DNA from: Thermodesulfobium acidiphilum
Lineage (GTDB): Bacteria; Thermodesulfobiota; Thermodesulfobiia; Thermodesulfobiales; Thermodesulfobiaceae
Direction: 5' to 3'
Length of the DNA: 64,000 bases
Assembly: GCF_003057965.1 (NCBI RefSeq)
Contig: NZ_CP020921.1
Location: 1 to 64,000, forward strand
Position numbers and translations under genes: made by a program. This document shows positions 1-64,000 of the stretch, one piece after another. Position 1 is the first letter of the stretch, and the number at the start of each line of letters is the position of its first letter. The notes under the pieces are model-generated. The model was given only the letters and a program-made list of their open reading frames with translations, searched no databases and had not been told where the DNA came from.

Positions 1-63
1 TTGTTAAATATTTACGATAACCTATCTATGATAAAATAGATCTACAAATTTTAAAAGAGGTAA

Positions 64-1416
64 ATGATAACGAGAGGGTTAGGTGACGTGAACAATATTT
101 GGCAAGAAATTTTAGATGTAGTAGAAGAAAAGATGGGAAAACCTACAGTAGAAGCTTTCCTAAAACCTTCTAAGGCAATAATAAATAAAGAAGAAAAAAA
201 ACTAACACTAATACTACCTAATGAATTTATTAAAACTTATATCGAACAAAAATCTGGCAAATTAAAAAATATAATCGAAGACATTTTAGAAGGAGAAAAT
301 CTAAAATTACACTTAGAAGTAGATGAATCCATAGGAAATTTAAGTCAGGAAGAGTATTTAGAAGGAAATAATAAAATAGAGAGAAACGAACAGAAAGGCT
401 TTTTATCAAAATATACATTTGAAACTTTTGTAGTTGGCCCAGGAAATAGGATGGCACACGCCGCCTCTCTTGCAGTAGCCGATAATCCCGGGAAAGCTTA
501 TAATCCCCTTTTTATTTATGGTGGTGCTGGATTAGGAAAAACACACCTCCTTCAAGCAATCGCTACAACAATAAGAACTAAAAAACCGAATTTATATATC
601 TTATATATAACAAGTGAAAAATTTACCAACGAGTTTATAAATGCTATAAAAGACGATAAGATTAATTCATTTCAAGAACACTATAGAAATATAGATATAC
701 TACTAGTAGATGACATACAATTTATAGCTGGGAAAGAAAGAACACAAGAAGAATTCTTTCACACCTTTAACACTCTATATGAATCAGGAAAACAAATAGT
801 TCTTTCATCAGATAGACCCCCAAAAGAGATCAAAACTTTAGAGGAAAGATTAAGAACAAGATTCGAAATGGGATTAATTGCAGATATACAACCCCCAGAT
901 TTAGAAACCAGAATCGCAATATTACAAAAAAAAGCTGAAATTGAAAATATAGATATAGAACCAGAAGCTTTAATATTAATTGCAGAAAAAGTCGCTTCAA
1001 ACATTAGGGAATTAGAAGGAGTACTTACAAAGTCCATGGCACTTTGTTCAATTAACCAAGAATCGAAAGTAACTATAAAACACGCTCAAGAAGCTCTTAA
1101 AAATATAGAAGACAACAAATTAAATAACTTACCAACTATGGATGAAATTGCCATAGCAGTATCAAAAGTAATGCAAATTAAACTAGAGGATTTGAAAAGT
1201 AGGGGAAGAAAAAGTCATCAAGCAAATGCAAGACAAATTGCAATGTACTTATGTAGAGAAATGACAAAAAATTCACTTCCACAAATAGGTGAATATTTTG
1301 GCAGAGATCACTCCACAGTAATACATGCATATGAAAGAATAAAAGAAGACATTAGTAAAGACCAAACCCTAAAAAGAATAATTGAACAAATAAGATCTTT
1401 TTTAAAGTCAGTTTAA
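64..1416 (+). CDS. dnaA: Chromosomal replication initiator DnaA
   Basis: DnaA binds DnaA boxes at the origin, oligomerises with ATP and melts DNA to start replication. Seen: an N-terminal domain I, a variable linker, then an AAA+ core with Walker A GLGKT near residue 155 and Walker B LLVDDIQF near 212, and a C-terminal DNA-binding domain with the GRDHSTV signature near 413. The 450-residue length is normal for the family. AAAAGAGG sits just before the ATG at 64. A GTG at 88 is in frame and would give the more typical MNNIW-like beginning, so the start is not settled. It is the first gene of the dnaA-dnaN-recF-gyrB-gyrA run, and the following gap carries DnaA boxes, as in many bacteria. Confidence 0.98.
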   Translation: MITRGLGDVNNIWQEILDVVEEKMGKPTVEAFLKPSKAIINKEEKKLTLILPNEFIKTYIEQKSGKLKNIIEDILEGENLKLHLEVDESIGNLSQEEYLEGNNKIERNEQKGFLSKYTFETFVVGPGNRMAHAASLAVADNPGKAYNPLFIYGGAGLGKTHLLQAIATTIRTKKPNLYILYITSEKFTNEFINAIKDDKINSFQEHYRNIDILLVDDIQFIAGKERTQEEFFHTFNTLYESGKQIVLSSDRPPKEIKTLEERLRTRFEMGLIADIQPPDLETRIAILQKKAEIENIDIEPEALILIAEKVASNIRELEGVLTKSMALCSINQESKVTIKHAQEALKNIEDNKLNNLPTMDEIAIAVSKVMQIKLEDLKSRGRKSHQANARQIAMYLCREMTKNSLPQIGEYFGRDHSTVIHAYERIKEDISKDQTLKRIIEQIRSFLKSV

Positions 1417-1644
1417 AAAAGCTTTACTTATCAACAAATGTTGATAACTTGTGGATAACTTGTTAATATTATGTGGATAAATGTTAATAAAAGGTTAATA
1501 ACTTTAAAACTAATAAAAATTATCCACATATTAAATAATCAATAAACAAGTTTTCAACATCTAAATTCGCACTGTTATGCGAAAAAAATAAGTTATCAAC
1601 ATATCCACAAGAACTATTATTATTACTTAAAAAGGAGTTAAATA
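1417..1644. other. oriC: Putative oriC: DnaA-box cluster between dnaA and dnaN
   Basis: This 228-base gap is very AT-rich. It holds perfect DnaA boxes (TTATCCACA or its complement) at 1450-1458 (minus), 1472-1480 (minus) and 1520-1528 (plus). Variant boxes TTATCAACA lie at 1428-1436 (plus), 1439-1447 (minus) and 1593-1601 (plus), and a one-mismatch box at 1601-1609. The first two variant boxes form an inverted pair around a 2-base centre. A dnaA-dnaN intergenic location is a classic bacterial origin site. The number and orientation of boxes are seen directly; origin function is inferred. The same gap must also hold the dnaN promoter. Confidence 0.85.
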
Positions 1645-2757
1645 ATGAGAGAAATTAAAGACAATGTTAATAACAAAGAAGATCAAAAAAAGATAAAACT
1701 TGAACTACAAACAAATGAATTAAACAAACTAATACAGGACCTTTCAAAAAATATAAAAAAGCATCCTGTAGAAATATTAAGAAACATCCAAATCTCAGCA
1801 CAGGACAAACATATAATATTCAGATCAACCGACTTAGAAGTAGAAATAACCTATATTTTTAAAACAAACCAAGAAATAAAAATAGATCCCGTGCTCATAG
1901 AATCAAATGAATTAGCAAATCTAATCAAAAATTATCCAGATGAAAAAATAAACTTTGAATTCCAAAATGAAAAACTTATAATAGAAGGTGATGATTTATT
2001 AGCAACAATACCTCTAAAACAAGATCCAAACTTCCCAGACCCAATAGATATTTCAAAGGCACAACCAAAAGTTATTAACTTCAATATAATAAAACAGGCA
2101 ATCGAAAAAGTTATAAATTCAAGCTCACAAAGCTCTGATTCAAAAATGAGCGGTGTAAACTTTAAAACAAAAGAAAAAATCCTTACTATAGCAGCCACAG
2201 ATGGCTTTAGATTGGCAATATATAAAATAAATTTGGATGAGGAAATAGATATGAACTTTACAATATCAAAAAAATGTGCACAAGAGGTTATAAAATTTGA
2301 TGCTACAATGCCTACGTCATATCAAACCCAAACTCATTGGGTTTTGTCTACACATCAAAAAATACTCTCAGTAAAGAAACTTAACTACGAGTATCCAAAT
2401 TACGAAAAAGCTATCCCAACTGATAATAAATACAAATTTTACGTAAATAAAGAAGATTTCATAAAAAAACTAATTTTTACTTCATCACAATCAGAAATAG
2501 TAAAAATATCTTTACAAAACAACACGTTAAACATTCAATCATCAGATTCAAGAATAAACACAAAAACTACAGTAAGACCCGTAGAGGAAATAAAAGACAT
2601 AGAATTTCTTTTTAAATCATCATACCTAATTAACGGACTTAAAATATTTGACGAGGAAGAAATTTTGTTTACATATAAAGATGAAAACAAACCAATTACT
2701 ATTGAAAACAATTTAAATACAACTTATATAACCCTACCTGCAAGACCAGAAAGATAA
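1645..2757 (+). CDS. dnaN: DNA polymerase III beta sliding clamp
   Basis: The protein forms the dimeric ring that tethers DNA polymerase III to DNA. Its 370 residues cover the three repeated clamp domains. Recognisable segments include the ATDGFRLA motif near residue 190 and a C-terminal end close to the usual clamp terminus (TLPARPER, where many clamps have a PMR motif). The start at 1645 has a strong AAAAAGGAG site 8 bases upstream. It gives an extension of about 18 charged residues before the usual clamp beginning (KLELQTNELNKL), which is slightly unusual. The gene follows the DnaA-box region and is 10 bases from recF, so the two are probably co-transcribed. Confidence 0.97.
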   Translation: MREIKDNVNNKEDQKKIKLELQTNELNKLIQDLSKNIKKHPVEILRNIQISAQDKHIIFRSTDLEVEITYIFKTNQEIKIDPVLIESNELANLIKNYPDEKINFEFQNEKLIIEGDDLLATIPLKQDPNFPDPIDISKAQPKVINFNIIKQAIEKVINSSSQSSDSKMSGVNFKTKEKILTIAATDGFRLAIYKINLDEEIDMNFTISKKCAQEVIKFDATMPTSYQTQTHWVLSTHQKILSVKKLNYEYPNYEKAIPTDNKYKFYVNKEDFIKKLIFTSSQSEIVKISLQNNTLNIQSSDSRINTKTTVRPVEEIKDIEFLFKSSYLINGLKIFDEEEILFTYKDENKPITIENNLNTTYITLPARPER

Positions 2758-2767
2758 AAAATAAGAA

Positions 2768-3739
2768 ATGATATTAGAAATACACCACTTTAGAAACTTT
2801 GAACACAATTTTTTCAATTTTAACAAAAAAAACCTAATTATAGGAAAAAACGCATCCGGAAAAACAAACCTCTTAGAAGCAATATATTTAACTCTTAGGG
2901 GGAAAACAAAAAATAACGTACCCAATCAAAATCTAATACAATTTTCAAAAAAAAACGCACTCATAAGAAATAGTGTTTACGGAAAAAGAATAGAAATCAT
3001 AATTAATAACAAAAATAAAATAATAAAAGTAAACGACAAAAGGTTAAACTCAAATATTGAACTATGGCAATACTTTAAAGTCTTTTATATAAATCCATTC
3101 GACTCTTTACTCTTATCACAAGAACCAAGAAATAAAAGAAAATTTCTCGACGAAATTATACTTAATATAAATCCAGATAATGCTAAAATATATAAAGATC
3201 TTAAAATTTTAAACACACAAAAAAACTATATTTTAAAAAATAAAAAAGATAGAGAACTTATTAAAAGTTACGATATAAAATTAACACAATTATCAAAGAA
3301 AATATCAAATTTAAGAGAAGAAGTTTTAAATAATATAATTCTAAATACCAAAGATTTACTTAAAGAAGAAAGTATAGAAATAAATTACTATAAAAGTTTA
3401 GAATCAAAAGAAATGGAAAAGAAGGATATTATTGAAGCAAAAACCAAAAGAAATATAATAAACCCATCAAGAGATAATTTCTCAGTAAAAATCAAAAATA
3501 TAAATTCAACTTTTTTATCTACAGGTGAAATAAAAAAGTTTTCACTAGCACTTCACCTTGCAAAGATAAATATTTTTAAAGAATACAATTGTATTTCACT
3601 ATTTGACGAAATCAACTCTTTCCTAGACAAAACAAATTTAGATATCCTTTTAAAATGGATCCAGAAAATAAATGACTATGTTTTTATCACATCCACTTCT
3701 GAATTAGATCTAGAAAATTTTGACAAGATTTTTTTATAA
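2768..3739 (+). CDS. recF: DNA replication and repair protein RecF
   Basis: RecF is an SMC-like ATPase that loads RecA at gapped DNA with RecO and RecR. Seen: the N-terminal hallmark of a short strand followed by FRNF, a Walker A GKNASGKTN near residue 27, an ABC-type signature LSTGEIKKFSLAL near 255 and a Walker B-like segment LFDEINSFLD near 280. At 323 residues it is shorter than the common length of about 360; the arm region appears reduced and is very lysine- and asparagine-rich, following base composition. It lies between dnaN and the DUF721 gene in the usual replication cluster order. The ATG at 2768 has only a weak upstream AATAAGAA, so translation may depend on dnaN. Confidence 0.94.
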   Translation: MILEIHHFRNFEHNFFNFNKKNLIIGKNASGKTNLLEAIYLTLRGKTKNNVPNQNLIQFSKKNALIRNSVYGKRIEIIINNKNKIIKVNDKRLNSNIELWQYFKVFYINPFDSLLLSQEPRNKRKFLDEIILNINPDNAKIYKDLKILNTQKNYILKNKKDRELIKSYDIKLTQLSKKISNLREEVLNNIILNTKDLLKEESIEINYYKSLESKEMEKKDIIEAKTKRNIINPSRDNFSVKIKNINSTFLSTGEIKKFSLALHLAKINIFKEYNCISLFDEINSFLDKTNLDILLKWIQKINDYVFITSTSELDLENFDKIFL

Positions 3740-3748
3740 TTAAATACT

Positions 3749-4189
3749 ATGGATAAAATAGGCTTACTAATCTTAAACCAAATACCAAAAAATTTAAAAC
3801 AGTGTTTTATTATAGAAAAAAATTGGCATGAAATAGTAGGTTTAAAACTATCAAAAATATCTAAACCAATAAAATTAAGTCAAAAAACTCTTACTATTTC
3901 AACAACTCATCCTACAATAAGTAGAGAAATTTCGCTTTATTCGGATACAATTATAGATAGAATTAAAAAGAAGCTAGATATAGATATTAAGAATTTAAAA
4001 TTCAAAACTTTAAGTTTCGAAACAAATAAGCAGGATAAAATAAAAAAAATAAACAATTTATTTAATATTGAAATAAATTATCCAAATTGTTTTATAGAAA
4101 TAAAAGATGAAAATATTAGAAAAAAAATAATGAACATATATAAGATAATAAAAACAAAAGAAAACAAAAGTAACAAAGGAGATGAATAA
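3749..4189 (+). CDS. DUF721 (DciA-like) protein
   Basis: This 146-residue protein has the DUF721 pattern: an N-terminal segment of the type LILNQIPKNLKQCFIIEKNWHEIVG (here split by a conserved tryptophan), then a strand-rich region with LTISTTHPTISREISLY, and a short basic tail. DUF721 includes DciA, the ancestral loader or regulator of the replicative helicase DnaB in bacteria that lack DnaC or DnaI. The placement between recF and gyrB matches that of DUF721 genes in Actinobacteria and others. Family membership is recognised from sequence pattern; helicase loading is inferred from family and context. Its end overlaps the start region of gyrB. Confidence 0.72.
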   Translation: MDKIGLLILNQIPKNLKQCFIIEKNWHEIVGLKLSKISKPIKLSQKTLTISTTHPTISREISLYSDTIIDRIKKKLDIDIKNLKFKTLSFETNKQDKIKKINNLFNIEINYPNCFIEIKDENIRKKIMNIYKIIKTKENKSNKGDE

Positions 4190-4193
4190 ATTC

Positions 4194-6092
4194 ATGAAAT
4201 ATACTTCAAAAGACATCGTAGTTCTAGAAGGAATGGAAGCAGTAAGAAAAAGACCTGGAATGTATATTGGTTCAGTTGGAATTAAAGGACTTTTACACCT
4301 GGTATATGAAGTAGTAGATAACTCTGTAGATGAGTTTATGGCAGGATATTGTAAAAAAATATCTGTAACAATTCATAAATCAAATTATGTAACTGTCGAA
4401 GATGACGGTAGAGGCATACCAACAGATATACACGAACAAACAAATAAAAATGCTCTTGAATTAGTGTTAACTACACTTCATGCTGGAGGAAAATTTAACG
4501 ATAAAGTTTATAAGGTATCTGGAGGATTGCATGGGGTTGGTATATCAGTAGTAAACGCTTTGTCAGAAAGGTTTATTGCGACTATATATAGGGATGGAAA
4601 AATATTTACACAGGAATTTTCACGAGGCAATCCAATATCAGAAATCAAAATTATAGGCGAAAGCGATAAACATGGAACTAAAATAAAGTTCTTACCAGAT
4701 AAAGAAATCTTCAAAGACATAAATTGGGATGCCGACGAATTAAAAGCAAGATTTAAGGAAATTACATTTTTAAATCCAGGCCTAGAAATAATTTTCTTAG
4801 ATGAAAGAATTAATGAAAAAGAAATTTTTTATGATGAAAGAGGTTTGTTGGGTTTTGTTGAATACCTAAATAAAAATTCAAAACCTCTATATTCCCCACC
4901 TATACTTATTCAGGGTGAATATGAAGAGGTTTACGTTGATATAGCACTTCAACACATTGATTCAACTTATGAAAATATAATTTGTTTTGCTAATAACATT
5001 GCCACAAAGGAAGGTGGTTCACACCTAACAGCATTTAAAAATTCTTTAACAAAATTAACTAACCAATATGCAAAAGAAAAAAAGATTCTTAAAGAAGATG
5101 AAAATTTTCAAGGAGAAGATATTAGAAGTGGATTAACAGCAGTAATTTCAGTAAAATTAAAGGAGCCTTTATTTGAAGGGCAAACAAAAACCAAACTTTC
5201 TTCTTTAGAAGCTAAAAACGCCGTCGAAAAGCTTATGGAAAAATTCATAATAGAATTAGAATCAAAACCAGAAGTAGCTAATATGATAATAAAGTCATCT
5301 TTAGCCGCAAAAGAAGCCAGAGAGGCTGCAAAAAAAGCTAGGGACATGGTAAGGAAAAAACATGACTTTACATCTAGTATTTCTTTACCCGGAAAACTTG
5401 CACTATGTTCTTCAAAAAAACCAGAAGAATGTGAACTGTTTATTGTAGAGGGCGACAGTGCAGGTGGATCTGCAAAACAAGGAAGAGATAGAAGATTTCA
5501 AGCTATTCTTCCGTTAAGAGGAAAAATATTAAACGTTGAAAAGGCTAATATAGACAAAATTTTAGCAAACCAGGAAATAAAAGCTCTTGCTGCTTCAATT
5601 GGTTTACCTTTTTATGAGGAAGACATACCTGTATCAGATTGGATAAAAAATCTTAGATTTCACAAAATTATAATTATGACCGATGCAGACGTTGACGGTT
5701 CGCACATAAGAACACTTCTTCTAACTCTTTTTTTTAGATATTTCAGACCATTAATCGAAATGGGGAAAGTATTTATAGCTCAACCACCCCTTTACATGAT
5801 TAGAAAGGGGAAGGAGAGGATGTATGCTATGAACGATGAGGAACTAAATGACATACTTTCTAAGATAAAAAGCCCAGATTCAATTCAAAGATTTAAAGGA
5901 TTAGGTGAAATGACTCCATCACAACTATGGGACGTTGCAATGAATCCTGAAAAAAGGACAATTTTAAGGGTTTATATAGATGACGCAAGCGAAGCTAATA
6001 GAATTTTTGAAATCCTTATGGGAGATAATGTAGAGTATAGAAAAGCGTTTATTGAAAGATATGCTCGGGAGGTAAAAAACTTAGATGTCTGA
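4194..6092 (+). CDS. gyrB: DNA gyrase subunit B
   Basis: GyrB is the ATPase subunit of DNA gyrase, which introduces negative supercoils. Seen: the GHKL ATPase domain (DNSVDEF, DDGRGIP, GGLHGVG), a transducer domain, and a TOPRIM domain with [15 protein letters not shown] and the metal-binding DADVDGSHI. The C-terminal tail is short, without the long insert found in gammaproteobacteria. I start it at the ATG at 4194 because the AAAGGAG at 4175-4181 abuts the alternative ATG at 4182 with no spacing; the protein then begins [13 protein letters not shown]. It overlaps the preceding DUF721 gene only if 4182 is used, and its 3' end overlaps gyrA by 8 bases, indicating coupling. Confidence 0.97.
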
Positions 6093-8499
6093 AATTATAA
6101 GGGTTGTAGAAGAAGAGGTAAAGGATTCATATTTAGACTATGCAATGAGCGTAATAATTGGTAGAGCAATACCCGATATAAGAGACGGCTTAAAACCCGT
6201 TCAAAGAAGAATCATTTATGCAATGAATGAAATGGGCATGACATACGATAAACCTCACAAAAAGTGCGCAAGGGTCGTTGGCGAGGTTTTAGGAAAATTT
6301 CATCCTCATGGAGATACAGCTGTATACGATGCACTTGTAAGGATGGCTCAGGATTTTACATATAGATATCCTTTAATTGATGGTCATGGTAACTTTGGAT
6401 CTTTAGACGGAGATAATGCAGCGGCAATGAGATATACTGAAGCAAGACTTGCAAAAATTTCAAATACCCTTGTTTCAGAAATGAACTTTAACATTGTACC
6501 AATGCAGGATAACTTTGATGGTTCCCTAAAGGAACCAGAGGTATTACCCGCAAAATTTCCTCAACTATTAGCAAACGGTGCTTCAGGAATAGCTGTAGGT
6601 ATGGCTACTTCTATTCCACCACATAATTTGGGAGAATTAATTGATGCGCTACTTTTAATTTTAAAAAACCCTCAAATTTCCGAAGAAGAGCTGTTAAAGG
6701 TTTTACCAGGGCCGGATTTCCCAACAGGAGGAATAGTAGTAGGAAAAAATGGGATCAAAGAATACTTTTTAACTGGTAAGGGGAAAGTTATTTTAAGAGG
6801 AAGATATAAAATAGAAACGGGTTTGAAATCAAATAAATTGGTTATAAGTGAAATCCCATATTCTGTAAATAAGGCTATTTTAGTTGAAAAAATAGATCAG
6901 CTTATAAAGGAAAAGAGATTGGATGGAGTTTCAGAAATAAGAGATGAATCAGGAAGAGAAGGAATAAGAATTGTCTTAGAACTTAAAAAAGGGGCAAGTT
7001 CAGAAAAAGTTATAAAAAAATTATACAAACACACTACAATGCAGATAACATTTGGCGTAATAATGCTTTCATTAGTAGCAGGTGTTCCAAAAGTATTACC
7101 TGTAAAGGATGTATTGTTACACTTTCTTAACTTTAGAAAGGATATTCAGAGAAAGAGATTAGAAAGGATTTTAGAAGATTTAAAAAAAAGATTAGTGCTC
7201 CTTAGTGCCCTATCAAAAGCATTAGAAAAGATTGATCAGGTTATAGAAATTATAAAAAAATCTCTTAATCCCACAGAAGCTAAAAAGAAACTTTGTGAAT
7301 TCCTCCAAATTTCAGAAGAGGGCGCCCAAGGCATTCTCGATTTAAGATTACAAAGATTAACATCCTTAGAAAGGGAAAAAATTCTTAAAGACCTTGAAAA
7401 AACTCTATCGGAAATCAAGGAAACCGAGTTTGCACTAAACGATGAAGGAAGATTTTTAGAAATTTTGGAAAATGAACTTATTGAGATAAAATCCAATTTT
7501 GCTGATAAGAGAAAAACTGAAATTTCTTTAGATTTCGAAGAAGAAGATATCCTTGAAGAAGACATACCTGAGGGTGAAGTTATAGTTACAATAAGCAAAT
7601 TGGGATTTATAAAAAGAATGAAAAAAGATGTTTTTGAAAGGCAAAACAAAGGCGGCAAAGGCATTGACGGCATTCAAAAGAGTAGTGCAATTCAAGATAG
7701 AATTCAAACATCTATAGTTTTGTCGAACAAAGATAGAATATTGTTCATATCATCAAAAGGTAGGGCCTATACACTTCTTGCATATAGCATTCCAGAATTT
7801 TCAAGAACTTCGAGAGGTACAGGTATAGCAAATATTTTGCCCCTTTCAGAGGATGAGAAAATAACCTTTATGGTCCAAATTAAGGAAGACGAAATAAAAA
7901 AGGACATAATACTAGCTACATCTATGGGATATTTAAAGAAAATTAAGCTTGAAAATATTATTTCTAAAAGAAGAAATGGTGTAATTGCAATTAAACTTAA
8001 CGATTCAGAATCAGTCGTAGGGGCGTGTATGGTTTGTGAAGACAAATTTTTGCTTTATTCTAGTAACGGATTTGCCACTCTGGCAAATCTTAAGAATTTA
8101 AGGAATATGGGGAACAATTCACACGGTGTTATTGGTATGAGATTATCAAAAGATGACAAACTTTTAGGAATTGTACCTGATTCAAATTACTTCATAGTAA
8201 TAGATAAGAACGGAAACGGTAAAAAAGTAAGTAGCGATAACTTTACCAGTCACAAAAGGGGAACAAAGGGGGTTAGGGTATCAAAGAATAAGCTTGCAAC
8301 CATTTTAAATTACAAAGAGGGAATGGATCTGATTATATATACAGAAAAGGGCAAAGTTATTAGAATAGATATAGATTCAGTAAAACAACTATCCAGAAAT
8401 GCGAAGGGAATAAAGCTTCAGAAATTAGACAAAACAGATAGTGTTTTGGATGCTGCTGTAGTTAGATCAAATGCTAATCTAATAGAAGATAATTTATGA
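6085..8499 (+). CDS. gyrA: DNA gyrase subunit A
   Basis: GyrA is the DNA-cleaving subunit of gyrase. Seen: the N-terminal breakage-reunion domain with [12 protein letters not shown] and the catalytic tyrosine at about residue 117 in AMRYTEA; a coiled-coil tower; and a C-terminal beta-pinwheel with blades such as [20 protein letters not shown] GyrA-box-like motif QNKGGKG near residue 518 replaces the more common QRRGGKG and favours gyrase over topoisomerase IV. The length of 804 residues is normal. GGGAGG lies upstream of the ATG inside gyrB. The stop codon overlaps the next gene's ATG by 4 bases (ATGA). Confidence 0.97.
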
Positions 8500-9440
8500 A
8501 CATTACTACAATTGGTTTAGAATTAAAATCATATATAAAGTTATCAGAGACAGAACTTGCGAGGATCTTAGAAACAGAAGTGGATACCTTAAGAAGTGCA
8601 TCTTTGCATTTATTGGAAGCAGGTGGTAAGAGAATTAGGCCAACGCTAGTCTTTTTGAGCGCACTGTGTGTTAATCAAAATGTAGAAAAAGTTATAAAGT
8701 ATGCTGCTGTTGTTGAAGGTATACACCTTGCCACGCTCATACACGATGACGTAATCGATGAATCCAATGTAAGAAGGGGGATGTTAAGTGTAAATGGAAA
8801 ATACGGCTTTAAAGTAGCCATTCTTTCTGGAGATTTTATTCTTGCAAAGATAACTCACTTTCTTTCTTTGTTAGAAAATAAAGAACCTGTAAGACTCATG
8901 GCAGAAGTTATTATGCGTATGGCTGAAGGAGAAGTAATGCAACAAGAAGACCTTTTTAAAATTGTATCTATTGAGAGATATATTGTTAGGTGTACTAACA
9001 AAACTGCAAGACTTATTAGTTCTTCTGCCTTTCTTGGAAGTATTGACGTGCTTGATAAAAGGAATATCTTCGCTGAGTTTGGTTTAAATTTGGGCATAGC
9101 TTTCCAGATAATTGATGATATATTAGATTTTACTGGAGAGGTAAAAAAGTTAGGTAAGCTCCCGGGTTCAGATTTGAGATCTGGAGTAGTTACTTTACCA
9201 GTTTTGCTCCTTTCTAAAAAGAGAAGAGAAGTTGAGATCTTGTTAGAGAAAAAGTTGGAAGATGGAATAAATAAAGTTATCGAGATGGTCAAAAATGATA
9301 ATGTTTTGAAAGAAAGCGTTAATTTAGCAAGGCATTATTCAAATAGAGCAATTGAATGTTTAAAAGAATTAGGAGTTAATAATATTTATACAAAAGTCCT
9401 TATGGATTATGTAAAAATGCTTGAAGAGAGAGTATCATAA
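8496..9440 (+). CDS. Polyprenyl diphosphate synthase (trans-type)
   Basis: The protein condenses isopentenyl diphosphate units onto an allylic primer to make linear prenyl diphosphates. Seen: the first aspartate-rich motif DDVID at residues 84-88, followed by the RRG motif, and the second DDILD near 210, in an all-helical 314-residue protein. These are the diagnostic metal-binding motifs of the class. The size and the [12 protein letters not shown] context resemble heptaprenyl or octaprenyl synthases (HepT, IspB) that make quinone side chains, but chain length cannot be read here. It overlaps gyrA by ATGA and is followed at once by the PilZ gene, so it seems to be transcribed from the gyrase side. 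Confidence 0.9.
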
Positions 9441-10181
9441 TTGCCCGAAGAGATAATAGAAAGAATTAGTAATTTAAAGGAGTTTTATAAATCTGGAACT
9501 AAAATTGATATTTTTTTAGTACTTAGATCTGTGGATAAAGAAGAACTCGATGGGCCTTATAGCTCTTTAATTTCTTACCTGGACAATGATGAAGTGTTAT
9601 GGATAGAAACTCCAATGAACAAAGGATTTCCTCTTATCCTAGCCCCACAGGATTTAGTCCTGGTAAACGTTAAAAAGGGGAAACTAATTTATCAATTTCA
9701 AAGTTTGATTTTAGAAAGAAGAAAGGAACCCAATACAAACCTCTTTTTGTTTGCGCTAAAAGCTGCGAAAGAAGTTAAAAAAATTGAAAGAAGAAATTTC
9801 TTTAGATTGCCTGTGATTTTAGATATAACTTTAAAGATCAAAAAGAACATCCAAGACAAAGATTTTATTATTTTTAAAGGTAAGACAAAAGACCTTTCTG
9901 GAGGGGGAGTAAGGGTAGCAGTTAAGTCAAGCGACTACAAAGAGATAATGAAATTAATAAAAGAAGATTATATAATCTTTATCGAGTTTGAAATTGACAA
10001 AAGAAAAAAGATAAACCAAAAAATAAAATTTGTTAATTCTTATACTGATGAGGAATCAAAAATAGGCTTTATTTCGTTTTATTTTGATAATATATATCGG
10101 GGGATTCAAGACTCTATAATTAGATTTCTTTTTGCTAAACAAAGAGAGATGAAACAAAAGGGTATAGAGTTTGATGAGTAA
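9441..10181 (+). CDS. PilZ-domain flagellar brake protein (YcgR/YpfA-like)
   Basis: The protein has an N-terminal YcgR-type beta-barrel-like region (residues 1-110) and a C-terminal PilZ domain. The PilZ cyclic-di-GMP signature is complete: RRNFFR at residues 117-122 and DLSGGG near 150. Proteins of this architecture slow the flagellar motor or alter its bias when cyclic di-GMP rises. The start is TTG at 9441, directly after the stop of the prenyl synthase. The fliA-to-flgB motility run begins about 110 bases downstream, and a diguanylate cyclase lies at the far end of that run, so a local cyclic-di-GMP link to motility is plausible. The brake function is inferred from family and context. Confidence 0.85.
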   Translation: MPEEIIERISNLKEFYKSGTKIDIFLVLRSVDKEELDGPYSSLISYLDNDEVLWIETPMNKGFPLILAPQDLVLVNVKKGKLIYQFQSLILERRKEPNTNLFLFALKAAKEVKKIERRNFFRLPVILDITLKIKKNIQDKDFIIFKGKTKDLSGGGVRVAVKSSDYKEIMKLIKEDYIIFIEFEIDKRKKINQKIKFVNSYTDEESKIGFISFYFDNIYRGIQDSIIRFLFAKQREMKQKGIEFDE

Positions 10182-10290
10182 TTTTAAAATTAAGAAGTTA
10201 TTTGGTAAACTAAATATTTAGTATTTAGTAAAGGCTTTGAAAGGATAAGGTGGGTTATTTGATTCCATTTTTATTTTTTGAGAGTAAAGG

Positions 10291-10962
10291 ATGATAGACG
10301 AGAAGGCTCTCTGGATAAAGTATAGAAACAATTCAACCCAGGAAAATAGGAACCTTCTTGCCCTTAACTATCTGCCGTTAGTAAAAAGAATTGCTGCAAA
10401 AATATATACAAGTATACAAGGTAAAGTAGAATTTGAAGAACTTTTAAACTATGGAATTTTAGGGCTGCTTACTTCAATTGAAAGATTTGAAGAATCTCGA
10501 AACCTCAAATTTGAAACCTTTGCTACGCATAGAATTAGAGGGGCAATTCTTGACGGTTTAAGACAAATTGACCCGTTAAAAAGAGGAACGCGTTCTAAAG
10601 TAAAGAAAATAGATAAAGCTATCAGTGATTTAAAAGTATTGCTTGGTAAGGACCCAAATGACAAAGAGGTTGCTAATTATTTAAATATAACCCAGGAAGA
10701 GTTGCTAAGTTGGTATACTGAAATAGATGCACTTTCAACTTTTCAAGGAGATTTTTCCAATTCAGAAAATTCTTATATTGATCTATCAATGGCTATTGAA
10801 ACGCTTAGCGAAAGAGAAAAGCAAGTTGTAGATCTATACTATTATGAAGACTTATCTTTGGATGAGATTGCAAAAATCTTAAATATATCGATTTCAAGAG
10901 TATCTCAAATTCACGGTAAAGCTTTAATAAAGTTAAAATCCCAACTAGAGGGGGACAAATGA
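10291..10962 (+). CDS. fliA: Flagellar sigma factor sigma-28 (FliA/SigD)
   Basis: This 223-residue sigma-70 family factor has region 2 (YLPLVKRIAAKI and FEELLNYGILGLLTSIERFE), a region 3 segment (DPNDKEVANYLN) and region 4 (LSEREKQVVDLYYYEDLSLDEIA followed by a helix-turn-helix with ISRVSQIHGKAL). The lack of a region 1.1 and the total length match the FliA/SigD/WhiG group, which transcribes late flagellar and chemotaxis genes. It opens a co-directional run of motility genes. GAGAGTAAAGG precedes the ATG. The stop overlaps the following fapA start by 4 bases. No anti-sigma factor FlgM is visible nearby. Confidence 0.92.
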   Translation: MIDEKALWIKYRNNSTQENRNLLALNYLPLVKRIAAKIYTSIQGKVEFEELLNYGILGLLTSIERFEESRNLKFETFATHRIRGAILDGLRQIDPLKRGTRSKVKKIDKAISDLKVLLGKDPNDKEVANYLNITQEELLSWYTEIDALSTFQGDFSNSENSYIDLSMAIETLSEREKQVVDLYYYEDLSLDEIAKILNISISRVSQIHGKALIKLKSQLEGDK

Positions 10963-12317
10963 ACATAGATCTAGGTCTTTCTGTTGACAAAATGCTCGCT
11001 ACAATATGTATTAGGCCTCAAGAGGGGGAAAGTTTGCCAAGCGCTGAGGAATTAAAACAATATCTCACAAAGGGTGGAATAAATTTCGGTATAGACGAAG
11101 AGGCTCTGAAACAAGCTATAAACAATCCTGGGTCTATCGTTACAATTGCTAGAGGTGAAAACCCAACTGATCCCATAGATGGCAAAGTTGAATACAAATT
11201 TCCTTTGAAAGCTGAAATAAAACCAAAGGAAGACAAAAGCGGAAATGTGGATTACTTTGATTTAGGATTTATCTTTAACGTAAAAGAAGGAGATCTTCTT
11301 GCTATAAAAACTCCTCCAGTAGAAGGAAAACCTGGTCATGACGTTACAGGGAAAGTTTTGATGCCAAAAAAACCCTTTAATCCAAAATTTGTAGCTGGAA
11401 AGGGAGCGAAATTGTCTGAAGATGGGCTTTCAATATTTGCAGAAGTTGCGGGTACACCAAGACTTATTGAGGGGAAAGTAGTAGTTTTACAAACTCTTGA
11501 TATAGACAAGGATATAGATTTTGCAACAGGTAATATTGTTTTCAAAGGTTCTGTTAATATAAGAGGTAGCGTACTGTCAGGCTTTTCTGTTGAAGCAGAC
11601 GGAGATGTAGTAGTATCTGGAATAGTTGAAGAAGCTGTTATTAAATCAAAGGGAAACGTAATAGTTAGATCAGGATTTGAAGGTGGGACAAAAGGCTTTA
11701 TTCAGGCTGGCAAGTCTGTTAATATAAGGTTTATTCATAATGGCAAGGTTTTTGCAGGTGAAGATGTTTTAATAGAGTCAGAAGCCTTTTTTTCTAAAAT
11801 TACAGCGGGTGGCAAAGTTCTTATGCAGGGCAGGAATTCTCAAATATCTGGTGGTAGTGTGGAAGCTGGCATCGAGATTAGAGCAAAAGTTATTGGTTCT
11901 TATAAACACACAAAAACTCTGGTAAGCGCAGGAGTAGTACCTGGCTTAAGAGAAAAACTTGAGAGTATTGTAAATAGAATAAAGTCTATTGAGGCGCAAA
12001 TTAAGAAAGCAAAAGAATTAGAAGAGAAGTTTCTTTACTTAAAGAAAAGACAAAAAGATAAGTTTCTTCGATCACAAGCCGAAGCACTTGAAAATGTTCA
12101 AAAAACATTAGAAAATTATGTAAATCAAATTGAATCTTTGCAAAAAGTTAAAGATGAAATAATTAAAACCAAAGAAGAGAGAAAGGGCGGAAGGATAATT
12201 TCGGAAATAATATATCCGGGCGTTATTGTAACAATTGCGGATATATCTCAAGAGATTAAAGAAGAAATAAGAGGTGCTAATATCAGAATTGAAGATGGAG
12301 AATTAAAGTTTTACTGA
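10959..12317 (+). CDS. fapA: FapA (DUF342) polymer-forming protein
   Basis: The 452-residue protein has the DUF342/FapA layout: an N-terminal domain (residues 1-165), a central right-handed beta-helix built from short glycine-rich repeats such as NIVFKGSVNIRGSV and VVSGIVEEAVIKSKGNVIV (about 180-310), and a C-terminal coiled coil from about 325 to 400 ending in a small strand region. FapA-type proteins are found in flagellar and chemotaxis loci of several phyla and affect polar localisation or cell-envelope processes in some; the exact role here is unknown. It overlaps fliA by ATGA and abuts the MotE-like gene, so all three are probably one transcript. Confidence 0.82.
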   Translation: MNIDLGLSVDKMLATICIRPQEGESLPSAEELKQYLTKGGINFGIDEEALKQAINNPGSIVTIARGENPTDPIDGKVEYKFPLKAEIKPKEDKSGNVDYFDLGFIFNVKEGDLLAIKTPPVEGKPGHDVTGKVLMPKKPFNPKFVAGKGAKLSEDGLSIFAEVAGTPRLIEGKVVVLQTLDIDKDIDFATGNIVFKGSVNIRGSVLSGFSVEADGDVVVSGIVEEAVIKSKGNVIVRSGFEGGTKGFIQAGKSVNIRFIHNGKVFAGEDVLIESEAFFSKITAGGKVLMQGRNSQISGGSVEAGIEIRAKVIGSYKHTKTLVSAGVVPGLREKLESIVNRIKSIEAQIKKAKELEEKFLYLKKRQKDKFLRSQAEALENVQKTLENYVNQIESLQKVKDEIIKTKEERKGGRIISEIIYPGVIVTIADISQEIKEEIRGANIRIEDGELKFY

Positions 12318-12823
12318 TGAAGTGGTTAATGATTATAGGCTTTTTAATAGTTGCTATATTGGGAACGGTTGCAGGACTTTATTTTAGTGGCACAGTAAAA
12401 TTTCCTTTTTTGCCATCTCAAAGGTCCGAAAAAGCCCAACCCAGTCCTGAAGTTATGCAAAATCCAAGTCCTGAACAATCAACCACCTTACCACAAAATC
12501 AACCTAAAGCAGATCAATCGCAAAATATTAATAACACTAGCTCTTCAATGACACAAAATCAAAAGAATATTATTCAATCAGCCGCAGAAAAGTTTAAACA
12601 ACAGGAAACGCTAAAATTGCAAAGGGAGGCAAAGATACTTTCAAATATGGACCCCTCAGATGCTGCTAAAATAATAAACAACATGGACGATTCCCAGGCA
12701 GCAAAAATTTTAAGCAATATGAATAACAAAGAAGTTTCAGACATACTTTCTGAGCTAACATCAATCGATCCAAAAAAGGCAACAAAACTTTTAAATATGA
12801 TGGGAGCATCTGCTGGTGGCTAA
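12317..12823 (+). CDS. MotE-like / MgtE-N-domain membrane protein
   Basis: This 168-residue protein has an N-terminal transmembrane segment (residues 3-24), a long proline- and glutamine-rich linker (35-85), a short coiled coil and a C-terminal repeat region. The repeats read NMDPSDAAKIINNM, NMDDSQAAKILSNM and NMNNKEVSDILSEL, the pattern of the MgtE N-terminal superhelical fold. Small proteins of this shape in flagellar operons include MotE, a chaperone for the stator accessory protein MotC, and FlbB-like proteins. Its stop overlaps motB, which supports a stator-related role. The exact partner is not known because no motC is visible. Confidence 0.7.
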   Translation: MKWLMIIGFLIVAILGTVAGLYFSGTVKFPFLPSQRSEKAQPSPEVMQNPSPEQSTTLPQNQPKADQSQNINNTSSSMTQNQKNIIQSAAEKFKQQETLKLQREAKILSNMDPSDAAKIINNMDDSQAAKILSNMNNKEVSDILSELTSIDPKKATKLLNMMGASAGG

Positions 12824-13547
12824 AAAAAAGAAAAATTCAAATGAAGGCCATGGAGCTGGTCATGATAGCGCAGGTGGCATGAGATGGCTCCTAACTTATT
12901 CAGATATGATAACTCTTCTAATGGCTTTTTTTATCTTGCTATTTTCTATGGCTACAATAAACGCTTCTAAATTTGCTGCAACCGCACAGGCCCTAAGAGA
13001 AGCATTTGGAGGATATACTATTCTTGATAGAGGGTCTTCTGTCATAGGAGAACCTGGTTCTACCACACAAAGTGCTCCTGTAGTTCCCGATTCTGCCTTG
13101 AAGGCACAGGAAGCTTCGTTAAAAATAGCTGAAATTTTAAGGCAATCTTTAAATCCCAATCAGTTTTCGGTTATTCAAACTGAAAGAGGATATTTGGTCT
13201 CTATTTTAACCGATAAGATTCTATTTGATTCCGGAAAGGCAAATCTTAAACCTGATGCTTTTCCCCTTTTAAAAAAAATTGCAGCAGTCTTAAAAAAGAT
13301 TGATAACGAAGTATATATTGAAGGACATACTGATAACGTTCCTATACACACGGTAGAATTTCCTTCAAACTGGGAGCTTTCTGCTGCAAGGGCCGCTTCG
13401 GTGGCAAAATATTTTATAGAACAGGGGATATCTCCTTCTAGGTTAGTTATAGCAGGTTATGCCGATACCAGACCTGTAGCCTCGAATGATACCCCTCAAG
13501 GTAGACAAAAAAATAGAAGAATTGATATCCTTATAACAAAGAAATAA
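12816..13547 (+). CDS. motB: Flagellar motor stator protein MotB
   Basis: MotB forms the ion-conducting stator with MotA and anchors it to peptidoglycan. Seen: a basic cytoplasmic N-terminus, a single transmembrane helix containing the essential proton- or sodium-binding aspartate (D30 in TYSDMITLL), a plug and linker, and a C-terminal OmpA-like peptidoglycan-binding domain with EGHTDNVPI and NWELSAARA. Length 243 is normal. It overlaps the MotE-like gene by 8 bases. The usual partner motA is absent here, although it most often lies immediately upstream, so the pore subunit must be encoded elsewhere. Confidence 0.93.
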   Translation: MAKKKKNSNEGHGAGHDSAGGMRWLLTYSDMITLLMAFFILLFSMATINASKFAATAQALREAFGGYTILDRGSSVIGEPGSTTQSAPVVPDSALKAQEASLKIAEILRQSLNPNQFSVIQTERGYLVSILTDKILFDSGKANLKPDAFPLLKKIAAVLKKIDNEVYIEGHTDNVPIHTVEFPSNWELSAARAASVAKYFIEQGISPSRLVIAGYADTRPVASNDTPQGRQKNRRIDILITKK

Positions 13548-13569
13548 AAAATTAACACAGGAGGAAGAG

Positions 13570-14049
13570 ATGAAATTGTTTCAAAATAAAAAGATGTTGA
13601 TTATCTTAGTAACTCTTGTGATTTTGGGTGGAGGGATTGGTTTTTATATAGCAAATATGTTAATGCCAAAACCAGCCCCAAAGGAAAAACATGAACCAAT
13701 ATTTTTTACCTATCCTTTACAAGAGTTTGTAGTTAATACCAAAGATGGGAGATTTTTAAAGGCAAGCATCGTCCTTGAACTAAACGAAGAAATACCCATT
13801 AAGAGTGAGGCAGCAGCAGCAGAAGGTAAAAAAGTTGTTTTGGAACCAAAGGCTAAACCAATTTTGGATGCCTTAACTCCAGAATTAAGAAATGCTGCTA
13901 TAATTATATTGTCGAGTCAGACATATCAGGACTTAATCACTTCACAAGGCAAAGAAAGATTAAGGCAGATGTTATTTCAAAAATTTAACCAAATTGTAGG
14001 TCGTGATATCGTAAAAGATGTTTACTTTACTAACCTTGTTATGCAATAA
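13570..14049 (+). CDS. fliL: Flagellar basal-body-associated protein FliL
   Basis: The 159-residue protein has one N-terminal transmembrane helix (about residues 8-29) followed by a periplasmic domain with the FliL pattern YPLQEFVVNTKDGRFLKASIVLEL and a C-terminal ending LRQMLFQKFNQIVG..VKDVYFTNLVMQ. FliL forms rings around the stator and supports torque under load. It lies directly after motB and has a strong AGGAGGAAGAG site. The alanine- and glutamate-rich insert near residue 80 is the only unusual part. Confidence 0.9.
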   Translation: MKLFQNKKMLIILVTLVILGGGIGFYIANMLMPKPAPKEKHEPIFFTYPLQEFVVNTKDGRFLKASIVLELNEEIPIKSEAAAAEGKKVVLEPKAKPILDALTPELRNAAIIILSSQTYQDLITSQGKERLRQMLFQKFNQIVGRDIVKDVYFTNLVMQ

Positions 14050-14083
14050 TATTTTACCTTAAAACTTATGATAGGGGGCAGTT

Positions 14084-14443
14084 ATGGCAAAGATATTAAT
14101 CACTGATGATGCTACTTTCATGAGAAAAATGTTAAAGGATATTTTAACAAAAAATGGGCATGAAGTAGTTGGAGAAGGTACGAATGGCTTAGAGGCTCTG
14201 GAAAAGTATAAAGAGTTAAAGCCAGATTTAACATTACTGGACATTACTATGCCAGAAAGGGATGGTCTTTGGGCGCTTAAAGAAATTAAGGCTTTTGACC
14301 CAAATGCCAAAATTATCATGGTTTCTGCAATGGGCCAGCAGGCTATAGTAATTGAAGCTATACAGGCAGGAGCTAGGGACTTTGTCGTTAAACCATTTCA
14401 ACCTGACAGGGTATTGGAGGCTGTAAGGAAGGCGCTTTCCTAA
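14084..14443 (+). CDS. cheY: Chemotaxis response regulator CheY
   Basis: This is a stand-alone 119-residue receiver domain. The acidic pair is DD at residues 8-9, the phosphoacceptor aspartate is D53 in LLDITMP, the conserved threonine or serine position is in MVSAMG, and the lysine is in VVKPF near residue 102. No output domain is present, as expected for CheY, which binds the flagellar switch when phosphorylated by CheA. It sits between fliL and fliO. AGGGGGC precedes the ATG. The enzymes that would phosphorylate and dephosphorylate it (CheA, CheC) are in the same run. Confidence 0.93.
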   Translation: MAKILITDDATFMRKMLKDILTKNGHEVVGEGTNGLEALEKYKELKPDLTLLDITMPERDGLWALKEIKAFDPNAKIIMVSAMGQQAIVIEAIQAGARDFVVKPFQPDRVLEAVRKALS

Positions 14444-14444
14444 A

Positions 14445-15320
14445 TTGAAAATACGCCTTATTAGTATCTTTTTCTTAATTTTTTTGTTAGTATTATCCTT
14501 TAATTCGTGTTCCTTTGCTATTCAAAAAGATATTAAAGGTCCACTTCCTTCCTTTTTTCAGAAAGACGAATCTTCTTATATAAAATTTGAAGATAAAAAT
14601 CCAAATGACGTATACGTTTTAAATGCTAGAATCAACCAAACAGGAAATTCGTCTGCAGAAGACAATAAAGTATATAATAAAACTCCTTCTACAGGATCAG
14701 AAACTGTTAAAAATTTAACTTTAAGTTCGAATTCTACATCAAAAGAACTTCAAAATGACAACTTGCTTTATGTTAATCAATCGCCAAAAGCTTCAGTAAA
14801 CAGCGACATCGATAATAAAACATCTCAAAGTAATCTAGACCCTAAAACTCCAGTAACTACAGCAGCTAAAAATAATAATTCAGCTTCGAATGACTCTTCT
14901 TTACTGTTAACAAATACTTCAGAAAGGCTTCAACCAGGTTCAGAAAGTCCCAACATAATGGGTTATCTTATAAGGTTTTTTGCTTTTTTAGTCTTATTAG
15001 TTCTTGTTCCACTATTAATTATTAGAAAACTTAGGGGCAAGCTTAAAGTAGATTATTCGATACCCAAATCTTTAAATGGATTTGTTCGCATTGTAGATAG
15101 GGTATCACTTTCATACTCTGAACTATTTATAATTGAAGTTATGGATAAATATCTTCTTCTCTCTTTATCAAAAGACGGTGAAATTAGACTCTTAAAAGAA
15201 TTTGATACCTTAGGCATAATTCCTGAAAAAGAAAATTATGATAAGAAACTGGTAAAAAGTAGCTTTTTAGATATATTAAGAAAGTTTAGACAAGAAGTAA
15301 AGCAATTAAATAAAAACTGA
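14445..15320 (+). CDS. fliO: Flagellar export protein FliO
   Basis: FliO assists assembly of the FliP ring of the export gate. The protein has an N-terminal signal peptide or membrane segment (residues 5-25), a long low-complexity periplasmic stretch rich in serine, asparagine and threonine (50-165), a transmembrane helix (about 172-192) and a short cytoplasmic domain with VRIVDRVSLSYSELFIIEV and a second strand pair. That topology and the position immediately before fliP identify it. The long periplasmic region makes it larger (291 residues) than the compact FliO of enterobacteria. It starts with TTG one base after the cheY stop. Confidence 0.84.
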   Translation: MKIRLISIFFLIFLLVLSFNSCSFAIQKDIKGPLPSFFQKDESSYIKFEDKNPNDVYVLNARINQTGNSSAEDNKVYNKTPSTGSETVKNLTLSSNSTSKELQNDNLLYVNQSPKASVNSDIDNKTSQSNLDPKTPVTTAAKNNNSASNDSSLLLTNTSERLQPGSESPNIMGYLIRFFAFLVLLVLVPLLIIRKLRGKLKVDYSIPKSLNGFVRIVDRVSLSYSELFIIEVMDKYLLLSLSKDGEIRLLKEFDTLGIIPEKENYDKKLVKSSFLDILRKFRQEVKQLNKN

Positions 15321-15322
15321 CA

Positions 15323-16069
15323 GTGAAGAAGAGCTTAGTATTTTTCTTTTTTATTGCTTTATTAATAATATTTAACTTTAATAATGTTTCTAATGCTGCT
15401 CCAAATATAAATATTGACTTAGGTGCTGGTTCACCAAATGATATAGCAAATTCTCTTAAAGTTTTATTTGTTTTAACTGTTCTTGCCTTCGCCCCTTTGC
15501 TTCTTTTGATGACTACATCCTTTTTAAGGTTGGTAATAGTATTCGGTTTCTTAAGAAATGCTCTGGGGATTCAGCAAATAATTCCCGGACAGATTTTAAT
15601 CGGTCTGTCTTTATTTCTAACGCTATTTATTATGACGCCGATAATTCAAAAAATTGAACAAGATGCTTATACTCCTTATCAAAAAGGACAGATTACTTTT
15701 CAGGACGCAATTGAAAAGGGTTATATTCCTCTTAGGGACTTTATGCTTCATAATACCAGAAAAAGCGATCTCTCATTAATGATTGAACTTTCTCAAACTC
15801 CAAGACCAAACTCTGTAAACGAGATTGCTCCAACGATTGTTATTAGCGCCTTTGTCTTAAGCGAATTAAAAACCTCATTTATAATCGGTATAGTAATATA
15901 TTTACCCTTTGTTATAATTGATCTTGCAGTTGCAAGCATCTTGATGTCTATGGGTATGATGATGATCCCGCCTGTAATGATTTCTTTGCCTTTAAAGATA
16001 CTTTTGTTTGTACTGGCAGATGGCTGGTCTCTTTTAGTTAAAAGTTTAATTGCAAGTTTCAAAATTTAG
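15323..16069 (+). CDS. fliP: Flagellar export gate protein FliP
   Basis: FliP is the main component of the FliPQR export gate. Seen: a cleavable signal sequence (residues 1-25), then LTVLAFAPLLLLMTTSFLRLVIVFGFLRNALG, a hallmark region here cited in parts, and the C-terminal membrane helices with MGMMMIPPVMISLPLKILLF. The 248-residue length is standard. The start is GTG, two bases after the fliO stop. Next in the operon is not fliQ but cheB; fliQ follows only after four chemotaxis genes, which is an unusual order. Confidence 0.95.
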   Translation: MKKSLVFFFFIALLIIFNFNNVSNAAPNINIDLGAGSPNDIANSLKVLFVLTVLAFAPLLLLMTTSFLRLVIVFGFLRNALGIQQIIPGQILIGLSLFLTLFIMTPIIQKIEQDAYTPYQKGQITFQDAIEKGYIPLRDFMLHNTRKSDLSLMIELSQTPRPNSVNEIAPTIVISAFVLSELKTSFIIGIVIYLPFVIIDLAVASILMSMGMMMIPPVMISLPLKILLFVLADGWSLLVKSLIASFKI

Positions 16070-16081
16070 GAGGAATAAACT

Positions 16082-17113
16082 TTGAAAATAAAACTGTTTA
16101 TTGTTGAAGACTCCCTAGTAATAAGATCAATTCTTAAGAGAATGTTCCAGGATGAAAGCGATATAGAGGTTATAGGAGAGGCCAGTAAGGTCAAAGATGC
16201 TATAGAAGGAATAAGTTCTCTTAATCCAGACGTAGTAACTCTTGACGTCATCTTACCAGATGGTTCTGGGCTTGACGTTCTAAAAAAATTTTCTAATAGC
16301 GGGATCCCATTCATTATGCTTAGCTCTTCTACTACAGAAGGTGCTCAGGTTACCGTAGATGCGCTTAACTATGGGGCCTTCGATTACGTGCCGAAGATTA
16401 ATCCTCCATTGGGCCTAATAAACGTTAGGGAGGAATTGTTAAAAAAAATTAAGGCAGCGTATCTTGCAAAGGGGAAAATAAGGGTAAAACCATGTTTAGA
16501 GTGTTTACCATTTAAAAAGCCAGTTGTTAAGGTAGAAAAAAGAATTGCAAACAAAGCTGTTGCAATAATTGCTTCTACTGGTGCTCCACCACAGATTAGA
16601 AAAATTGTATCAGAATTAGATTCTAATTTTGATGCATCTTTAATAATTGTTCAACATATGCCTATTGGTTTTACAAAGGTTTTTGCGGAAAGCTTAAATA
16701 CAGTTTGTCCCTTTCCTATAAGTGAAGCTGAAGAAGGGCAATCTCTTTTTGTAAACGCTGGAATTGTAGCAAAAGGTGGTTTCCACTTAAGAATAAAGAG
16801 CGATAAATCAATATATTTAGACGGTAAAACAGAGGCATATTTTGGTCTAAGACCTGCAGGGGATATGACACTCGAAACTCTTGCACCAGTGTTTAGAGAA
16901 AAACTCCTGGTTATTATAATGACGGGAATGGGTTCTGATGGCACAAATGGAGCAAAAATTGTAAAAAGTTTTGGTGGAAAGGTCTATGTTGAAGACGAGG
17001 CTTCTTGTGTAGTTTTTGGAATGCCTGGTTCGGTTATTCGAGCTAACTTGCATGATAAAGTTGTAAGTTTATCTGAGATACCTAATGCTATAATGGAATT
17101 TGTTGGAAATTAA
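16082..17113 (+). CDS. cheB: Chemotaxis protein-glutamate methylesterase CheB
   Basis: CheB removes methyl groups from chemoreceptors and deamidates their glutamines. The N-terminal receiver has acidic residues VED at 8-10 and the phosphoacceptor D55 in LDVILPD. After a linker, the C-terminal methylesterase has the nucleophile serine in IIASTGAPP near 165, the catalytic histidine in QHMPIGFT near 192 and the catalytic aspartate in MTGMGSDG near 286. The usual STGG motif is STGA here, a mild variation. TTG start at 16082 is preceded by AGGAGGAA. It begins the cheB-cheR-cheC-cheD block lying between fliP and fliQ. Confidence 0.95.
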   Translation: MKIKLFIVEDSLVIRSILKRMFQDESDIEVIGEASKVKDAIEGISSLNPDVVTLDVILPDGSGLDVLKKFSNSGIPFIMLSSSTTEGAQVTVDALNYGAFDYVPKINPPLGLINVREELLKKIKAAYLAKGKIRVKPCLECLPFKKPVVKVEKRIANKAVAIIASTGAPPQIRKIVSELDSNFDASLIIVQHMPIGFTKVFAESLNTVCPFPISEAEEGQSLFVNAGIVAKGGFHLRIKSDKSIYLDGKTEAYFGLRPAGDMTLETLAPVFREKLLVIIMTGMGSDGTNGAKIVKSFGGKVYVEDEASCVVFGMPGSVIRANLHDKVVSLSEIPNAIMEFVGN

Positions 17114-17135
17114 AGGGATTTGCTAGGAGCTGGTA

Positions 17136-17918
17136 ATGGACGAACAAAAAGATTATAAGGAATTTACTGAAGAAATATTTAAATTAACTAATATTCCTTT
17201 GCATTTGTATAGAGAAAATCAAGTGAGAAGAAGAGTAACTCTCTGGATGAGTTTTCTAGGTTTAAAGAGTTTTAAAGAATATTTAAACTACCTTAAATCA
17301 TATCCTGGAGCACTTGAAGAATTTAAGAAAAAGTTTACCATAAATGTTTCTGAATTCTTCAGAAATCCTGAACTTTTTGATGAGTTAAAAAAATATATAC
17401 CAGAACTAGCAAAAAAAACTGATATTTTAAGAGTATACAGTGCTGGTTGTTCTGTCGGTGCAGAGGCTTATACTGTTGGAATAATACTTAATGAATATTT
17501 TAATGATATAAAGTATCATATTTGGGGCTTAGATATTGATGAAGAGGCTCTTGAAAAGGCAAAAGCAGGAATCTATACTAAAGATTTTTTTAAAAGCGCT
17601 AAATTAGAACTAATTGAGAAATATTTTACTAAATTGTCAGGAGACAGATATCAGATTAAAGATGAAATAAAAGCTCATACTACCTTTTTAAAGGGAGACC
17701 TTATTCTAGGTGAACCGCCAAGATTGGATTTTGATATTGTACTTTGTAGAAATGTGGTAATATATTTTGATGAAGAGGCGAAAGATAAAGTTTACGCTAA
17801 TCTTAGCAAATGCCTTAAAATAGGGGGAATTCTTTTTGTAGGAGCTACTGAACGGGTTTTTGATGCAAGAAGATTTTCCCTGGAATATGTCTCGTCATTT
17901 ATATATAGAAAGGTTTGA
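17136..17918 (+). CDS. cheR: Chemotaxis protein methyltransferase CheR
   Basis: CheR methylates glutamates of chemoreceptors using S-adenosylmethionine and opposes CheB. Seen: an N-terminal helical domain with VRRRVTLWM, then FTINVSEFFRNPELFDEL, the SAM-binding motif AGCSVGAEAYTV near residue 103, WGLDIDEEALEKA near 130 and CRNVVIYFD near 205. The glycine-loop reads SVGAEA where many CheR proteins have STGEEP or similar. Length 260 is normal, with no TPR extension. It follows cheB by 22 bases. Confidence 0.94.
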   Translation: MDEQKDYKEFTEEIFKLTNIPLHLYRENQVRRRVTLWMSFLGLKSFKEYLNYLKSYPGALEEFKKKFTINVSEFFRNPELFDELKKYIPELAKKTDILRVYSAGCSVGAEAYTVGIILNEYFNDIKYHIWGLDIDEEALEKAKAGIYTKDFFKSAKLELIEKYFTKLSGDRYQIKDEIKAHTTFLKGDLILGEPPRLDFDIVLCRNVVIYFDEEAKDKVYANLSKCLKIGGILFVGATERVFDARRFSLEYVSSFIYRKV

Positions 17919-17927
17919 GGAGGTTCC

Positions 17928-18536
17928 ATGGGATACGAAAAGCTTGAGGCTGATCACCTGGATGCTTTAAAGGAATTGGGTAACATTGGTGCGGGGAATG
18001 CTGTTACTGCTCTTTCAACTTTTTTAAATACTGAGATAAACATGGAAGTTGTTGAAGCAAAACTTGCTACTTTCAATGAGGCTGCTAACATATTTGATAG
18101 TCCGGAGAAGGAAGTGGCTGGAGTATATCTTGCGATTTCTGGAGATTTGAAGGGACATGTTCTTTATCTTTGGCCAGTTCAAAGCGCAAAGGCTATAGCA
18201 GGTATGCTTATGGGAATGAGTCCTGATGAACTTGAATTTGATGAAATGACAATGTCAGCAATTTCTGAAATAGGTAACATCATGTCCGGTTCATACATAA
18301 CAGCCCTTTCATCCTTTACTGGAATGACCTTTGAATTAAGTCCTCCTGCTGTTGCAATTGATATGAACAGTGCACTTTTAGACGGAATAATATCCTTAAC
18401 TGCTGTAGGTGACAAGGTCTTAATTATACAAACCAGCATGATTGCCTATGGAATTAGAATTGCTGGCGTTTTGGTAGTATTATTCGAACCTGATTCTTTA
18501 TTAAAACTTTTAGAATCAATTGGGATGGGCGTTTGA
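17928..18536 (+). CDS. cheC: CheY-P phosphatase CheC
   Basis: CheC dephosphorylates CheY-P and is stimulated by CheD. The two active-site motifs of the CheC/FliY/CheX family are both visible: LKELGNIGAGNAVTAL near residue 14 and MSAISEIGNIMSGSYITAL near 107, each with the paired glutamate and asparagine. Length 202 is normal. AGGAGGTTCC precedes the ATG. It lies next to cheD, its known partner, with the stop TGA one base from the cheD ATG. CheC and CheD are typical of Firmicutes, Thermotogae and archaea rather than enterobacteria. Confidence 0.93.
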   Translation: MGYEKLEADHLDALKELGNIGAGNAVTALSTFLNTEINMEVVEAKLATFNEAANIFDSPEKEVAGVYLAISGDLKGHVLYLWPVQSAKAIAGMLMGMSPDELEFDEMTMSAISEIGNIMSGSYITALSSFTGMTFELSPPAVAIDMNSALLDGIISLTAVGDKVLIIQTSMIAYGIRIAGVLVVLFEPDSLLKLLESIGMGV

Positions 18537-18537
18537 T

Positions 18538-19008
18538 ATGGCTGAATACTTTTGTGGAATGGGAGAATGGGCTGTTGGCCAAGCGGGCGATATCCTTTGT
18601 GCAAGAGGTCTCGGTTCGTGTATTGGACTTGTTCTTATTGATAATAAAAAGCGTATAGCAGCTATGGCCCATGTTATGCTTCCATCTTCTAATGGAAGAA
18701 GTGATATGCCTACTAAATATGCAGATTCCGCAGTAACCTTTCTTTTAGAACAGTTAAGAAAAAATGGTTCTAGTATGGATATCAGCTCAAAGATGGCAGG
18801 CGGGGCAAAGATGTTTAACGTATCGGAATCATCACTTCTCGATATAGGAAGAAGAAATGCTGAAGCCTTAGAAAATTCTCTAAGAGAAGCAGGAATTATA
18901 CTTGTTTCCAAAGATGTAGGAGGAAGTTTTGCCAGGACGGTTACTTTTGATGTTATGAAAAGAAGGTTTCTAGTTAAGACAATAGGGCGAGGTGAGGTTG
19001 AGATCTAA
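18538..19008 (+). CDS. cheD: Chemoreceptor glutamine deamidase CheD
   Basis: CheD deamidates receptor glutamines and activates CheC. The catalytic triad of the family is visible: cysteine C28 in GLGSCIG, histidine H45 in MAHVMLP and a threonine in FARTVTFDV. I use the ATG at 18538, immediately after the cheC stop, since the protein then begins MAEYFCGMGEW as family members do; a TTG at 18520 would add six residues. Length is 156 residues. The stop shares bases with the fliQ ATG, showing tight coupling of chemotaxis and export-gate genes. Confidence 0.93.
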   Translation: MAEYFCGMGEWAVGQAGDILCARGLGSCIGLVLIDNKKRIAAMAHVMLPSSNGRSDMPTKYADSAVTFLLEQLRKNGSSMDISSKMAGGAKMFNVSESSLLDIGRRNAEALENSLREAGIILVSKDVGGSFARTVTFDVMKRRFLVKTIGRGEVEI

Positions 19009-19277
19009 TGAGTCAGGGGCTTGCTTTAGATCTTTCAAGAAATGCAATGCTAATTCTTCTTTTGATAACAGCTCCGGTTTTGCTTGTGGCATTATTTATT
19101 GGTCTTTTTTTGGGGATATTTCAAGCTGCAACACAGCTTCAAGATATCACTATATCGTTTGTCCCTAAACTTTTGGCTGTTATTATAGTTATGTTTTTGT
19201 TAGGGCCATTTACTTTAAACGTTTTGACAAGCTATATAATTCGACTATATCAAAGCATTCCTGATATTATAAAATGA
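19008..19277 (+). CDS. fliQ: Flagellar export gate protein FliQ
   Basis: FliQ is a small two-helix component of the FliPQR gate. Seen: 89 residues with two hydrophobic helices (about 16-42 and 52-75) and the family segment LFLGIFQAATQLQDITISFVPK shortened here as GIFQAATQLQD. It begins at the ATG overlapping the cheD stop and its own stop overlaps fliR, so translation is continuous from cheD through fliR. The separation from fliP by four che genes is noted among the findings. Confidence 0.93.
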   Translation: MSQGLALDLSRNAMLILLLITAPVLLVALFIGLFLGIFQAATQLQDITISFVPKLLAVIIVMFLLGPFTLNVLTSYIIRLYQSIPDIIK

Positions 19278-20044
19278 TTGATATATCCCTTTTTTGGGAT
19301 ATGCTAATCCGATCTTTAATGCCAATACTTAGATTTTCTGGCTTTTTTGCTGTTGCTCCGTTTTTTAGCACTCAAGTCATACCAACAAGAATTAAGATTT
19401 TAATAATTTTAATTTTTTCTATGCTTATTACTATGAACATAAAGATAAACGTTCCTGATAATCCAATAGTTTTTGTTTTTTCCTCGGTATTTGAGGTTTT
19501 AATAGGAATTTTTATGGGGTTTATCTTTTATCTTTTTTTATGGATCCTCGAATTTGCAGGGGGCTTTTTTGATATGCAATCAGGAATGGGTATGGCTGCA
19601 TTCTACGATCCCCAAATGGGTTCTGAGACATCCGTTTATGGCAATTTTTTTACTTTACTGGGCCTTTTAATATTTTTAATTGGAAATTTTCACTACATTC
19701 TTTTAAAAATTTTTGTTGAAAGCTATTATGTATTACCTGTTGGCCAATTTATAAAATCTGGACCCTCTTATAACCTTTTAATGAGCGTTTTGATATGGAC
19801 GATGACAGCGGGTCTGGAGATGGCTTTGCCAGTTGTCTTAATTTTGTTTCTTATAGACCTGAGTCTGGGAATAATGGCTAGAACTGCTCCACAGCTGAAC
19901 GTCTTATTACTTGGTTTACCTTTAAAGATTCTAATAACCAGCGTTGTAATAATAATATTTTTGGGATTTGCAGTGCCATTTATAAATCAATGTTTCAATT
20001 ATATGAATAACGTTTCTATGGGGTTAATCAATGCCCTTCGATGA
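19274..20044 (+). CDS. fliR: Flagellar export gate protein FliR
   Basis: FliR completes the FliPQR helical gate. The 256-residue protein has six or so hydrophobic segments, the early motif LRFSGFFAVAPFFSTQVIPTRIK shortened here as SGFFAVAPFF, and the family segment GGFFDMQSGMGMA near residue 97. It overlaps fliQ by four bases and flhB by 14 bases. Order fliQ-fliR-flhB is standard. No fliR-flhB fusion is present. Confidence 0.94.
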   Translation: MIDISLFWDMLIRSLMPILRFSGFFAVAPFFSTQVIPTRIKILIILIFSMLITMNIKINVPDNPIVFVFSSVFEVLIGIFMGFIFYLFLWILEFAGGFFDMQSGMGMAAFYDPQMGSETSVYGNFFTLLGLLIFLIGNFHYILLKIFVESYYVLPVGQFIKSGPSYNLLMSVLIWTMTAGLEMALPVVLILFLIDLSLGIMARTAPQLNVLLLGLPLKILITSVVIIIFLGFAVPFINQCFNYMNNVSMGLINALR

Positions 20045-21080
20045 AGGAGACAGGACAGAACCCGCTACAGAAAGAAGAAGACGAGAGGCTAGAAAAATGG
20101 GGCAGGTGGCAAAATCACAGGAGTTATCCAGTATTCTAGTATTCTTTGGAAGCTACATTGTTTTACAATTTTTTTTAGTCATAGGTTTTAATAGCTGGTT
20201 CAATGTATGGAAAGGTTTTTTTTCCTTTGACAACTTTGATTTAAACTTATATTATCACAATTTTATAGTGGCTTTTTTGCTTCTTACAGTTCCGCCAATA
20301 ATAGGCGCTCTCTTTATGGCACTTTTTTCAAACATATTGCAGGTTGGTTTTGTAATAACCCCACAGGTCTTAATGCCAAAATTTTCCAATCTTGATATAA
20401 CAAAATATTTTAAAAGGTTATTATCTTTTAGAGGCTTTGTTGACCAGGTTTTAAAACCTACAATTAAGATACTGATTCTTGCATATATTCTAATTTCTTC
20501 TTTGTTGGAAGTTTCCCCAGAAATTTTGAATCTCAGTTTCATAGATATTCATAAAGGATTTCAAATTGTAATAAAGATTGTCTCATCAATTCTCGTAAAA
20601 ACTATGGTGGTGTTGTTTTTCTTTGCTTTAATTGACTATCTTTTTCAAAGATGGCAATATGAAAAGAGTATTAGAATGAGCAAACAGGAACTAAAAGAGG
20701 AATTTAAAAATACAGAAGGAGATCCTCTTATAAAAGCAAGAATAAAGAGATTACAAGGTGAAATGGCTAGAAGAAGAATGATGCAAGAAGTGCCCAAAGC
20801 TGATGTTATTATAACCAACCCTACTCACGTAGCAGTTGCCATATTCTACGATCCAGAAAAGTTTAAGGCTCCAAAAGTAGTAGCCAAGGGAATGGGAATA
20901 ATAGCTGAAAGGATTATTCAAATTGCTAAAGAAAATAATGTTCCATTAGCGAGAAATGAAACTCTTGCAAGAGCTTTATTTAAAGAAGTAGAAATTAATT
21001 TCGAAATTCCCGAAAAATTTTATAAAGCTGTTGCAGGCATTTTGGCTACTGTTTACAAGAAAAGAAAGAAGGTGATTTAA
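20031..21080 (+). CDS. flhB: Flagellar export switch protein FlhB
   Basis: FlhB switches substrate specificity of flagellar export from rod/hook to filament proteins. The N-terminal part carries the TEPATERRRREARKMGQ segment and four membrane helices. The cytoplasmic domain contains the self-cleavage site NPTH, with cleavage expected between N263 and P264. Length 349 is typical. The start lies within fliR. The gene ends TAA at 21078-21080, and the very next codons in the same frame encode an FlhX-like domain. The usual downstream flhA, flhF and flhG are not found in this window. Confidence 0.95.
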   Translation: MPFDEGDRTEPATERRRREARKMGQVAKSQELSSILVFFGSYIVLQFFLVIGFNSWFNVWKGFFSFDNFDLNLYYHNFIVAFLLLTVPPIIGALFMALFSNILQVGFVITPQVLMPKFSNLDITKYFKRLLSFRGFVDQVLKPTIKILILAYILISSLLEVSPEILNLSFIDIHKGFQIVIKIVSSILVKTMVVLFFFALIDYLFQRWQYEKSIRMSKQELKEEFKNTEGDPLIKARIKRLQGEMARRRMMQEVPKADVIITNPTHVAVAIFYDPEKFKAPKVVAKGMGIIAERIIQIAKENNVPLARNETLARALFKEVEINFEIPEKFYKAVAGILATVYKKRKKVI

Positions 21081-21344
21081 TTTAAAAAAAGAGTTGTAGC
21101 TCTAAAATACGATAAATCAAAAGGACCCCCAAGGGTCATAGCTAAGGGACAGGATGAACTTGCTGAAAGGATTATAAATATAGCAAGAAGTCATAATGTT
21201 CCCGAAATAAAGGACCCAAAACTCCTTGCAGATCTATACAAAGTTAACGTTGGTGACGATATACCAGTAGGACTATATGAGGCAGTTGCAAAAATAATTG
21301 CCCGAATATATCTTTTGAAGGGCAAAAAGGGCGTTGACCAATGA
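21081..21344 (+). CDS. FlhX-like protein (FlhB C-domain homologue) without a standard start codon
   Basis: An open frame of 87 sense codons follows the flhB stop with no gap and in the same frame. It reads FKKRVVALKYDKSKG, then PRVIAKGQDELAERIINIARSHN and VGLYEAVAKIIARIYLL when split. This matches the stand-alone FlhX/YlqH family, homologues of the FlhB cytoplasmic domain that can partly substitute for it. No ATG, GTG or TTG precedes the conserved part; the first codon after the stop is TTT. AAGGTGA at 21069-21075 is spaced five bases from that TTT, where relatives would have a start. Options are near-cognate initiation, reinitiation, stop readthrough from FlhB, or a point mutation. The coding pattern is clear; expression is uncertain. 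Confidence 0.68.
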   Translation, partial: FKKRVVALKYDKSKGPPRVIAKGQDELAERIINIARSHNVPEIKDPKLLADLYKVNVGDDIPVGLYEAVAKIIARIYLLKGKKGVDQ

Positions 21345-21405
21345 GTCATACACCTTTTAATTTGATGATATACTTAAAATATCAATAATCGAGGTGAGAG
21401 AAGAA

Positions 21406-21666
21406 ATGATTAGCTCTGTTGATATGCAGGGAGTGCTTATGCAAATAACTGAGTCAGGGAGGGCACAACTTTCCAACCCCGGCTCAAGAGCTGATGCTTT
21501 GCAACAGTCAATGGCTATTCAATTCCAAAAGATCCTTGAAGAGAATAGAAATAAAGTGAAGAAAACAGAGGAAATCGAAAAGGCTTCCTCAGTAAAAAAG
21601 GTTTCTCACAGACAGACTAAAGGGGAAGAAGGTAAAAATAAAAAGGGCTTAAATGTGGTGATTTAA
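21406..21666 (+). CDS. Small conserved-looking protein of the flagellar run, unknown function
   Basis: The 86-residue product begins MISSVDMQGVLMQITESGRAQ, then has a glutamine-rich helix and a strongly charged lysine- and glutamate-rich C-terminal half, with no membrane segment. I choose the ATG at 21406 because GAGGTGAGAG lies just upstream; a GTG at 21394 overlaps that ribosome-binding site. I do not recognise the family. Its place between the FlhX-like gene and a SwrB-like gene, with only 2 bases to the latter, suggests a motility role, possibly as a small soluble partner. A helical charged tail of this kind could be a binding segment. Confidence 0.6.
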   Translation: MISSVDMQGVLMQITESGRAQLSNPGSRADALQQSMAIQFQKILEENRNKVKKTEEIEKASSVKKVSHRQTKGEEGKNKKGLNVVI

Positions 21667-21668
21667 AG

Positions 21669-22097
21669 ATGGAGTTGTTGATTTTGTTATTTCAAATAGT
21701 TGTATTGGGTGTATCTATTTTCTTTCTTTATACTCGGGAAATAAAGCTGAGAAATTTATATTCGAAGCTACCATCCGAAAGCGAAATTTTAGAACTTGAA
21801 AGTGAGATGAGAGAAATACTTTATGAGCTAAAAGACTCTCTTAGTATCGTAAAAAAACAAGGAATAAGCAATAAACTTAAAGCAGAAGAAAACAAAAGAG
21901 TTGATTTTGAAGCTGATATTGAAAACAGTTCTCCCAAACCCCTTGACCAAAATGGTGTTTATTACAGCGTGATAGAGCTTTTTTATAAAGGCTTGTCAGA
22001 AATTGAAATTTCTAGGAAACTTAATCTTCCCAAAGGAAAGGTAGATCTTATTTTGAACTTAGAAAAACTTAAAAAAGACTTTAAAGGGGGTATTTAA
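21669..22097 (+). CDS. SwrB-like / DUF6115-type membrane protein
   Basis: The 142-residue protein has an N-terminal transmembrane helix (residues 2-21), a cytoplasmic coiled-coil segment (about 30-65), a variable linker and a C-terminal helix-turn-helix-like segment (VIELFYKGLSEIEISRKL, near 105-122). This layout is that of SwrB/YlxL of Bacillus and the DUF2802/DUF6115 families found in flagellar operons. SwrB promotes assembly of the export apparatus. The assignment rests on architecture and context, not on a strict motif. It is two bases downstream of the 86-residue gene and three bases upstream of cheW. Confidence 0.62.
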   Translation: MELLILLFQIVVLGVSIFFLYTREIKLRNLYSKLPSESEILELESEMREILYELKDSLSIVKKQGISNKLKAEENKRVDFEADIENSSPKPLDQNGVYYSVIELFYKGLSEIEISRKLNLPKGKVDLILNLEKLKKDFKGGI

Positions 22098-22099
22098 GC

Positions 22100-22588
22100 T
22101 TGGGAAAAGACAATTTAACAAGCGATGTTTATGAGATTCAACTTGTAGTTTTTAAATTAGCAAATGAATTTTATGGTATTGAAATTTCGTCAGTTCAAGA
22201 GATAATTAAGATTCAAGATATTACAAGAGTGCCAAAAGCGCCTGATTTTGTAGAAGGGGTTATAAATCTAAGAGGTAAAATTGTACCTATTGTTGATCTT
22301 AGAAAAAGATTTGAACTGGGTCAAACAGAGCGCACCAAGGATACTAGAGTGATAGTCGTAGAAACTTCAGGCAATATAGTGGGTTTTATTGTCGATCTGG
22401 TAACTGAAATTCTAAGATTTTCTTCTGACTCTCTTGAACCCCCTCCGCCGATTTTTTCAGGAATTGATGCAGAATACATAAAAGGGGTTGCAAAGGTTGA
22501 CGAAAGATTAATTGTTCTACTAGACATAAATTTGATTTTTAAGGGGGAAGAAGAAGAAGGGTTAAAGATGCTAGAGGCAGGCAAGTAG
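22100..22588 (+). CDS. cheW: Chemotaxis coupling protein CheW
   Basis: CheW links chemoreceptors to the CheA kinase. The 162-residue protein is a single CheW SH3-like domain with FKLANEFYGIEISSVQEI, VEGVINLRGKIVPIVDLRKRF shortened as INLRGKIVPIVDL, and the C-terminal VLLDINLIF. It starts with TTG at 22100 after AAAGGGGG. The order cheW-cheA is standard. A short acidic tail (EEEEGLKMLEAGK) is ordinary. Confidence 0.94.
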   Translation: MGKDNLTSDVYEIQLVVFKLANEFYGIEISSVQEIIKIQDITRVPKAPDFVEGVINLRGKIVPIVDLRKRFELGQTERTKDTRVIVVETSGNIVGFIVDLVTEILRFSSDSLEPPPPIFSGIDAEYIKGVAKVDERLIVLLDINLIFKGEEEEGLKMLEAGK

Positions 22589-22597
22589 GAGGAAGTT

Positions 22598-24646
22598 ATG
22601 GATATTGATGTAAACGAGTATAGATCGGTATTTTTAGAAGAAACAAGGGAACTTATAGATCAATTTGAAAAGTCTCTTTTGGAGCTAGAAAAGGATCCAA
22701 ATAACTCAGGTGCTATACAATCTCTTTTTAGAGCTGCTCATACAATAAAGGGATCTTCAGCATCTCTTGGCTTTGACTCTCTTGCTAAGTTCACTCATAG
22801 TCTTGAAAGCCTGATGGATATGGTGAGAAATTCAAAAATCGCTTTGAATCAAAATATTATAAACATACTCTTTAAAGGCTTAGATTATATACAAGAAGCG
22901 GTAGATGATATAGAAGAAGGTCACAATGGAGATATAGATTATACTGATCTTATAGAAATGATAGAAAAAGCTAAGACTTCTTCAATAGAGCTAAGCGTTT
23001 CAAAGACCTCTTCTAAAGTAGAAAAAGATATTACACGTTCCTTAGAAGAGTTAAATGATATTGAAACTGGTATTATCAATGAAGCTTTTATAAGAGGACT
23101 TAACGTTTTTGTTATAAAGTTTTCTCTTTCCCAGGGATGCCAGATGAAATACCCTAGAGCGTATATGGTTCTAAAGTCTCTTGAACAACTGGGAGAAATA
23201 TTTAAGACTGTGCCATCTGTAACTGATATAGAGCAGGAAAAGTTTGATTTGGATCTCGTCTACTATATAGTTACTAAGTCAAGCGAAGAAGAAGTGAAAA
23301 ATGTTGTACAAAGCATTGCAGAAGTTGAGATGGTTGAAGTAATGCCGTATGAATCTACTAGAACAGAACATATACAAAAAGCAGTCCAGGGGGGTATAGA
23401 AAAGGATGAAAAAAGCGAAATAAAAGTTAAAGCTGATTTTAAAAAGAGTCAGACTATTAGAATTAGCGTAGAAAGGCTTGATAATCTAATGAATCTTGTA
23501 GGAGAGTTAGTTATAGATAGGACCAGGCTTATTAAAATCAGTGAGGATGTTGAAGAGGCTCTCTCTGGTTCAGAATCGGTGACTTCTCTTGCTGAAGTGA
23601 CCACGCATATGGGTAGGACAATTAATCTACTTCAAGATGAAATACTAAGGACTAGAATGCTTCCTGTGTCGCACATATTTGAAAGGTTCCCTAGATTAGT
23701 TAGGGATTTGTCACATCAATTAAATAAGCAAATAGACTTTATAGTTTCTGGAGAGGAGACAGAACTTGACAAGTCAATAATAGACGAAATTGGTGAACCG
23801 CTTGTTCATCTTATCAGAAATTCTTTGGATCACGGTATTGAACTGCCAGAAGAAAGAAAAGCTAAAGGAAAACCAGAGAAGGGTAGGTTAAAACTCTCGG
23901 CTAAACAAGAAGAGGGTTATGTTGTTATCCAGATTGAAGATGATGGAAGGGGTTTAGATCCAGATAAGATTAGAGAAAAAGCAAAAAAAAGAGATATAGT
24001 GTCTCCCAACATATTGGATCAAATGGATGATCAGGCTTTATTCGAACTTCTCTTTCTTCCTGGCTTTTCTACAGCGGACAAGGTTTCTGAAGTCTCTGGT
24101 AGAGGAGTTGGCCTTGATGTAGTAAAGTCTGTAGTTGAAAGGTTAAATGGATCTGTATCTCTTAGCAGCAAGCTTGGCGAGTACACAAGGTTCACTTTGA
24201 AATTCCCTCTTACACTTGCTATTATACAGGCTTTGCTCGTTAAAGTTGGGAAAGAAGTTTATGCCCTACCATTGAATGTTGTTTTGGAAACGAGATTTTT
24301 AGAGGAGGAAGAGGTTAAATCCATACAATCGCAACAAGTAACCCTGTTCAGAGGAGAAGTTTTGCCGGTTTTAAGGCTTGCTGATATATTTGAAACTCCA
24401 GGTAAAGAAAATTTTCAAGACAATTTTCTTGTTGTTGTTTCTACCTCTGACAAAAATGTTGTTCTGTCTGTTAGTGATCTTATTGGAAATTCAGAAGTCG
24501 TTATAAAGCCCTTGGGTTACATAGTGAACAGAGTAAAGGGCTTTTTTGGTGCTACTATATTAGGAGATGGAAGAGTTGCCTTAATTGTAGATACCGTTTC
24601 TTTGATGAGCGCTGTTAAAGAGAAAAATTTCATAAAGGTGGGCTAA
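22598..24646 (+). CDS. cheA: Chemotaxis histidine kinase CheA
   Basis: CheA phosphorylates CheY and CheB in response to receptor state. Domains in order: Hpt (P1) with phosphoacceptor H48 in AAHTIKGSS; a region near 160-260 that fits the P2 response-regulator-binding domain; the P3 dimerisation domain near 290-350; the HATPase domain with HLIRNSLDHGIE, DDGRGLD and GRGVGLDVVK; and a C-terminal CheW-like P5 domain. The length of 682 residues is normal. It has AGGAGGAAG before the ATG and is followed by the HDOD gene after two bases. Confidence 0.96.
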   Translation: MDIDVNEYRSVFLEETRELIDQFEKSLLELEKDPNNSGAIQSLFRAAHTIKGSSASLGFDSLAKFTHSLESLMDMVRNSKIALNQNIINILFKGLDYIQEAVDDIEEGHNGDIDYTDLIEMIEKAKTSSIELSVSKTSSKVEKDITRSLEELNDIETGIINEAFIRGLNVFVIKFSLSQGCQMKYPRAYMVLKSLEQLGEIFKTVPSVTDIEQEKFDLDLVYYIVTKSSEEEVKNVVQSIAEVEMVEVMPYESTRTEHIQKAVQGGIEKDEKSEIKVKADFKKSQTIRISVERLDNLMNLVGELVIDRTRLIKISEDVEEALSGSESVTSLAEVTTHMGRTINLLQDEILRTRMLPVSHIFERFPRLVRDLSHQLNKQIDFIVSGEETELDKSIIDEIGEPLVHLIRNSLDHGIELPEERKAKGKPEKGRLKLSAKQEEGYVVIQIEDDGRGLDPDKIREKAKKRDIVSPNILDQMDDQALFELLFLPGFSTADKVSEVSGRGVGLDVVKSVVERLNGSVSLSSKLGEYTRFTLKFPLTLAIIQALLVKVGKEVYALPLNVVLETRFLEEEEVKSIQSQQVTLFRGEVLPVLRLADIFETPGKENFQDNFLVVVSTSDKNVVLSVSDLIGNSEVVIKPLGYIVNRVKGFFGATILGDGRVALIVDTVSLMSAVKEKNFIKVG

Positions 24647-24648
24647 AG

Positions 24649-25518
24649 ATGATAGATCTTTCTCAAAAAGCACAGGAAAACATGAAACAGATCTTAGATA
24701 GAGTATCCGATATACCCCCCTTGCCAAACATAGTAATAGAAGCTTTAAATGTGATAAAGGACCCGAAGTCAACGGCTGTCAGTTTGGCAAACGTTATAAG
24801 TCAGGATCAGGCGCTCACTGCAAGAGTTTTAAGACTTTCAAATGCTGCTTATTTTGGTTATGCTAGAAGAATAAAAACTGTTACTGAAGCGATTGTGATA
24901 TTGGGATTTGGAGTTGTTGAAAACATCCTTTATGCAGCAGCGCTTCACGCACATTTATCCAAAGAAGTTGAGGGATATGAACTTCAAAAGGGAGCGCTTT
25001 GGGAGCACTCTATGTCGGTTGCAATTGGCGCAAAAACTCTTGCAAAGTTAGTTAAATACCCCAAGCCAGAAGAACCATTTACGGCTGGCATACTTCATGA
25101 TATAGGGAAAACCATAATAGGCAAATTTGTTCAAAAAGAGTTTCAGACAATAAATGAACTGGTAGATGAAGGTAAATCGTTTCAGGAGGCTGAAATTTCT
25201 GTTCTTGGTTTTGATCATGCCTATCTTGGAGGTAAAGTTGCAGAAAAATGGAATTTACCTACAATGTTAATTGAAGCTATTTCTCACCATCACAGCCCTA
25301 TGGATGCTAAGGAATACCTTGATATTGTTTGTATAGTACATATTGCAGATGCAGTTGCTTTAATGAGTGGTCAGGGTATTGGCGCTGACGGGCTTTTATA
25401 TAGATTAGAACCAAAAGCTATGGAAGTTTTAAATATTAAAGAAGAGCATCTTGAAAACATTTACACTCAGGTGGTTCAGGCTTTTATCGATCACAAACAG
25501 CTTTTGGAGTTAGACTAA
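24649..25518 (+). CDS. HDOD-domain protein
   Basis: The 289-residue protein is an HDOD output domain. Seen: LPPLPNIVIEALNVI-like opening (here PPLPNIVIEAL), ISQDQALTARVLRLSNAAYFG, a degenerate HD core with GILHDIGKTIIGKF, and LPTMLIEAISHHHSP. HDOD proteins are related to HD-type phosphodiesterases but usually lack full catalytic residues. Some act in chemotaxis, biofilm or flagellar control. It is embedded between cheA and flgB with a one-base overlap to flgB, so a role in motility signalling is inferred. No receiver or other sensory domain is fused. Confidence 0.86.
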   Translation: MIDLSQKAQENMKQILDRVSDIPPLPNIVIEALNVIKDPKSTAVSLANVISQDQALTARVLRLSNAAYFGYARRIKTVTEAIVILGFGVVENILYAAALHAHLSKEVEGYELQKGALWEHSMSVAIGAKTLAKLVKYPKPEEPFTAGILHDIGKTIIGKFVQKEFQTINELVDEGKSFQEAEISVLGFDHAYLGGKVAEKWNLPTMLIEAISHHHSPMDAKEYLDIVCIVHIADAVALMSGQGIGADGLLYRLEPKAMEVLNIKEEHLENIYTQVVQAFIDHKQLLELD

Positions 25519-25922
25519 TGATTATTAATGATCCCGTTTTTAAAATATTAGGGTTTGGCCTTTCAGGAGCATATAAGAGAAATGAAGTTCTTGCTCAAAA
25601 TATAGCAAATGCCGATACGCCCAATTATAAGTCTTATGACATCAATTTTATGTCTGAACTAAAGAAAGCTCTAGAAGAAGATCGTGATAGTCTTCCCTTA
25701 AAGAGAACAAATCCACTTCATATGTCAAATATTCCTAATCTTAGCGAAGATTTTAAAGTAGAAAAAAGAAATGAAGGCACATATATCAATGGCAATGACG
25801 TAGATCCAGAAAGAGAAAACGCAATGCTTCTGGACAACGCCCTTTATTATGAATCTCTATTGGGAAGTCTTTCTAAAGAATTTACAATATGGATGAACGT
25901 GGTATCAGATGGTAAAAAGTAA
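25518..25922 (+). CDS. flgB: Flagellar basal-body rod protein FlgB
   Basis: FlgB is a proximal rod protein. The 134-residue sequence has the family's N-terminal rod signature (VLAQNIANADTPNYKSYDINF, here cited as ANADTPNYKS) and the C-terminal helix that pairs with it (ENAMLLDNALYYESLL). Unusually, the expected partners flgC and fliE do not follow; instead a lytic transglycosylase gene comes next after 56 bases. The rest of the rod and hook genes must be elsewhere. Confidence 0.92.
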   Translation: MIINDPVFKILGFGLSGAYKRNEVLAQNIANADTPNYKSYDINFMSELKKALEEDRDSLPLKRTNPLHMSNIPNLSEDFKVEKRNEGTYINGNDVDPERENAMLLDNALYYESLLGSLSKEFTIWMNVVSDGKK

Positions 25923-25978
25923 TTGTAAAGACTTTGTTAGTTATATAAATTAGCTTTAAAATATCGATGGAGGTTAGA

Positions 25979-26638
25979 ATGAAAAGGGTGGTTCAGAAAC
26001 AGGGGCTTGATATTTCAGGTTTGATATCTAGCTCTGGCTCTTTTAAAGAGGAGTATAGGACTGACTTTAAAAAGGTTTTAAGGGAAACTGAAAATTCAAA
26101 AAGTAAAAAGAATTTATCTAATGGCTCTTCTTCGAAATTTAGCGGTTTGATCTCATCTTCTGGTGCTGTGTTCTCATCAGAAATTAGTCCTACTTTATCC
26201 AACGTTGAGGATACTAACGCAAGCTTTAATAAAACTAAACTAAAAGAGGTCGCTTCAAGTGATTGGGAAAAGGAACTTCCAGAAATAGCTAATGAATATG
26301 GCATCAAGCCAAGCTTGTTAAAGGCAATAGTTTTAGCTGAATCTAACGGTAATCCAAATGCAGTTTCTCCTGATGGGGCAATGGGATTGGGACAACTTAT
26401 GCCGTCTACTGCAAGAGGCTTAGGGGTTGAAAACCCATTTGATCCGATAGAGAATCTAAGGGGGACGGCTAAATATCTTTCCAGTTTATTAAAAACTTTT
26501 AAAAGCATAGACTTAGCGCTTGCAGCGTATAACGCTGGACCAGGTTCTGTTGAAAAATTTAACGGAGTACCTCCATATGCTGAAACCATAAACTATATCA
26601 GACGTGTTAAGAGTTTAATGGTTTCGGTTTCAGTTTAG
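25979..26638 (+). CDS. SLT-type lytic transglycosylase
   Basis: The C-terminal half is a goose-lysozyme-like SLT domain: EYGIKPSLLKAIVLAESN with the catalytic glutamate, SPDGAMGLGQLMPSTA, and LALAAYNAGPGSVEKF. The N-terminal 100 residues are low-complexity and serine-rich, with no obvious signal peptide. The ATG at 25979 follows GGAGGT at 25969-25974; an ATG at 25967 overlaps that site. Next to flgB, the enzyme probably opens peptidoglycan for the rod, the job done by the muramidase domain of FlgJ or by SltF in other bacteria. Export through the flagellar apparatus would explain the lack of a signal peptide, but that is inference. Confidence 0.85.
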   Translation: MKRVVQKQGLDISGLISSSGSFKEEYRTDFKKVLRETENSKSKKNLSNGSSSKFSGLISSSGAVFSSEISPTLSNVEDTNASFNKTKLKEVASSDWEKELPEIANEYGIKPSLLKAIVLAESNGNPNAVSPDGAMGLGQLMPSTARGLGVENPFDPIENLRGTAKYLSSLLKTFKSIDLALAAYNAGPGSVEKFNGVPPYAETINYIRRVKSLMVSVSV

Positions 26639-26656
26639 ACGCATTTAGGATAAAGT

Positions 26657-28636
26657 TTGAAGTTTATTACAAATTGTAACCTAAGGAGTATAAGGTGTAG
26701 GCTCTTAATAGTAATTGTAGTATCCTTTTTGATTCCATTTCTATTTTTTTTGTGTACTCTTTTTATCCAATACCAGGATGTGAAAAGTGATATTTCAAAT
26801 GCCCTTGACTCTGTAACCGAAAGGTATAAAAGCACATTAGAGAACTTTATTTCAAGCGAATTCTATAAGCTTGAAATAATTTCTTCTATTGATAGTATAA
26901 AGAACGAATCTTTTGATTCAGAAACAGTGTTAAAGAATCTAAAGGGTTTATTTCCGGAAGCTCAAAATATTGCATATGCTAATATGTTTGGTCAAATTAT
27001 ATACTCTTCAAACAGCATAAAAGATGTTTCTGTAGCAGATAGAAGCTATTTTATAGATGCTATGAAAGGAGAGAAAGCGCTCTCAGGACTTCTTCTATTA
27101 AGGATAAGTAATAAAAAGGCAATAACGTTTGCTGTGCCGGTTTTTTCAGAAAAAAATTTTATAAGAGGTGTGATAATTGCAACAATTCCGCTTGAGACCT
27201 TATATAAGCTGATAAATCCTATAAATAGTTCACTAATCGGTAATGGTTATAATATTAGATTTGCTTTACTAGATCAGAACTCAAATGTTCTTGTTTCTTC
27301 CCCTGGGAATTCTTATCAATTTACAAGAAATGATTACAAGAGCTTTTTATTAAATCCTATTAATTTTTTATCGCTTATATTTTTTGACAGGTGGCTTGGC
27401 AGTGAAGTAAGATTGGCAGGTACTGGATGGTCTATTTATTGTGCCATATCCTCTTTTTCTTTCTTAAGCATTATAAAATTAACATTTTTTGGAGTACTAT
27501 TTAGCTTGTTTGTACTTCTAATGTTACTATTGTTTAGTTATTTTTTTGTTTATAAAGAAGTATCAAAACCCCTTAAAGTCCTTGAAAAAGTTTTTAATGA
27601 TACAAAAAAGGACGTCAGAGAGATAGATTCTATAGATTCAGAAAAGTTTACTTTAGAGTTTAAGCAACTTTTTAATAATATTGTAAACATCTGGACACAA
27701 TTAGATAAAAAGGATAAAGAGCTAGAAGCTGTTAATAAGGAATTAAGATCTGCAGAAAGAAGATATAGGGCCTTAGTTGACAACTCGCTTACTGGAATAT
27801 TTATGCTTGCGCCTGACTTTACCTTTAGATATGCAAACGTACAATTTGCAAGTATTTTTGGCTACTCTATTGCAGAACTTTTGGTAAAATCTCTACTTGA
27901 TCTGTTTACTCAGGATGGGCAAGAGGCAATAAAGTCTGCTGTTACTGATGAAGGTACAATTAAGGGCAATCGTTTTCATTCTATAATTACAGGCCTTCAT
28001 AAAAACGGCAACTTAATATATTTAGAAATACTTTTGACATATTTACTTGATGATGACGGTATTTATCTTTTTGGCACAGCGGCAGATGTTTCTGACAAAG
28101 TTGAATATCAGAGAAATCTTGAATTTTTAAGTTATAGAGACTCTCTTACAGGAATATACAATAGAAGATTTTTTGAAGAGGAGTTAGCTAAGCTTAGTAT
28201 TTCAAGACTAAGAAGAAAAGTTGCAATAGTTGTGGTTGATATTGACTGCTTAAAATGGGCAAACGATAGGATAGGGCACGCAGAAGGAGATAACCTAATA
28301 ATTCGTACAGCTCGTTTATTAGAAAGTATTTTTAAAGAACTTGGAGAAGTGTGTAGAATTGGTGGAGATGAATTTGCGGTAATTTGTATTGATTATAGAA
28401 ACGACGATTTAAACAAAGCCATAGATAGGCTAAAAAAAGTTTCCGGCTTAACTGAAGGCGAACATGTGCCTTTATATCTCTCTTTTGGCGTGGCATTTGG
28501 ACACGTGCCTGGAGATGATATGCAAGAGATCTTTAGAAAAGCTGACGATGCGATGTATTTGGACAAGGGTTCACATCACGAAGCTGTATATAATGTGTTA
28601 AAAACATATGTAAAGGAACGAGACATAGAATCTTAG
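26657..28636 (+). CDS. Membrane sensor diguanylate cyclase (Cache-PAS-GGDEF)
   Basis: Domains in order: transmembrane helix (about residues 14-38), an extracytoplasmic Cache-like sensor (40-275) with the segment VADRSYFIDAMKGE, a second membrane helix (about 275-302), a linker, a PAS domain (about 370-490) and a GGDEF domain. The catalytic GGDEF motif is intact at residues 569-573, so it should make cyclic di-GMP. The inhibitory RxxD site upstream of GGDEF is not visible (KELG occupies that place). TTG start at 26657 follows AGGATAAAG. It ends by overlapping the convergent exporter gene by four bases. It may feed the PilZ protein upstream of fliA. Confidence 0.9.
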   Translation: MKFITNCNLRSIRCRLLIVIVVSFLIPFLFFLCTLFIQYQDVKSDISNALDSVTERYKSTLENFISSEFYKLEIISSIDSIKNESFDSETVLKNLKGLFPEAQNIAYANMFGQIIYSSNSIKDVSVADRSYFIDAMKGEKALSGLLLLRISNKKAITFAVPVFSEKNFIRGVIIATIPLETLYKLINPINSSLIGNGYNIRFALLDQNSNVLVSSPGNSYQFTRNDYKSFLLNPINFLSLIFFDRWLGSEVRLAGTGWSIYCAISSFSFLSIIKLTFFGVLFSLFVLLMLLLFSYFFVYKEVSKPLKVLEKVFNDTKKDVREIDSIDSEKFTLEFKQLFNNIVNIWTQLDKKDKELEAVNKELRSAERRYRALVDNSLTGIFMLAPDFTFRYANVQFASIFGYSIAELLVKSLLDLFTQDGQEAIKSAVTDEGTIKGNRFHSIITGLHKNGNLIYLEILLTYLLDDDGIYLFGTAADVSDKVEYQRNLEFLSYRDSLTGIYNRRFFEEELAKLSISRLRRKVAIVVVDIDCLKWANDRIGHAEGDNLIIRTARLLESIFKELGEVCRIGGDEFAVICIDYRNDDLNKAIDRLKKVSGLTEGEHVPLYLSFGVAFGHVPGDDMQEIFRKADDAMYLDKGSHHEAVYNVLKTYVKERDIES

Positions 28637-29775
28637 TCCTTTGGTAGGCAAAAGGATAAGGGTACGGCTATAAGAGGTATTATAGCTATCGCATAAAACG
28701 CAGAAATTAGCCCAAAACTGTCTGCTAATACTCCTAATAAAGGTGCAATTATACCTCCCACGCTAACAGCAAGTCCTATTGTTATCCCCGATGCTAAACC
28801 CATGCTATTTGGAAGATATTTTTGACCAAGAACTACCATTGGACTAAACGCCATATATACTGCAAAGCCTATAGGCAATAGAAATATCATTGCCAAAACC
28901 TGATTGTTTATAAAAGGAAAAGCAAGAAGGGCTGGTAAAAGTAAAATAAAGCCAGATCTTACGATATTGACGTATCCTAATCTATCAGCTAAATTGCCAC
29001 CCAAAATTGTTCCAATTGTCCCCATTAAAAAGAAAATAGTTAATGCAATGCTTCCTTCGGTTTGTGAAGCGTGATAATGATGTATCCAAAAGAGAGGAAT
29101 AAATGTATTTAATCCGAAGAATATACCAGACCTACAAAAGACTATCATCGTTAATATAAAAAATGCTTTAATCTGATTTTTTGTATTTTTTGCCCAAAGA
29201 GTTTTAGTTTCTTTTGGGCTTTGGAGTATTTTATCAAAAAATGGGATGTGAGGTAGAAGTATAATTGCCATAAATAGGCTTAAGAAAAATAAAATAATAG
29301 TAGCATGAAACCCAAAATTTAGTATTGATACAGTAGCAATAATTGGTCCAAATGCATATCCGCCATTGCCACCAAGCGCAAATAGTGAAAGCCCGCTTGC
29401 CTTTTTTTGACCTGCCAGCTTGTTCGCTAAGAGAGCGCCCTCAGGGTGAAACATTGCCACGCCAAGACCACTTATAGAGATAATAAAAAACAATATTAAG
29501 TAATTTGGTATATAACTTGAAAGGCCGATGCCAAATCCCGCCAAAAAAATTCCAAGTATCATCATCCATGCCTTTGCATGCTTGTCTGCCATTACTCCAA
29601 AAATTGGTTGAACTACAGAAGACAAAAAATTAGCAGCGAAAATAAGTCCTGCAGCAGCTGCATAGTTCAGACCGTGATACGATATCATGAATGGCAATAA
29701 AGCGGGAAGAGCGCCCTGATTTAGATCGGTGAAGAGGTGACCCATTGTTAGCAAGAAAAGGTATCTATAGTTCAT
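28633..29775 (-). CDS. MFS exporter, fosmidomycin-resistance (Fsr) type
   Basis: The 380-residue protein has about 12 hydrophobic helices. Its N-terminus (LTMGHLFTDLNQGALPALLPF) and VQPIFGVMADKHAK match the Fsr branch of the major facilitator superfamily. Members export fosmidomycin in enterobacteria, but most homologues have unknown natural substrates. GAGGTTTTAA precedes the ATG. It is transcribed toward the diguanylate cyclase, and a 182-base divergent region separates it from the MORN gene. A TATAAT-like element for this gene is seen about 50 bases upstream. Family is confident, substrate is not. Confidence 0.85.
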   Translation of the reverse strand: MNYRYLFLLTMGHLFTDLNQGALPALLPFMISYHGLNYAAAAGLIFAANFLSSVVQPIFGVMADKHAKAWMMILGIFLAGFGIGLSSYIPNYLILFFIISISGLGVAMFHPEGALLANKLAGQKKASGLSLFALGGNGGYAFGPIIATVSILNFGFHATIILFFLSLFMAIILLPHIPFFDKILQSPKETKTLWAKNTKNQIKAFFILTMIVFCRSGIFFGLNTFIPLFWIHHYHASQTEGSIALTIFFLMGTIGTILGGNLADRLGYVNIVRSGFILLLPALLAFPFINNQVLAMIFLLPIGFAVYMAFSPMVVLGQKYLPNSMGLASGITIGLAVSVGGIIAPLLGVLADSFGLISAFYAIAIIPLIAVPLSFCLPKD

Positions 29776-29957
29776 TTAAAACCTCCATGATAACAACTGG
29801 TTTTTTATATACTACTGTATTATATAACTTATTTCTAAAACTTTTTATATGTTAAATTTTTTATTTAACCTCAGTATTAAAAAATTTGTTATACTAAAAA
29901 AATCTTTAGTGTAACTGCGTTATGAAATTTGAGAACGTGAATTGAAAGGGGATACTT

Positions 29958-30668
29958 ATGGAGAACAGCGCTAATGAAAAAATTGTATTTGAAAATGGAG
30001 CAATTTATGAAGGGACTACTTTAAATAATGAACCTCATGGTAAAGGCAAATTAGTTTATGTTGATGGCACAATCTACGAAGGAGATTTTGTTCAGGGCAA
30101 AAGACATGGGAGAGGTAGAATAATATGGCTTACTGGCGATGAATATGATGGTGAATGGGCGAATGATAGGATAAATGGCTACGGCATCTTTACTTTTCAC
30201 GATGGGAGACAATATGTTGGAGAATGGAAGGATGATAAAGAGAACGGCTATGGAAGGCTTAGCTTCCCTGATGGGCGCTACTATGAAGGGGATTGGGTAG
30301 AAGGCAAAAAGCAGGGAAAGGGAGAATTTTCATGGCCTGATGGAACTTTCTATATAGGCGAATTTTATCATGACCACTTTAATGGTCAGGGTATATTTTG
30401 TCAGGCTGACGGCACGAGATTTGCAGGAACGTTTAATATGAACAGGACTGAGGGTAGAGCTGTGGTTACCTATTCGGATGGTTCCTGGTATGCAGGTGGC
30501 TATTTTAATGGTAAAAGACATGGATTCGGCGTGCTGGTTTTACCAGATATGACAAGATATGTGGGGGAGTGGAAAGAAGATTTAAAACATGGCGAGGGCA
30601 AACTTGTCACTCCTGATGGAGGGATTGAAAGTGGTGTCTGGGAAGAGGACGAGTTAGTAGAAAAATAA
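29958..30668 (+). CDS. MORN-repeat protein
   Basis: The 236-residue protein consists almost wholly of nine MORN repeats of 23 residues, starting near residue 16. Repeat cores include YEGDFVQGKRHGRGR, YVGEWKDDKENGYGR and YVGEWKEDLKHGEGK. No signal peptide or membrane segment is seen, so it is probably cytoplasmic. MORN sheets act as lipid- or protein-binding scaffolds and in bacteria are mostly uncharacterised. AAAGGGG lies upstream of the ATG. A second, frameshifted MORN gene occurs at 35398. It precedes cooC by 150 bases but probably has its own promoter, with TATACT at 29890-29895 preceded by TGT. Confidence 0.9.
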   Translation: MENSANEKIVFENGAIYEGTTLNNEPHGKGKLVYVDGTIYEGDFVQGKRHGRGRIIWLTGDEYDGEWANDRINGYGIFTFHDGRQYVGEWKDDKENGYGRLSFPDGRYYEGDWVEGKKQGKGEFSWPDGTFYIGEFYHDHFNGQGIFCQADGTRFAGTFNMNRTEGRAVVTYSDGSWYAGGYFNGKRHGFGVLVLPDMTRYVGEWKEDLKHGEGKLVTPDGGIESGVWEEDELVEK

Positions 30669-30759
30669 TTCTTCAAATTTAATTTTACAATTATATAAAA
30701 TTTTTATAACTTAATAATATTTATTAATTTATATTTTAATCTTTTATATATAAAGTTAT

Positions 30760-30768
30760 TGGTATAAT
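30760..30768 (+). promoter_or_regulatory. Extended -10 promoter element upstream of cooC
   Basis: TGG directly followed by TATAAT (30763-30768) forms an extended -10 element, 52 bases before the cooC start. No good -35 hexamer lies at the right distance, which is tolerated by extended -10 promoters. The surrounding 150 bases are very AT-rich. No convincing CooA- or other regulator site was recognised. Confidence 0.45.
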
Positions 30769-30819
30769 AATTCATAATCTAAGCTAGTATTATAGGATTT
30801 ACCCAAAGGAGGGTAAACT

Positions 30820-31611
30820 TTGAAGATTGCTGTAGCTGGTAAAGGCGGGGTAGGGAAGACTACTGTTTGTGCGTGGTTTGCTGATTATCTCTCTCGGCAG
30901 GGAAAAGATGTGCTCTTGATAGATGCCGATTCAAATGCGACACTTGGTCTTGCTTTAGGGTTTTCTGAAGGTCAATTGCCAATTCCTATATCAGAAGAGT
31001 TAGAGTTGATTAATTCCAGAGTGGGGAGCGGTATTATAAATCTAAATCCAAAAGTAGAGGATATCCCTGAAAGATACTGTGTTACAAAAGACAATATTAA
31101 GTTATTGATACTTGGTGGAATAAAGGCAGCAGGTAGTGGATGTTCTTGTAGTGCTAATGCTTTTCTCAAAGCCCTTCTCGCGCACATATTGCTCGAGAGA
31201 GACGAAATAATTTTGGTAGATCTGGAGGGGGGGATCGAACATTTAGGTAGAGGTACAGTAGAGGGTATGGATGCTTTAATAGTTGTTAGTGAACCAACAT
31301 TTATAAGTTTTAAGACAGCAAAAAGTATATCTTTAATGGCATCTGAACTTGGATTAACAAAAAAATTTCTTATCTTTAATAAAGTATCTCAGGTCAATCT
31401 TAAGTTTGATGCTTTTGATTACTTTGATAGAGTAAATTATATAGATTTTCTTCCAGATCTTGTAAGAGTCAGCGTTTCCAATTCGTGTATCTTAGATATT
31501 GAGCAAAGAAAATATTGCGATACTGTTTTTTCTGATATATTTAAATTTTTGAATAAGGAGGACCAAAATGGCAAGAAGCCAGGAAGAGATCGAAGAGTTA
31601 AGTATCTGTAA
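30820..31611 (+). CDS. cooC: CO dehydrogenase maturation ATPase CooC
   Basis: CooC is a MinD/ParA-like ATPase that helps insert nickel into the C-cluster of CO dehydrogenase. Seen: deviant Walker A GKGGVGKTT at residues 7-15 with its signature lysine, IDADSN for the switch I region, the metal-binding CxC motif at C108 and C110, and a Walker B-like ILVDLEGG. Length 263 is normal. TTG start follows AAAGGAGGG. The C-terminus overlaps the cooS start by 44 bases, a strong sign of translational coupling. The adjacent CO dehydrogenase gene confirms the role. Confidence 0.93.
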   Translation: MKIAVAGKGGVGKTTVCAWFADYLSRQGKDVLLIDADSNATLGLALGFSEGQLPIPISEELELINSRVGSGIINLNPKVEDIPERYCVTKDNIKLLILGGIKAAGSGCSCSANAFLKALLAHILLERDEIILVDLEGGIEHLGRGTVEGMDALIVVSEPTFISFKTAKSISLMASELGLTKKFLIFNKVSQVNLKFDAFDYFDRVNYIDFLPDLVRVSVSNSCILDIEQRKYCDTVFSDIFKFLNKEDQNGKKPGRDRRVKYL

Positions 31612-33451
31612 AGATGCTCAGATTATGATCGAAAAGGCCGAAAAGGACGGCGTTGTTACTGTTTGGGATAGGTTTAAAGCTCAGCAACCACAGTGTACAT
31701 TTTGTAAGCAGGGCCTTTCATGTAGAAATTGCTCTATGGGGCCCTGTAGAATAGTACCTGGTAAAGCAAGAAGTCTTGGCGTATGTGGTGCTAATGCAGA
31801 TACAATTGTGGCGAGAAATTTTGGCAGGGGCGTTGCAGCTGGCGCTGCGGCTCACTCTGATCATGGAAGGGATCTACTCGAAACCCTTGATGCGGTTGCA
31901 AACTCAGAAACGCAAAGCTATGAGATTAGAGATGTAGATAAGCTTCTAAGGATAGCCAAGGAATTAGGCATTAATACGGAGGGGAAAGAGACTCTGCAAG
32001 TAGCAAAGGATCTATCCAGCACACTTTTTGATGAGTTTGGTATAAAGAAGGGTAATATTGGGTTTACTATGAGGGTGCCAGAGGTAAGGAGAAAGCTTTG
32101 GGAATCCCTGACTATATCGCCAAGAGGCGTTGATCGTGAAGTGGTAGAAATGATGCACAGAACTCATATGGGAGTAGATCAAGATCCTGTAAGTTTGCTC
32201 TTACATGCGGCAAGAGTATCGCTGTCTGATGGTTGGGGCGGTTCAATGGTTGCAACAGAGCTATCTGATATCCTTTTTGGCACCCCTAAGCCTGTAGAGT
32301 CAAAAGTTAACCTGGGAGTTCTTAAAGAAGACGAAATCAATATACTCGTTCATGGGCACAGCCCTATAGTTTCAGAGGCAGTCTTAACTGCAGTTAGGGA
32401 TAAAAATAACATTGAGAGGGCAAGGGCTGCAGGCGCAAAGGGTATAAATCTGGCAGGTCTTTGCTGCACTGGCAACGAGCTTTTAATGAGACAGGGTATA
32501 CCGATGGCTGGAAATCACCTTATGACAGAGTTGGCTATCGCTACAGGCGTCGTAGAATTAGTCATAGTAGATTATCAGTGTATAATGCCAGGCCTGATAC
32601 CCGCTATGAATTGTTATCATACCAAAATGGTTACTACCTCTCCAAAGGCGAAATTTCCAGGAGCTGAGCATGTAGAGTTTAGCGTAAAGAACGCTCGAAC
32701 GCAGGCGCAAAAGCTCGTTGAAATGGCAATTGAGCTCTATAAGAAGAGGGATAAAAACAGAGTCTTAATTCCTGTTGAACCTGTTTCAATGATGAGCGGT
32801 TTTTCAAACGAGGCAATATTGGAGGCTTTAGGCGGTTCCCTTGCTCCACTTCTTGATGCTATAAAGTCAGGGAAAATAAGAGGAGTTGCAGGGCTTGTTG
32901 GATGTAATAATCCGAGAAGGAAACACGATTATTGTCACGTAACTCTTACAAAGGAATTAATAAAAAATGATATTCTGGTTTTAGGAACGGGCTGTTCTGC
33001 TGTAGCTATGGGAAAAGCAGGACTTTATATGCCTGAAGCAGCATCACTTGCTGGTACTGGTTTGAGCTCAGTCTGTAAGGCTCTTAATATACCTCCTGCA
33101 CTTCATGTGGGAAGCTGCGTAGACAATTCAAGAATATTGCACCTTTGCGGTTTGGTGGCAAAAGAGCTTGGCGTCGATATCTCTGATCTTCCCGTGGCAG
33201 GATCAGCGCCTGAGTGGTATTCGGAAAAGGCACTCTCTATTGGGCTTTATTTTGTAGCAAGCGGTGTTTATACTGTCTTAGGAGTGACTCCAAACATTAC
33301 TGGAAGCAAACTCGTCACGGATCTGGCACTTAATGGCTTGACTAACGTAGTCGGTGCCTGTTTTGCAGTGGATACTGATCCGCATAAGATGGCAGAACTG
33401 ATGATTAATCACATAAACAAGAAGAGAAAGAAGCTTAATCTTCCTGTATAA
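31568..33451 (+). CDS. cooS: Anaerobic nickel CO dehydrogenase catalytic subunit CooS
   Basis: CooS interconverts CO and CO2 at a Ni-Fe-S C-cluster. B-cluster cysteines are C52, C55 and C60 in SCRNCSMGPC plus one in GVCGAN. C-cluster ligands are all present: the histidine in VHGHSP, and cysteines in GLCCTGNE, DYQCIMP, LVGCNNP, GTGCSAV and GSCVDNSR; the catalytic lysine is in SEKALSIG. The D-cluster region has C43-x-x-C46, while the position matching the second D-cluster cysteine of Carboxydothermus CooS is serine 51. Length 627 is standard. AAGGAGG precedes the ATG inside cooC. No acs genes, CooF or hydrogenase are in the window, so it is a stand-alone cooC-cooS pair; electron partner unknown. 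Confidence 0.96.
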   Translation: MARSQEEIEELSICKDAQIMIEKAEKDGVVTVWDRFKAQQPQCTFCKQGLSCRNCSMGPCRIVPGKARSLGVCGANADTIVARNFGRGVAAGAAAHSDHGRDLLETLDAVANSETQSYEIRDVDKLLRIAKELGINTEGKETLQVAKDLSSTLFDEFGIKKGNIGFTMRVPEVRRKLWESLTISPRGVDREVVEMMHRTHMGVDQDPVSLLLHAARVSLSDGWGGSMVATELSDILFGTPKPVESKVNLGVLKEDEINILVHGHSPIVSEAVLTAVRDKNNIERARAAGAKGINLAGLCCTGNELLMRQGIPMAGNHLMTELAIATGVVELVIVDYQCIMPGLIPAMNCYHTKMVTTSPKAKFPGAEHVEFSVKNARTQAQKLVEMAIELYKKRDKNRVLIPVEPVSMMSGFSNEAILEALGGSLAPLLDAIKSGKIRGVAGLVGCNNPRRKHDYCHVTLTKELIKNDILVLGTGCSAVAMGKAGLYMPEAASLAGTGLSSVCKALNIPPALHVGSCVDNSRILHLCGLVAKELGVDISDLPVAGSAPEWYSEKALSIGLYFVASGVYTVLGVTPNITGSKLVTDLALNGLTNVVGACFAVDTDPHKMAELMINHINKKRKKLNLPV

Positions 33452-33465
33452 ATTTTATAAATTAT

Positions 33466-33492
33466 AAAAAGGCCACTTTAGTGGCTTTTTTA
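33466..33492 (+). terminator. Rho-independent terminator after cooS
   Basis: A stem GCCAC/GTGGC (33472-33476 with 33481-33485) around the loop TTTA is followed by a run of Ts and preceded by a run of As, so it could work in both directions. It lies 15-40 bases after the cooS stop and separates cooCS from the MOSC gene. Confidence 0.85.
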
Positions 33493-33545
33493 TAAGTCTA
33501 ATAATTAAGTTTATAAATAAACTATCCTATTTAAGGAGATTAATT

Positions 33546-33977
33546 ATGGGAAAAATATTGTCTATAAATGTTAGCAAGAAAAAGGGCGATATTAAAAAAC
33601 CAGTTAATGAAGTTTTATTGGTAAAAAATTTTGGGATTAAAGGCGATGCACATTTTGGCTTTGGTCACAGACAAGTTAGCCTTTTAAGCATATTTAGTCT
33701 AGATAGAGCTAGAGAAAAAAATAAGGACTTGAATTTTGGAGATTTTGCAGAAAATTTTACTGTTGATATAGATCTAAGCACACTTACAATAGGAACAAAA
33801 TTGAAATTGGGCAATTCTATAATATCTATTAGTCAAATTGGAAAAGAGTGCCACACAAAGTGTGCAATCTATAATAGAATAGGTGACTGCATAATGCCAA
33901 AGGAGGGTTATTTTGCATCGGTAGAAGAGGGAGGTATAGTAAGAGTTGGTGATACAATTGAAATATTGTTAAATTAA
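33546..33977 (+). CDS. MOSC-domain protein
   Basis: The 143-residue protein is a stand-alone MOSC domain. Seen: GIKGDAHFGFGHRQVSLLS, NFGDFAENFTVD, and IGKECHTKCAIY with the conserved cysteine. MOSC domains carry sulfur or molybdenum cofactor groups and occur in molybdenum cofactor sulfurases and related enzymes. Stand-alone short forms often neighbour molybdopterin biosynthesis genes, but none is visible here. AAGGAG precedes the ATG. The gene is separated from cooS by a terminator and has a separate, unidentified promoter. Confidence 0.85.
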   Translation: MGKILSINVSKKKGDIKKPVNEVLLVKNFGIKGDAHFGFGHRQVSLLSIFSLDRAREKNKDLNFGDFAENFTVDIDLSTLTIGTKLKLGNSIISISQIGKECHTKCAIYNRIGDCIMPKEGYFASVEEGGIVRVGDTIEILLN

Positions 33978-33996
33978 GATAATCTAGAGGCAAGTA

Positions 33997-34449
33997 ATGC
34001 TTGACGTTGCAATTAATAACTGTTTTATACCAGACTTTGAAAGAAATATATTTATTAAAGCCTCTGTTGGCATAAGAGAAAATCTAATTTCATATAACAC
34101 TCTTAATCATTATGGCTTAAATATTTACTCTCAAGTCAAAGAGGGAAGTTTCGCCAACCTTGTTTTATTTAAGGATTTTAAAGAATTTGAGATTTGTAAG
34201 GTAATAGTTAACGGTAAAATAATAGACAATTTTAATACAAAGCAAAAAAGATTTTCAAAAGCATTTCTTAACTCCTTAGAGGGGGGGCTTGTATACTTTG
34301 ATGGAGAATATTTTACACAAGTAGTATTGCCTCTTGCTGGTATATTATCAAACTTAGATGAAGACAATTTAATTTCTGAATTGGGCAGGTTGAACGCTAT
34401 TGTTAAAAAAAATGGCTGTAAGCTAAGCGAGATCTGTTTGGCACGCTAA
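33997..34449 (+). pseudogene. Adenine deaminase remnant with catalytic core deleted
   Basis: The open frame (150 codons) resembles three separated pieces of adenine deaminase joined in frame. Residues 1-34 resemble the N-terminal strands (DVAINNCFIPDFERNIFI). Residues 35-80 resemble the strand pair that closes the composite domain (YSQVKEGSFANLVLFKD and CKVIVNGKIID). Residues 90-150 resemble the end of the C-terminal domain (LEGGLVYFDGEYF, VLPLAGILSN). The metal-binding histidines and the TIM-barrel core, more than 400 residues, are missing. It cannot be an active deaminase. It may be a pseudogene formed by internal deletion or a small repurposed protein. The family link is recognised by pattern only. 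Confidence 0.55.
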
Positions 34450-34524
34450 GCTTTATGGCGCTTGAAGTAATTGATCATGTAAAGCTCACTGTCAATGGGC
34501 TTTTTAATGCCGATAAGTTTGAGC

Positions 34525-35379
34525 TTATTTAACCCTTTCCCAATAAACCCTTGCGTTTTCTAAAAAGAAGTCAACCTTATTTACCCTGGTAAGAGCGCTC
34601 AGGTGGCTCTTTATAACAGTTACTGCAATCCAATACTGAGCAAGAGAATTGTCTATTTCAAGTGATGATAAGACGTCTGATATTATCTCTTCAGTTGAGC
34701 AGGGAGATTCCAAAAGCTTTAGGATAAGGTCATCTATCTCGTTAATCTTCTCTATATGATATTCTATCTCTTCTGTTGCCTCCCTTTTAGACAGGATCTT
34801 GCCATGACCTGGAACAAGGTAATCAAATTCAATGCTGCCGATTCTCTTAAGAGACTGTTTTACTAGTAAAGGGTCGATGGAATATGGCAATGGAAATGTT
34901 TTCCACAGTTCCTTTGTGTATAGCGCATCGCCTGTGAAAAAAATTTTATCGGATGTAAGATAGCCCACCTGAGATATAGAATGGCCTGGCAGGGGGACTA
35001 CTGTAATTCCTGGATAAAAAAAGTTCTCGCTGTATATATCGACTTTGCATGGAATGCCTTTCATAAGAGAGCTGACCATTGCATCGGGAGGTATGGCCCA
35101 GCTAAAAGTTGCCCTTACGTTTATTTCCGGATTTTCTACGAAGATACACTCTTCTTTGGGGGCCACTACCTTTGTTCCTTTTCCTCTAAATAAAAAGGCC
35201 ATTCTGAAGTGATCTGCGTGTCCATGAGTTAAAAGCAAATATTGTGGGTTTATCTTTTTGTGATTGTGCATCTCCCATGGAGTATCTATCATGCAGTTTT
35301 CATAAAATCCACAGTTTACAGGACCCCGTATGTATGATGTCTTTCCTTTAATCGTTTCTATAAGAAATTTCTCATCCAT
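34525..35379 (-). CDS. MBL-fold metallo-hydrolase
   Basis: The 284-residue protein has the metallo-beta-lactamase metal motif THGHADH at residues 51-57 (H52, H54, D56, H57), a further histidine in LPGHS, an aspartate in FTGDALY and LVPGHG near 180. It resembles the glyoxalase II / RNase-unrelated hydrolase branch; substrate unknown. A C-terminal region of about 80 residues (EEIEYHIEKINEIDDLILKL) is helical. The ATG at 35379 has no strong ribosome-binding site. It is intact although flanked on both sides by decayed genes. A second MBL protein is at 43866, but the two are not close copies. Confidence 0.84.
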   Translation of the reverse strand: MDEKFLIETIKGKTSYIRGPVNCGFYENCMIDTPWEMHNHKKINPQYLLLTHGHADHFRMAFLFRGKGTKVVAPKEECIFVENPEINVRATFSWAIPPDAMVSSLMKGIPCKVDIYSENFFYPGITVVPLPGHSISQVGYLTSDKIFFTGDALYTKELWKTFPLPYSIDPLLVKQSLKRIGSIEFDYLVPGHGKILSKREATEEIEYHIEKINEIDDLILKLLESPCSTEEIISDVLSSLEIDNSLAQYWIAVTVIKSHLSALTRVNKVDFFLENARVYWERVK

Positions 35380-35397
35380 TTTTTTATTATATCAAAT

Positions 35398-35887
35398 ATG
35401 GAAGATCCTAACTCTTCTTGTCAGATAAGGTTATTGAGACCTTTAGCGCAAAAAGAGTCAGCATCCTGGTCGGGACCATGTGAAAACGGTTTAACGAATG
35501 GCGAAGGAATCTTTATTATTTATGACAAAAATGGAAACGAATTTTATAAGTATTCTGGGTTTATAAAAAACGGTGTGCGAGAAGGGTATGCAACAATTGA
35601 GACTCCAAACTATAAAACTATAAATATGAAGGAAATTTAAAAGACTGCGTTTTTGACGGCTTTGGCAAGGTCGAATATTTGAACAAAAATTCAAACGTTG
35701 TTTTATATGAAGGTGAGTTTAAAAGAGGCTTTTACAACGGAAAGGGTTCGATAAAATATAAAGATGGCAGCGTTTATACGGGCGAGTTTAAAATGGTTTA
35801 AGAGATGGCTATGGAACCTTTAGGAACTCTAAGGGTAAAATTATTTATGAGGGTTTTTGGAAAGAGAACGTGTTTTTAGGCAAATAA
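35398..35887 (+). pseudogene. MORN-repeat protein gene broken by two frameshifts
   Basis: Three reading-frame segments together encode one MORN protein. The first (35398-35620) ends with GFIKNGVREGYATIE; the second carries YEGNLKDCVFDGFGK and YEGEFKRGFYNGKGS; the third reads NGLRDGYGTFRN and YEGFWKENVFLGK and stops at 35887. The shifts lie near 35621-35625 and 35790-35793. Each is explained by loss of one A from an A-rich run. The N-terminal motif SWSGPCENG before the first repeat is common in this kind of MORN protein; the signal region that would precede it is missing. No ribosome-binding site is seen. Confidence 0.8.
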
Positions 35888-35936
35888 AAGTTTGCAATAT
35901 TGACTTTGCACAGAAATATTTTTGGTTGCTTAAAAG

Positions 35937-36767
35937 TTATGAGTGCTCAATTTCAAAGTTTATCTTTTTTATAACGTCTTTGTAAAAATCATTGGGTGTA
36001 ACGCTAAATACCTCAGTAAAGGCTCTGCTCCAGGATACGTTTTCGTGCATAAGTCTATATGCTTCTTGAATTTTCGAAAAATTATCCACTGCTAAGTGAA
36101 GAACCATAAGAGTGGCAAGAGAGTATACAGGAACTTTTTTGACATGCAATCTCTCCAGGTAATTTCATTTAAAGTTTCTGGGTTTGGCAAAGAGTTATTG
36201 GTTAACTTTACGTACACGTTCAGTCTTGCAAGCGGGCCTTGAAACGCTATCTCTTTTGAAATAACACCAGCTTTTACTTGGGCAATGTACCTGAATGCTT
36301 CTGCGGTTCCCTCTTCAAACCATATTGGCACATTTGTTTGTTTTCCATACTGTCTGAATCTGGTGAAAGATCTCGTGCGGAAGGCCCCGAATGCTTCTAC
36401 TTTATACTTGCCAAGCCTATCAGAGCTTCTGATTATAACGATAGGCTCTTTTGTGGAGCTTTCCCCTCCTGTTATGCTTGCTTCCTTTTCTGCTAAGGCC
36501 TCTGAATAATGAAAGTACTCAATTAAAGCATTTTTATAGTCTTCTTTACCACTTGTTAAGACAACATTTATTCTGTCGTTCAATACTAGCCATAATCCTT
36601 GATAATCTCGCTGGTGATATTAAGTGCTGAATTTATATTATCAATTTATTTATAATTGACTCCAGATCTTATTATCAAATGGAAAATATCAGCTCTTGCT
36701 ATTCCATTAAGAGGAGTAAATAATAGAAAAATAAAGAAGAGTATTGCAAAAAAATATGTCTTTTCAT
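35937..36767 (-). pseudogene. Secreted zinc-metalloprotease-like (gluzincin) gene, multiply frameshifted
   Basis: On the minus strand an AAGGAGAG site and ATG at 36767 begin a signal peptide (MKRHIF, then FAILFFIFLLFTPLNG after restoring one T in a T-run). Following segments in different frames give NDRINVVLTSGKEDYKNAL, the zinc-binding helix HEIFHQIQTVWK (its HExxH at 36363-36377), PIWFEEGTAEAFRYIA with the third-ligand-type glutamate, and VPVYSLATLMVLHLAVDNF to a C-terminal FTEVFSVTPNDFYKDV. I count at least six disruptions: frameshifts in the signal peptide, before and after HExxH, and near 36150, plus one stop and one shift near 36590. The order of motifs matches peptidase-MA/gluzincin proteins. 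It is clearly inactive as written. Confidence 0.78.
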
Positions 36768-36915
36768 ATTCTCTCCTTAAATAAAGAATTTGGTGTATGC
36801 ATATTATATACCTAAAGATTTAATAACTTAATAAATCAAGTGTATAAATTTGGTTTTAAATTTCTATACCTTTTTGCTATATAATACGTAATACTAATTT
36901 TCAAGGGAGGTTTTG

Positions 36916-38214
36916 GTGTTGGACAGAAGTCAATTGGATGATATGTTAAAAAGAACATTGAGTAGAAGGTATTTCAACGTCATTTTACCATTGTTTATTG
37001 CTTCTGTATTGGCGTTTCTAGATCGTCTCAATTTGAGTTACGCTGCACTAACTATGAATAAGGCTTTAGGTTTTTCACCTGAGGTTTTCGGCTTTGGTGC
37101 GGGTATTCTGTTTTGGGGATATATAATTTTTGAAGTTCCTGGTGCAATATTTGCAGCAAAGTGGAGCGCGTCAAAATGGATTGTAAGAATTCTTATCACC
37201 TGGAGTATAGCTACGACTTTGATGATGTTTGTTAGGACTCCGATTGAATTTTATATTATTAGGTTTTTAATAGGGGCTGCTGAAGCAAGCTTTTATCCAG
37301 TGTGTTATGCCATCTTTTTTCCAAGGTGGTTTGCGCCAAATGAAAGAGCCAGAGCAATTTCTATTATGCTCACCTCTCTACTGGTTGCAAGTATTATTGG
37401 ATCTCCATTAGCGGGCATTATAATTGGGACATCAATGTTTAATTTAGTTGGATGGCAGCTTTTATTTCTTGTAGAGGGTTGCTTGTCGCTTCTTCTTGGT
37501 ATAGTTTTATGGTTTTGGCTCAAAGATTGGCCTAAAGATGTAAGTTGGTTAACAGATGAAGAAAAACTTCTATTTTCTGATCTTTATCAGCATGAAATAA
37601 CCGCTAAAAACAAGGTAAGAAAATACACATTGTGGGAAGGTCTCAAAGATCCTGAGGTTCTAAAGCTTGGTTTTATATATTTCATGTGGATAGTAGGCTT
37701 TTGGGGTTTTGGATTTTGGTTGCCCACTGTTTTGAAATCGGTTTCAGGCTTATCTAACGCAAATGTTAGTTTTTTGGTTACAATACCAATGGTGCTTTCT
37801 CTAATAGGATTTTTAATTGTTGGAAATTCGTCTTCTAAAAGTGGTGAAAAGAGATATCATGTAGCACTGCCGCTATTTGTAGGAGCTATAGGTTTAGCTG
37901 GTATAGCACTAACTACTGATCCAATTTTAAACTTTGTTTTTATTAACCTTGCTGCAATAGGCGTATATAGTGGAATGGGAGTTTGGTGGTCTGTTCCTAC
38001 TACCTTTTTGTCAGAAACTGCAGCTGCAGGTGCAATTGGTTTGATTAATTCTATTGGAAATATAGGAGGATGGGTAGGTCCATTTTTAATTGGAATTATA
38101 AAAAGTTATACAGGATCGTATACACTGGCATATTTGTTTTTAGCTTTGTGTTTAATTGTATCTGGAATATTAATTTTTACTCTGTCAAAAAAACGTCCAA
38201 CTGACTACCTTTAA
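36916..38214 (+). CDS. MFS transporter, anion:cation symporter (ACS) family
   Basis: The protein (432 residues from the GTG at 36916) has 12 membrane helices and the ACS-family opening FLDRLNLSYAALTMNKALGFSP followed by a long FEVPGAIFAAKW helix, cited here in parts. ACS members carry organic anions such as hexuronates, tartrate or phthalate with protons. The substrate here is unknown. GGGAGG at 36905-36910 is spaced 5 bases from the GTG at 36916; an in-frame TTG at 36913 is too close. A TATAAT lies at 36880-36885 without a clear -35. It is a single-gene unit between the gene-decay zone and groESL. Confidence 0.85.
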   Translation: MLDRSQLDDMLKRTLSRRYFNVILPLFIASVLAFLDRLNLSYAALTMNKALGFSPEVFGFGAGILFWGYIIFEVPGAIFAAKWSASKWIVRILITWSIATTLMMFVRTPIEFYIIRFLIGAAEASFYPVCYAIFFPRWFAPNERARAISIMLTSLLVASIIGSPLAGIIIGTSMFNLVGWQLLFLVEGCLSLLLGIVLWFWLKDWPKDVSWLTDEEKLLFSDLYQHEITAKNKVRKYTLWEGLKDPEVLKLGFIYFMWIVGFWGFGFWLPTVLKSVSGLSNANVSFLVTIPMVLSLIGFLIVGNSSSKSGEKRYHVALPLFVGAIGLAGIALTTDPILNFVFINLAAIGVYSGMGVWWSVPTTFLSETAAAGAIGLINSIGNIGGWVGPFLIGIIKSYTGSYTLAYLFLALCLIVSGILIFTLSKKRPTDYL

Positions 38215-38240
38215 ATCTTAAAAATATCTGTTTTTGCCTC

Positions 38241-38268
38241 TTGACATTTAATGCTTAGATAATATAAT
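38241..38268 (+). promoter_or_regulatory. Sigma-70-type promoter of groES-groEL
   Basis: A perfect TTGACA (38241-38246) and a perfect TATAAT (38263-38268) are separated by 16 bases. This is the best consensus promoter in the window. It lies directly upstream of a CIRCE-like operator and the groES ribosome-binding site. Confidence 0.9.
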
Positions 38269-38277
38269 ATTCTGTTG

Positions 38278-38304
38278 TTAGTATTCATCTTAAGTGAGTG
38301 CTAA
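38278..38304 (+). promoter_or_regulatory. CIRCE-like HrcA operator
   Basis: TTAGTATTC, nine bases, then GAGTGCTAA. The CIRCE consensus is TTAGCACTC-N9-GAGTGCTAA, so the right half is perfect and the left half has two C-to-T changes. It begins 10 bases after the -10 hexamer, the right place for HrcA repression of the chaperonin operon under non-stress conditions. The hrcA gene is not in this window. Confidence 0.85.
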
Positions 38305-38334
38305 CAATTGTTAAAAACTTATGGAGGTGATTCT

Positions 38335-38622
38335 ATGAATCTTAAACCATTGGGCGATCGCATAATTGTAGAGCCTGTGGAAGCTGAAGAGAAAACTTTA
38401 TCGGGTATTGTATTGCCAGACACTGCAAAAGAAAAACCACAAGAAGGAATCGTAGTAGCGGTTGGGCCAGGAAGGATTCTTGACAATGGAACGAGGGTTC
38501 CGCTGGAGGTAAAAGTAGGAGACAGAGTTGTGTTTGCCAAGTATGGTGGTACAGAGATTAAGATTAACTCAAAGGATTATCTAATCCTTTCAGAACGCGA
38601 TATATATGCTATTAAAGGATAA
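38335..38622 (+). CDS. groES: Co-chaperonin GroES
   Basis: GroES caps the GroEL folding chamber. The 95-residue sequence has [12 protein letters not shown], the mobile loop [19 protein letters not shown] (cited in part) and [16 protein letters not shown] start it at the ATG at 38335 because GGAGGTGA lies 5 bases upstream; an upstream TTG at 38308 would overlap the CIRCE region. It is followed by groEL after 15 bases. Expression is probably under HrcA control through the operator at 38278. Confidence 0.97.
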
Positions 38623-40272
<1,650 letters not shown>

Positions 40273-40303
40273 AAGTTGTTTGGATAGTATCTTTAATAGT
40301 GTG

Positions 40304-40328
40304 CCCCTCCAGTGATGGAGGGGTTTTT
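40304..40328 (+). terminator. Rho-independent terminator of the groESL operon
   Basis: A 7-base stem CCCCTCC/GGAGGGG (40304-40310 with 40317-40323) with a 6-base loop is followed directly by five Ts. It starts 32 bases after the groEL stop codon. Confidence 0.93.
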
Positions 40329-40478
40329 ATTTTATTTGTAAAATTTAATAACTTGTAATTGAGTTATAATGATAATAAAAAAATTTTTTTACTTTTGATA
40401 TATAATATTATTATAAAAGTAATTTATCCTAGAAATAGTTATTATTACATTATATTTTGCTTTAAAGGGGGCAAGTAG

Positions 40479-42665
40479 ATGAAAAAGTTCTTTAAATTTT
40501 TTTTAGATCTATCTTTAAGAAAGAAATTAGGGTTTTCTGTTTTTGTAAGTTTTCTTGTTTTTGGCCTATTTCTGTCGGGTGGGGGCCTGTTGCAGCTAAG
40601 AAATGCTTTCAATATCTCTGCAAACTATGACGTAAAGACCCTTTATGACGGTGCAAGCATGCTTCTTGATAGCGACATTTTAGCAGCAAAGCAGATGGCT
40701 ATATTACTTTCAAAAGAACCAGACGTAGTTTCTGCGATAAAGTCAAACAATATGGCACAACTTCAAACTATTTTGGTTAATTATGTAAAGGATCATCCAG
40801 GATTTTTTGTTACGGTTGTGAACACTCAGGGACAGGTTTTGATGAGAGGGCACGATCCTGAAAGGAGACTTGATATATTAAAAGAGGCAGTTGAAGTAGA
40901 TAAGGCTCTTAAGGGAGAGGTGGTAGCAGGAATTTCCAAAGGCAATGTTAGTGGTCTTTCTATTAGAGCGGGTGCCCCTATAAAAGACGAAACGGGTAGG
41001 ATCATTGGTGCAGTTTCGACAGGTATGATGATATCCGGATCTACCTCCATCGTGGATCAAATTAAAGAAAAGATGGGCGCAGAAGCGACGTTTTTTGATA
41101 ATGACACGCGAGTAAGCACTACTCTCACAAAACAAGATGGATCTAGGGCTATTGGAACAAAGATGGACAATCCAAAGGTCATAGATACAGTTTTAAAGGA
41201 AGGTAAACCCTTAGAGATTAGGAATACTTTATTTGGCAAACCTTACTATTCGTATTATGCTCCATTGAAAGACGTAGACGGTAAAATAATAGGGATGTTT
41301 TTTGTAGCAAAAAGTGCTGAATTTTATAATTCTCAATTGTTTAACTTCACTTTAATTCAATTTGGCCTTAATTTGCTCGCAATAATAATTGGTATGGTTC
41401 TTCTTTTGTTTGCCTTGGAAATATTCTTGATGAAGCCTATATATAAGACTGTTGACGGAATAGAGAGAATAGCAAGAGGGGATATTAGTACTAAAATGCA
41501 GCGAGTATACGAAGACGAAATGGGAACTATTGCAAAATCCATTGAAAAAATGAGGCAGAGCCTTGTAAGCATCATTTCTAACATTAACTCTTCATCAGAT
41601 GAAATTTTAAAGATCTCTGAACAACTCTTAAAAGTGTCGGATTCTGTATCATCTGCAGCAAAGGAGGCATCCAGGACTTCTGAAGGAACCGCAAAGGGCG
41701 TAGAGAACCTGTCTAATATTGCACAGAAGTTGACAAATAGCGCTCAGGTACTCATGAGGGGTATTACTGCAATTGCAAAGGGAGCAGAAGAGCAAGCTAC
41801 AAACGCCTCTTCAATTGCGGAAAGCGTTGCAAACATTGCAAAGAATACTGATACCTTTCAGAAGGCTTCGTTAGGGGTTAATAACCTTGCTAACACTGTT
41901 GATAAAAAAGCTAAAAACGGTCACGAGATACTTACAAAGAGAGAAGAATTGGCAGAGAGGATTGCAAAAGCAGTTGACGATTTGTCCAAAAATATTGGTA
42001 TTCTCGATCAAAGATCTGATGATATTGGAAAAATTGTTGACTTAATTTCAAATATAGCTGATCAGACAAATCTCTTGGCTTTAAACGCTGCTATTGAGGC
42101 AGCAAGAGCTGGAGATGCAGGAAGGGGGTTTGCTGTTGTTGCTGATGAAGTTAGAAAACTTGCAGAAGAGTCTCAGAAAGCAGCAAACGAAATAGCTAAC
42201 TTGATTAACGAAACTAGAAGAGAAACTAAAGCTGCATCAGCTTCTATGACAGAGGCGCTCTCAGAAGTAGATGCTGGGAGGTCTCTGTCTTCAGAGGTTA
42301 TGGAATCCTTTAATTTGATTACTGTCAACATTGCAGGACTTTTGAAGCAGATAACAAGAGCTAGAGAGAGCGCAAATGAGGTTATAAATGGCATAAAAAA
42401 TATTGAGGCGAATGTCAGTAATCTTGCTGCTCTTTCAGAAGAGTATTCAGCTAGTGCTAATGAGATGAACGATGCTGCCCTGGAAGTTCAAAAAGAAGTT
42501 GAAAACGTTGCTGCAATTGCAGAAGAGAGTGCTGCATCTACAGAAGAAATCTGTGCCACCACTCAGGAGCAAACTGGAATGATGGAACAACTTAAGGTGA
42601 TTTCGGCTTCTCTTAAGGAAAAAGTAGAAGGACTTGATAAAGAAGTAGATAAGTTTAAACTCTAA
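40479..42665 (+). CDS. Methyl-accepting chemotaxis protein
   Basis: The 728-residue receptor has a membrane helix (about residues 17-39), a periplasmic Cache-type sensor (40-290; segments [16 protein letters not shown] and [17 protein letters not shown]), a second helix (about 295-318), a HAMP domain (319-372) and a long cytoplasmic signalling domain. The receptor tip [18 protein letters not shown] and [15 protein letters not shown] are intact. It should feed the CheA/CheW system encoded at 22-24 kb. AAAGGGGGC precedes the ATG. The sensor resembles single-Cache receptors in which HDPER lies in a ligand pocket, but the ligand is unknown. Confidence 0.93.
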
Positions 42666-42691
42666 AGTTAAGAAAAAATTAAAACACTTTT

Positions 42692-42719
42692 AGAAGGGGC
42701 TTTTCAAGAAGCCCTTTCT
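42692..42719. terminator. Shared hairpin terminator between the chemoreceptor and the MGMT gene
   Basis: AGAAGGGGCTT (42692-42702) pairs with AAGCCCTTTCT (42709-42719), with one G-T wobble and a 6-base loop. It lies between two convergent genes and overlaps the last codons of the minus-strand gene. On the minus strand it is followed by a T-rich run, so it probably terminates that transcript best. Confidence 0.65.
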
Positions 42720-43189
42720 AAATTTAAAAGATATGATTTAATTATAAGGAATTCGCTGTTTTTACCAAAAAACCCACCCATATCCTTTTTTGAAACAACT
42801 CTATGACAGGGGACAATAATAGGAAGTACATTTTTTCGACAGGTACTTCCCACTGCTCTTGCGGCAGAAGGCATTTTGATTTCAATTGCAATATCAGAAT
42901 ATGTTTTAACATCTGCGTATTCTATGCATAATATTCTATCCCAAATTAATTTTTGAAATTCAGTGCCCAAAAGTTTAAATTTAATATTGAATTTTTTTCT
43001 TTTTCCGTTTAAATATTCAGCTAATTGTGTTATCTCGTCATTTAAAATTAAATCATTTCTTACTGGTCTAAACTTTTCAAAAAAATATAAAAAACTAGTA
43101 TCATTTAGAAAAACCCTTGTAATAAATTCGTCTTCTTTTATTAGATATATATTTGAATATTTGTATGGCAGGCAAGAAAAGCAAATCAT
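42704..43189 (-). CDS. ogt: Methylated-DNA-protein cysteine methyltransferase
   Basis: The protein removes alkyl groups from O6-alkylguanine by suicide transfer to a cysteine. The active-site motif is PCHRV with acceptor C128, preceded by the DNA-binding helix SAARAVGSTCRKN. The N-terminal 70 residues are short and variable, so it fits the Ogt/MGMT type and not the Ada fusion. Length 161 is normal. The start shares the overlap ATGA with the upstream secreted-protein gene, so the two are co-transcribed. Confidence 0.93.
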   Translation of the reverse strand: MICFSCLPYKYSNIYLIKEDEFITRVFLNDTSFLYFFEKFRPVRNDLILNDEITQLAEYLNGKRKKFNIKFKLLGTEFQKLIWDRILCIEYADVKTYSDIAIEIKMPSAARAVGSTCRKNVLPIIVPCHRVVSKKDMGGFFGKNSEFLIIKSYLLNLERAS

Positions 43190-43842
43190 TTGAGAAGTTT
43201 TATCAGTTTAATTTTGAAGCCAACCCTTTTGTCTGATTTTATTTTTGCTATAAACAAAACAGAGCTATCAGTTTTGTACATGAAATTTGCCCCCGATATA
43301 AAGGCAGCACCAGTGTTGTCTTCTATTACAGTATCTGATTTTGTGGTTAGAGCGCCCCAAATATCGCTTGTATTTGTTGGCCTTGCCCATCCAAGAAATC
43401 TAGCTTTTAGCCTGACAAATTTATTTGCAAATTTTTCTGGATTGTCATGTATATCTTTTATTGTTACCAAAGGTATGTCATCTGCTGGTGATATATAGAC
43501 ATCGTACGTAATGGGTTTTGAACTTTCTTTATTTGACTTAACAACTATCTTTGTGTTTGAGATCACGTCAGAAATTGTTTTGAAATAGTAGATTTTACTG
43601 GCAGACAAATTTTCTTCCCTTGTTAATTCTATGAGATTTTTATCGTAATCTATCGAAAAATTACTACTATCTTGTTCATTGATTCTAATTTCAAAGTATT
43701 CTCCTGGCAAAACAAGATTTATTTCCCCTTGCTTGAGTAAAAAATCGTTTTGAGATATGTTGCTGAAACTAAATTCTGCGTATGAAGTTCTTGTAAAAGC
43801 TAACAACGTTAAAATTAAAAAAATAAATACAAACCTTTTCAT
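43186..43842 (-). CDS. Secreted protein with OB-fold-like C-terminal domain, unknown
   Basis: The 218-residue protein has a clear signal peptide (MKRFVFIFLILTLLAF, cleavage near YAEF). Residues 25-115 form a strand-rich region; residues 120-218 contain IKDIHDNPEKFANKFVRLKARFLGW and DTVIEDNTGAAFISG, the pattern of a small OB-fold-type domain seen in periplasmic proteins. I do not recognise a specific function. AAGGAGAG precedes the ATG. It is coupled by ATGA to the downstream DNA-repair methyltransferase gene, an odd pairing of a secreted and a DNA-repair protein. Confidence 0.68.
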   Translation of the reverse strand: MKRFVFIFLILTLLAFTRTSYAEFSFSNISQNDFLLKQGEINLVLPGEYFEIRINEQDSSNFSIDYDKNLIELTREENLSASKIYYFKTISDVISNTKIVVKSNKESSKPITYDVYISPADDIPLVTIKDIHDNPEKFANKFVRLKARFLGWARPTNTSDIWGALTTKSDTVIEDNTGAAFISGANFMYKTDSSVLFIAKIKSDKRVGFKIKLIKLLK

Positions 43843-43865
43843 AAATCCTCTCCTTAACGTTATAC

Positions 43866-44591
43866 TTAAGTAATTTTAAATTCTTTAGGTGCTGTCTCTT
43901 TCCAATTTGTATTACTGTAAATTATAACCTCAAGATCTGTTAATTTCTTGACATTTTTTTCAAAGCTAAACATTGAATCGTGACCTGGGACGAAGTTGAC
44001 TGCTATCCTTTTTGCTTTCTTTAGTGACTCTCTAAAGTCTTTTATGTCGCCGAAAACAAGAAGAGTATCCAACTCGTTGTAGAATTCTTTAATGTTTTTT
44101 ACGGCATCCCCTCCGATCAAAGTTTTCGTGCTTTCTAAAAGATATCCCATAGAGCCTGGAGTATGTCCTGGTAAATCTATCGCTATAATATCATCTAAAA
44201 CTCTTTCATTATTCCGTAAAAGAATTGGGTTTCTACTTAAAAGATAGCTTATCATAAATTTGGGCACATAAAGATCTGATACTTTTTCGAAAGTTGAATT
44301 TGTAAGATAGTTATACTCTCTCTCAGACAGGTAAATTTTAGCATTCTCAAAAAGTTCAATGTTTATTGCGTGATCAAAGTGGAAGTGAGTAAGAAATATC
44401 CCCTTTATCTCTGATAAACCAACGCCCAAATTTCCTAAAGAGTCTAAAAGTTCTTTTCTATCCCCATAACTTCCTGTATCAAAGAGAAAGTATCCTTCTG
44501 AAGTTGATATCAAAACTACATTACACCAACCGAGCCATCCCCTGTCTGATTTCAGGGGATATCCTTGCAATACAACTCTTAATCTATTCAT
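43866..44591 (-). CDS. MBL-fold metallo-hydrolase
   Basis: The 241-residue protein has the MBL metal motif THFHFDH at residues 68-74, LPGHTPGS near 140, the bridging aspartate in IGGDAV near 155 and FVPGHD near 200. This is a complete set of dinuclear zinc ligands for the superfamily. I use the ATG at 44591 behind GGGGGAAAG; a TTG at 44603 is in frame but overlaps that site. It resembles the N-acyl homoserine lactonase/hydrolase-like branch only in a general way; the substrate is unknown. It lies 23 bases upstream of the secreted protein gene and may share its transcript. Confidence 0.84.
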   Translation of the reverse strand: MNRLRVVLQGYPLKSDRGWLGWCNVVLISTSEGYFLFDTGSYGDRKELLDSLGNLGVGLSEIKGIFLTHFHFDHAINIELFENAKIYLSEREYNYLTNSTFEKVSDLYVPKFMISYLLSRNPILLRNNERVLDDIIAIDLPGHTPGSMGYLLESTKTLIGGDAVKNIKEFYNELDTLLVFGDIKDFRESLKKAKRIAVNFVPGHDSMFSFEKNVKKLTDLEVIIYSNTNWKETAPKEFKIT

Positions 44592-44706
44592 TCTTTCCCC
44601 CAATATCTTTTCATCTTTTGTTTTAATATTTTAAACATATTATAGAGGAAATTTTCTCATAACAATATATAATCTTTAGAAAGTATTTTCAAAAACGAGG
44701 TGGAAG

Positions 44707-46299
44707 ATGTTTGACTTTCAAAGATATCCATATTCTTCAGAGAGACACGTATGTTTTGCGAAAAATGGAATGGTTCTTACTACTCAACCGCTTGCATCTC
44801 AGGCAGGTTTAACTGCTTTACAAAAAGGAGGCAATGCTGTTGACGCGGCCTTGGCTACAGCTGTTGCCCTTACTGTGGTTGAACCAACTTCATGCGGAAT
44901 TGGTGGAGACTGCTTTGCAATAGTCTGGAAGGATTCAAAACTTTATGCTCTAAATTCAAGTGGCTTTGCACCTTCAAATATAAACCTTGATCTCTTGATT
45001 AAAAAGGGTTTCAAAAAGATGCCTAGATTTGGTTTTGAACCTATCACTGTTCCAGGAGTGGTATGGGGGTGGAAAGAACTTTCCTCGAAGTTTGGAAAAT
45101 TAAAGCTGTCTGAAGTGTTTGCACCTGCGATAGATTTGGCGCTTTATGGATATCCTGTATCTGCGACAATTTCCAGGTTATGGGAAAACTTTTATAATGC
45201 CATTTCTTTACAAAGGGGCGATGAGTTTAAATACTGGTTTGAGAATTTTGCAAAGGATGGTCCTCCAAAGCCTGCTTCAATATTTAAAAATCAAAGCCTT
45301 GCTAAAACTCTGGAGGAATTGGCCCTAACTAACTGCAAGTCCTTTTATGATGGTAGGATAGCTGAAAAGATCGTTTCCTTTTTTAAAAAGTATAACGGCT
45401 ATATAACTGAGAATGATTTAAGGGATTTTAAAGGTGAATGGGTAGAGCCTTTAAAATTAAATTACTGTGGATATGATATTGTAGAGATGCCGCCTAACTC
45501 TCAAGGCATAGTTGTTCTTATGGCGCTAAATATCTTAAAGCACTTTGATATTTCAAGAAATAGTTTGTATTTTCACAGATGTATTGAATCAATAAAGCTC
45601 TCTTTCGAGGAAGCTCTCTCTTCTGTTGGAGATATTAAGGGTATGGAAAAAAATGTTTCAGAGCTTTTTAATGAGGAATATGGTCTCAGTAAAGCGAGGA
45701 CCATATCAGATGAGGCCTATTTACCAAAAATTCAAAGTACATATTGTGGTAATACTGTTTATCTTTGTACAGCTGATAAAGATGGAAATATGGTGAGCTA
45801 TATACAGAGCAACTACATGGGATTTGGTTCTGGAATAGTTATAGAGGATACTGCAATTGCAATGCACAATAGAGGATCAAATTTTGTGCTTGAAAGAAAA
45901 CATCCCAATTGTATAGCTCCAAAAAAAAGACCATATCACACGATTATTCCAGGTTTTATATTAAAAGACAATAATGCAATTGGGCCATTTGGGGTGATGG
46001 GTGCTTTTATGCAGCCGCAAGGCCATGTTCAGGTTCTTGTTAATATGATTAACTTTTTAGACAATCCTCAGGCTGCACTTGACGCACCAAGATTTCAATG
46101 GCTTGGGGGTAAAAAAGTACTTTTTGAAAACAAAATTGACAAAATTATAGTTGATGATCTTGCAAGAAGGGGGCACGATGTTGAAGTTACTTCAGATTCA
46201 ATAAATTTTGGCAGGGGGCAAATTATTATAAAGTTGGACAATAATGTTTTTGCAGGGGGGTCAGAACCAAGAGCCGATGGGTATCCTGCATGTTATTAG
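44707..46299 (+). CDS. Gamma-glutamyltransferase family Ntn-hydrolase (YwrD/HpxW-like)
   Basis: The 530-residue protein belongs to the gamma-glutamyltransferase family of self-processing hydrolases. Seen: LASQAGLTALQKGGNAVDAALATAVALTVVEPTSCGIGGD in the N-terminal part (cited in two pieces: KGGNAVDAALAT and EPTSCGIGGD), the autocleavage region with nucleophile threonine T350 in GNTVYLC, GFGSGIVIED and KKRPYHTIIPG. No signal peptide is present, so it is cytoplasmic, unlike classical Ggt. The NMVSYIQSNYMGFGSG segment resembles YwrD- and oxamate-amidohydrolase-type members. Substrate is unknown. GAGGTGGAAG precedes the ATG. It overlaps the downstream oxidoreductase by 10 bases, so the two probably work in one pathway. 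Confidence 0.87.
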   Translation: MFDFQRYPYSSERHVCFAKNGMVLTTQPLASQAGLTALQKGGNAVDAALATAVALTVVEPTSCGIGGDCFAIVWKDSKLYALNSSGFAPSNINLDLLIKKGFKKMPRFGFEPITVPGVVWGWKELSSKFGKLKLSEVFAPAIDLALYGYPVSATISRLWENFYNAISLQRGDEFKYWFENFAKDGPPKPASIFKNQSLAKTLEELALTNCKSFYDGRIAEKIVSFFKKYNGYITENDLRDFKGEWVEPLKLNYCGYDIVEMPPNSQGIVVLMALNILKHFDISRNSLYFHRCIESIKLSFEEALSSVGDIKGMEKNVSELFNEEYGLSKARTISDEAYLPKIQSTYCGNTVYLCTADKDGNMVSYIQSNYMGFGSGIVIEDTAIAMHNRGSNFVLERKHPNCIAPKKRPYHTIIPGFILKDNNAIGPFGVMGAFMQPQGHVQVLVNMINFLDNPQAALDAPRFQWLGGKKVLFENKIDKIIVDDLARRGHDVEVTSDSINFGRGQIIIKLDNNVFAGGSEPRADGYPACY

Positions 46300-48575
46300 A
46301 AATAGATAATATAAATCAAGTATTAGTTGTTGATCCGAATATTTTGATAAATGAGCTGAATGCAAAATTATCAGATGAGACGCTTGTTTTTTTGCCTACT
46401 CTTAATCAACTTTACTTACAGTTAAGAGTTATTGATCTGTTTCACTTAAAGCTACCCAATCCATCTCATCATCTTTATGGATCTATCTTTAATTTTGCAA
46501 TAGGCGCAACCTTTGAAACAAAATTTGGGAGAGAAATAAAGTTAGATAAAAAGGTATTAAAGTGTGTAAGTGGCTACGACTTTACAAGGTTTTTGTTAGG
46601 CTCTAAGGATTTAGCTTCTCCGAAAGAATTAATCCTAAGACTTCATCCAAAAAAGGAAAGGGTAATTTTTAATTTCTTTCTTGAAAATATTGCTCAGTTT
46701 ATAAATCTAGTTTATTTTTTAAAAAAATTAAAATGTGAACCTTTTTCTTTTTATTTAATCCGAAAAAAAGAACTTTCTGATAAGTTTAATGCATCAATTA
46801 TTGTAGAAAAAGAGTTTGAATACGATCTTAAAAACCAATTAAATCTTTTGAACTTAAACGTTCTGGAAAATAAAGATATTTTTAAGCTGGATTTTCCAGA
46901 TGAAGAAAGATTGATTAAAAAGATAAAATTAAGCAAAACAGATTTTATTAGCAAAACAAGACAAATTGAAAATATAGTAAAAGATTTAAACATTGGTTGC
47001 TGTGAGATTCTCTTTTTGCCTATAGGACTGTATTGTTTGATTTTTAAAACTATAAGCGATTTAGAAGATTTTGAGAGAGCTTTTTTGCAAAAGTTTCAAA
47101 TGGATAAAGTTTATTATTATGATTTTAATTCAAGCTATATAGTTAATACGTTGAAGACAAGAATTTTAAACACATTACAAAAAGATGATTTAAACATCAA
47201 TAATTTTAAAAATCAAGTTTCATATTCTGATTTCAAAAGAGATCTTGAAAAAGCTATAGGTAAGAAATATATTACCGACGATTTAGAGAATTTATACCTA
47301 TATTCTTATGATGCATCTTTTAGAAGTTCTCTGCCAGATGTTGTGGTTTTTGGAAAGAACAGTAAGCAAATATCTAAAATTTTAAATATTGCAGCTAAAT
47401 ATAATGTTCCTGTTACTTGTAGAGGAGCTGGTTCTAACCTTTCTGGTGGAAGTGTACCATTAAGAGGCGGCATTTCTCTCGTGTTAACACAAATGAATGA
47501 AATTATTGAGTTTGATTCAGAGAACTGTTTAGCTGTTGTAGAGCCTGGTGTGGTAACAAAAGAGCTTGCAGATTTAGCTTCTAGAAGCGAACTGTTTTAT
47601 CCACCAGATCCAGCAAGCAGCGCATGGTGTACTATTGGCGGTAACGTGTCCGAATGTGCAGGGGGTCCAATGTGTTTTAAATATGGCGTTACCAGAGATT
47701 ATGTTGAGTTTCTAGAAGTTGTTTTATCAGATGGAAGCATTATAAATATTGATGTGTTTCAAAATCCAGAAATTCTCTCTCTACTCATTGGTTCTGAAGG
47801 AACTCTTGGTATTTTTACAAAAGTAGGCCTAAGACTTTTAAGAAAACCCGAAGCAAGAGAAGTCTTTTTAATAGGTTTTAAAGGTCTTGAAGATGCTGCG
47901 ATTTGCATAAACGATATAATTAGCCTGGGTATAGTACCCAAAACTTTTGAAATAATGGATAGAACTGCTATAGAAATAGTAAAAGAGTATGTTTTTTTCG
48001 ATTTATCTAATGATATAAATGCACTTCTTATTCTTGAAGTTGATGGCACAAAGAAAGAGGTTGGATCTATTATTAGCACGCTTAAAAATCTTTTTACTTT
48101 GAAAAATTTTAACTTTTTTTTAGCAAAAGACAATAATGAAATGAACAAGATTTGGGATTTAAGAAGAGCTATATCTCCTGCCTGTGGAAAAATAGCTCCA
48201 ATAAAGATTTCAGAAGACGCAACTGTTCCGCGTTCAAAAATTGCCGACATGATTAAAGGGATAGATTCGATTGCAAAAAAATATTCTTTAAAAATAATAA
48301 TTTTTGGTCACGCTGGTGATGGGAATCTCCATCCAAATATACTTACCGATAAGAGAAATAAAGAGGAGATGAAGAGAGTGCAAGATGCTATAGGAGAGAT
48401 ATTTAAATTAGCAATTAATCTTGGCGGTACGCTTTCTGGGGAGCACGGGATTGGATATATGAAAGCACCTTATATTAAGCTAGAATTTGATAAAAATACT
48501 ATTGAACTTGCAAAGGCAATAAAATTTTCTTTCGATCCAAAAAATATTTTGAATCCTCAAAAGATTTTTCTCTAG
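46290..48575 (+). CDS. FAD-linked oxidoreductase, GlcE-like plus GlcD fusion
   Basis: The 761-residue protein has two parts. Residues 310-761 are a complete GlcD-type flavoprotein: FAD-binding CRGAGSNLSGGS near 378, DPASSAWCTIGGNVSE near 440, GHAGDGNLHPN near 673 and SGEHGIGYMKAPY near 714. Residues 1-300 resemble a degenerate GlcE subunit: YGSIFNFAIGATF, then KVLKCVSGYDFTRFLLGS, which matches the GlcE segment that normally reads VMKNVAGYD. Glycolate oxidase and related D-2-hydroxyacid dehydrogenases normally have GlcD, GlcE and GlcF as separate subunits. No glcF is present downstream. Likely oxidises a 2-hydroxyacid such as glycolate or lactate; the substrate is inferred. Its start overlaps the ggt-like gene. 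Confidence 0.8.
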   Translation: MLLEIDNINQVLVVDPNILINELNAKLSDETLVFLPTLNQLYLQLRVIDLFHLKLPNPSHHLYGSIFNFAIGATFETKFGREIKLDKKVLKCVSGYDFTRFLLGSKDLASPKELILRLHPKKERVIFNFFLENIAQFINLVYFLKKLKCEPFSFYLIRKKELSDKFNASIIVEKEFEYDLKNQLNLLNLNVLENKDIFKLDFPDEERLIKKIKLSKTDFISKTRQIENIVKDLNIGCCEILFLPIGLYCLIFKTISDLEDFERAFLQKFQMDKVYYYDFNSSYIVNTLKTRILNTLQKDDLNINNFKNQVSYSDFKRDLEKAIGKKYITDDLENLYLYSYDASFRSSLPDVVVFGKNSKQISKILNIAAKYNVPVTCRGAGSNLSGGSVPLRGGISLVLTQMNEIIEFDSENCLAVVEPGVVTKELADLASRSELFYPPDPASSAWCTIGGNVSECAGGPMCFKYGVTRDYVEFLEVVLSDGSIINIDVFQNPEILSLLIGSEGTLGIFTKVGLRLLRKPEAREVFLIGFKGLEDAAICINDIISLGIVPKTFEIMDRTAIEIVKEYVFFDLSNDINALLILEVDGTKKEVGSIISTLKNLFTLKNFNFFLAKDNNEMNKIWDLRRAISPACGKIAPIKISEDATVPRSKIADMIKGIDSIAKKYSLKIIIFGHAGDGNLHPNILTDKRNKEEMKRVQDAIGEIFKLAINLGGTLSGEHGIGYMKAPYIKLEFDKNTIELAKAIKFSFDPKNILNPQKIFL

Positions 48576-48584
48576 AAAAGTATC

Positions 48585-48612
48585 TTGACAAATCTTTAAT
48601 TTAATTTAATAT
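48585..48612 (+). promoter_or_regulatory. Promoter of the peroxiredoxin gene
   Basis: TTGACA (48585-48590) and TAATAT (48607-48612) are separated by 16 bases and lie about 40 bases upstream of the peroxiredoxin ATG. The -10 hexamer overlaps the palindrome at 48609-48637. Confidence 0.7.
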
Positions 48613-48637
48613 TAATAATAAGAATTATTATTAATAT
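48609..48637. promoter_or_regulatory. 13-bp-arm inverted repeat, probable Fur/PerR-type operator
   Basis: The left arm ATATTAATAATAA (48609-48621) and the right arm TTATTATTAATAT (48625-48637) are perfect inverted repeats around GAA. Long AT-rich dyads with TTATTATT and AATAATAA are typical of Fur-family (PerR, Fur) operators. The location, overlapping the -10 element of a peroxide-defence gene, is where a repressor would act. Operator function and regulator identity are inferred. Confidence 0.6.
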
Positions 48638-48652
48638 AGAGGAGGTAATTTT

Positions 48653-49291
48653 ATGACATTTCCACTTTTAGGAGAAAAGATAGAAAATAGAAAGGTTAAA
48701 ACTACTCATGGCTTAATCAATCTTCCTGATGATTATTCGGGGAAGTGGGTTGTTCTATTTAGCCATCCAGCTGATTTTACACCAGTATGCACTACTGAAT
48801 TTGTAGCTTTTCAAAAGAAGCTAGATGAGTTTAGGGCTTTGAATACACAATTAATTGGTCTTTCGATAGACCAAGTATTTTCTCACATCAAATGGATTGA
48901 ATGGATTAAAGAAAAACTTGGAGTAAATATTGAGTTTCCTATAATTGCAGATGATATGGGTGAAGTTGCAAAGTCTTTTGGAATGATACAACCTGCAAAG
49001 GGAACAAATACAGTTAGAGCAGTATTTGTAATCGACGATAAGGCTATATTAAGGCTGGTATTATATTATCCACAGGAATTGGGCAGAAATATTGATGAAA
49101 TTCTTAGAGCTGTAAAAGCCTTGCAGACTTCTGATAATAACAAAGTTGCAATTCCTGCAAATTGGCCCAATAGCGATCTGATAGGTTCTGATGTAATAAT
49201 TCCACCACCTTCTGACGTAAAGAGCGCTGCAGAAAGATCAAGCCAGGCTAATTGTTTTGATTGGTGGTTTTGTCACAAGAACATTAAGTAA
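48653..49291 (+). CDS. Peroxiredoxin (Prx6-like, C-terminal cysteine pair)
   Basis: The enzyme reduces peroxides through a cysteine thiol. The peroxidatic cysteine is C46 in FTPVCTTEF. Two more cysteines, C201 and C207, lie in the C-terminal extension ([10 protein letters not shown]), as in archaeal and thermophile 1-Cys-like peroxiredoxins in which they form the resolving or structural disulfide. Length 212 is normal for this group. AGAGGAGGT precedes the ATG. The upstream palindrome suggests oxidative-stress or iron control. A terminator follows, so it is a single-gene unit. Confidence 0.95.
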
Positions 49292-49331
49292 AAATTTGTA
49301 ATTTTCAAATTTGATTTAATATAATAATGTG

Positions 49332-49369
49332 GCAGTCACAGCTATTAAGGTTTGTGGCTGCTATTTTTT
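49332..49369 (+). terminator. Rho-independent terminator after the peroxiredoxin gene
   Basis: GCAGTCACA (49332-49340) pairs with TGTGGCTGC (49353-49361) with one G-T wobble, followed by TATTTTTT. It starts 41 bases after the stop codon. Confidence 0.8.
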
Positions 49370-49442
49370 AAAAGTTATTTTTTTTCTTAAACTTTAAAAA
49401 AGCGATGTTTAATAAATTTTATTTATGTTAGTATAATTGATT

Positions 49443-50558
49443 ATGCAAAAAAGAATTGACTGGGTTGATAAAGCAAGATTTTACGGAATATTTTGGATAG
49501 CATTTGGACATACTACGTATTTTTCTCCCGAAATCTTAATTAAATATGCTTATTCGTTTCATTTAGCTCTTTTTTGGTTTATAGCGGGTTTTGTGTTTAA
49601 TCCAAAATTCAAAATGACCCCTGCCCAGGTTTTTTTAAGAAATATATACAGATATATTATTCCCTATTTCTTTTTTGGGGTTCTTATTTATATATACTCT
49701 TTGATCATCTTGACCTCACATAGACCGAATTTCTTTACATATTTCACAAATCTTTTAATAGTAAAAGAGAATCAGTTTACAACGCCTCTTTGGTTTTTGC
49801 CTGCATTGTTTTTTGTTTCTACTTTATATGATTATATCCTAAGGTTTTCAAAGGCAAAGTACATATTTTTTTCAATTTTTATATTTTGTATTCTTGTTGG
49901 ATTACAGGTAGAAGCAATAAGCTCGTCTTTAAAACTTTTTGAAGAAACTCAAGTTTTTTGGTTGGAGGCTGTTAGAAGCTACTTAGTTCTATTCTTTTGG
50001 GGAGTTACTGCTGGCTTTTTATGGTTCGGTTTTGGATATTTTTTCAAAAGCTCTAAGTTTTTTAATACCCTGTTAAATAACTTTTTGAAGATAAAAAGAT
50101 ATAAAATATTATTTCTCTTTCTACTTCTCACGATAAATATCGCTCTTTTTTTATTATTTGATGAATTTGATATATTTAATGGCTCATTCCTCTCTGGTTT
50201 TTTGGGATATATAGTAACTTTTAGCGGAATTTTTTTCTGGCTTTATGTTTCAAATATTACAAAGAACAATAAATTTATGCTTTATCTGGGGAAAAATACG
50301 TTGACGATATTTACAATCCATGAGGCAATATTTTATTTTTTCCAAAGGGTTAATGAGTTTTTTTTCTATCACTTTGGTTTCCCAGATTTATTCATAACCA
50401 GGAAAAAACTCTTTGTGGAACAATGTATTAGCGGCTTTAGTTTGACAACTATTTCACTCATCTTCTCTATTTTTATAATATTATTACTCAACAAATATTG
50501 CTATATATTTTTAGGAAAAATGCCAGGTCAAAAAGTGTTTATGAATAAACACAATTAA
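49443..50558 (+). CDS. Acyltransferase 3 family membrane protein
   Basis: The 371-residue protein has about ten membrane helices and the acyltransferase-3 beginning RIDWVDKARFYGIFWIAFGHT with the conserved histidine (cited in part: GIFWIAFGHT), and a late segment GKNTLTIFTIHEAIFYF. Family members O-acetylate or O-succinylate sugars of LPS, polysaccharide or Nod factors. A role in surface polysaccharide modification fits the nearby rmlA and rmlD. No ribosome-binding site precedes the ATG at 49443; a TATAAT lies at 49432-49437, so a leaderless mRNA is possible. A TTG at 49437 is also in frame. Confidence 0.8.
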   Translation: MQKRIDWVDKARFYGIFWIAFGHTTYFSPEILIKYAYSFHLALFWFIAGFVFNPKFKMTPAQVFLRNIYRYIIPYFFFGVLIYIYSLIILTSHRPNFFTYFTNLLIVKENQFTTPLWFLPALFFVSTLYDYILRFSKAKYIFFSIFIFCILVGLQVEAISSSLKLFEETQVFWLEAVRSYLVLFFWGVTAGFLWFGFGYFFKSSKFFNTLLNNFLKIKRYKILFLFLLLTINIALFLLFDEFDIFNGSFLSGFLGYIVTFSGIFFWLYVSNITKNNKFMLYLGKNTLTIFTIHEAIFYFFQRVNEFFFYHFGFPDLFITRKKLFVEQCISGFSLTTISLIFSIFIILLLNKYCYIFLGKMPGQKVFMNKHN

Positions 50559-50602
50559 TAATTGTGCTTTATAATAGATAAGAAAAAGTTAAAGGGGTTT
50601 AT

Positions 50603-51685
50603 ATGAAGAGAGCAAAAGCCTTAATATTAAGCGGGGGTAAAGGTACAAGACTTAGGCCCTTTACCTATACTTTTACGAAGCAATTAATACCTGTAGCCAA
50701 CAGACCTATACTCTATTTTGTTATAGATGATATATTGCAGGCTGGTATAGAAGATATTGGCATTATAATAGCTCCTGAAACGGGAGAAGAGGTGAAGAAG
50801 GTGCTTTCGGAGTATACTTTTGCAGATAAAAGGGTGAAATTTAATTTTATCCTACAAGAAAAACCTCTTGGTTTAGCACATGCAGTAAAAACTGCTCAAG
50901 ATTTTTTAAAAGATAGTCCTTTTGTAATGTTTTTAGGGGATAACCTTATAGAAAATGGTATTAGTACTTATGTTGACAGATTCTTTACTGAAGAGCTTGA
51001 CGCTTTAATATTTCTCAAAGAAGTAGATGACCCCACAAGATTTGGGGTGGCCGTTTTAGACGATGCTGGTAATGTAAAAAAGCTAATAGAAAAACCTAAA
51101 AATCCTCCCTCGAATCTTGCTCTTGTAGGTGTGTATATTTTTTCAAACAAGATTCACGACGCTATAAAGCTTATAAAACCATCCTGGAGAAACGAGCTTG
51201 AGATTACAGATGCGATAGACACGATGGTTTCGAAAAAGAATTCTGTAAAAGCCCAAGTATTAAAAGGGTGGTGGTTGGACACTGGGAAAAAAGATGAAAT
51301 TTTAGAGGCAAATAGGGTAGTTTTGGACGAGAGAATAAAGAGGGAAATTTTTGGAGATGTTGTTGATTCTAAAATTATCGGTAGGGTAAGAGTTGCAAAT
51401 TCTGCAAGAATTGAGAGGAGTGAAATAAGAGGTCCGGCTGTTATTGGTAAAGAAGCGGTTATAATCGACTCATTTATTGGACCATATACTAGTATTGGTG
51501 ACAGATGCTATATTGAAAAAAGTGAGATCGAACATTCTGTAGTTCTTGAAGAAAGCAGGATTTTTGCAGCGGCCAGGATAGATACCTCATTGATAGGCAG
51601 AAGGGCACAAATAACAAAAAAGCAGGATTTGGTTAAAGCATATAAGTTTTTTATAGGTGATGATGCTCAGGTTGAGGTATATTAA
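50603..51685 (+). CDS. rmlA: Glucose-1-phosphate thymidylyltransferase, long form
   Basis: The protein makes dTDP-glucose, the precursor of dTDP-rhamnose and other deoxysugars. Seen: the nucleotidyltransferase motif LSGGKGTRLRPFT at residues 9-21, FTKQLIPVANRPI, and FLGDNLIENG near 112. A C-terminal left-handed beta-helix (about residues 245-345) makes it the long RmlA type (360 residues against about 290 for the short form). The stop overlaps rmlD by one base. The genes for the intermediate steps, rmlB and rmlC, are not in this window. Confidence 0.9.
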   Translation: MKRAKALILSGGKGTRLRPFTYTFTKQLIPVANRPILYFVIDDILQAGIEDIGIIIAPETGEEVKKVLSEYTFADKRVKFNFILQEKPLGLAHAVKTAQDFLKDSPFVMFLGDNLIENGISTYVDRFFTEELDALIFLKEVDDPTRFGVAVLDDAGNVKKLIEKPKNPPSNLALVGVYIFSNKIHDAIKLIKPSWRNELEITDAIDTMVSKKNSVKAQVLKGWWLDTGKKDEILEANRVVLDERIKREIFGDVVDSKIIGRVRVANSARIERSEIRGPAVIGKEAVIIDSFIGPYTSIGDRCYIEKSEIEHSVVLEESRIFAAARIDTSLIGRRAQITKKQDLVKAYKFFIGDDAQVEVY

Positions 51686-52518
51686 TGAAAGCAATCTTGT
51701 TAGGTTCAAATGGCCAATTAGCAAAGGAATTTGTAAATAACTCATCAAATTTTAATCTTGAATTGATATCTTTTAGTAAAGATAAGCTGGATATAACTAA
51801 TTTTTTTGAGTTAAAAGAGGCGATAAAAAGATACATGCCAGATGTAGTTTTGAATTGTGCTGCTTATAATTATGTGGATAAAGCTGAATCTGATTGGCAA
51901 GCAGCTTACAGGGTTAATGCGCTTGGCCCAAGAAATCTTGCTGTGCTTTCAAATGAATTCAATTACACTCTTGTTCACTTTAGTTCTGATTACGTTTTCG
52001 ACGGGACTAGCAGTAAACCATATTTAATATATGATGAGCCAAATCCTATTTCAATTTATGGAAGATCAAAGCTTTCAGGAGAAAGAGAAGTTTCTTCTTT
52101 GTGTTCGAAATATTATATTATTAGAACCAGTTGGGTATTTGGAGACGGGCCTAACTCTTTCCCGAAAAAACTAATTGAATGGTCTAAGGGCAAAGATAAT
52201 CTAAAAGTGGTATGTGATCAATTTTCAAGTCCAACTAGTGCAAGATATTTAGCTTCTAAAACTATGTTTGTTGTTGGAAATATGCCATATGGTACCTATC
52301 ACATTACTAATTCTGGATACTGTTCAAGGTTTGAATGGGCTAAATTTATCTTTAACTTTTTAAAAATAGACATAGAGATTGTTCCTGTAAGTTCAGATGA
52401 ATTTATGGCACCTGCTAAAAGGCCTCTCTTTTCTGTTTTGGACAACTTTCCTCTTAGTAGTGATGAAGATTGGAAAGATTCTACTATTAATTATCTTTCA
52501 ACGAGCTTTCAATTGTGA
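51685..52518 (+). CDS. rmlD: dTDP-4-dehydrorhamnose reductase family protein
   Basis: RmlD carries out the last step of dTDP-L-rhamnose synthesis. The 277-residue SDR protein has the NAD(P)-binding LLGSNGQLAKEF near residue 4, DVVLNCAAYNYVDKAESDW, the serine in FSSDYVFDG and the catalytic YGRSKLSGE (YxxxK) near 128. This matches the RmlD family. It sits directly after rmlA with a one-base overlap. Whether rhamnose or a related deoxysugar is made depends on the missing rmlB and rmlC. Confidence 0.89.
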   Translation: MKAILLGSNGQLAKEFVNNSSNFNLELISFSKDKLDITNFFELKEAIKRYMPDVVLNCAAYNYVDKAESDWQAAYRVNALGPRNLAVLSNEFNYTLVHFSSDYVFDGTSSKPYLIYDEPNPISIYGRSKLSGEREVSSLCSKYYIIRTSWVFGDGPNSFPKKLIEWSKGKDNLKVVCDQFSSPTSARYLASKTMFVVGNMPYGTYHITNSGYCSRFEWAKFIFNFLKIDIEIVPVSSDEFMAPAKRPLFSVLDNFPLSSDEDWKDSTINYLSTSFQL

Positions 52519-52564
52519 TATGATAATTTTATTGTTTTACAAATTTATTGAGAGGGGAGAAAAT

Positions 52565-54295
52565 ATGCCCTGGCGTTATTTTATAAATTTTATAAATAGT
52601 TTTTTTGTTTTGTTTTTGTTGATAAGTTTAAGTTCAGTTTCTTTTGCAGCAGAACCTACTCCGACAAGCGGTTATATGAAGGTGACTGCCTTTGCTGTTG
52701 AGGGAAACAAACACGTTGCGACTGAAGATATCCTGTCTGCGGTTCCTTTTAGAATAGGCTCAATAATAACCCCTAATGATGTACAGGAGAGTTTGAAGTC
52801 GATATATGCTCTTGGATATTTTAGCGATGTGAAAGCAAAAACTAAGCCATTTGAAGATGGAGTAGAACTTATTTTCGAGGTTACAGAAAACCCAATTTTG
52901 GAAGGTATTCTTATACAGGGCAATAGTGTGATTCCTACTGATAAAATTTTGAGCATAATGAATTTGCCTACGGGCAAAATATTTAATTATAACGAGATGG
53001 ATAAGGCTCTCAAAAGGGTTGAAGACTATTATGCAAGCCAGGGTTATACTGCGGCAAGAATAATGGATGCCAGTCTTTCTCCTTCAGGACACTTGTTGGT
53101 AACCATAGCAGAAGGGAAAATTCAGGCTATTAAAATTCTTGGTAACCACAAAACAGTAGAACACGTTATTAGAAGGGAGCTAACTGTAAAGCCAGGTGAT
53201 ATATTTAACTACAATAAAGTTAAAGCTGATATAAATAGACTTTATGATATGAATATCTTTAGTGACGTGGGAGTAATGTTTGAGCCCGGGACAAAGCCAG
53301 GCGAGATATTTTTAGATATAGACGTAAAGGAGAAAAAAACAGGCTCTGTCACCTTTGGAGCGGGATATAGTACTGCATATAGCGCTATTGGAATGATAAG
53401 TTTATCTGATAACAATATGTTTGGTAGGGCTCAAACTATGTCTATTGGGTTGCAATTTGGAGCAAAACAATCTTACTATTCAATTAGTTTTTATGATCCT
53501 AATTTCAACGATCACAACATGTCATTTGCTGTTAACCTCTACAATTACAGGACTTATGGTTTGCTAATAGGCGGTTATACCACTGATGAGAAAACAGCTG
53601 GATTTAACATGTCGCTTGGTTTCCCGATTTTTGATAAATATACTAGACAAACTATTACTCCTGGATACGAAAGGGTTCATCTTTCTACGACTGGAACTGT
53701 TAACCCAAGCGATCAATATGATAGGCCTAACGGTTCTTACAGATCTTTGACCTATACTCTATCAAGAGATACTAGAGATCAAACTAGAGATCCTCGTCAG
53801 GGATATTTTGCAAGCGCGAGCATATCTCAGACTAACGGATTCCTTGGAGGTTCTAGTTTGTATTCATTCGAAAAGGTTATAGCGGAATTTAGAGATTATA
53901 TCCCTCTGGACAAATCGAAGGAACATGTTTTTGCTGGAAGGTTAATAGGGGGTACCTCTATAATTCCTTCTGGCAAAATTATGCCAGTTTATTATCAATA
54001 CTATGTTGGTGGTCAGGGAACGGTTAGAGGTATAACAGACAATAAATACTATGGCAGATATTTTGCGGTTGGCAACTTTGAGTACAGATTTCCATTTATA
54101 AGAGGTACCAGAGGTGCTGTGTTTACTGATATTGGAGATGCGTGGGGTGGCAATTCTGCTTGGCCAGATTTCAAACTCCATGCCGGCGTTGGAGTAGGCA
54201 TAATGTTAAACACTCCGTTTGGTCCGGTTCGAATTGATGGTGCTTATTCCTCTAATCATTTTAAGGGATATTTTGGCATGGGAAATCCATTTTAA
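52565..54295 (+). CDS. bamA: Outer-membrane assembly factor BamA (three POTRA domains)
   Basis: BamA folds beta-barrel proteins into the outer membrane. From the ATG at 52565, behind GAGGGGAGA, the 576-residue protein has a signal peptide (residues 1-30), three POTRA domains (about 37-105, 106-180, 181-255) and a C-terminal 16-strand barrel ending in phenylalanine (GMGNPF). Barrel landmarks include VRGITDNKYYG (the VRGF-like loop 6 motif) and GPVRIDGAY. Most well-studied BamA proteins have five POTRA domains; three is found in several other phyla. The frame is open back to 52397 inside rmlD, but the signal peptide fixes the start. It leads an outer-membrane and LPS gene run. Confidence 0.92.
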   Translation: MPWRYFINFINSFFVLFLLISLSSVSFAAEPTPTSGYMKVTAFAVEGNKHVATEDILSAVPFRIGSIITPNDVQESLKSIYALGYFSDVKAKTKPFEDGVELIFEVTENPILEGILIQGNSVIPTDKILSIMNLPTGKIFNYNEMDKALKRVEDYYASQGYTAARIMDASLSPSGHLLVTIAEGKIQAIKILGNHKTVEHVIRRELTVKPGDIFNYNKVKADINRLYDMNIFSDVGVMFEPGTKPGEIFLDIDVKEKKTGSVTFGAGYSTAYSAIGMISLSDNNMFGRAQTMSIGLQFGAKQSYYSISFYDPNFNDHNMSFAVNLYNYRTYGLLIGGYTTDEKTAGFNMSLGFPIFDKYTRQTITPGYERVHLSTTGTVNPSDQYDRPNGSYRSLTYTLSRDTRDQTRDPRQGYFASASISQTNGFLGGSSLYSFEKVIAEFRDYIPLDKSKEHVFAGRLIGGTSIIPSGKIMPVYYQYYVGGQGTVRGITDNKYYGRYFAVGNFEYRFPFIRGTRGAVFTDIGDAWGGNSAWPDFKLHAGVGVGIMLNTPFGPVRIDGAYSSNHFKGYFGMGNPF

Positions 54296-54409
54296 GGTGG
54301 TTAGCCGTTTTGTTTAAAAATGTCGGTAATCAATTAGCGATGAAGAGTAAAGGGTGCCTATAAATTGTCTTGCGGTAGTAGTTTGCTGAATATAAAAGGA
54401 GGGCTTTAC

Positions 54410-54886
54410 TTGAAGAAGAGTTTGTTATTGTTTGTTTGTGCAATTTTAGTTTTGTTTACATTTCAAACTAAGGCGATGGCAAAAGACAATGTAATTGCTT
54501 ATATTGATCTTGTAAGAGTTGAGGCTGGAGTAAACGAGTTAAAACCTCTTATTGATCAAAAGAATCAGGTTGAAATCCAGTTTGAACAACTAAGAAATCA
54601 AAAGCAACAAGAATTTGCTCAAGCTCAAGCATCAGGAGAATCTCAAGAACAGTTAAAAAAGTTGTACGATCAGATCAACCAGGAGCTTGCTGCTAAAGAA
54701 AAAGAAGTAGAGGCTGCAAGGGCTGCTATAGATGCAAAGCTGCAAACTGTACTCCCCAAAATTAAGAATGCTATTGATTCTGTAGCAAAGCAAGTTGGAG
54801 CTTCGATAGTTTTGGATAACGCTATCGTTTGGTGGGGAGGCGTAGATATTACTGATCAGGTAATAGCTAAGGTGAATGGTCAGTAA
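54410..54886 (+). CDS. skp: OmpH/Skp family periplasmic chaperone
   Basis: Skp carries unfolded outer-membrane proteins through the periplasm to BamA. The 158-residue protein has a signal peptide (KKSLLLFVCAILVLFTFQ, cleavage near AMAKD), a short strand IAYIDLVRV, a long helical arm rich in glutamine, glutamate and lysine (about 50-120), and a closing strand ASIVLDNAIVWWGGVDIT, here cited in part. The TTG at 54410 follows AAAGGAGGG; an upstream in-frame TTG would add 15 residues before the signal. It lies after bamA and overlaps lpxD, the typical order. Confidence 0.86.
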   Translation: MKKSLLLFVCAILVLFTFQTKAMAKDNVIAYIDLVRVEAGVNELKPLIDQKNQVEIQFEQLRNQKQQEFAQAQASGESQEQLKKLYDQINQELAAKEKEVEAARAAIDAKLQTVLPKIKNAIDSVAKQVGASIVLDNAIVWWGGVDITDQVIAKVNGQ

Positions 54887-55916
54887 ACTTTTATCTGAAA
54901 TAGCTAAAGAAGTTGGCGGAGTATTAAGAGGTGAAGATTTAGAAGTTACCGATATTAAACCTCTTAATATAGCGCTTGAGAAAGATCTAAGCTTTGTTTT
55001 AGATAAAGCTAACTCTGAGGCATCCCGGTTCTCTAAGGCGGGTGCCTTTCTTTGTTATAGAGGTTTTGAATCAGACAGGGCTACTATTGAGGTTGATTTG
55101 CCAAAATTGGCGTTGTCAAAGGTTCTTAATATCTTTTACCCAAGAAATTTTAGAGAACCCTTAATTCACACGAGTTCTGTAATATCCGAAGGGGCTAAAA
55201 TTTCTAGTAAGGCATATGTTGGACCATATTGTGTTATAGAGGATGGAGCTGTTATAGAGGATATGGTTGAGCTTGTTGCCTTTATTTATGTAGGCAAAGA
55301 TGTCTATATAGGTAAAGGCACAAGGATATTTCCATTTGTATGCATTAGAGAAAAGTGTAGAATTGGTGAAAATTGTGTAATCCAAGCAGGAGCAACTATA
55401 GGAAATGACGGCTTTGGTTATGCTACTGACTCTTACGGTCATCACACGTGGATTCCTCAAATAGGTGGCGTTTCAATAGGTAGTGAAGTAGATATAGGTT
55501 CGAACACTACCATAGATAGGGGATCGTTTGTTGATACCATTATAAAAGACAATGTTAAGGTTGACAATTTAGTTCAAATTGCTCATAACTGTATCCTTGA
55601 AAAAAGCGTTATTCTTGTTTCTATGGTTGGTTTATCTGGATCTGTTCACGTTAAAGAAAATGCTGTTCTTGCTGGTAAAGTAGGAGTAAAGGATCACTTG
55701 ACAATTGGGAAGGGTGCTACAGTTCTTGCAAAATCAGGCCTTATGAAAGATGTTCCAGATGGTTCAACTGTTATGGGATATCCGGCGAGACATTACATAG
55801 ATTTTTTCAAAGAGAGGATATTAATAGAAAGGCTTCCTGAAATTGAAAAGAGAATTAAAAAACTGGAAGAACAAATTGAGATTTTAAAGTGCCAGGATAA
55901 ATCAGAAGAAGTATAA
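54876..55916 (+). CDS. lpxD: UDP-3-O-acylglucosamine N-acyltransferase LpxD
   Basis: LpxD adds the N-linked hydroxyacyl chain in lipid A synthesis. Seen: an N-terminal uridine-binding domain (residues 1-95), then a left-handed beta-helix of hexapeptide repeats (IGENCVIQAGATIG, GSEVDIGSNTTIDRG), the catalytic histidine segment VQIAHNC near residue 233 and a C-terminal helix. Length 346 is normal. The start ATG lies within the skp gene, 10 bases before its stop. It is followed by an unknown secreted-protein gene and then lpxC. Confidence 0.94.
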   Translation: MVSKLLSEIAKEVGGVLRGEDLEVTDIKPLNIALEKDLSFVLDKANSEASRFSKAGAFLCYRGFESDRATIEVDLPKLALSKVLNIFYPRNFREPLIHTSSVISEGAKISSKAYVGPYCVIEDGAVIEDMVELVAFIYVGKDVYIGKGTRIFPFVCIREKCRIGENCVIQAGATIGNDGFGYATDSYGHHTWIPQIGGVSIGSEVDIGSNTTIDRGSFVDTIIKDNVKVDNLVQIAHNCILEKSVILVSMVGLSGSVHVKENAVLAGKVGVKDHLTIGKGATVLAKSGLMKDVPDGSTVMGYPARHYIDFFKERILIERLPEIEKRIKKLEEQIEILKCQDKSEEV

Positions 55917-55972
55917 TTAAATATAATATTTATGTAAAACTTGTGAAATAATTTGCATTTTTAGGAGGAAAA

Positions 55973-56437
55973 GTGAAAAAATTAATAATTTTAAAGTGTT
56001 TTTTTGTTATTACAGCTTTAATTTTGTTATCTATGACTTCTTTTTCTCAGGATGCCTTCTCGTCTAATCTTGTAGAAGAGTACCCAAACGCTTCAGTTGA
56101 TTGGGGCAAAAATCAGATAACTGCTATAGGCTTTGGAGTGGGAGGTTTTAATAGCACTGATCCATTTAAAAGTTCGTATGAGGCGGCAATGAATAATGCA
56201 AAAGAAAGAATGATCTCTGTAGTAATGATGCTAAAGGACTCGAATGGGGTAAGTTTAAAGCATTTTCTGTCTAATCCTGAAAATATGAACAAGCTAAAAG
56301 CCTGGATTGAAACTCTTGACATTAAGGTTCTAAAATATTCGGACAATAGCGTTAAAGTTATATTAACTGGAACTTTGAAAGATGAACCAGATTCTTTAGA
56401 AAAAGCACTTGGAGTTGAGCTGCAATCTCCAAATTAA
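55973..56437 (+). CDS. Secreted protein of unknown function between lpxD and lpxC
   Basis: The 154-residue product has a signal peptide (residues 1-26, cleavage near FSQD) and one compact domain. The segment ITAIGFGVGGF and the alanine-rich helix AAMNNAKERMISVVMML resemble small periplasmic proteins of the LPP20 type, but I would not assign it. There is no lipobox cysteine, so it is probably soluble in the periplasm. GTG start at 55973 follows TAGGAGGAAAA. Its last codons overlap the inferred start of lpxC, so it may help translate that gene. Confidence 0.65.
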   Translation: MKKLIILKCFFVITALILLSMTSFSQDAFSSNLVEEYPNASVDWGKNQITAIGFGVGGFNSTDPFKSSYEAAMNNAKERMISVVMMLKDSNGVSLKHFLSNPENMNKLKAWIETLDIKVLKYSDNSVKVILTGTLKDEPDSLEKALGVELQSPN

Positions 56438-57219
56438 ATAGAGCAATCTTTGAAGGTATTGGAATTCATACCGGTAAAACTTGTAAGGTTATGGTTTATC
56501 CATCGAATGGGGGACTCTGGATAAAAAAGGGCGATATGCTTTTTTCGAATCTTCATGACATGATTGTACCTTCTGAAAACGCAACTGTTTTGGAAAACGA
56601 CTACTTAAGGCTCTCGACTGTTGAGCATCTTTTGTGTGCTCTTGCAATGTTAAACGTTAATGATGCGGTAATTGAGATTTTGGACGGGGAAGAGGTCCCG
56701 ATTTTAGACGGAAGTGCTATAAAATTTTATAAAGATCTATCTGATATCTTTTCAAAAAAGTATAAGAAAAATATCTTAAGATCAATTAAGCAACCAATAT
56801 TTTATATAGAAGACGAATCTTTTGTTTATATGTTCCCGTATAAAAGGTTTGAGGTTAGAGTTTATCTGGACTATACCTCTAAGGGGCTTGGTCTTCTTAG
56901 CGACGAGTTTATCCTGGGACGAGATAAGAGAGAATCCATTTTAAACGCAAGAACTTTCGGATTTCTCTCAGATTATGAATTGTTAAAATCAAAGGGAAAA
57001 GCGCTTGGGGCAAACTTTGACAATGTGCTTGTATTCGATAACAAGGGAAGGTCATTAAAGAAGATGAGAAGTTTGAAGGAAGTGCAAAGACACAAAATCC
57101 TTGATTTTATTGGAGATCTTTACCTTAACGGTTTTTTACCACGTGCGCAGATAGTGGCTGTTAAACCTGGACATAAAATAAACGCTAAAGTAAGCAAGAT
57201 GATAAATTCGTTCGTATAG
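56425..57219 (+). CDS. lpxC: UDP-3-O-acyl-N-acetylglucosamine deacetylase LpxC, non-canonical start
   Basis: LpxC catalyses the committed zinc-dependent deacetylation in lipid A synthesis. Conserved segments are FEGIGIHTGK near residue 9-18, STVEHLLCAL with zinc ligand H68, and RHKILDFIGDL with ligands H223 and D227. The zinc positions count from an ATC at 56425. The first canonical start in this frame is ATG at 56491, which would remove the conserved FEGIGIHTGK segment. Between the upstream stop (56416-56418) and 56491 there is no ATG, GTG or TTG. GGAG at 56411-56414 lies 10 bases before the ATC at 56425, the most likely start. The domain is otherwise intact and between lpxD and fabZ, so it is a real gene; start is inferred. 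Confidence 0.85.
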   Translation: MSKLNRAIFEGIGIHTGKTCKVMVYPSNGGLWIKKGDMLFSNLHDMIVPSENATVLENDYLRLSTVEHLLCALAMLNVNDAVIEILDGEEVPILDGSAIKFYKDLSDIFSKKYKKNILRSIKQPIFYIEDESFVYMFPYKRFEVRVYLDYTSKGLGLLSDEFILGRDKRESILNARTFGFLSDYELLKSKGKALGANFDNVLVFDNKGRSLKKMRSLKEVQRHKILDFIGDLYLNGFLPRAQIVAVKPGHKINAKVSKMINSFV

Positions 57220-57254
57220 ATTAGATTAACCAGATATAAAGAGGAGGTATTGTT

Positions 57255-57680
57255 TTGTACGATATAAACGACATTATGAAGGTTTTGCCCCATAGATATC
57301 CAATGCTTTTGGTTGAAAAGATACTTGAATTAGAGCCAAACGTTAGAGCAGTCGGTTTAAAAAACGTTTCAAATAACGATCCGTATTTAGTAGGACATTT
57401 TCCAGATAATCCTATTTTTCCAGGAGTTCTTATGGTTGAAGCAATGGCTCAGGTTGCAGGATTTCTGTCTCTTGTATCTCTGAAAAAGGAAGGAACAATT
57501 GCGTTTTTTAGCTCTGTCGAAAGGGCAAAATTTAGAAAAGTTGTAAGGCCAGGTGATACGCTTATTATGGAAGCTAAGGTAACGAAGGTAAAGTTGCCGT
57601 TTTGTAAGATGAGCTGTACTGCTAAGGTTGAGGATAAATTGGTGTGCGAAGCAGAACTTATGTTTTATCTTCCAAAATAA
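57255..57680 (+). CDS. fabZ: 3-hydroxyacyl-ACP dehydratase FabZ
   Basis: FabZ dehydrates beta-hydroxyacyl-ACP and controls the balance of fatty acids against hydroxyacyl chains for lipid A. Seen: LPHRYPMLLVEK, catalytic H48 in VGHFPDNP and E62 in VEAMAQVAG of the hot-dog fold. Length 141 is normal. TTG start at 57255 has GAGGAGGT upstream. It is flanked by lpxC and lpxA, the usual arrangement, and the stop is one base from the lpxA ATG. Confidence 0.95.
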   Translation: MYDINDIMKVLPHRYPMLLVEKILELEPNVRAVGLKNVSNNDPYLVGHFPDNPIFPGVLMVEAMAQVAGFLSLVSLKKEGTIAFFSSVERAKFRKVVRPGDTLIMEAKVTKVKLPFCKMSCTAKVEDKLVCEAELMFYLPK

Positions 57681-57681
57681 T

Positions 57682-58467
57682 ATGATTAGAGTTCATTCTA
57701 CCTCAATAGTATCGCCTAAAGCTATAGTAGGAGAGGGAGTTGAAATTGGCCCCTTTTGTATTGTTGATGACGATGTTGTAATTGGAGACAATACCCGTTT
57801 AGCTAATAATGTCCTACTCAAAAATGGTACTAGAATTGGCAAGAGCTGCTATATATCTACTGGTTCTTGTCTAGGGCAAGAACCTCAGGATTTCCACTTT
57901 AAAGGTGAAAAAAGTTTTGTAAGAATTGCTGATAACGTTACTATAAGAGAATATGTAGTTATACACAAGGCTACAGGTGAAGGAGAAGAAACATACGTTG
58001 GTGAAAACTCTTATCTAATGTGTTTTACTCACCTTGGTCATAATGCAAAAGTTTATGAGAATTGCACGTTAGCTGCATATGTGGTGCTGGGAGGCCATGT
58101 AGTTGTAGAAAGGGAGGCATTTTTAGGTGGGGCTTCTGCATTTCATCAGTTTGTAAGAGTAGGAAGGATGTGTATGGTAGGCGGGCTTGCAAAGGTAGTT
58201 CAAGACATCCCCCCGTTTGTGATGTGTGACGGAAATCCTGCAAGGCCAAAGGGATTAAACCTGGTAGCTTTAAGGAGAAATAATTTTTCTCAGGAAAAAA
58301 TAAGCGCAATAAAAAGAATATATAAGATTTTAGTAGAGGAGGTTCACTCAAAAGAAGAATTGATAGAAATCTTAAAACGTGACTTTTCAAAATATGAGGA
58401 ACATAAAGATTTTGTTGATTTTATTATAAAAAGCAAAAGGGGTTTTAGGCGTGTTCAAGATAAATGA
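57682..58467 (+). CDS. lpxA: UDP-N-acetylglucosamine acyltransferase LpxA
   Basis: LpxA transfers the first hydroxyacyl chain to UDP-GlcNAc, starting lipid A synthesis. The 261-residue protein has hexapeptide repeats (VSPKAIVGEGVEIGPF, VVIGDNTRLANN), the QEPQDFHFKGE motif, and the catalytic histidine region LMCFTHLGHNAKV near 118-130. The C-terminal helical domain is present. I start it at the ATG at 57682 directly after fabZ, which gives the usual MIRVHSTS beginning; the frame is open further upstream. Its end overlaps kdsA by 17 bases. Confidence 0.94.
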   Translation: MIRVHSTSIVSPKAIVGEGVEIGPFCIVDDDVVIGDNTRLANNVLLKNGTRIGKSCYISTGSCLGQEPQDFHFKGEKSFVRIADNVTIREYVVIHKATGEGEETYVGENSYLMCFTHLGHNAKVYENCTLAAYVVLGGHVVVEREAFLGGASAFHQFVRVGRMCMVGGLAKVVQDIPPFVMCDGNPARPKGLNLVALRRNNFSQEKISAIKRIYKILVEEVHSKEELIEILKRDFSKYEEHKDFVDFIIKSKRGFRRVQDK

Positions 58468-59260
58468 TGTAGAAATTGGCGGTAAAGATTTGTTTTTTAT
58501 ATTAGGACCATGTGTTATTGAAAGCGAAGAACATGTAATAAAAATGGCAAACATTATTAAAGAAATTTCAAAATCACTTAATATACGGGTGATATTCAAG
58601 AGTTCTTATGACAAAGCAAATAGGACTTCTCTTTTTTCCTATAGAGGACCTGGAATTAAAGAGGGATTACGAATTTTAGAGAGAGTAAAAAAAGAAGTAG
58701 GGTTGCCAATAACTACTGATGTACATAACATAGAAGAAGTGACCCTTGCCTCAAATGTTGTTGATTTAATTCAATTACCTGCGTTTTTATGTAGACAAAC
58801 TGATCTGCTCGTGTCTGCAGGAAAAGCAAAAAAACCTGTAAACATCAAAAAGGGGCAATTTGTCGCACCCCACTCTATTGGCCCTATGATTGAAAAGGTG
58901 AAATCTGCTGGGGAAGAAAGAGTTTGTATTACGGAAAGAGGATATACCTTCGGGTATAATAATTTGGTTGTAGATATGAGGTCAATTCAAATAATGAAAT
59001 CATTTAATATACCAGTTATATTTGATGCAACTCATAGCGTTCAATTACCTGGCGGCTTAGGGGATTCTTCTGGAGGAGAAAGACAATTTGTTCCTACTCT
59101 TGCTCGGGCTGCTGTAGCGGCTGGTGCTGATGGTATATTTATGGAATGTCATGATTGTCCTGAATGTGCTCTTTGTGATGGGCCAAATTCAATACCAGTT
59201 AACGAGGTTGAAGGCTTATTAAGGAGTCTTATTGCGATTAAGGGGGTTATAAATTCCTAA
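58451..59260 (+). CDS. kdsA: 3-deoxy-8-phosphooctulonate synthase KdsA
   Basis: KdsA condenses arabinose-5-phosphate and phosphoenolpyruvate into Kdo-8-phosphate. The 269-residue TIM-barrel protein has FILGPCVIES near residue 17, FKSSYDKANRTSL, and DATHSVQLPGG near 197. Length is normal. Start is GTG at 58451 within lpxA, giving MFKINDVEIG. The motif MECHDCPECALCDGPNS near the C-terminus has several cysteines and a DGPNS signature; metal-dependent KdsA proteins use a cysteine, seen here in the GPCVIE motif, so this may be the metal-dependent class. Confidence 0.94.
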   Translation: MFKINDVEIGGKDLFFILGPCVIESEEHVIKMANIIKEISKSLNIRVIFKSSYDKANRTSLFSYRGPGIKEGLRILERVKKEVGLPITTDVHNIEEVTLASNVVDLIQLPAFLCRQTDLLVSAGKAKKPVNIKKGQFVAPHSIGPMIEKVKSAGEERVCITERGYTFGYNNLVVDMRSIQIMKSFNIPVIFDATHSVQLPGGLGDSSGGERQFVPTLARAAVAAGADGIFMECHDCPECALCDGPNSIPVNEVEGLLRSLIAIKGVINS

Positions 59261-59314
59261 GATAATTATGGGGTATTTATTTGATTTAACCCTTTAAATT
59301 TTTTGGAGGAACTT

Positions 59315-60286
59315 ATGGACAAAGAAGATATTTTGTCGCTTGCCAAAGAAGTTTGCTTTATTGAAAAAGAAAGCGTGGAGCAACTGTGTAATAAAATTGA
59401 TAAATCGTTTTTAGATGCCATTGACCTTATTCTTAGTTGTGAAGGAAGAGTAATAATTACAGGAATGGGAAAATCTGGGATCATTGGAAGGAAAATTGCA
59501 GCGACTCTTTCAAGTACAGGCACCCCATCTTTATTTTTACATCCTGCTGAAGGTATTCACGGCGATCTAGGCATGGTTACTGGTAAAGATCTTGTAGTTG
59601 CGATATCTTATAGTGGTGAAAATACGGAACTTATTACAATATTGCCCGTTTTAAAAAGGATTGGAGTTAAAGTAATTGCTATGACAGGCAATCTAACCTC
59701 GACATTGTCTACATTTGCAGATATTGTTCTTGATATAGGCGTAAAAAAGGAAGCCTGTCCTTATAATATTGTTCCCACCTCTTCTACAACAGTAACTTTG
59801 GTCCTTGGAGATGCCATTGCAATTTGCCTTTTAAAATTAAGAAATTTCAGGCCTCAAGATTTTGCACTATTTCATCCGGGAGGCGCGCTTGGCAGGAGCT
59901 TGATAACCAGGGTGTGTGATCTTATGCACAAGGGTGAAGAAAATCCTGTAGTTTCTCTTGAAACTGTTGTTAGAGAAGCCCTCTTTGAGATAAGCAAAAA
60001 GGGTCTTGGGGCAGTTTCTGTTGTAGATAAGAACGGCATATTAAAAGGCATTATAACTGATGGTGATATAAGGAGAAAGATAGAAATTGACGATATGTTT
60101 TTGAAGAGGCGCACGGAAGAAGTAATGACAAAAAATCCAGTTTATATTAATAAAAACCGCTTAGCTACTGAAGCGCTTAAGATTTTACAGGATAAAAAAA
60201 TAAACTTATTGCCAGTTGTAAATAGGAATTTAAAAGTAGTGGGGATGATTCATTTGCACGATATTTTAAAAGCTGGCATAGTGTAG
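59315..60286 (+). CDS. kdsD: Arabinose-5-phosphate isomerase KdsD
   Basis: KdsD converts ribulose-5-phosphate to arabinose-5-phosphate for Kdo synthesis. The 323-residue protein has an N-terminal SIS domain (VIITGMGKSGIIGRKIAATLSSTGTPS, cited in part as GMGKSGIIGRKIA, and IVPTSSTTVTLVLGDA) and two C-terminal CBS domains (about 205-320) ending in MIHLHDILKAGIV. Start is the ATG at 59315 behind TTGGAGGAA; a TTG at 59303 overlaps that site. It sits between kdsA and kdsC, completing the Kdo-phosphate pathway. Confidence 0.94.
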   Translation: MDKEDILSLAKEVCFIEKESVEQLCNKIDKSFLDAIDLILSCEGRVIITGMGKSGIIGRKIAATLSSTGTPSLFLHPAEGIHGDLGMVTGKDLVVAISYSGENTELITILPVLKRIGVKVIAMTGNLTSTLSTFADIVLDIGVKKEACPYNIVPTSSTTVTLVLGDAIAICLLKLRNFRPQDFALFHPGGALGRSLITRVCDLMHKGEENPVVSLETVVREALFEISKKGLGAVSVVDKNGILKGIITDGDIRRKIEIDDMFLKRRTEEVMTKNPVYINKNRLATEALKILQDKKINLLPVVNRNLKVVGMIHLHDILKAGIV

Positions 60287-60356
60287 ATCTTTTAAACATT
60301 TGATAAAATTAACAAATGTGATCAGTTTTTAAATGAGTAAAAAAGGAGTTATACAG

Positions 60357-60881
60357 ATGAGCCTGGAAGATAGGATCAAAAATATTAAATTAATGGGTTT
60401 TGACGTAGACGGCGTTCTAACAGATGGGAGCATATTGTTAACACCGGATGACGAAATAAAGATTTTTAACGTTAAAGATGGTCTTGGCATAACGATGGCA
60501 AGGAAATTAGGGTTCATAATTATATTTATTAGTGGCAGAAAGTCTTTATCTCTTGAGAAAAGAGCAAAAGAATTAAAAGTAGACTATCTCATAACAGATT
60601 GTGATGATAAGATATCAGAACTTAGTAAGATTTTAGAAGAATTAAATATGGATTATGAAAACCTCGCTTATATGGGTGATGACTATAACGATCTTTCACT
60701 ATTAGAAATTTGTGGCGTTAGCGCATGCCCAGGCGATGCACTTGAAGCTGTGAAAGAGCGCGTAGATATGGTTATTGAAGATTTTGGCGGCAAGGGTGCG
60801 GTCAGATCCTTTATTGAGAAGATATTGAGAGTTCAAAACAAGTTAGATCAGGGAATCAAATTTTATTTTAAAGATTATTAA
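60357..60881 (+). CDS. kdsC: Kdo-8-phosphate phosphatase KdsC
   Basis: KdsC removes the phosphate from Kdo-8-phosphate. The 174-residue HAD phosphatase has the nucleophile motif FDVDGVLTDG near residue 15, the second motif FISGRKS, and MGDDYNDLSLLE for metal binding, without a cap domain, as in the family. Start is the ATG at 60357 because AAAAGGAG (60341-60348) is spaced 8 bases from it; an ATG at 60333 lies upstream of that site. It follows kdsD by 70 bases. Confidence 0.92.
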   Translation: MSLEDRIKNIKLMGFDVDGVLTDGSILLTPDDEIKIFNVKDGLGITMARKLGFIIIFISGRKSLSLEKRAKELKVDYLITDCDDKISELSKILEELNMDYENLAYMGDDYNDLSLLEICGVSACPGDALEAVKERVDMVIEDFGGKGAVRSFIEKILRVQNKLDQGIKFYFKDY

Positions 60882-60883
60882 AG

Positions 60884-61381
60884 GTGTATAAAAAACTTTT
60901 GCTAATAATAATTTTAATTTTTGCACTTTTTGCATTTTTAGCCTTATTTACCAATTTTTTAATTCTACACAAAGGCAGTGTTTTAAATAAAAATAATAGC
61001 GAAAATTTAATGAGTAGTTTTCAAGATATTCAGCTGCCTTTCAAAATAATGGCCAAAAATGTTTATGATACTCCAAATGAGATTATTGGGGAAGATTTTG
61101 AAATGAACTATAACAAGAAGGAGTCACTTTTTATCACCGGGGAAAAGGCTGTTTATGACAAAAAGACTAAGATAATTGATATTATATCTGGAACTATTTC
61201 TTTCAACGATTATATAATGTACTTTAAGTCGGGATATTTTAATACTAATAATGATACTTTGAATTGCATGGATTTTAGTCTAAGGGGCAAAGACGAACAA
61301 ATGAGTTCAAGAACTGCTATTATTGATTTTGCGCACAAAAAACTAGTTGCACAGGATGCAGTAATTAAAAGCCTAAAATAA
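60884..61381 (+). CDS. lptC: LptC-like LPS export protein
   Basis: LptC is an inner-membrane anchored protein that passes LPS from LptBFG to LptA. The 165-residue product has one N-terminal membrane helix (about 4-27) and a periplasmic beta-jellyroll-type domain with repeated strands, for example SLFITGEKAVYDKKTKIIDIISG and DTLNCMDFSLRG, the slide-like fold of LptC and LptA. GTG start at 60884 is two bases after the kdsC stop. The family call rests on topology, strand pattern and context after kdsC. LptA and LptB are beyond the run or elsewhere. Confidence 0.78.
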   Translation: MYKKLLLIIILIFALFAFLALFTNFLILHKGSVLNKNNSENLMSSFQDIQLPFKIMAKNVYDTPNEIIGEDFEMNYNKKESLFITGEKAVYDKKTKIIDIISGTISFNDYIMYFKSGYFNTNNDTLNCMDFSLRGKDEQMSSRTAIIDFAHKKLVAQDAVIKSLK

Positions 61382-61398
61382 TTTAAATTTAAAAATCT

Positions 61399-62580
61399 CT
61401 AATCTTTGTATAAAAATTCGAAAGTTTCAGGATAGTCGTTATTTATACCTAAAGAAAGCGTAAATTGGTGAATGTCTATAAAACCAAGCTTAAACGAAGC
61501 AGCGCAACCTTTAAGGTATATATCCCACATTCTCAGAAAGGTCCTACCAAATTTTTTTTCTATTTCATCTTTGTGAGTTTCATAATTTTTTGACCAATAT
61601 TCAAGGGTTCTTGCGTAATGTCTTCTTAAACTTTCTACGTGTAAAACTCTAAAGTCATAATCAGGTAAGATATTTATGATTTCTCTGACTGTCGGTATGT
61701 AGCCGCCTGGAAAGATGTGTTTGTTCATCCATGAATGTTGACCACCCTCTTCTAAACCTGTGATAGTATGAAGCATAAAAATTCCAGATCGTTTTAACAC
61801 GCTTGAAGTCTTTTTCATGAATCCTGGTATTCTTTTTTGCCCTACATGTTCAAACATTCCTATGCTTATAATCTTGTCAAATAAATCCTTTTTTGGATCT
61901 AACTCTTCATAACTTTCCAACCTTACTTCTACTTTTTCAAAAAGGTTTCTTAACTCTATTTGTTCCTTTATATGAGAAAATTGCTCCTGACTTAGGGTTA
62001 TACCTGTAACATAAACGCCGTACTTTGTTGCTGCTTCAAAAAGAAGTTCTCCCCAGCCACAACCTATATCTAATAATTTTTCGCCCTTTTGTAAATTTAG
62101 CTTTTTAAGCGAATGGGATATCTTGTTTCTTTGTGCTTGCTCTAATGAATCTGTAGGGGTTTTAAAGTATGCACACGAGTAACACATTGAAGAATCAAGC
62201 CACAAGGAGAAGAAATCATTTCCAAGATCGTAGTGTTTTTGAATGTTTTTCATATCTTTCTCTTTAGACTTACCTATTCCTAGAGTTGTGTTAAGTGTGG
62301 TCATGAATGTGTTTTTTTTCTGAGGTCTGAATATATTTTTATTCGTTTCTAACAGTTCCATCAAGTCTTCAATAGTCCCTTCAATATCAAAATATTCTTC
62401 TATATAAAGGTCACCAAGCGTTAGAAGAGGATCGTCTAAAGAAATTAAAGGTGGTTCTTTTAAGAATCTTATAGTTATTTTAGGGTTATTGTTGTATGTC
62501 CTCTCTTCGTTGTCCCAATATACAACCCTTATCCCCCCCTGTAATTTTTTCAAAAAAACATCTAAGAGCTCCTTTTTCAT
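61399..62580 (-). CDS. cfa: Cyclopropane-fatty-acyl-phospholipid synthase-type enzyme
   Basis: The enzyme uses S-adenosylmethionine to modify unsaturated lipid chains. The 393-residue protein has an N-terminal lipid-binding-like region and a C-terminal methyltransferase domain: YDLGNDFFSLWLD, SMCYSCAYF, LLDIGCGWGELLFEAA near 180 (SAM binding), and GMFEHVGQ near 235. These motifs are all typical of the CFA synthase family. Start is the ATG at 62580 behind AAGGAGG; an upstream in-frame ATG at 62604 is less good. It converges on lptC and diverges from the TauE gene. Confidence 0.92.
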   Translation of the reverse strand: MKKELLDVFLKKLQGGIRVVYWDNEERTYNNNPKITIRFLKEPPLISLDDPLLTLGDLYIEEYFDIEGTIEDLMELLETNKNIFRPQKKNTFMTTLNTTLGIGKSKEKDMKNIQKHYDLGNDFFSLWLDSSMCYSCAYFKTPTDSLEQAQRNKISHSLKKLNLQKGEKLLDIGCGWGELLFEAATKYGVYVTGITLSQEQFSHIKEQIELRNLFEKVEVRLESYEELDPKKDLFDKIISIGMFEHVGQKRIPGFMKKTSSVLKRSGIFMLHTITGLEEGGQHSWMNKHIFPGGYIPTVREIINILPDYDFRVLHVESLRRHYARTLEYWSKNYETHKDEIEKKFGRTFLRMWDIYLKGCAASFKLGFIDIHQFTLSLGINNDYPETFEFLYKD

Positions 62581-62679
62581 AGGTGGCCTCCTTAAAATGT
62601 ACACTAATTAACTTATATCATTAAAATTCCTTTTCTATTATAATATTATCAAAATATAATAAACAATCAAGGAGGTAAT

Positions 62680-63573
62680 ATGAACGTTTATTTTCCTGTG
62701 TCTGGAGTTAATGTAAATATTCTTTTACCTCCTGTTGTTGCCTTTGTCATTTCATTTTTTACTTCTATGGGCGGAGTTTCAGGTGCTTTCTTAATTTTAC
62801 CATTTCAAGTTAGTTTTTTAAACTACACTTCTCCAGGGGTATCTGGGACTAACTTTATCTATAATATAGTTTCGATTCCTGGCGGAGTTTATAGATACTT
62901 TAAAGAAGGCAGGATGTTTTATCCTTTAGCTATAGTTCTTACGATTGGGACACTGCCAGGCGTTTTTATTGGCTATTTTATAAGAGTAAGATATCTGTAT
63001 AACCCTGCTTTCTTCAAGGCGTTTGTTGGAGTTGTATTGCTTTATATCGGATCTCGTTTGCTTTTTGATTTAGTTAGGTCAAAGAGGGTCAAATTTGCGA
63101 AGGACTTTAAGTTTAAAATTTTAAGTTCAAATATATTTAAATCATATTTTGAATTTCAAGAAAAAAAATATAGTTTTTCAAACTTTTGGGTCTTTTTATT
63201 GTCCTTTTTTGTTGGAATTGTAGGAGGCGCTTACGGCATAGGCGGAGGATCTATTATAGCTCCATTTTGCGTGGCAGTTTTTAAACTGCCAGTTTACATA
63301 GTAGCGGGACCAGCACTTTTAGCTACCTGGGTAACTTCAATTTTGGGCGTTTTTTATTATGCTATTAACCCTCTAGGTACTTCAGGATCTGAGCCTGATA
63401 TTTTCTTAGGTCTTTTATTTGGTTTAGGTGGAGTTGCAGGGACCTATCTTGGGGCAAGGTGTCAAAAACATGTTCCTTCGGAAATAATTAAAATAATTTT
63501 GTCTGTTTCAATATTTTTTCTTGCTGTGAAATATATCTTTGACTTTGTATTAAAAGTTCTGTTCACTCCTTAG
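62680..63573 (+). CDS. TauE/SafE-family membrane exporter
   Basis: The 297-residue protein has about eight membrane helices and the TauE repeats: FTSMGGVSGAFLILPFQVSFLN in the first half and FFVGIVGGAYGIGGGSIIAP in the second, each cited in part. Family members export sulfite, sulfoacetate or other anions. The GGxxGxGGG motifs are intact. AAGGAGGTAA precedes the ATG. Substrate is not visible; sulfite or another sulfur anion would suit an organism with sulfur metabolism, but this is inference. Its end overlaps the convergent MgtC gene by 11 bases. Confidence 0.88.
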   Translation: MNVYFPVSGVNVNILLPPVVAFVISFFTSMGGVSGAFLILPFQVSFLNYTSPGVSGTNFIYNIVSIPGGVYRYFKEGRMFYPLAIVLTIGTLPGVFIGYFIRVRYLYNPAFFKAFVGVVLLYIGSRLLFDLVRSKRVKFAKDFKFKILSSNIFKSYFEFQEKKYSFSNFWVFLLSFFVGIVGGAYGIGGGSIIAPFCVAVFKLPVYIVAGPALLATWVTSILGVFYYAINPLGTSGSEPDIFLGLLFGLGGVAGTYLGARCQKHVPSEIIKIILSVSIFFLAVKYIFDFVLKVLFTP

Positions 63574-64000
63574 TTGAAATGCTAAGACTTTTTATGAATT
63601 TTATTTCTCTAAGCTCTTCAAAGATTTTTAAAAACGGCTTTTCTGAAACTGCTTCAATCAAAAGGGATACCTTAAGTTCTTCTTTCTCAAAGTTACAGGA
63701 CATATCGTGCGAGAGCACAACAACTTTGTTTTTAGCAAGAATGCTGGAGAGTTTTGTTTGTGCCTCTTCTTTGTCACACGATTTGATTGAAATGTTTAAT
63801 ATTCTTATTTCTCTCTTTATTAAGCTGCTTAACTTTCTAAGTATGGTTAAAGGTATAAGGGAAGATATCGTACCAAAGGCCACCAACAGATATAATCCTG
63901 AACCGATACAAAGACCTAAGATCATATTGAGAAATATCAATGCAGCAGTTGTTAGCCCTTGTACCTCACCCCTGGTTTTAAGTATTACACCTGCTCCCAA
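63563..64000 (-). CDS. MgtC/SapB family protein, partial (continues past window end)
   Basis: The visible 145 residues are the C-terminal part. Seen: the MgtC segment GAGVILKTRGEVQGLTTAALIF, followed by a membrane helix (about 24-48) and a cytoplasmic C-terminal ACT-like domain (75-145). MgtC/SapB proteins are membrane proteins linked to magnesium homeostasis and intracellular survival in pathogens, with unclear biochemistry. The N-terminal membrane segments lie beyond the edge of the window. Start therefore unknown. Confidence 0.85.
   Translation of the reverse strand: MGAGVILKTRGEVQGLTTAALIFLNMILGLCIGSGLYLLVAFGTISSLIPLTILRKLSSLIKREIRILNISIKSCDKEEAQTKLSSILAKNKVVVLSHDMSCNFEKEELKVSLLIEAVSEKPFLKIFEELREIKFIKSLSISTKE

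Follow-up and report, generated by a model that had tools for sequence, protein, structure and literature searches.

The lpxC locus

The window analysed here is a stretch of 64,000 nucleotides from Thermodesulfobium acidiphilum (contig NZ_CP020921.1, positions 1 to 64,000 of the forward strand). It contains a gene for a putative LpxC, which is flanked by lpxD on one side and by fabZ-lpxA-kdsA on the other; a single gene to which no family was assigned sits directly before it. The coordinates of the main features are collected in Table 1.

Table 1. Features at the lpxC start and its surroundings, with one small ORF from the chromosome survey.
Feature	Coordinates	Strand	Remarks
lpxD	54876-55916	+	TIGR01853, 302.6 bits
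Upstream gene	55973-56437	+	N-terminus resembling a signal peptide (by eye); AGGAGG ahead of its GTG start; final codons shared with the lpxC start
Predicted hairpin enclosing the Shine-Dalgarno-like site and AUC	56409-56432	+	-8.3 kcal/mol, z -1.65
GGAGTTGA, Shine-Dalgarno-like	56411-56418	+	6-nt spacer to ATC; one mismatch to the assumed anti-Shine-Dalgarno sequence
TGA closing the lpxC frame	56416-56418	+	kept in 4/4 species
ATC, proposed lpxC start codon	56425-56427	+	invariant in 4/4 species; no ATG, GTG or TTG between TGA and codon 23 or 38
lpxC, UDP-3-O-acyl-GlcNAc deacetylase (predicted)	56425-57219	+	264 codons counted from ATC, 30.1 kDa; PF03331, E 6e-58
First in-frame ATG of lpxC	56491-56493	+	first ATG/GTG/TTG in this species; GAG in 2/4 species
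fabZ	57255-57680	+	TTG start; NF000582, 179.7 bits
lpxA	57682-58467	+	NF003657, 301.5 bits
Small ORF	151989-152207		ATT behind GAGGTGAT; found by Shine-Dalgarno scan, outside the 29-gene set

At 264 amino acids the lpxC product is short and divergent. It scores well above the Pfam cut-off for PF03331 (196.9 bits against 27) and falls below that of the NCBIfam equivalog TIGR00325 (156.7 bits against 187.25), so that the name rests on the Pfam match, the solved relatives and the gene order. Solved LpxC chains align with the AUC-started protein from residue 6 on, and the alignment takes in the blocks TVEH, RHK..D..GD and, near the C-terminus, GH, which we take to be the active-site blocks. The protein is probably an LpxC deacetylase, its activity being a prediction.

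The reading frame runs TGA(56416-18) GCT GCA ATC(56425-27) TCC AAA TTA AAT AGA GCA ATC TTT GAA GGT ATT GGA ATT CAT ACC GGT. The conserved segment FEGIGIHTGK thus lies between the TGA and the ATG at 56491, and the alignment with the solved chains, which begins at residue 6, likewise places the conserved N-terminal stretch and its HTG motif upstream of that ATG. A preliminary description of the locus had located this segment ahead of the first canonical start and had the frame closed by a stop at 56416; direct reading of the frame bears out both points.

Conservation of the start region

Four species of the phylum were compared, T. acidiphilum included. The LpxC proteins of the other three are 90, 80 and 80% identical to that of the window. 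In all four species the frame is closed by TGA, followed by two codons and an invariant ATC. Numbered from that ATC, no ATG, GTG or TTG comes until codon 23 in two species and codon 38 in the other two. The two codons preceding ATC vary among the species in the lpxC frame (GCT/ACT and GCA/ACA); from ATC through the end of the upstream TAA there are no base changes at all. ATG 56491 is not a conserved start, two of the four species having GAG at this place.

Beyond the overlap and ahead of the first canonical start, 15 of the 18 LpxC residues are identical to those of the sister species. The substitutions ahead of the first canonical start fall at codon positions 1, 2 and 3 in the numbers 1, 3 and 5, a pattern before 56491 that is only mildly coding-like; it is the protein alignments that carry the point. 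Identity of the start codon itself should be read with care. Internal isoleucine codons are identical in 37 of 72 cases, giving 0.07 for four of four, and start-codon identity in four genes across four species is little better than this; alone it would be weak evidence.

Outside the phylum, LpxC loci from 26 of 30 matching genomes were compared, and in all 26 the open frame that holds the aligned region has a canonical codon either at that region or upstream of it; the nearest such codon is 45 codons off in one locus, and in two others the near ones are perhaps internal to long fused frames. Agreement among the four species of the phylum, together with the canonical codons in all 26 loci outside it, indicates that the lpxC start is neither an error nor the norm of the family. 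A sequencing error as the source of the absent start is ruled out, since four genomes agree. The comparison of related genomes that the preliminary description had proposed thus returned the same layout throughout and no correction that would mend the frame. Its central statement, a gene without a canonical start that is otherwise intact, is upheld by the four species, by the match to PF03331 and by the alignment with the solved chains.

The proposed initiation site

The Shine-Dalgarno-like site ahead of ATC takes the form GGAG/GGGG-UUGA: it is replaced by GGGGTTGA in the three other species, where it has the same 6-nt spacer. As stated earlier for this site, the ATC lies ten bases after GGAG (56411-56414). 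The anti-Shine-Dalgarno sequence was assumed to be the standard one, as no 16S gene could be located: the SSU model found none in the T. acidiphilum genome, a pattern for the 16S 3' tail had no match in the four genomes, and a looser version of it gave scattered matches only, in a number not far above the control. In the same four genomes infC has GGAGGTGA, 5 nt and then ATA, by which measure the AUC of lpxC sits at the proper position for a start.

The upstream gene matches none of the families of Pfam and NCBIfam at an E-value of 0.001. Its TAA (56435-56437) begins 10 nt after the first base of ATC, so that the lpxC start falls inside the end of this gene, again as first described. A hairpin enclosing the Shine-Dalgarno-like site and the AUC is predicted in all four species, at -8.3, -7.6, -5.9 and -5.9 kcal/mol (z -1.65, -2.21, -1.39 and -0.66); the folding of a longer, 76-nt piece around the start is not special (z 0.36). 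The overlap and the weakly predicted hairpin suit translational coupling, and on these two features initiation at lpxC is probably coupled to the upstream gene.

Candidate non-canonical starts elsewhere in the chromosome

IF3 discriminates against AUU, AUC and AUA, here called AUH, but not against AUG, GUG and UUG, which for this reason are termed canonical (excerpt of PMC4611024). A survey of 444 kb of the chromosome (25%), window included, against the matching stretches of the sister genome yielded 458 conserved ORF pairs and 410 credible genes. Seven of the 410 genes lack a canonical start that could serve in this species and have an AUH codon at Shine-Dalgarno distance: lpxC, infC, livH, a gmhB-like phosphatase, a GNAT acetyltransferase, an MscS-type channel and a small ORF. 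At least 10 aligned, non-overlapped codons precede the first canonical start of either genome in 29 of the 410, and six of these 29 (the seven genes less the small ORF) were counted as AUH. By eye, the other 23 are genes with a conserved leader ahead of a canonical start, shadows of the tRNA or antisense kind, or ambiguous cases.

The ATA of infC is present in all four species, and the GTG of this gene falls inside its Shine-Dalgarno sequence. The GNAT acetyltransferase has ATT behind AGGAGG in all four, with the start one codon later in two. In livH, ATT follows GGAGTGATTTTACA in the four species; an internal TTG occurs at codon 6 in two of them and at codon 12 in two, and the Pfam match starts before codon 12. 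The gmhB-like gene likewise has ATT in four of four species, here after AGGAG, and two of the four carry an extra in-frame TTG, either 8 codons before ATT and ahead of the Shine-Dalgarno sequence or 2 codons before it. The latter, which is close behind the Shine-Dalgarno sequence in one species, may be used as a start, and livH and the gmhB-like gene would seem to be the less clean cases. For the MscS-type channel and the small ORF the evidence comes from just two species. For the channel, ATA stands behind AAGGAGGT, and a canonical codon is first reached 115 codons on here and 83 in the sister; for the small ORF, a GTG lies within the Shine-Dalgarno sequence here, and the sister has no canonical codon before codon 21.

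If the sample is fair, these counts extrapolate to about 28 AUH genes genome-wide (Poisson range 11 to 58). When codons at Shine-Dalgarno distance are tallied without bias, ATH shows no excess (21 against 32.5 expected in the strict form, 40 against 51.4 in the looser one), so that the class is a small minority resting on single genes. The 353 positions at strict distance comprise ATG 75, TTG 38 and GTG 11 times, and UUG looks to be a frequent start in this genome.

Four further genes were left out of the count. Two are transporters: an MFS-type gene (1268123-1269352, +), which may start at AUU here, where the sister could use ATA, and an ABC transporter-like gene (1348599-1350377, +), which may start at AUA and has a TTG abutting its Shine-Dalgarno sequence. 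The others are the gene at 1239028-1239759 and an HNH-like gene at 132686-133222. A gene at 1227278-1228252 (-), threonine dehydratase-like by eye, has its 5' part cut off by a stop, the sister frame being open over 413 codons; it is probably a broken gene and was not counted as AUH. At 69592-69970 (+) two short ORFs correspond to segments of two long proteins encoded in the sister genome and are perhaps remnants of a larger gene.

Within the window, two of the ORF pairs listed were judged to have a conserved coding frame that no canonical start could open, lpxC and an FlhB-like ORF of 87 codons (21078-21344, +; PF01312). The latter follows directly, and in the same frame, on the TAA of the ORF at 20028-21080. 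No ATG, GTG or TTG precedes codon 79 here, and the other three species have GTG at codon 6; after GGTGATTTAA two species begin with TTT and the other two with GTC. Either readthrough of the stop or a non-canonical start may lie behind this arrangement.

Initiator tRNA and IF3

It has been noted that small changes in the recognition of the initiator alter start choice (excerpt of PMC11497404). Among the 42 tRNAs typed, three have the anticodon CAU, and one of these has the C1-A72 mismatch and the three G-C pairs typical of an ordinary initiator. Within the sequence covered, its normal appearance speaks against an odd initiator tRNA as the cause of the AUH starts.

IF3 reads AQDF in all four species, at a place where the aligned chains 5me0, 5lmn and 8jsg read ARKF, IKRF and LIRF. 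The aspartate precedes the conserved phenylalanine, where the three solved factors carry arginine or lysine; the basic residue that it replaces is presumably R116 in E. coli numbering. As a cause of relaxed start choice this residue would be a lead only.

Interpretation of the lpxC start

The absence of a canonical start is real as a fact of the sequence, and the AUC at 56425 is the best candidate for the codon used. We consider it highly probable that lpxC is translated from this codon, and that in this it follows a habit of the genus. The Shine-Dalgarno-like GGAGUUGA would position the AUC in the P site, where the ordinary initiator fMet-tRNA would be accepted despite the mismatch at the third base, giving a protein that begins (f)Met-Ser-Lys-Leu-Asn. 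Ribosomes arriving from the upstream gene would melt the weak hairpin and, stopping 10 nt past the lpxC start, would allow coupled initiation. AUU, AUC and AUA would start roughly 2% of genes in the genus, behind Shine-Dalgarno sequences; lpxC is apparently one instance of these frequent AUH starts, at a rate taken from this genus alone.

The overlap seems to have shaped the lpxC start, perhaps together with coupling. ATC spans CAA TCT of the upstream frame, and a change to ATG would turn the serine (TCT) of the upstream protein into cysteine (TGT). The start may accordingly be frozen: AUG would be barred by the exchange of serine for cysteine near the upstream C-terminus, and coupling would make a weak start tolerable. 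This is compatible with translation from AUC as a habit of the genus, and we regard it as a serious possibility that falls somewhat short of even chances. The unchanged bases from ATC to the upstream stop speak for it, but they come from four species only, and at such divergence their identity may be chance. About equally tentative is the proposal that checking of the third base is relaxed throughout the genus, perhaps through an altered IF3, with AUU, AUC and AUA regular in tens of genes including lpxC and the whole set tuned together by IF3.

The preliminary description had put forward, as a possibility, a limiter built into lpxC: the AUC would hold down the committed enzyme of lipid A synthesis, much as AUU does for infC. 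On this reading the AUC would be kept by selection, and the level of IF3 would set LpxC output. The parts of this claim that concern the locus, namely the absent canonical start, the Shine-Dalgarno-like site and the AUC conserved in four species, have held, and output from the AUC would presumably be lowered. In favour of a limiter, the non-canonical starts of S. aureus cvfC1, ccpN and citZ brought reporter output down to about 10-30% of that of AUG (excerpt of PMC13009471). What finds no support is peculiarity to lpxC. Six more genes look alike in the quarter of the chromosome sampled, most of them unlinked to lipid A by family, so that the start can be explained without a limiter reserved for LpxC; these bases are, moreover, under constraint from the overlapping upstream gene. 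To our knowledge, LpxC has no link to start-codon checking. Selection for such a limiter, itself compatible with translation from AUC as a habit of the genus, is in our view rather unlikely.

The remaining alternatives fare worse. Another in-frame codon of the overlap could serve as the start, for example TTA 56434, which is likewise conserved; its Shine-Dalgarno spacer would be 15 nt, against the 5 nt of the infC ATA in the same genomes, which makes this choice improbable. A -1 ribosomal frameshift from the upstream gene would yield a fusion and leave lpxC with no start of its own, in keeping with the -1 frame of lpxC and the 19 nt from its TGA to the upstream TAA, but no X XXY YYZ slippery heptamer was found by eye in 56419-56437 and the fusion would give a cytoplasmic enzyme a signal peptide, so that we hold it to be very improbable. 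Least credible of all is an N-terminally short LpxC from ATG 56491, which has in its favour that this is the first canonical codon in this species, but which would start at a GAG in two of the four species and lose the FEGIGIHTG that aligns in the solved LpxC chains.

Relation to known AUH starts

AUH starts are already known singly, in infC, pcnB and ccpN, and have mostly been viewed as rare curiosities. The AUU of E. coli pcnB, which shares with lpxC a chromosomal location and an AUH start and differs in gene and function, reportedly limits expression and is said to be the second chromosomal example. Deinococcus deserti, a member of another lineage, is said to use non-canonical initiation codons to an unusual degree; its starts reportedly come from proteomics, those presented here from sequence comparison. 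There is also a likeness to infC itself, which has AUU or AUA, is essential and carries a strong Shine-Dalgarno sequence ahead; lpxC differs from it in the weaker Shine-Dalgarno site and in the overlap of its start with the preceding gene. In S. aureus, AUA is used for infC, ccpN and citZ and AUU for cvfC1, with extended Shine-Dalgarno sequences ahead of the ccpN, citZ and cvfC1 starts, and infC is autoregulated by its own product (excerpt of PMC13009471). According to the same excerpt, start-site mapping gave four such sites there, infC included, whereas the seven candidates found here come from comparison only, over a quarter of the genome.

A literature search, with most subscription journals outside its reach, gave, among the papers listed, no report of non-canonical starts in lpxC or in Thermodesulfobium, and the number of apparent AUH starts described here, lpxC among them, appears to be new. 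In 2010, infC with its ATT was described as wrongly predicted in most genomes of enterobacteria (excerpt of PMC3091656). If the present reading is true, gene finders limited to ATG, GTG and TTG would miss such genes here or call them too short, and a lineage with several unrelated genes, that of the committed enzyme of lipid A included, that depend on AUH starts would offer a natural system for studying how start-codon fidelity evolves and what purpose the discrimination by IF3 serves.
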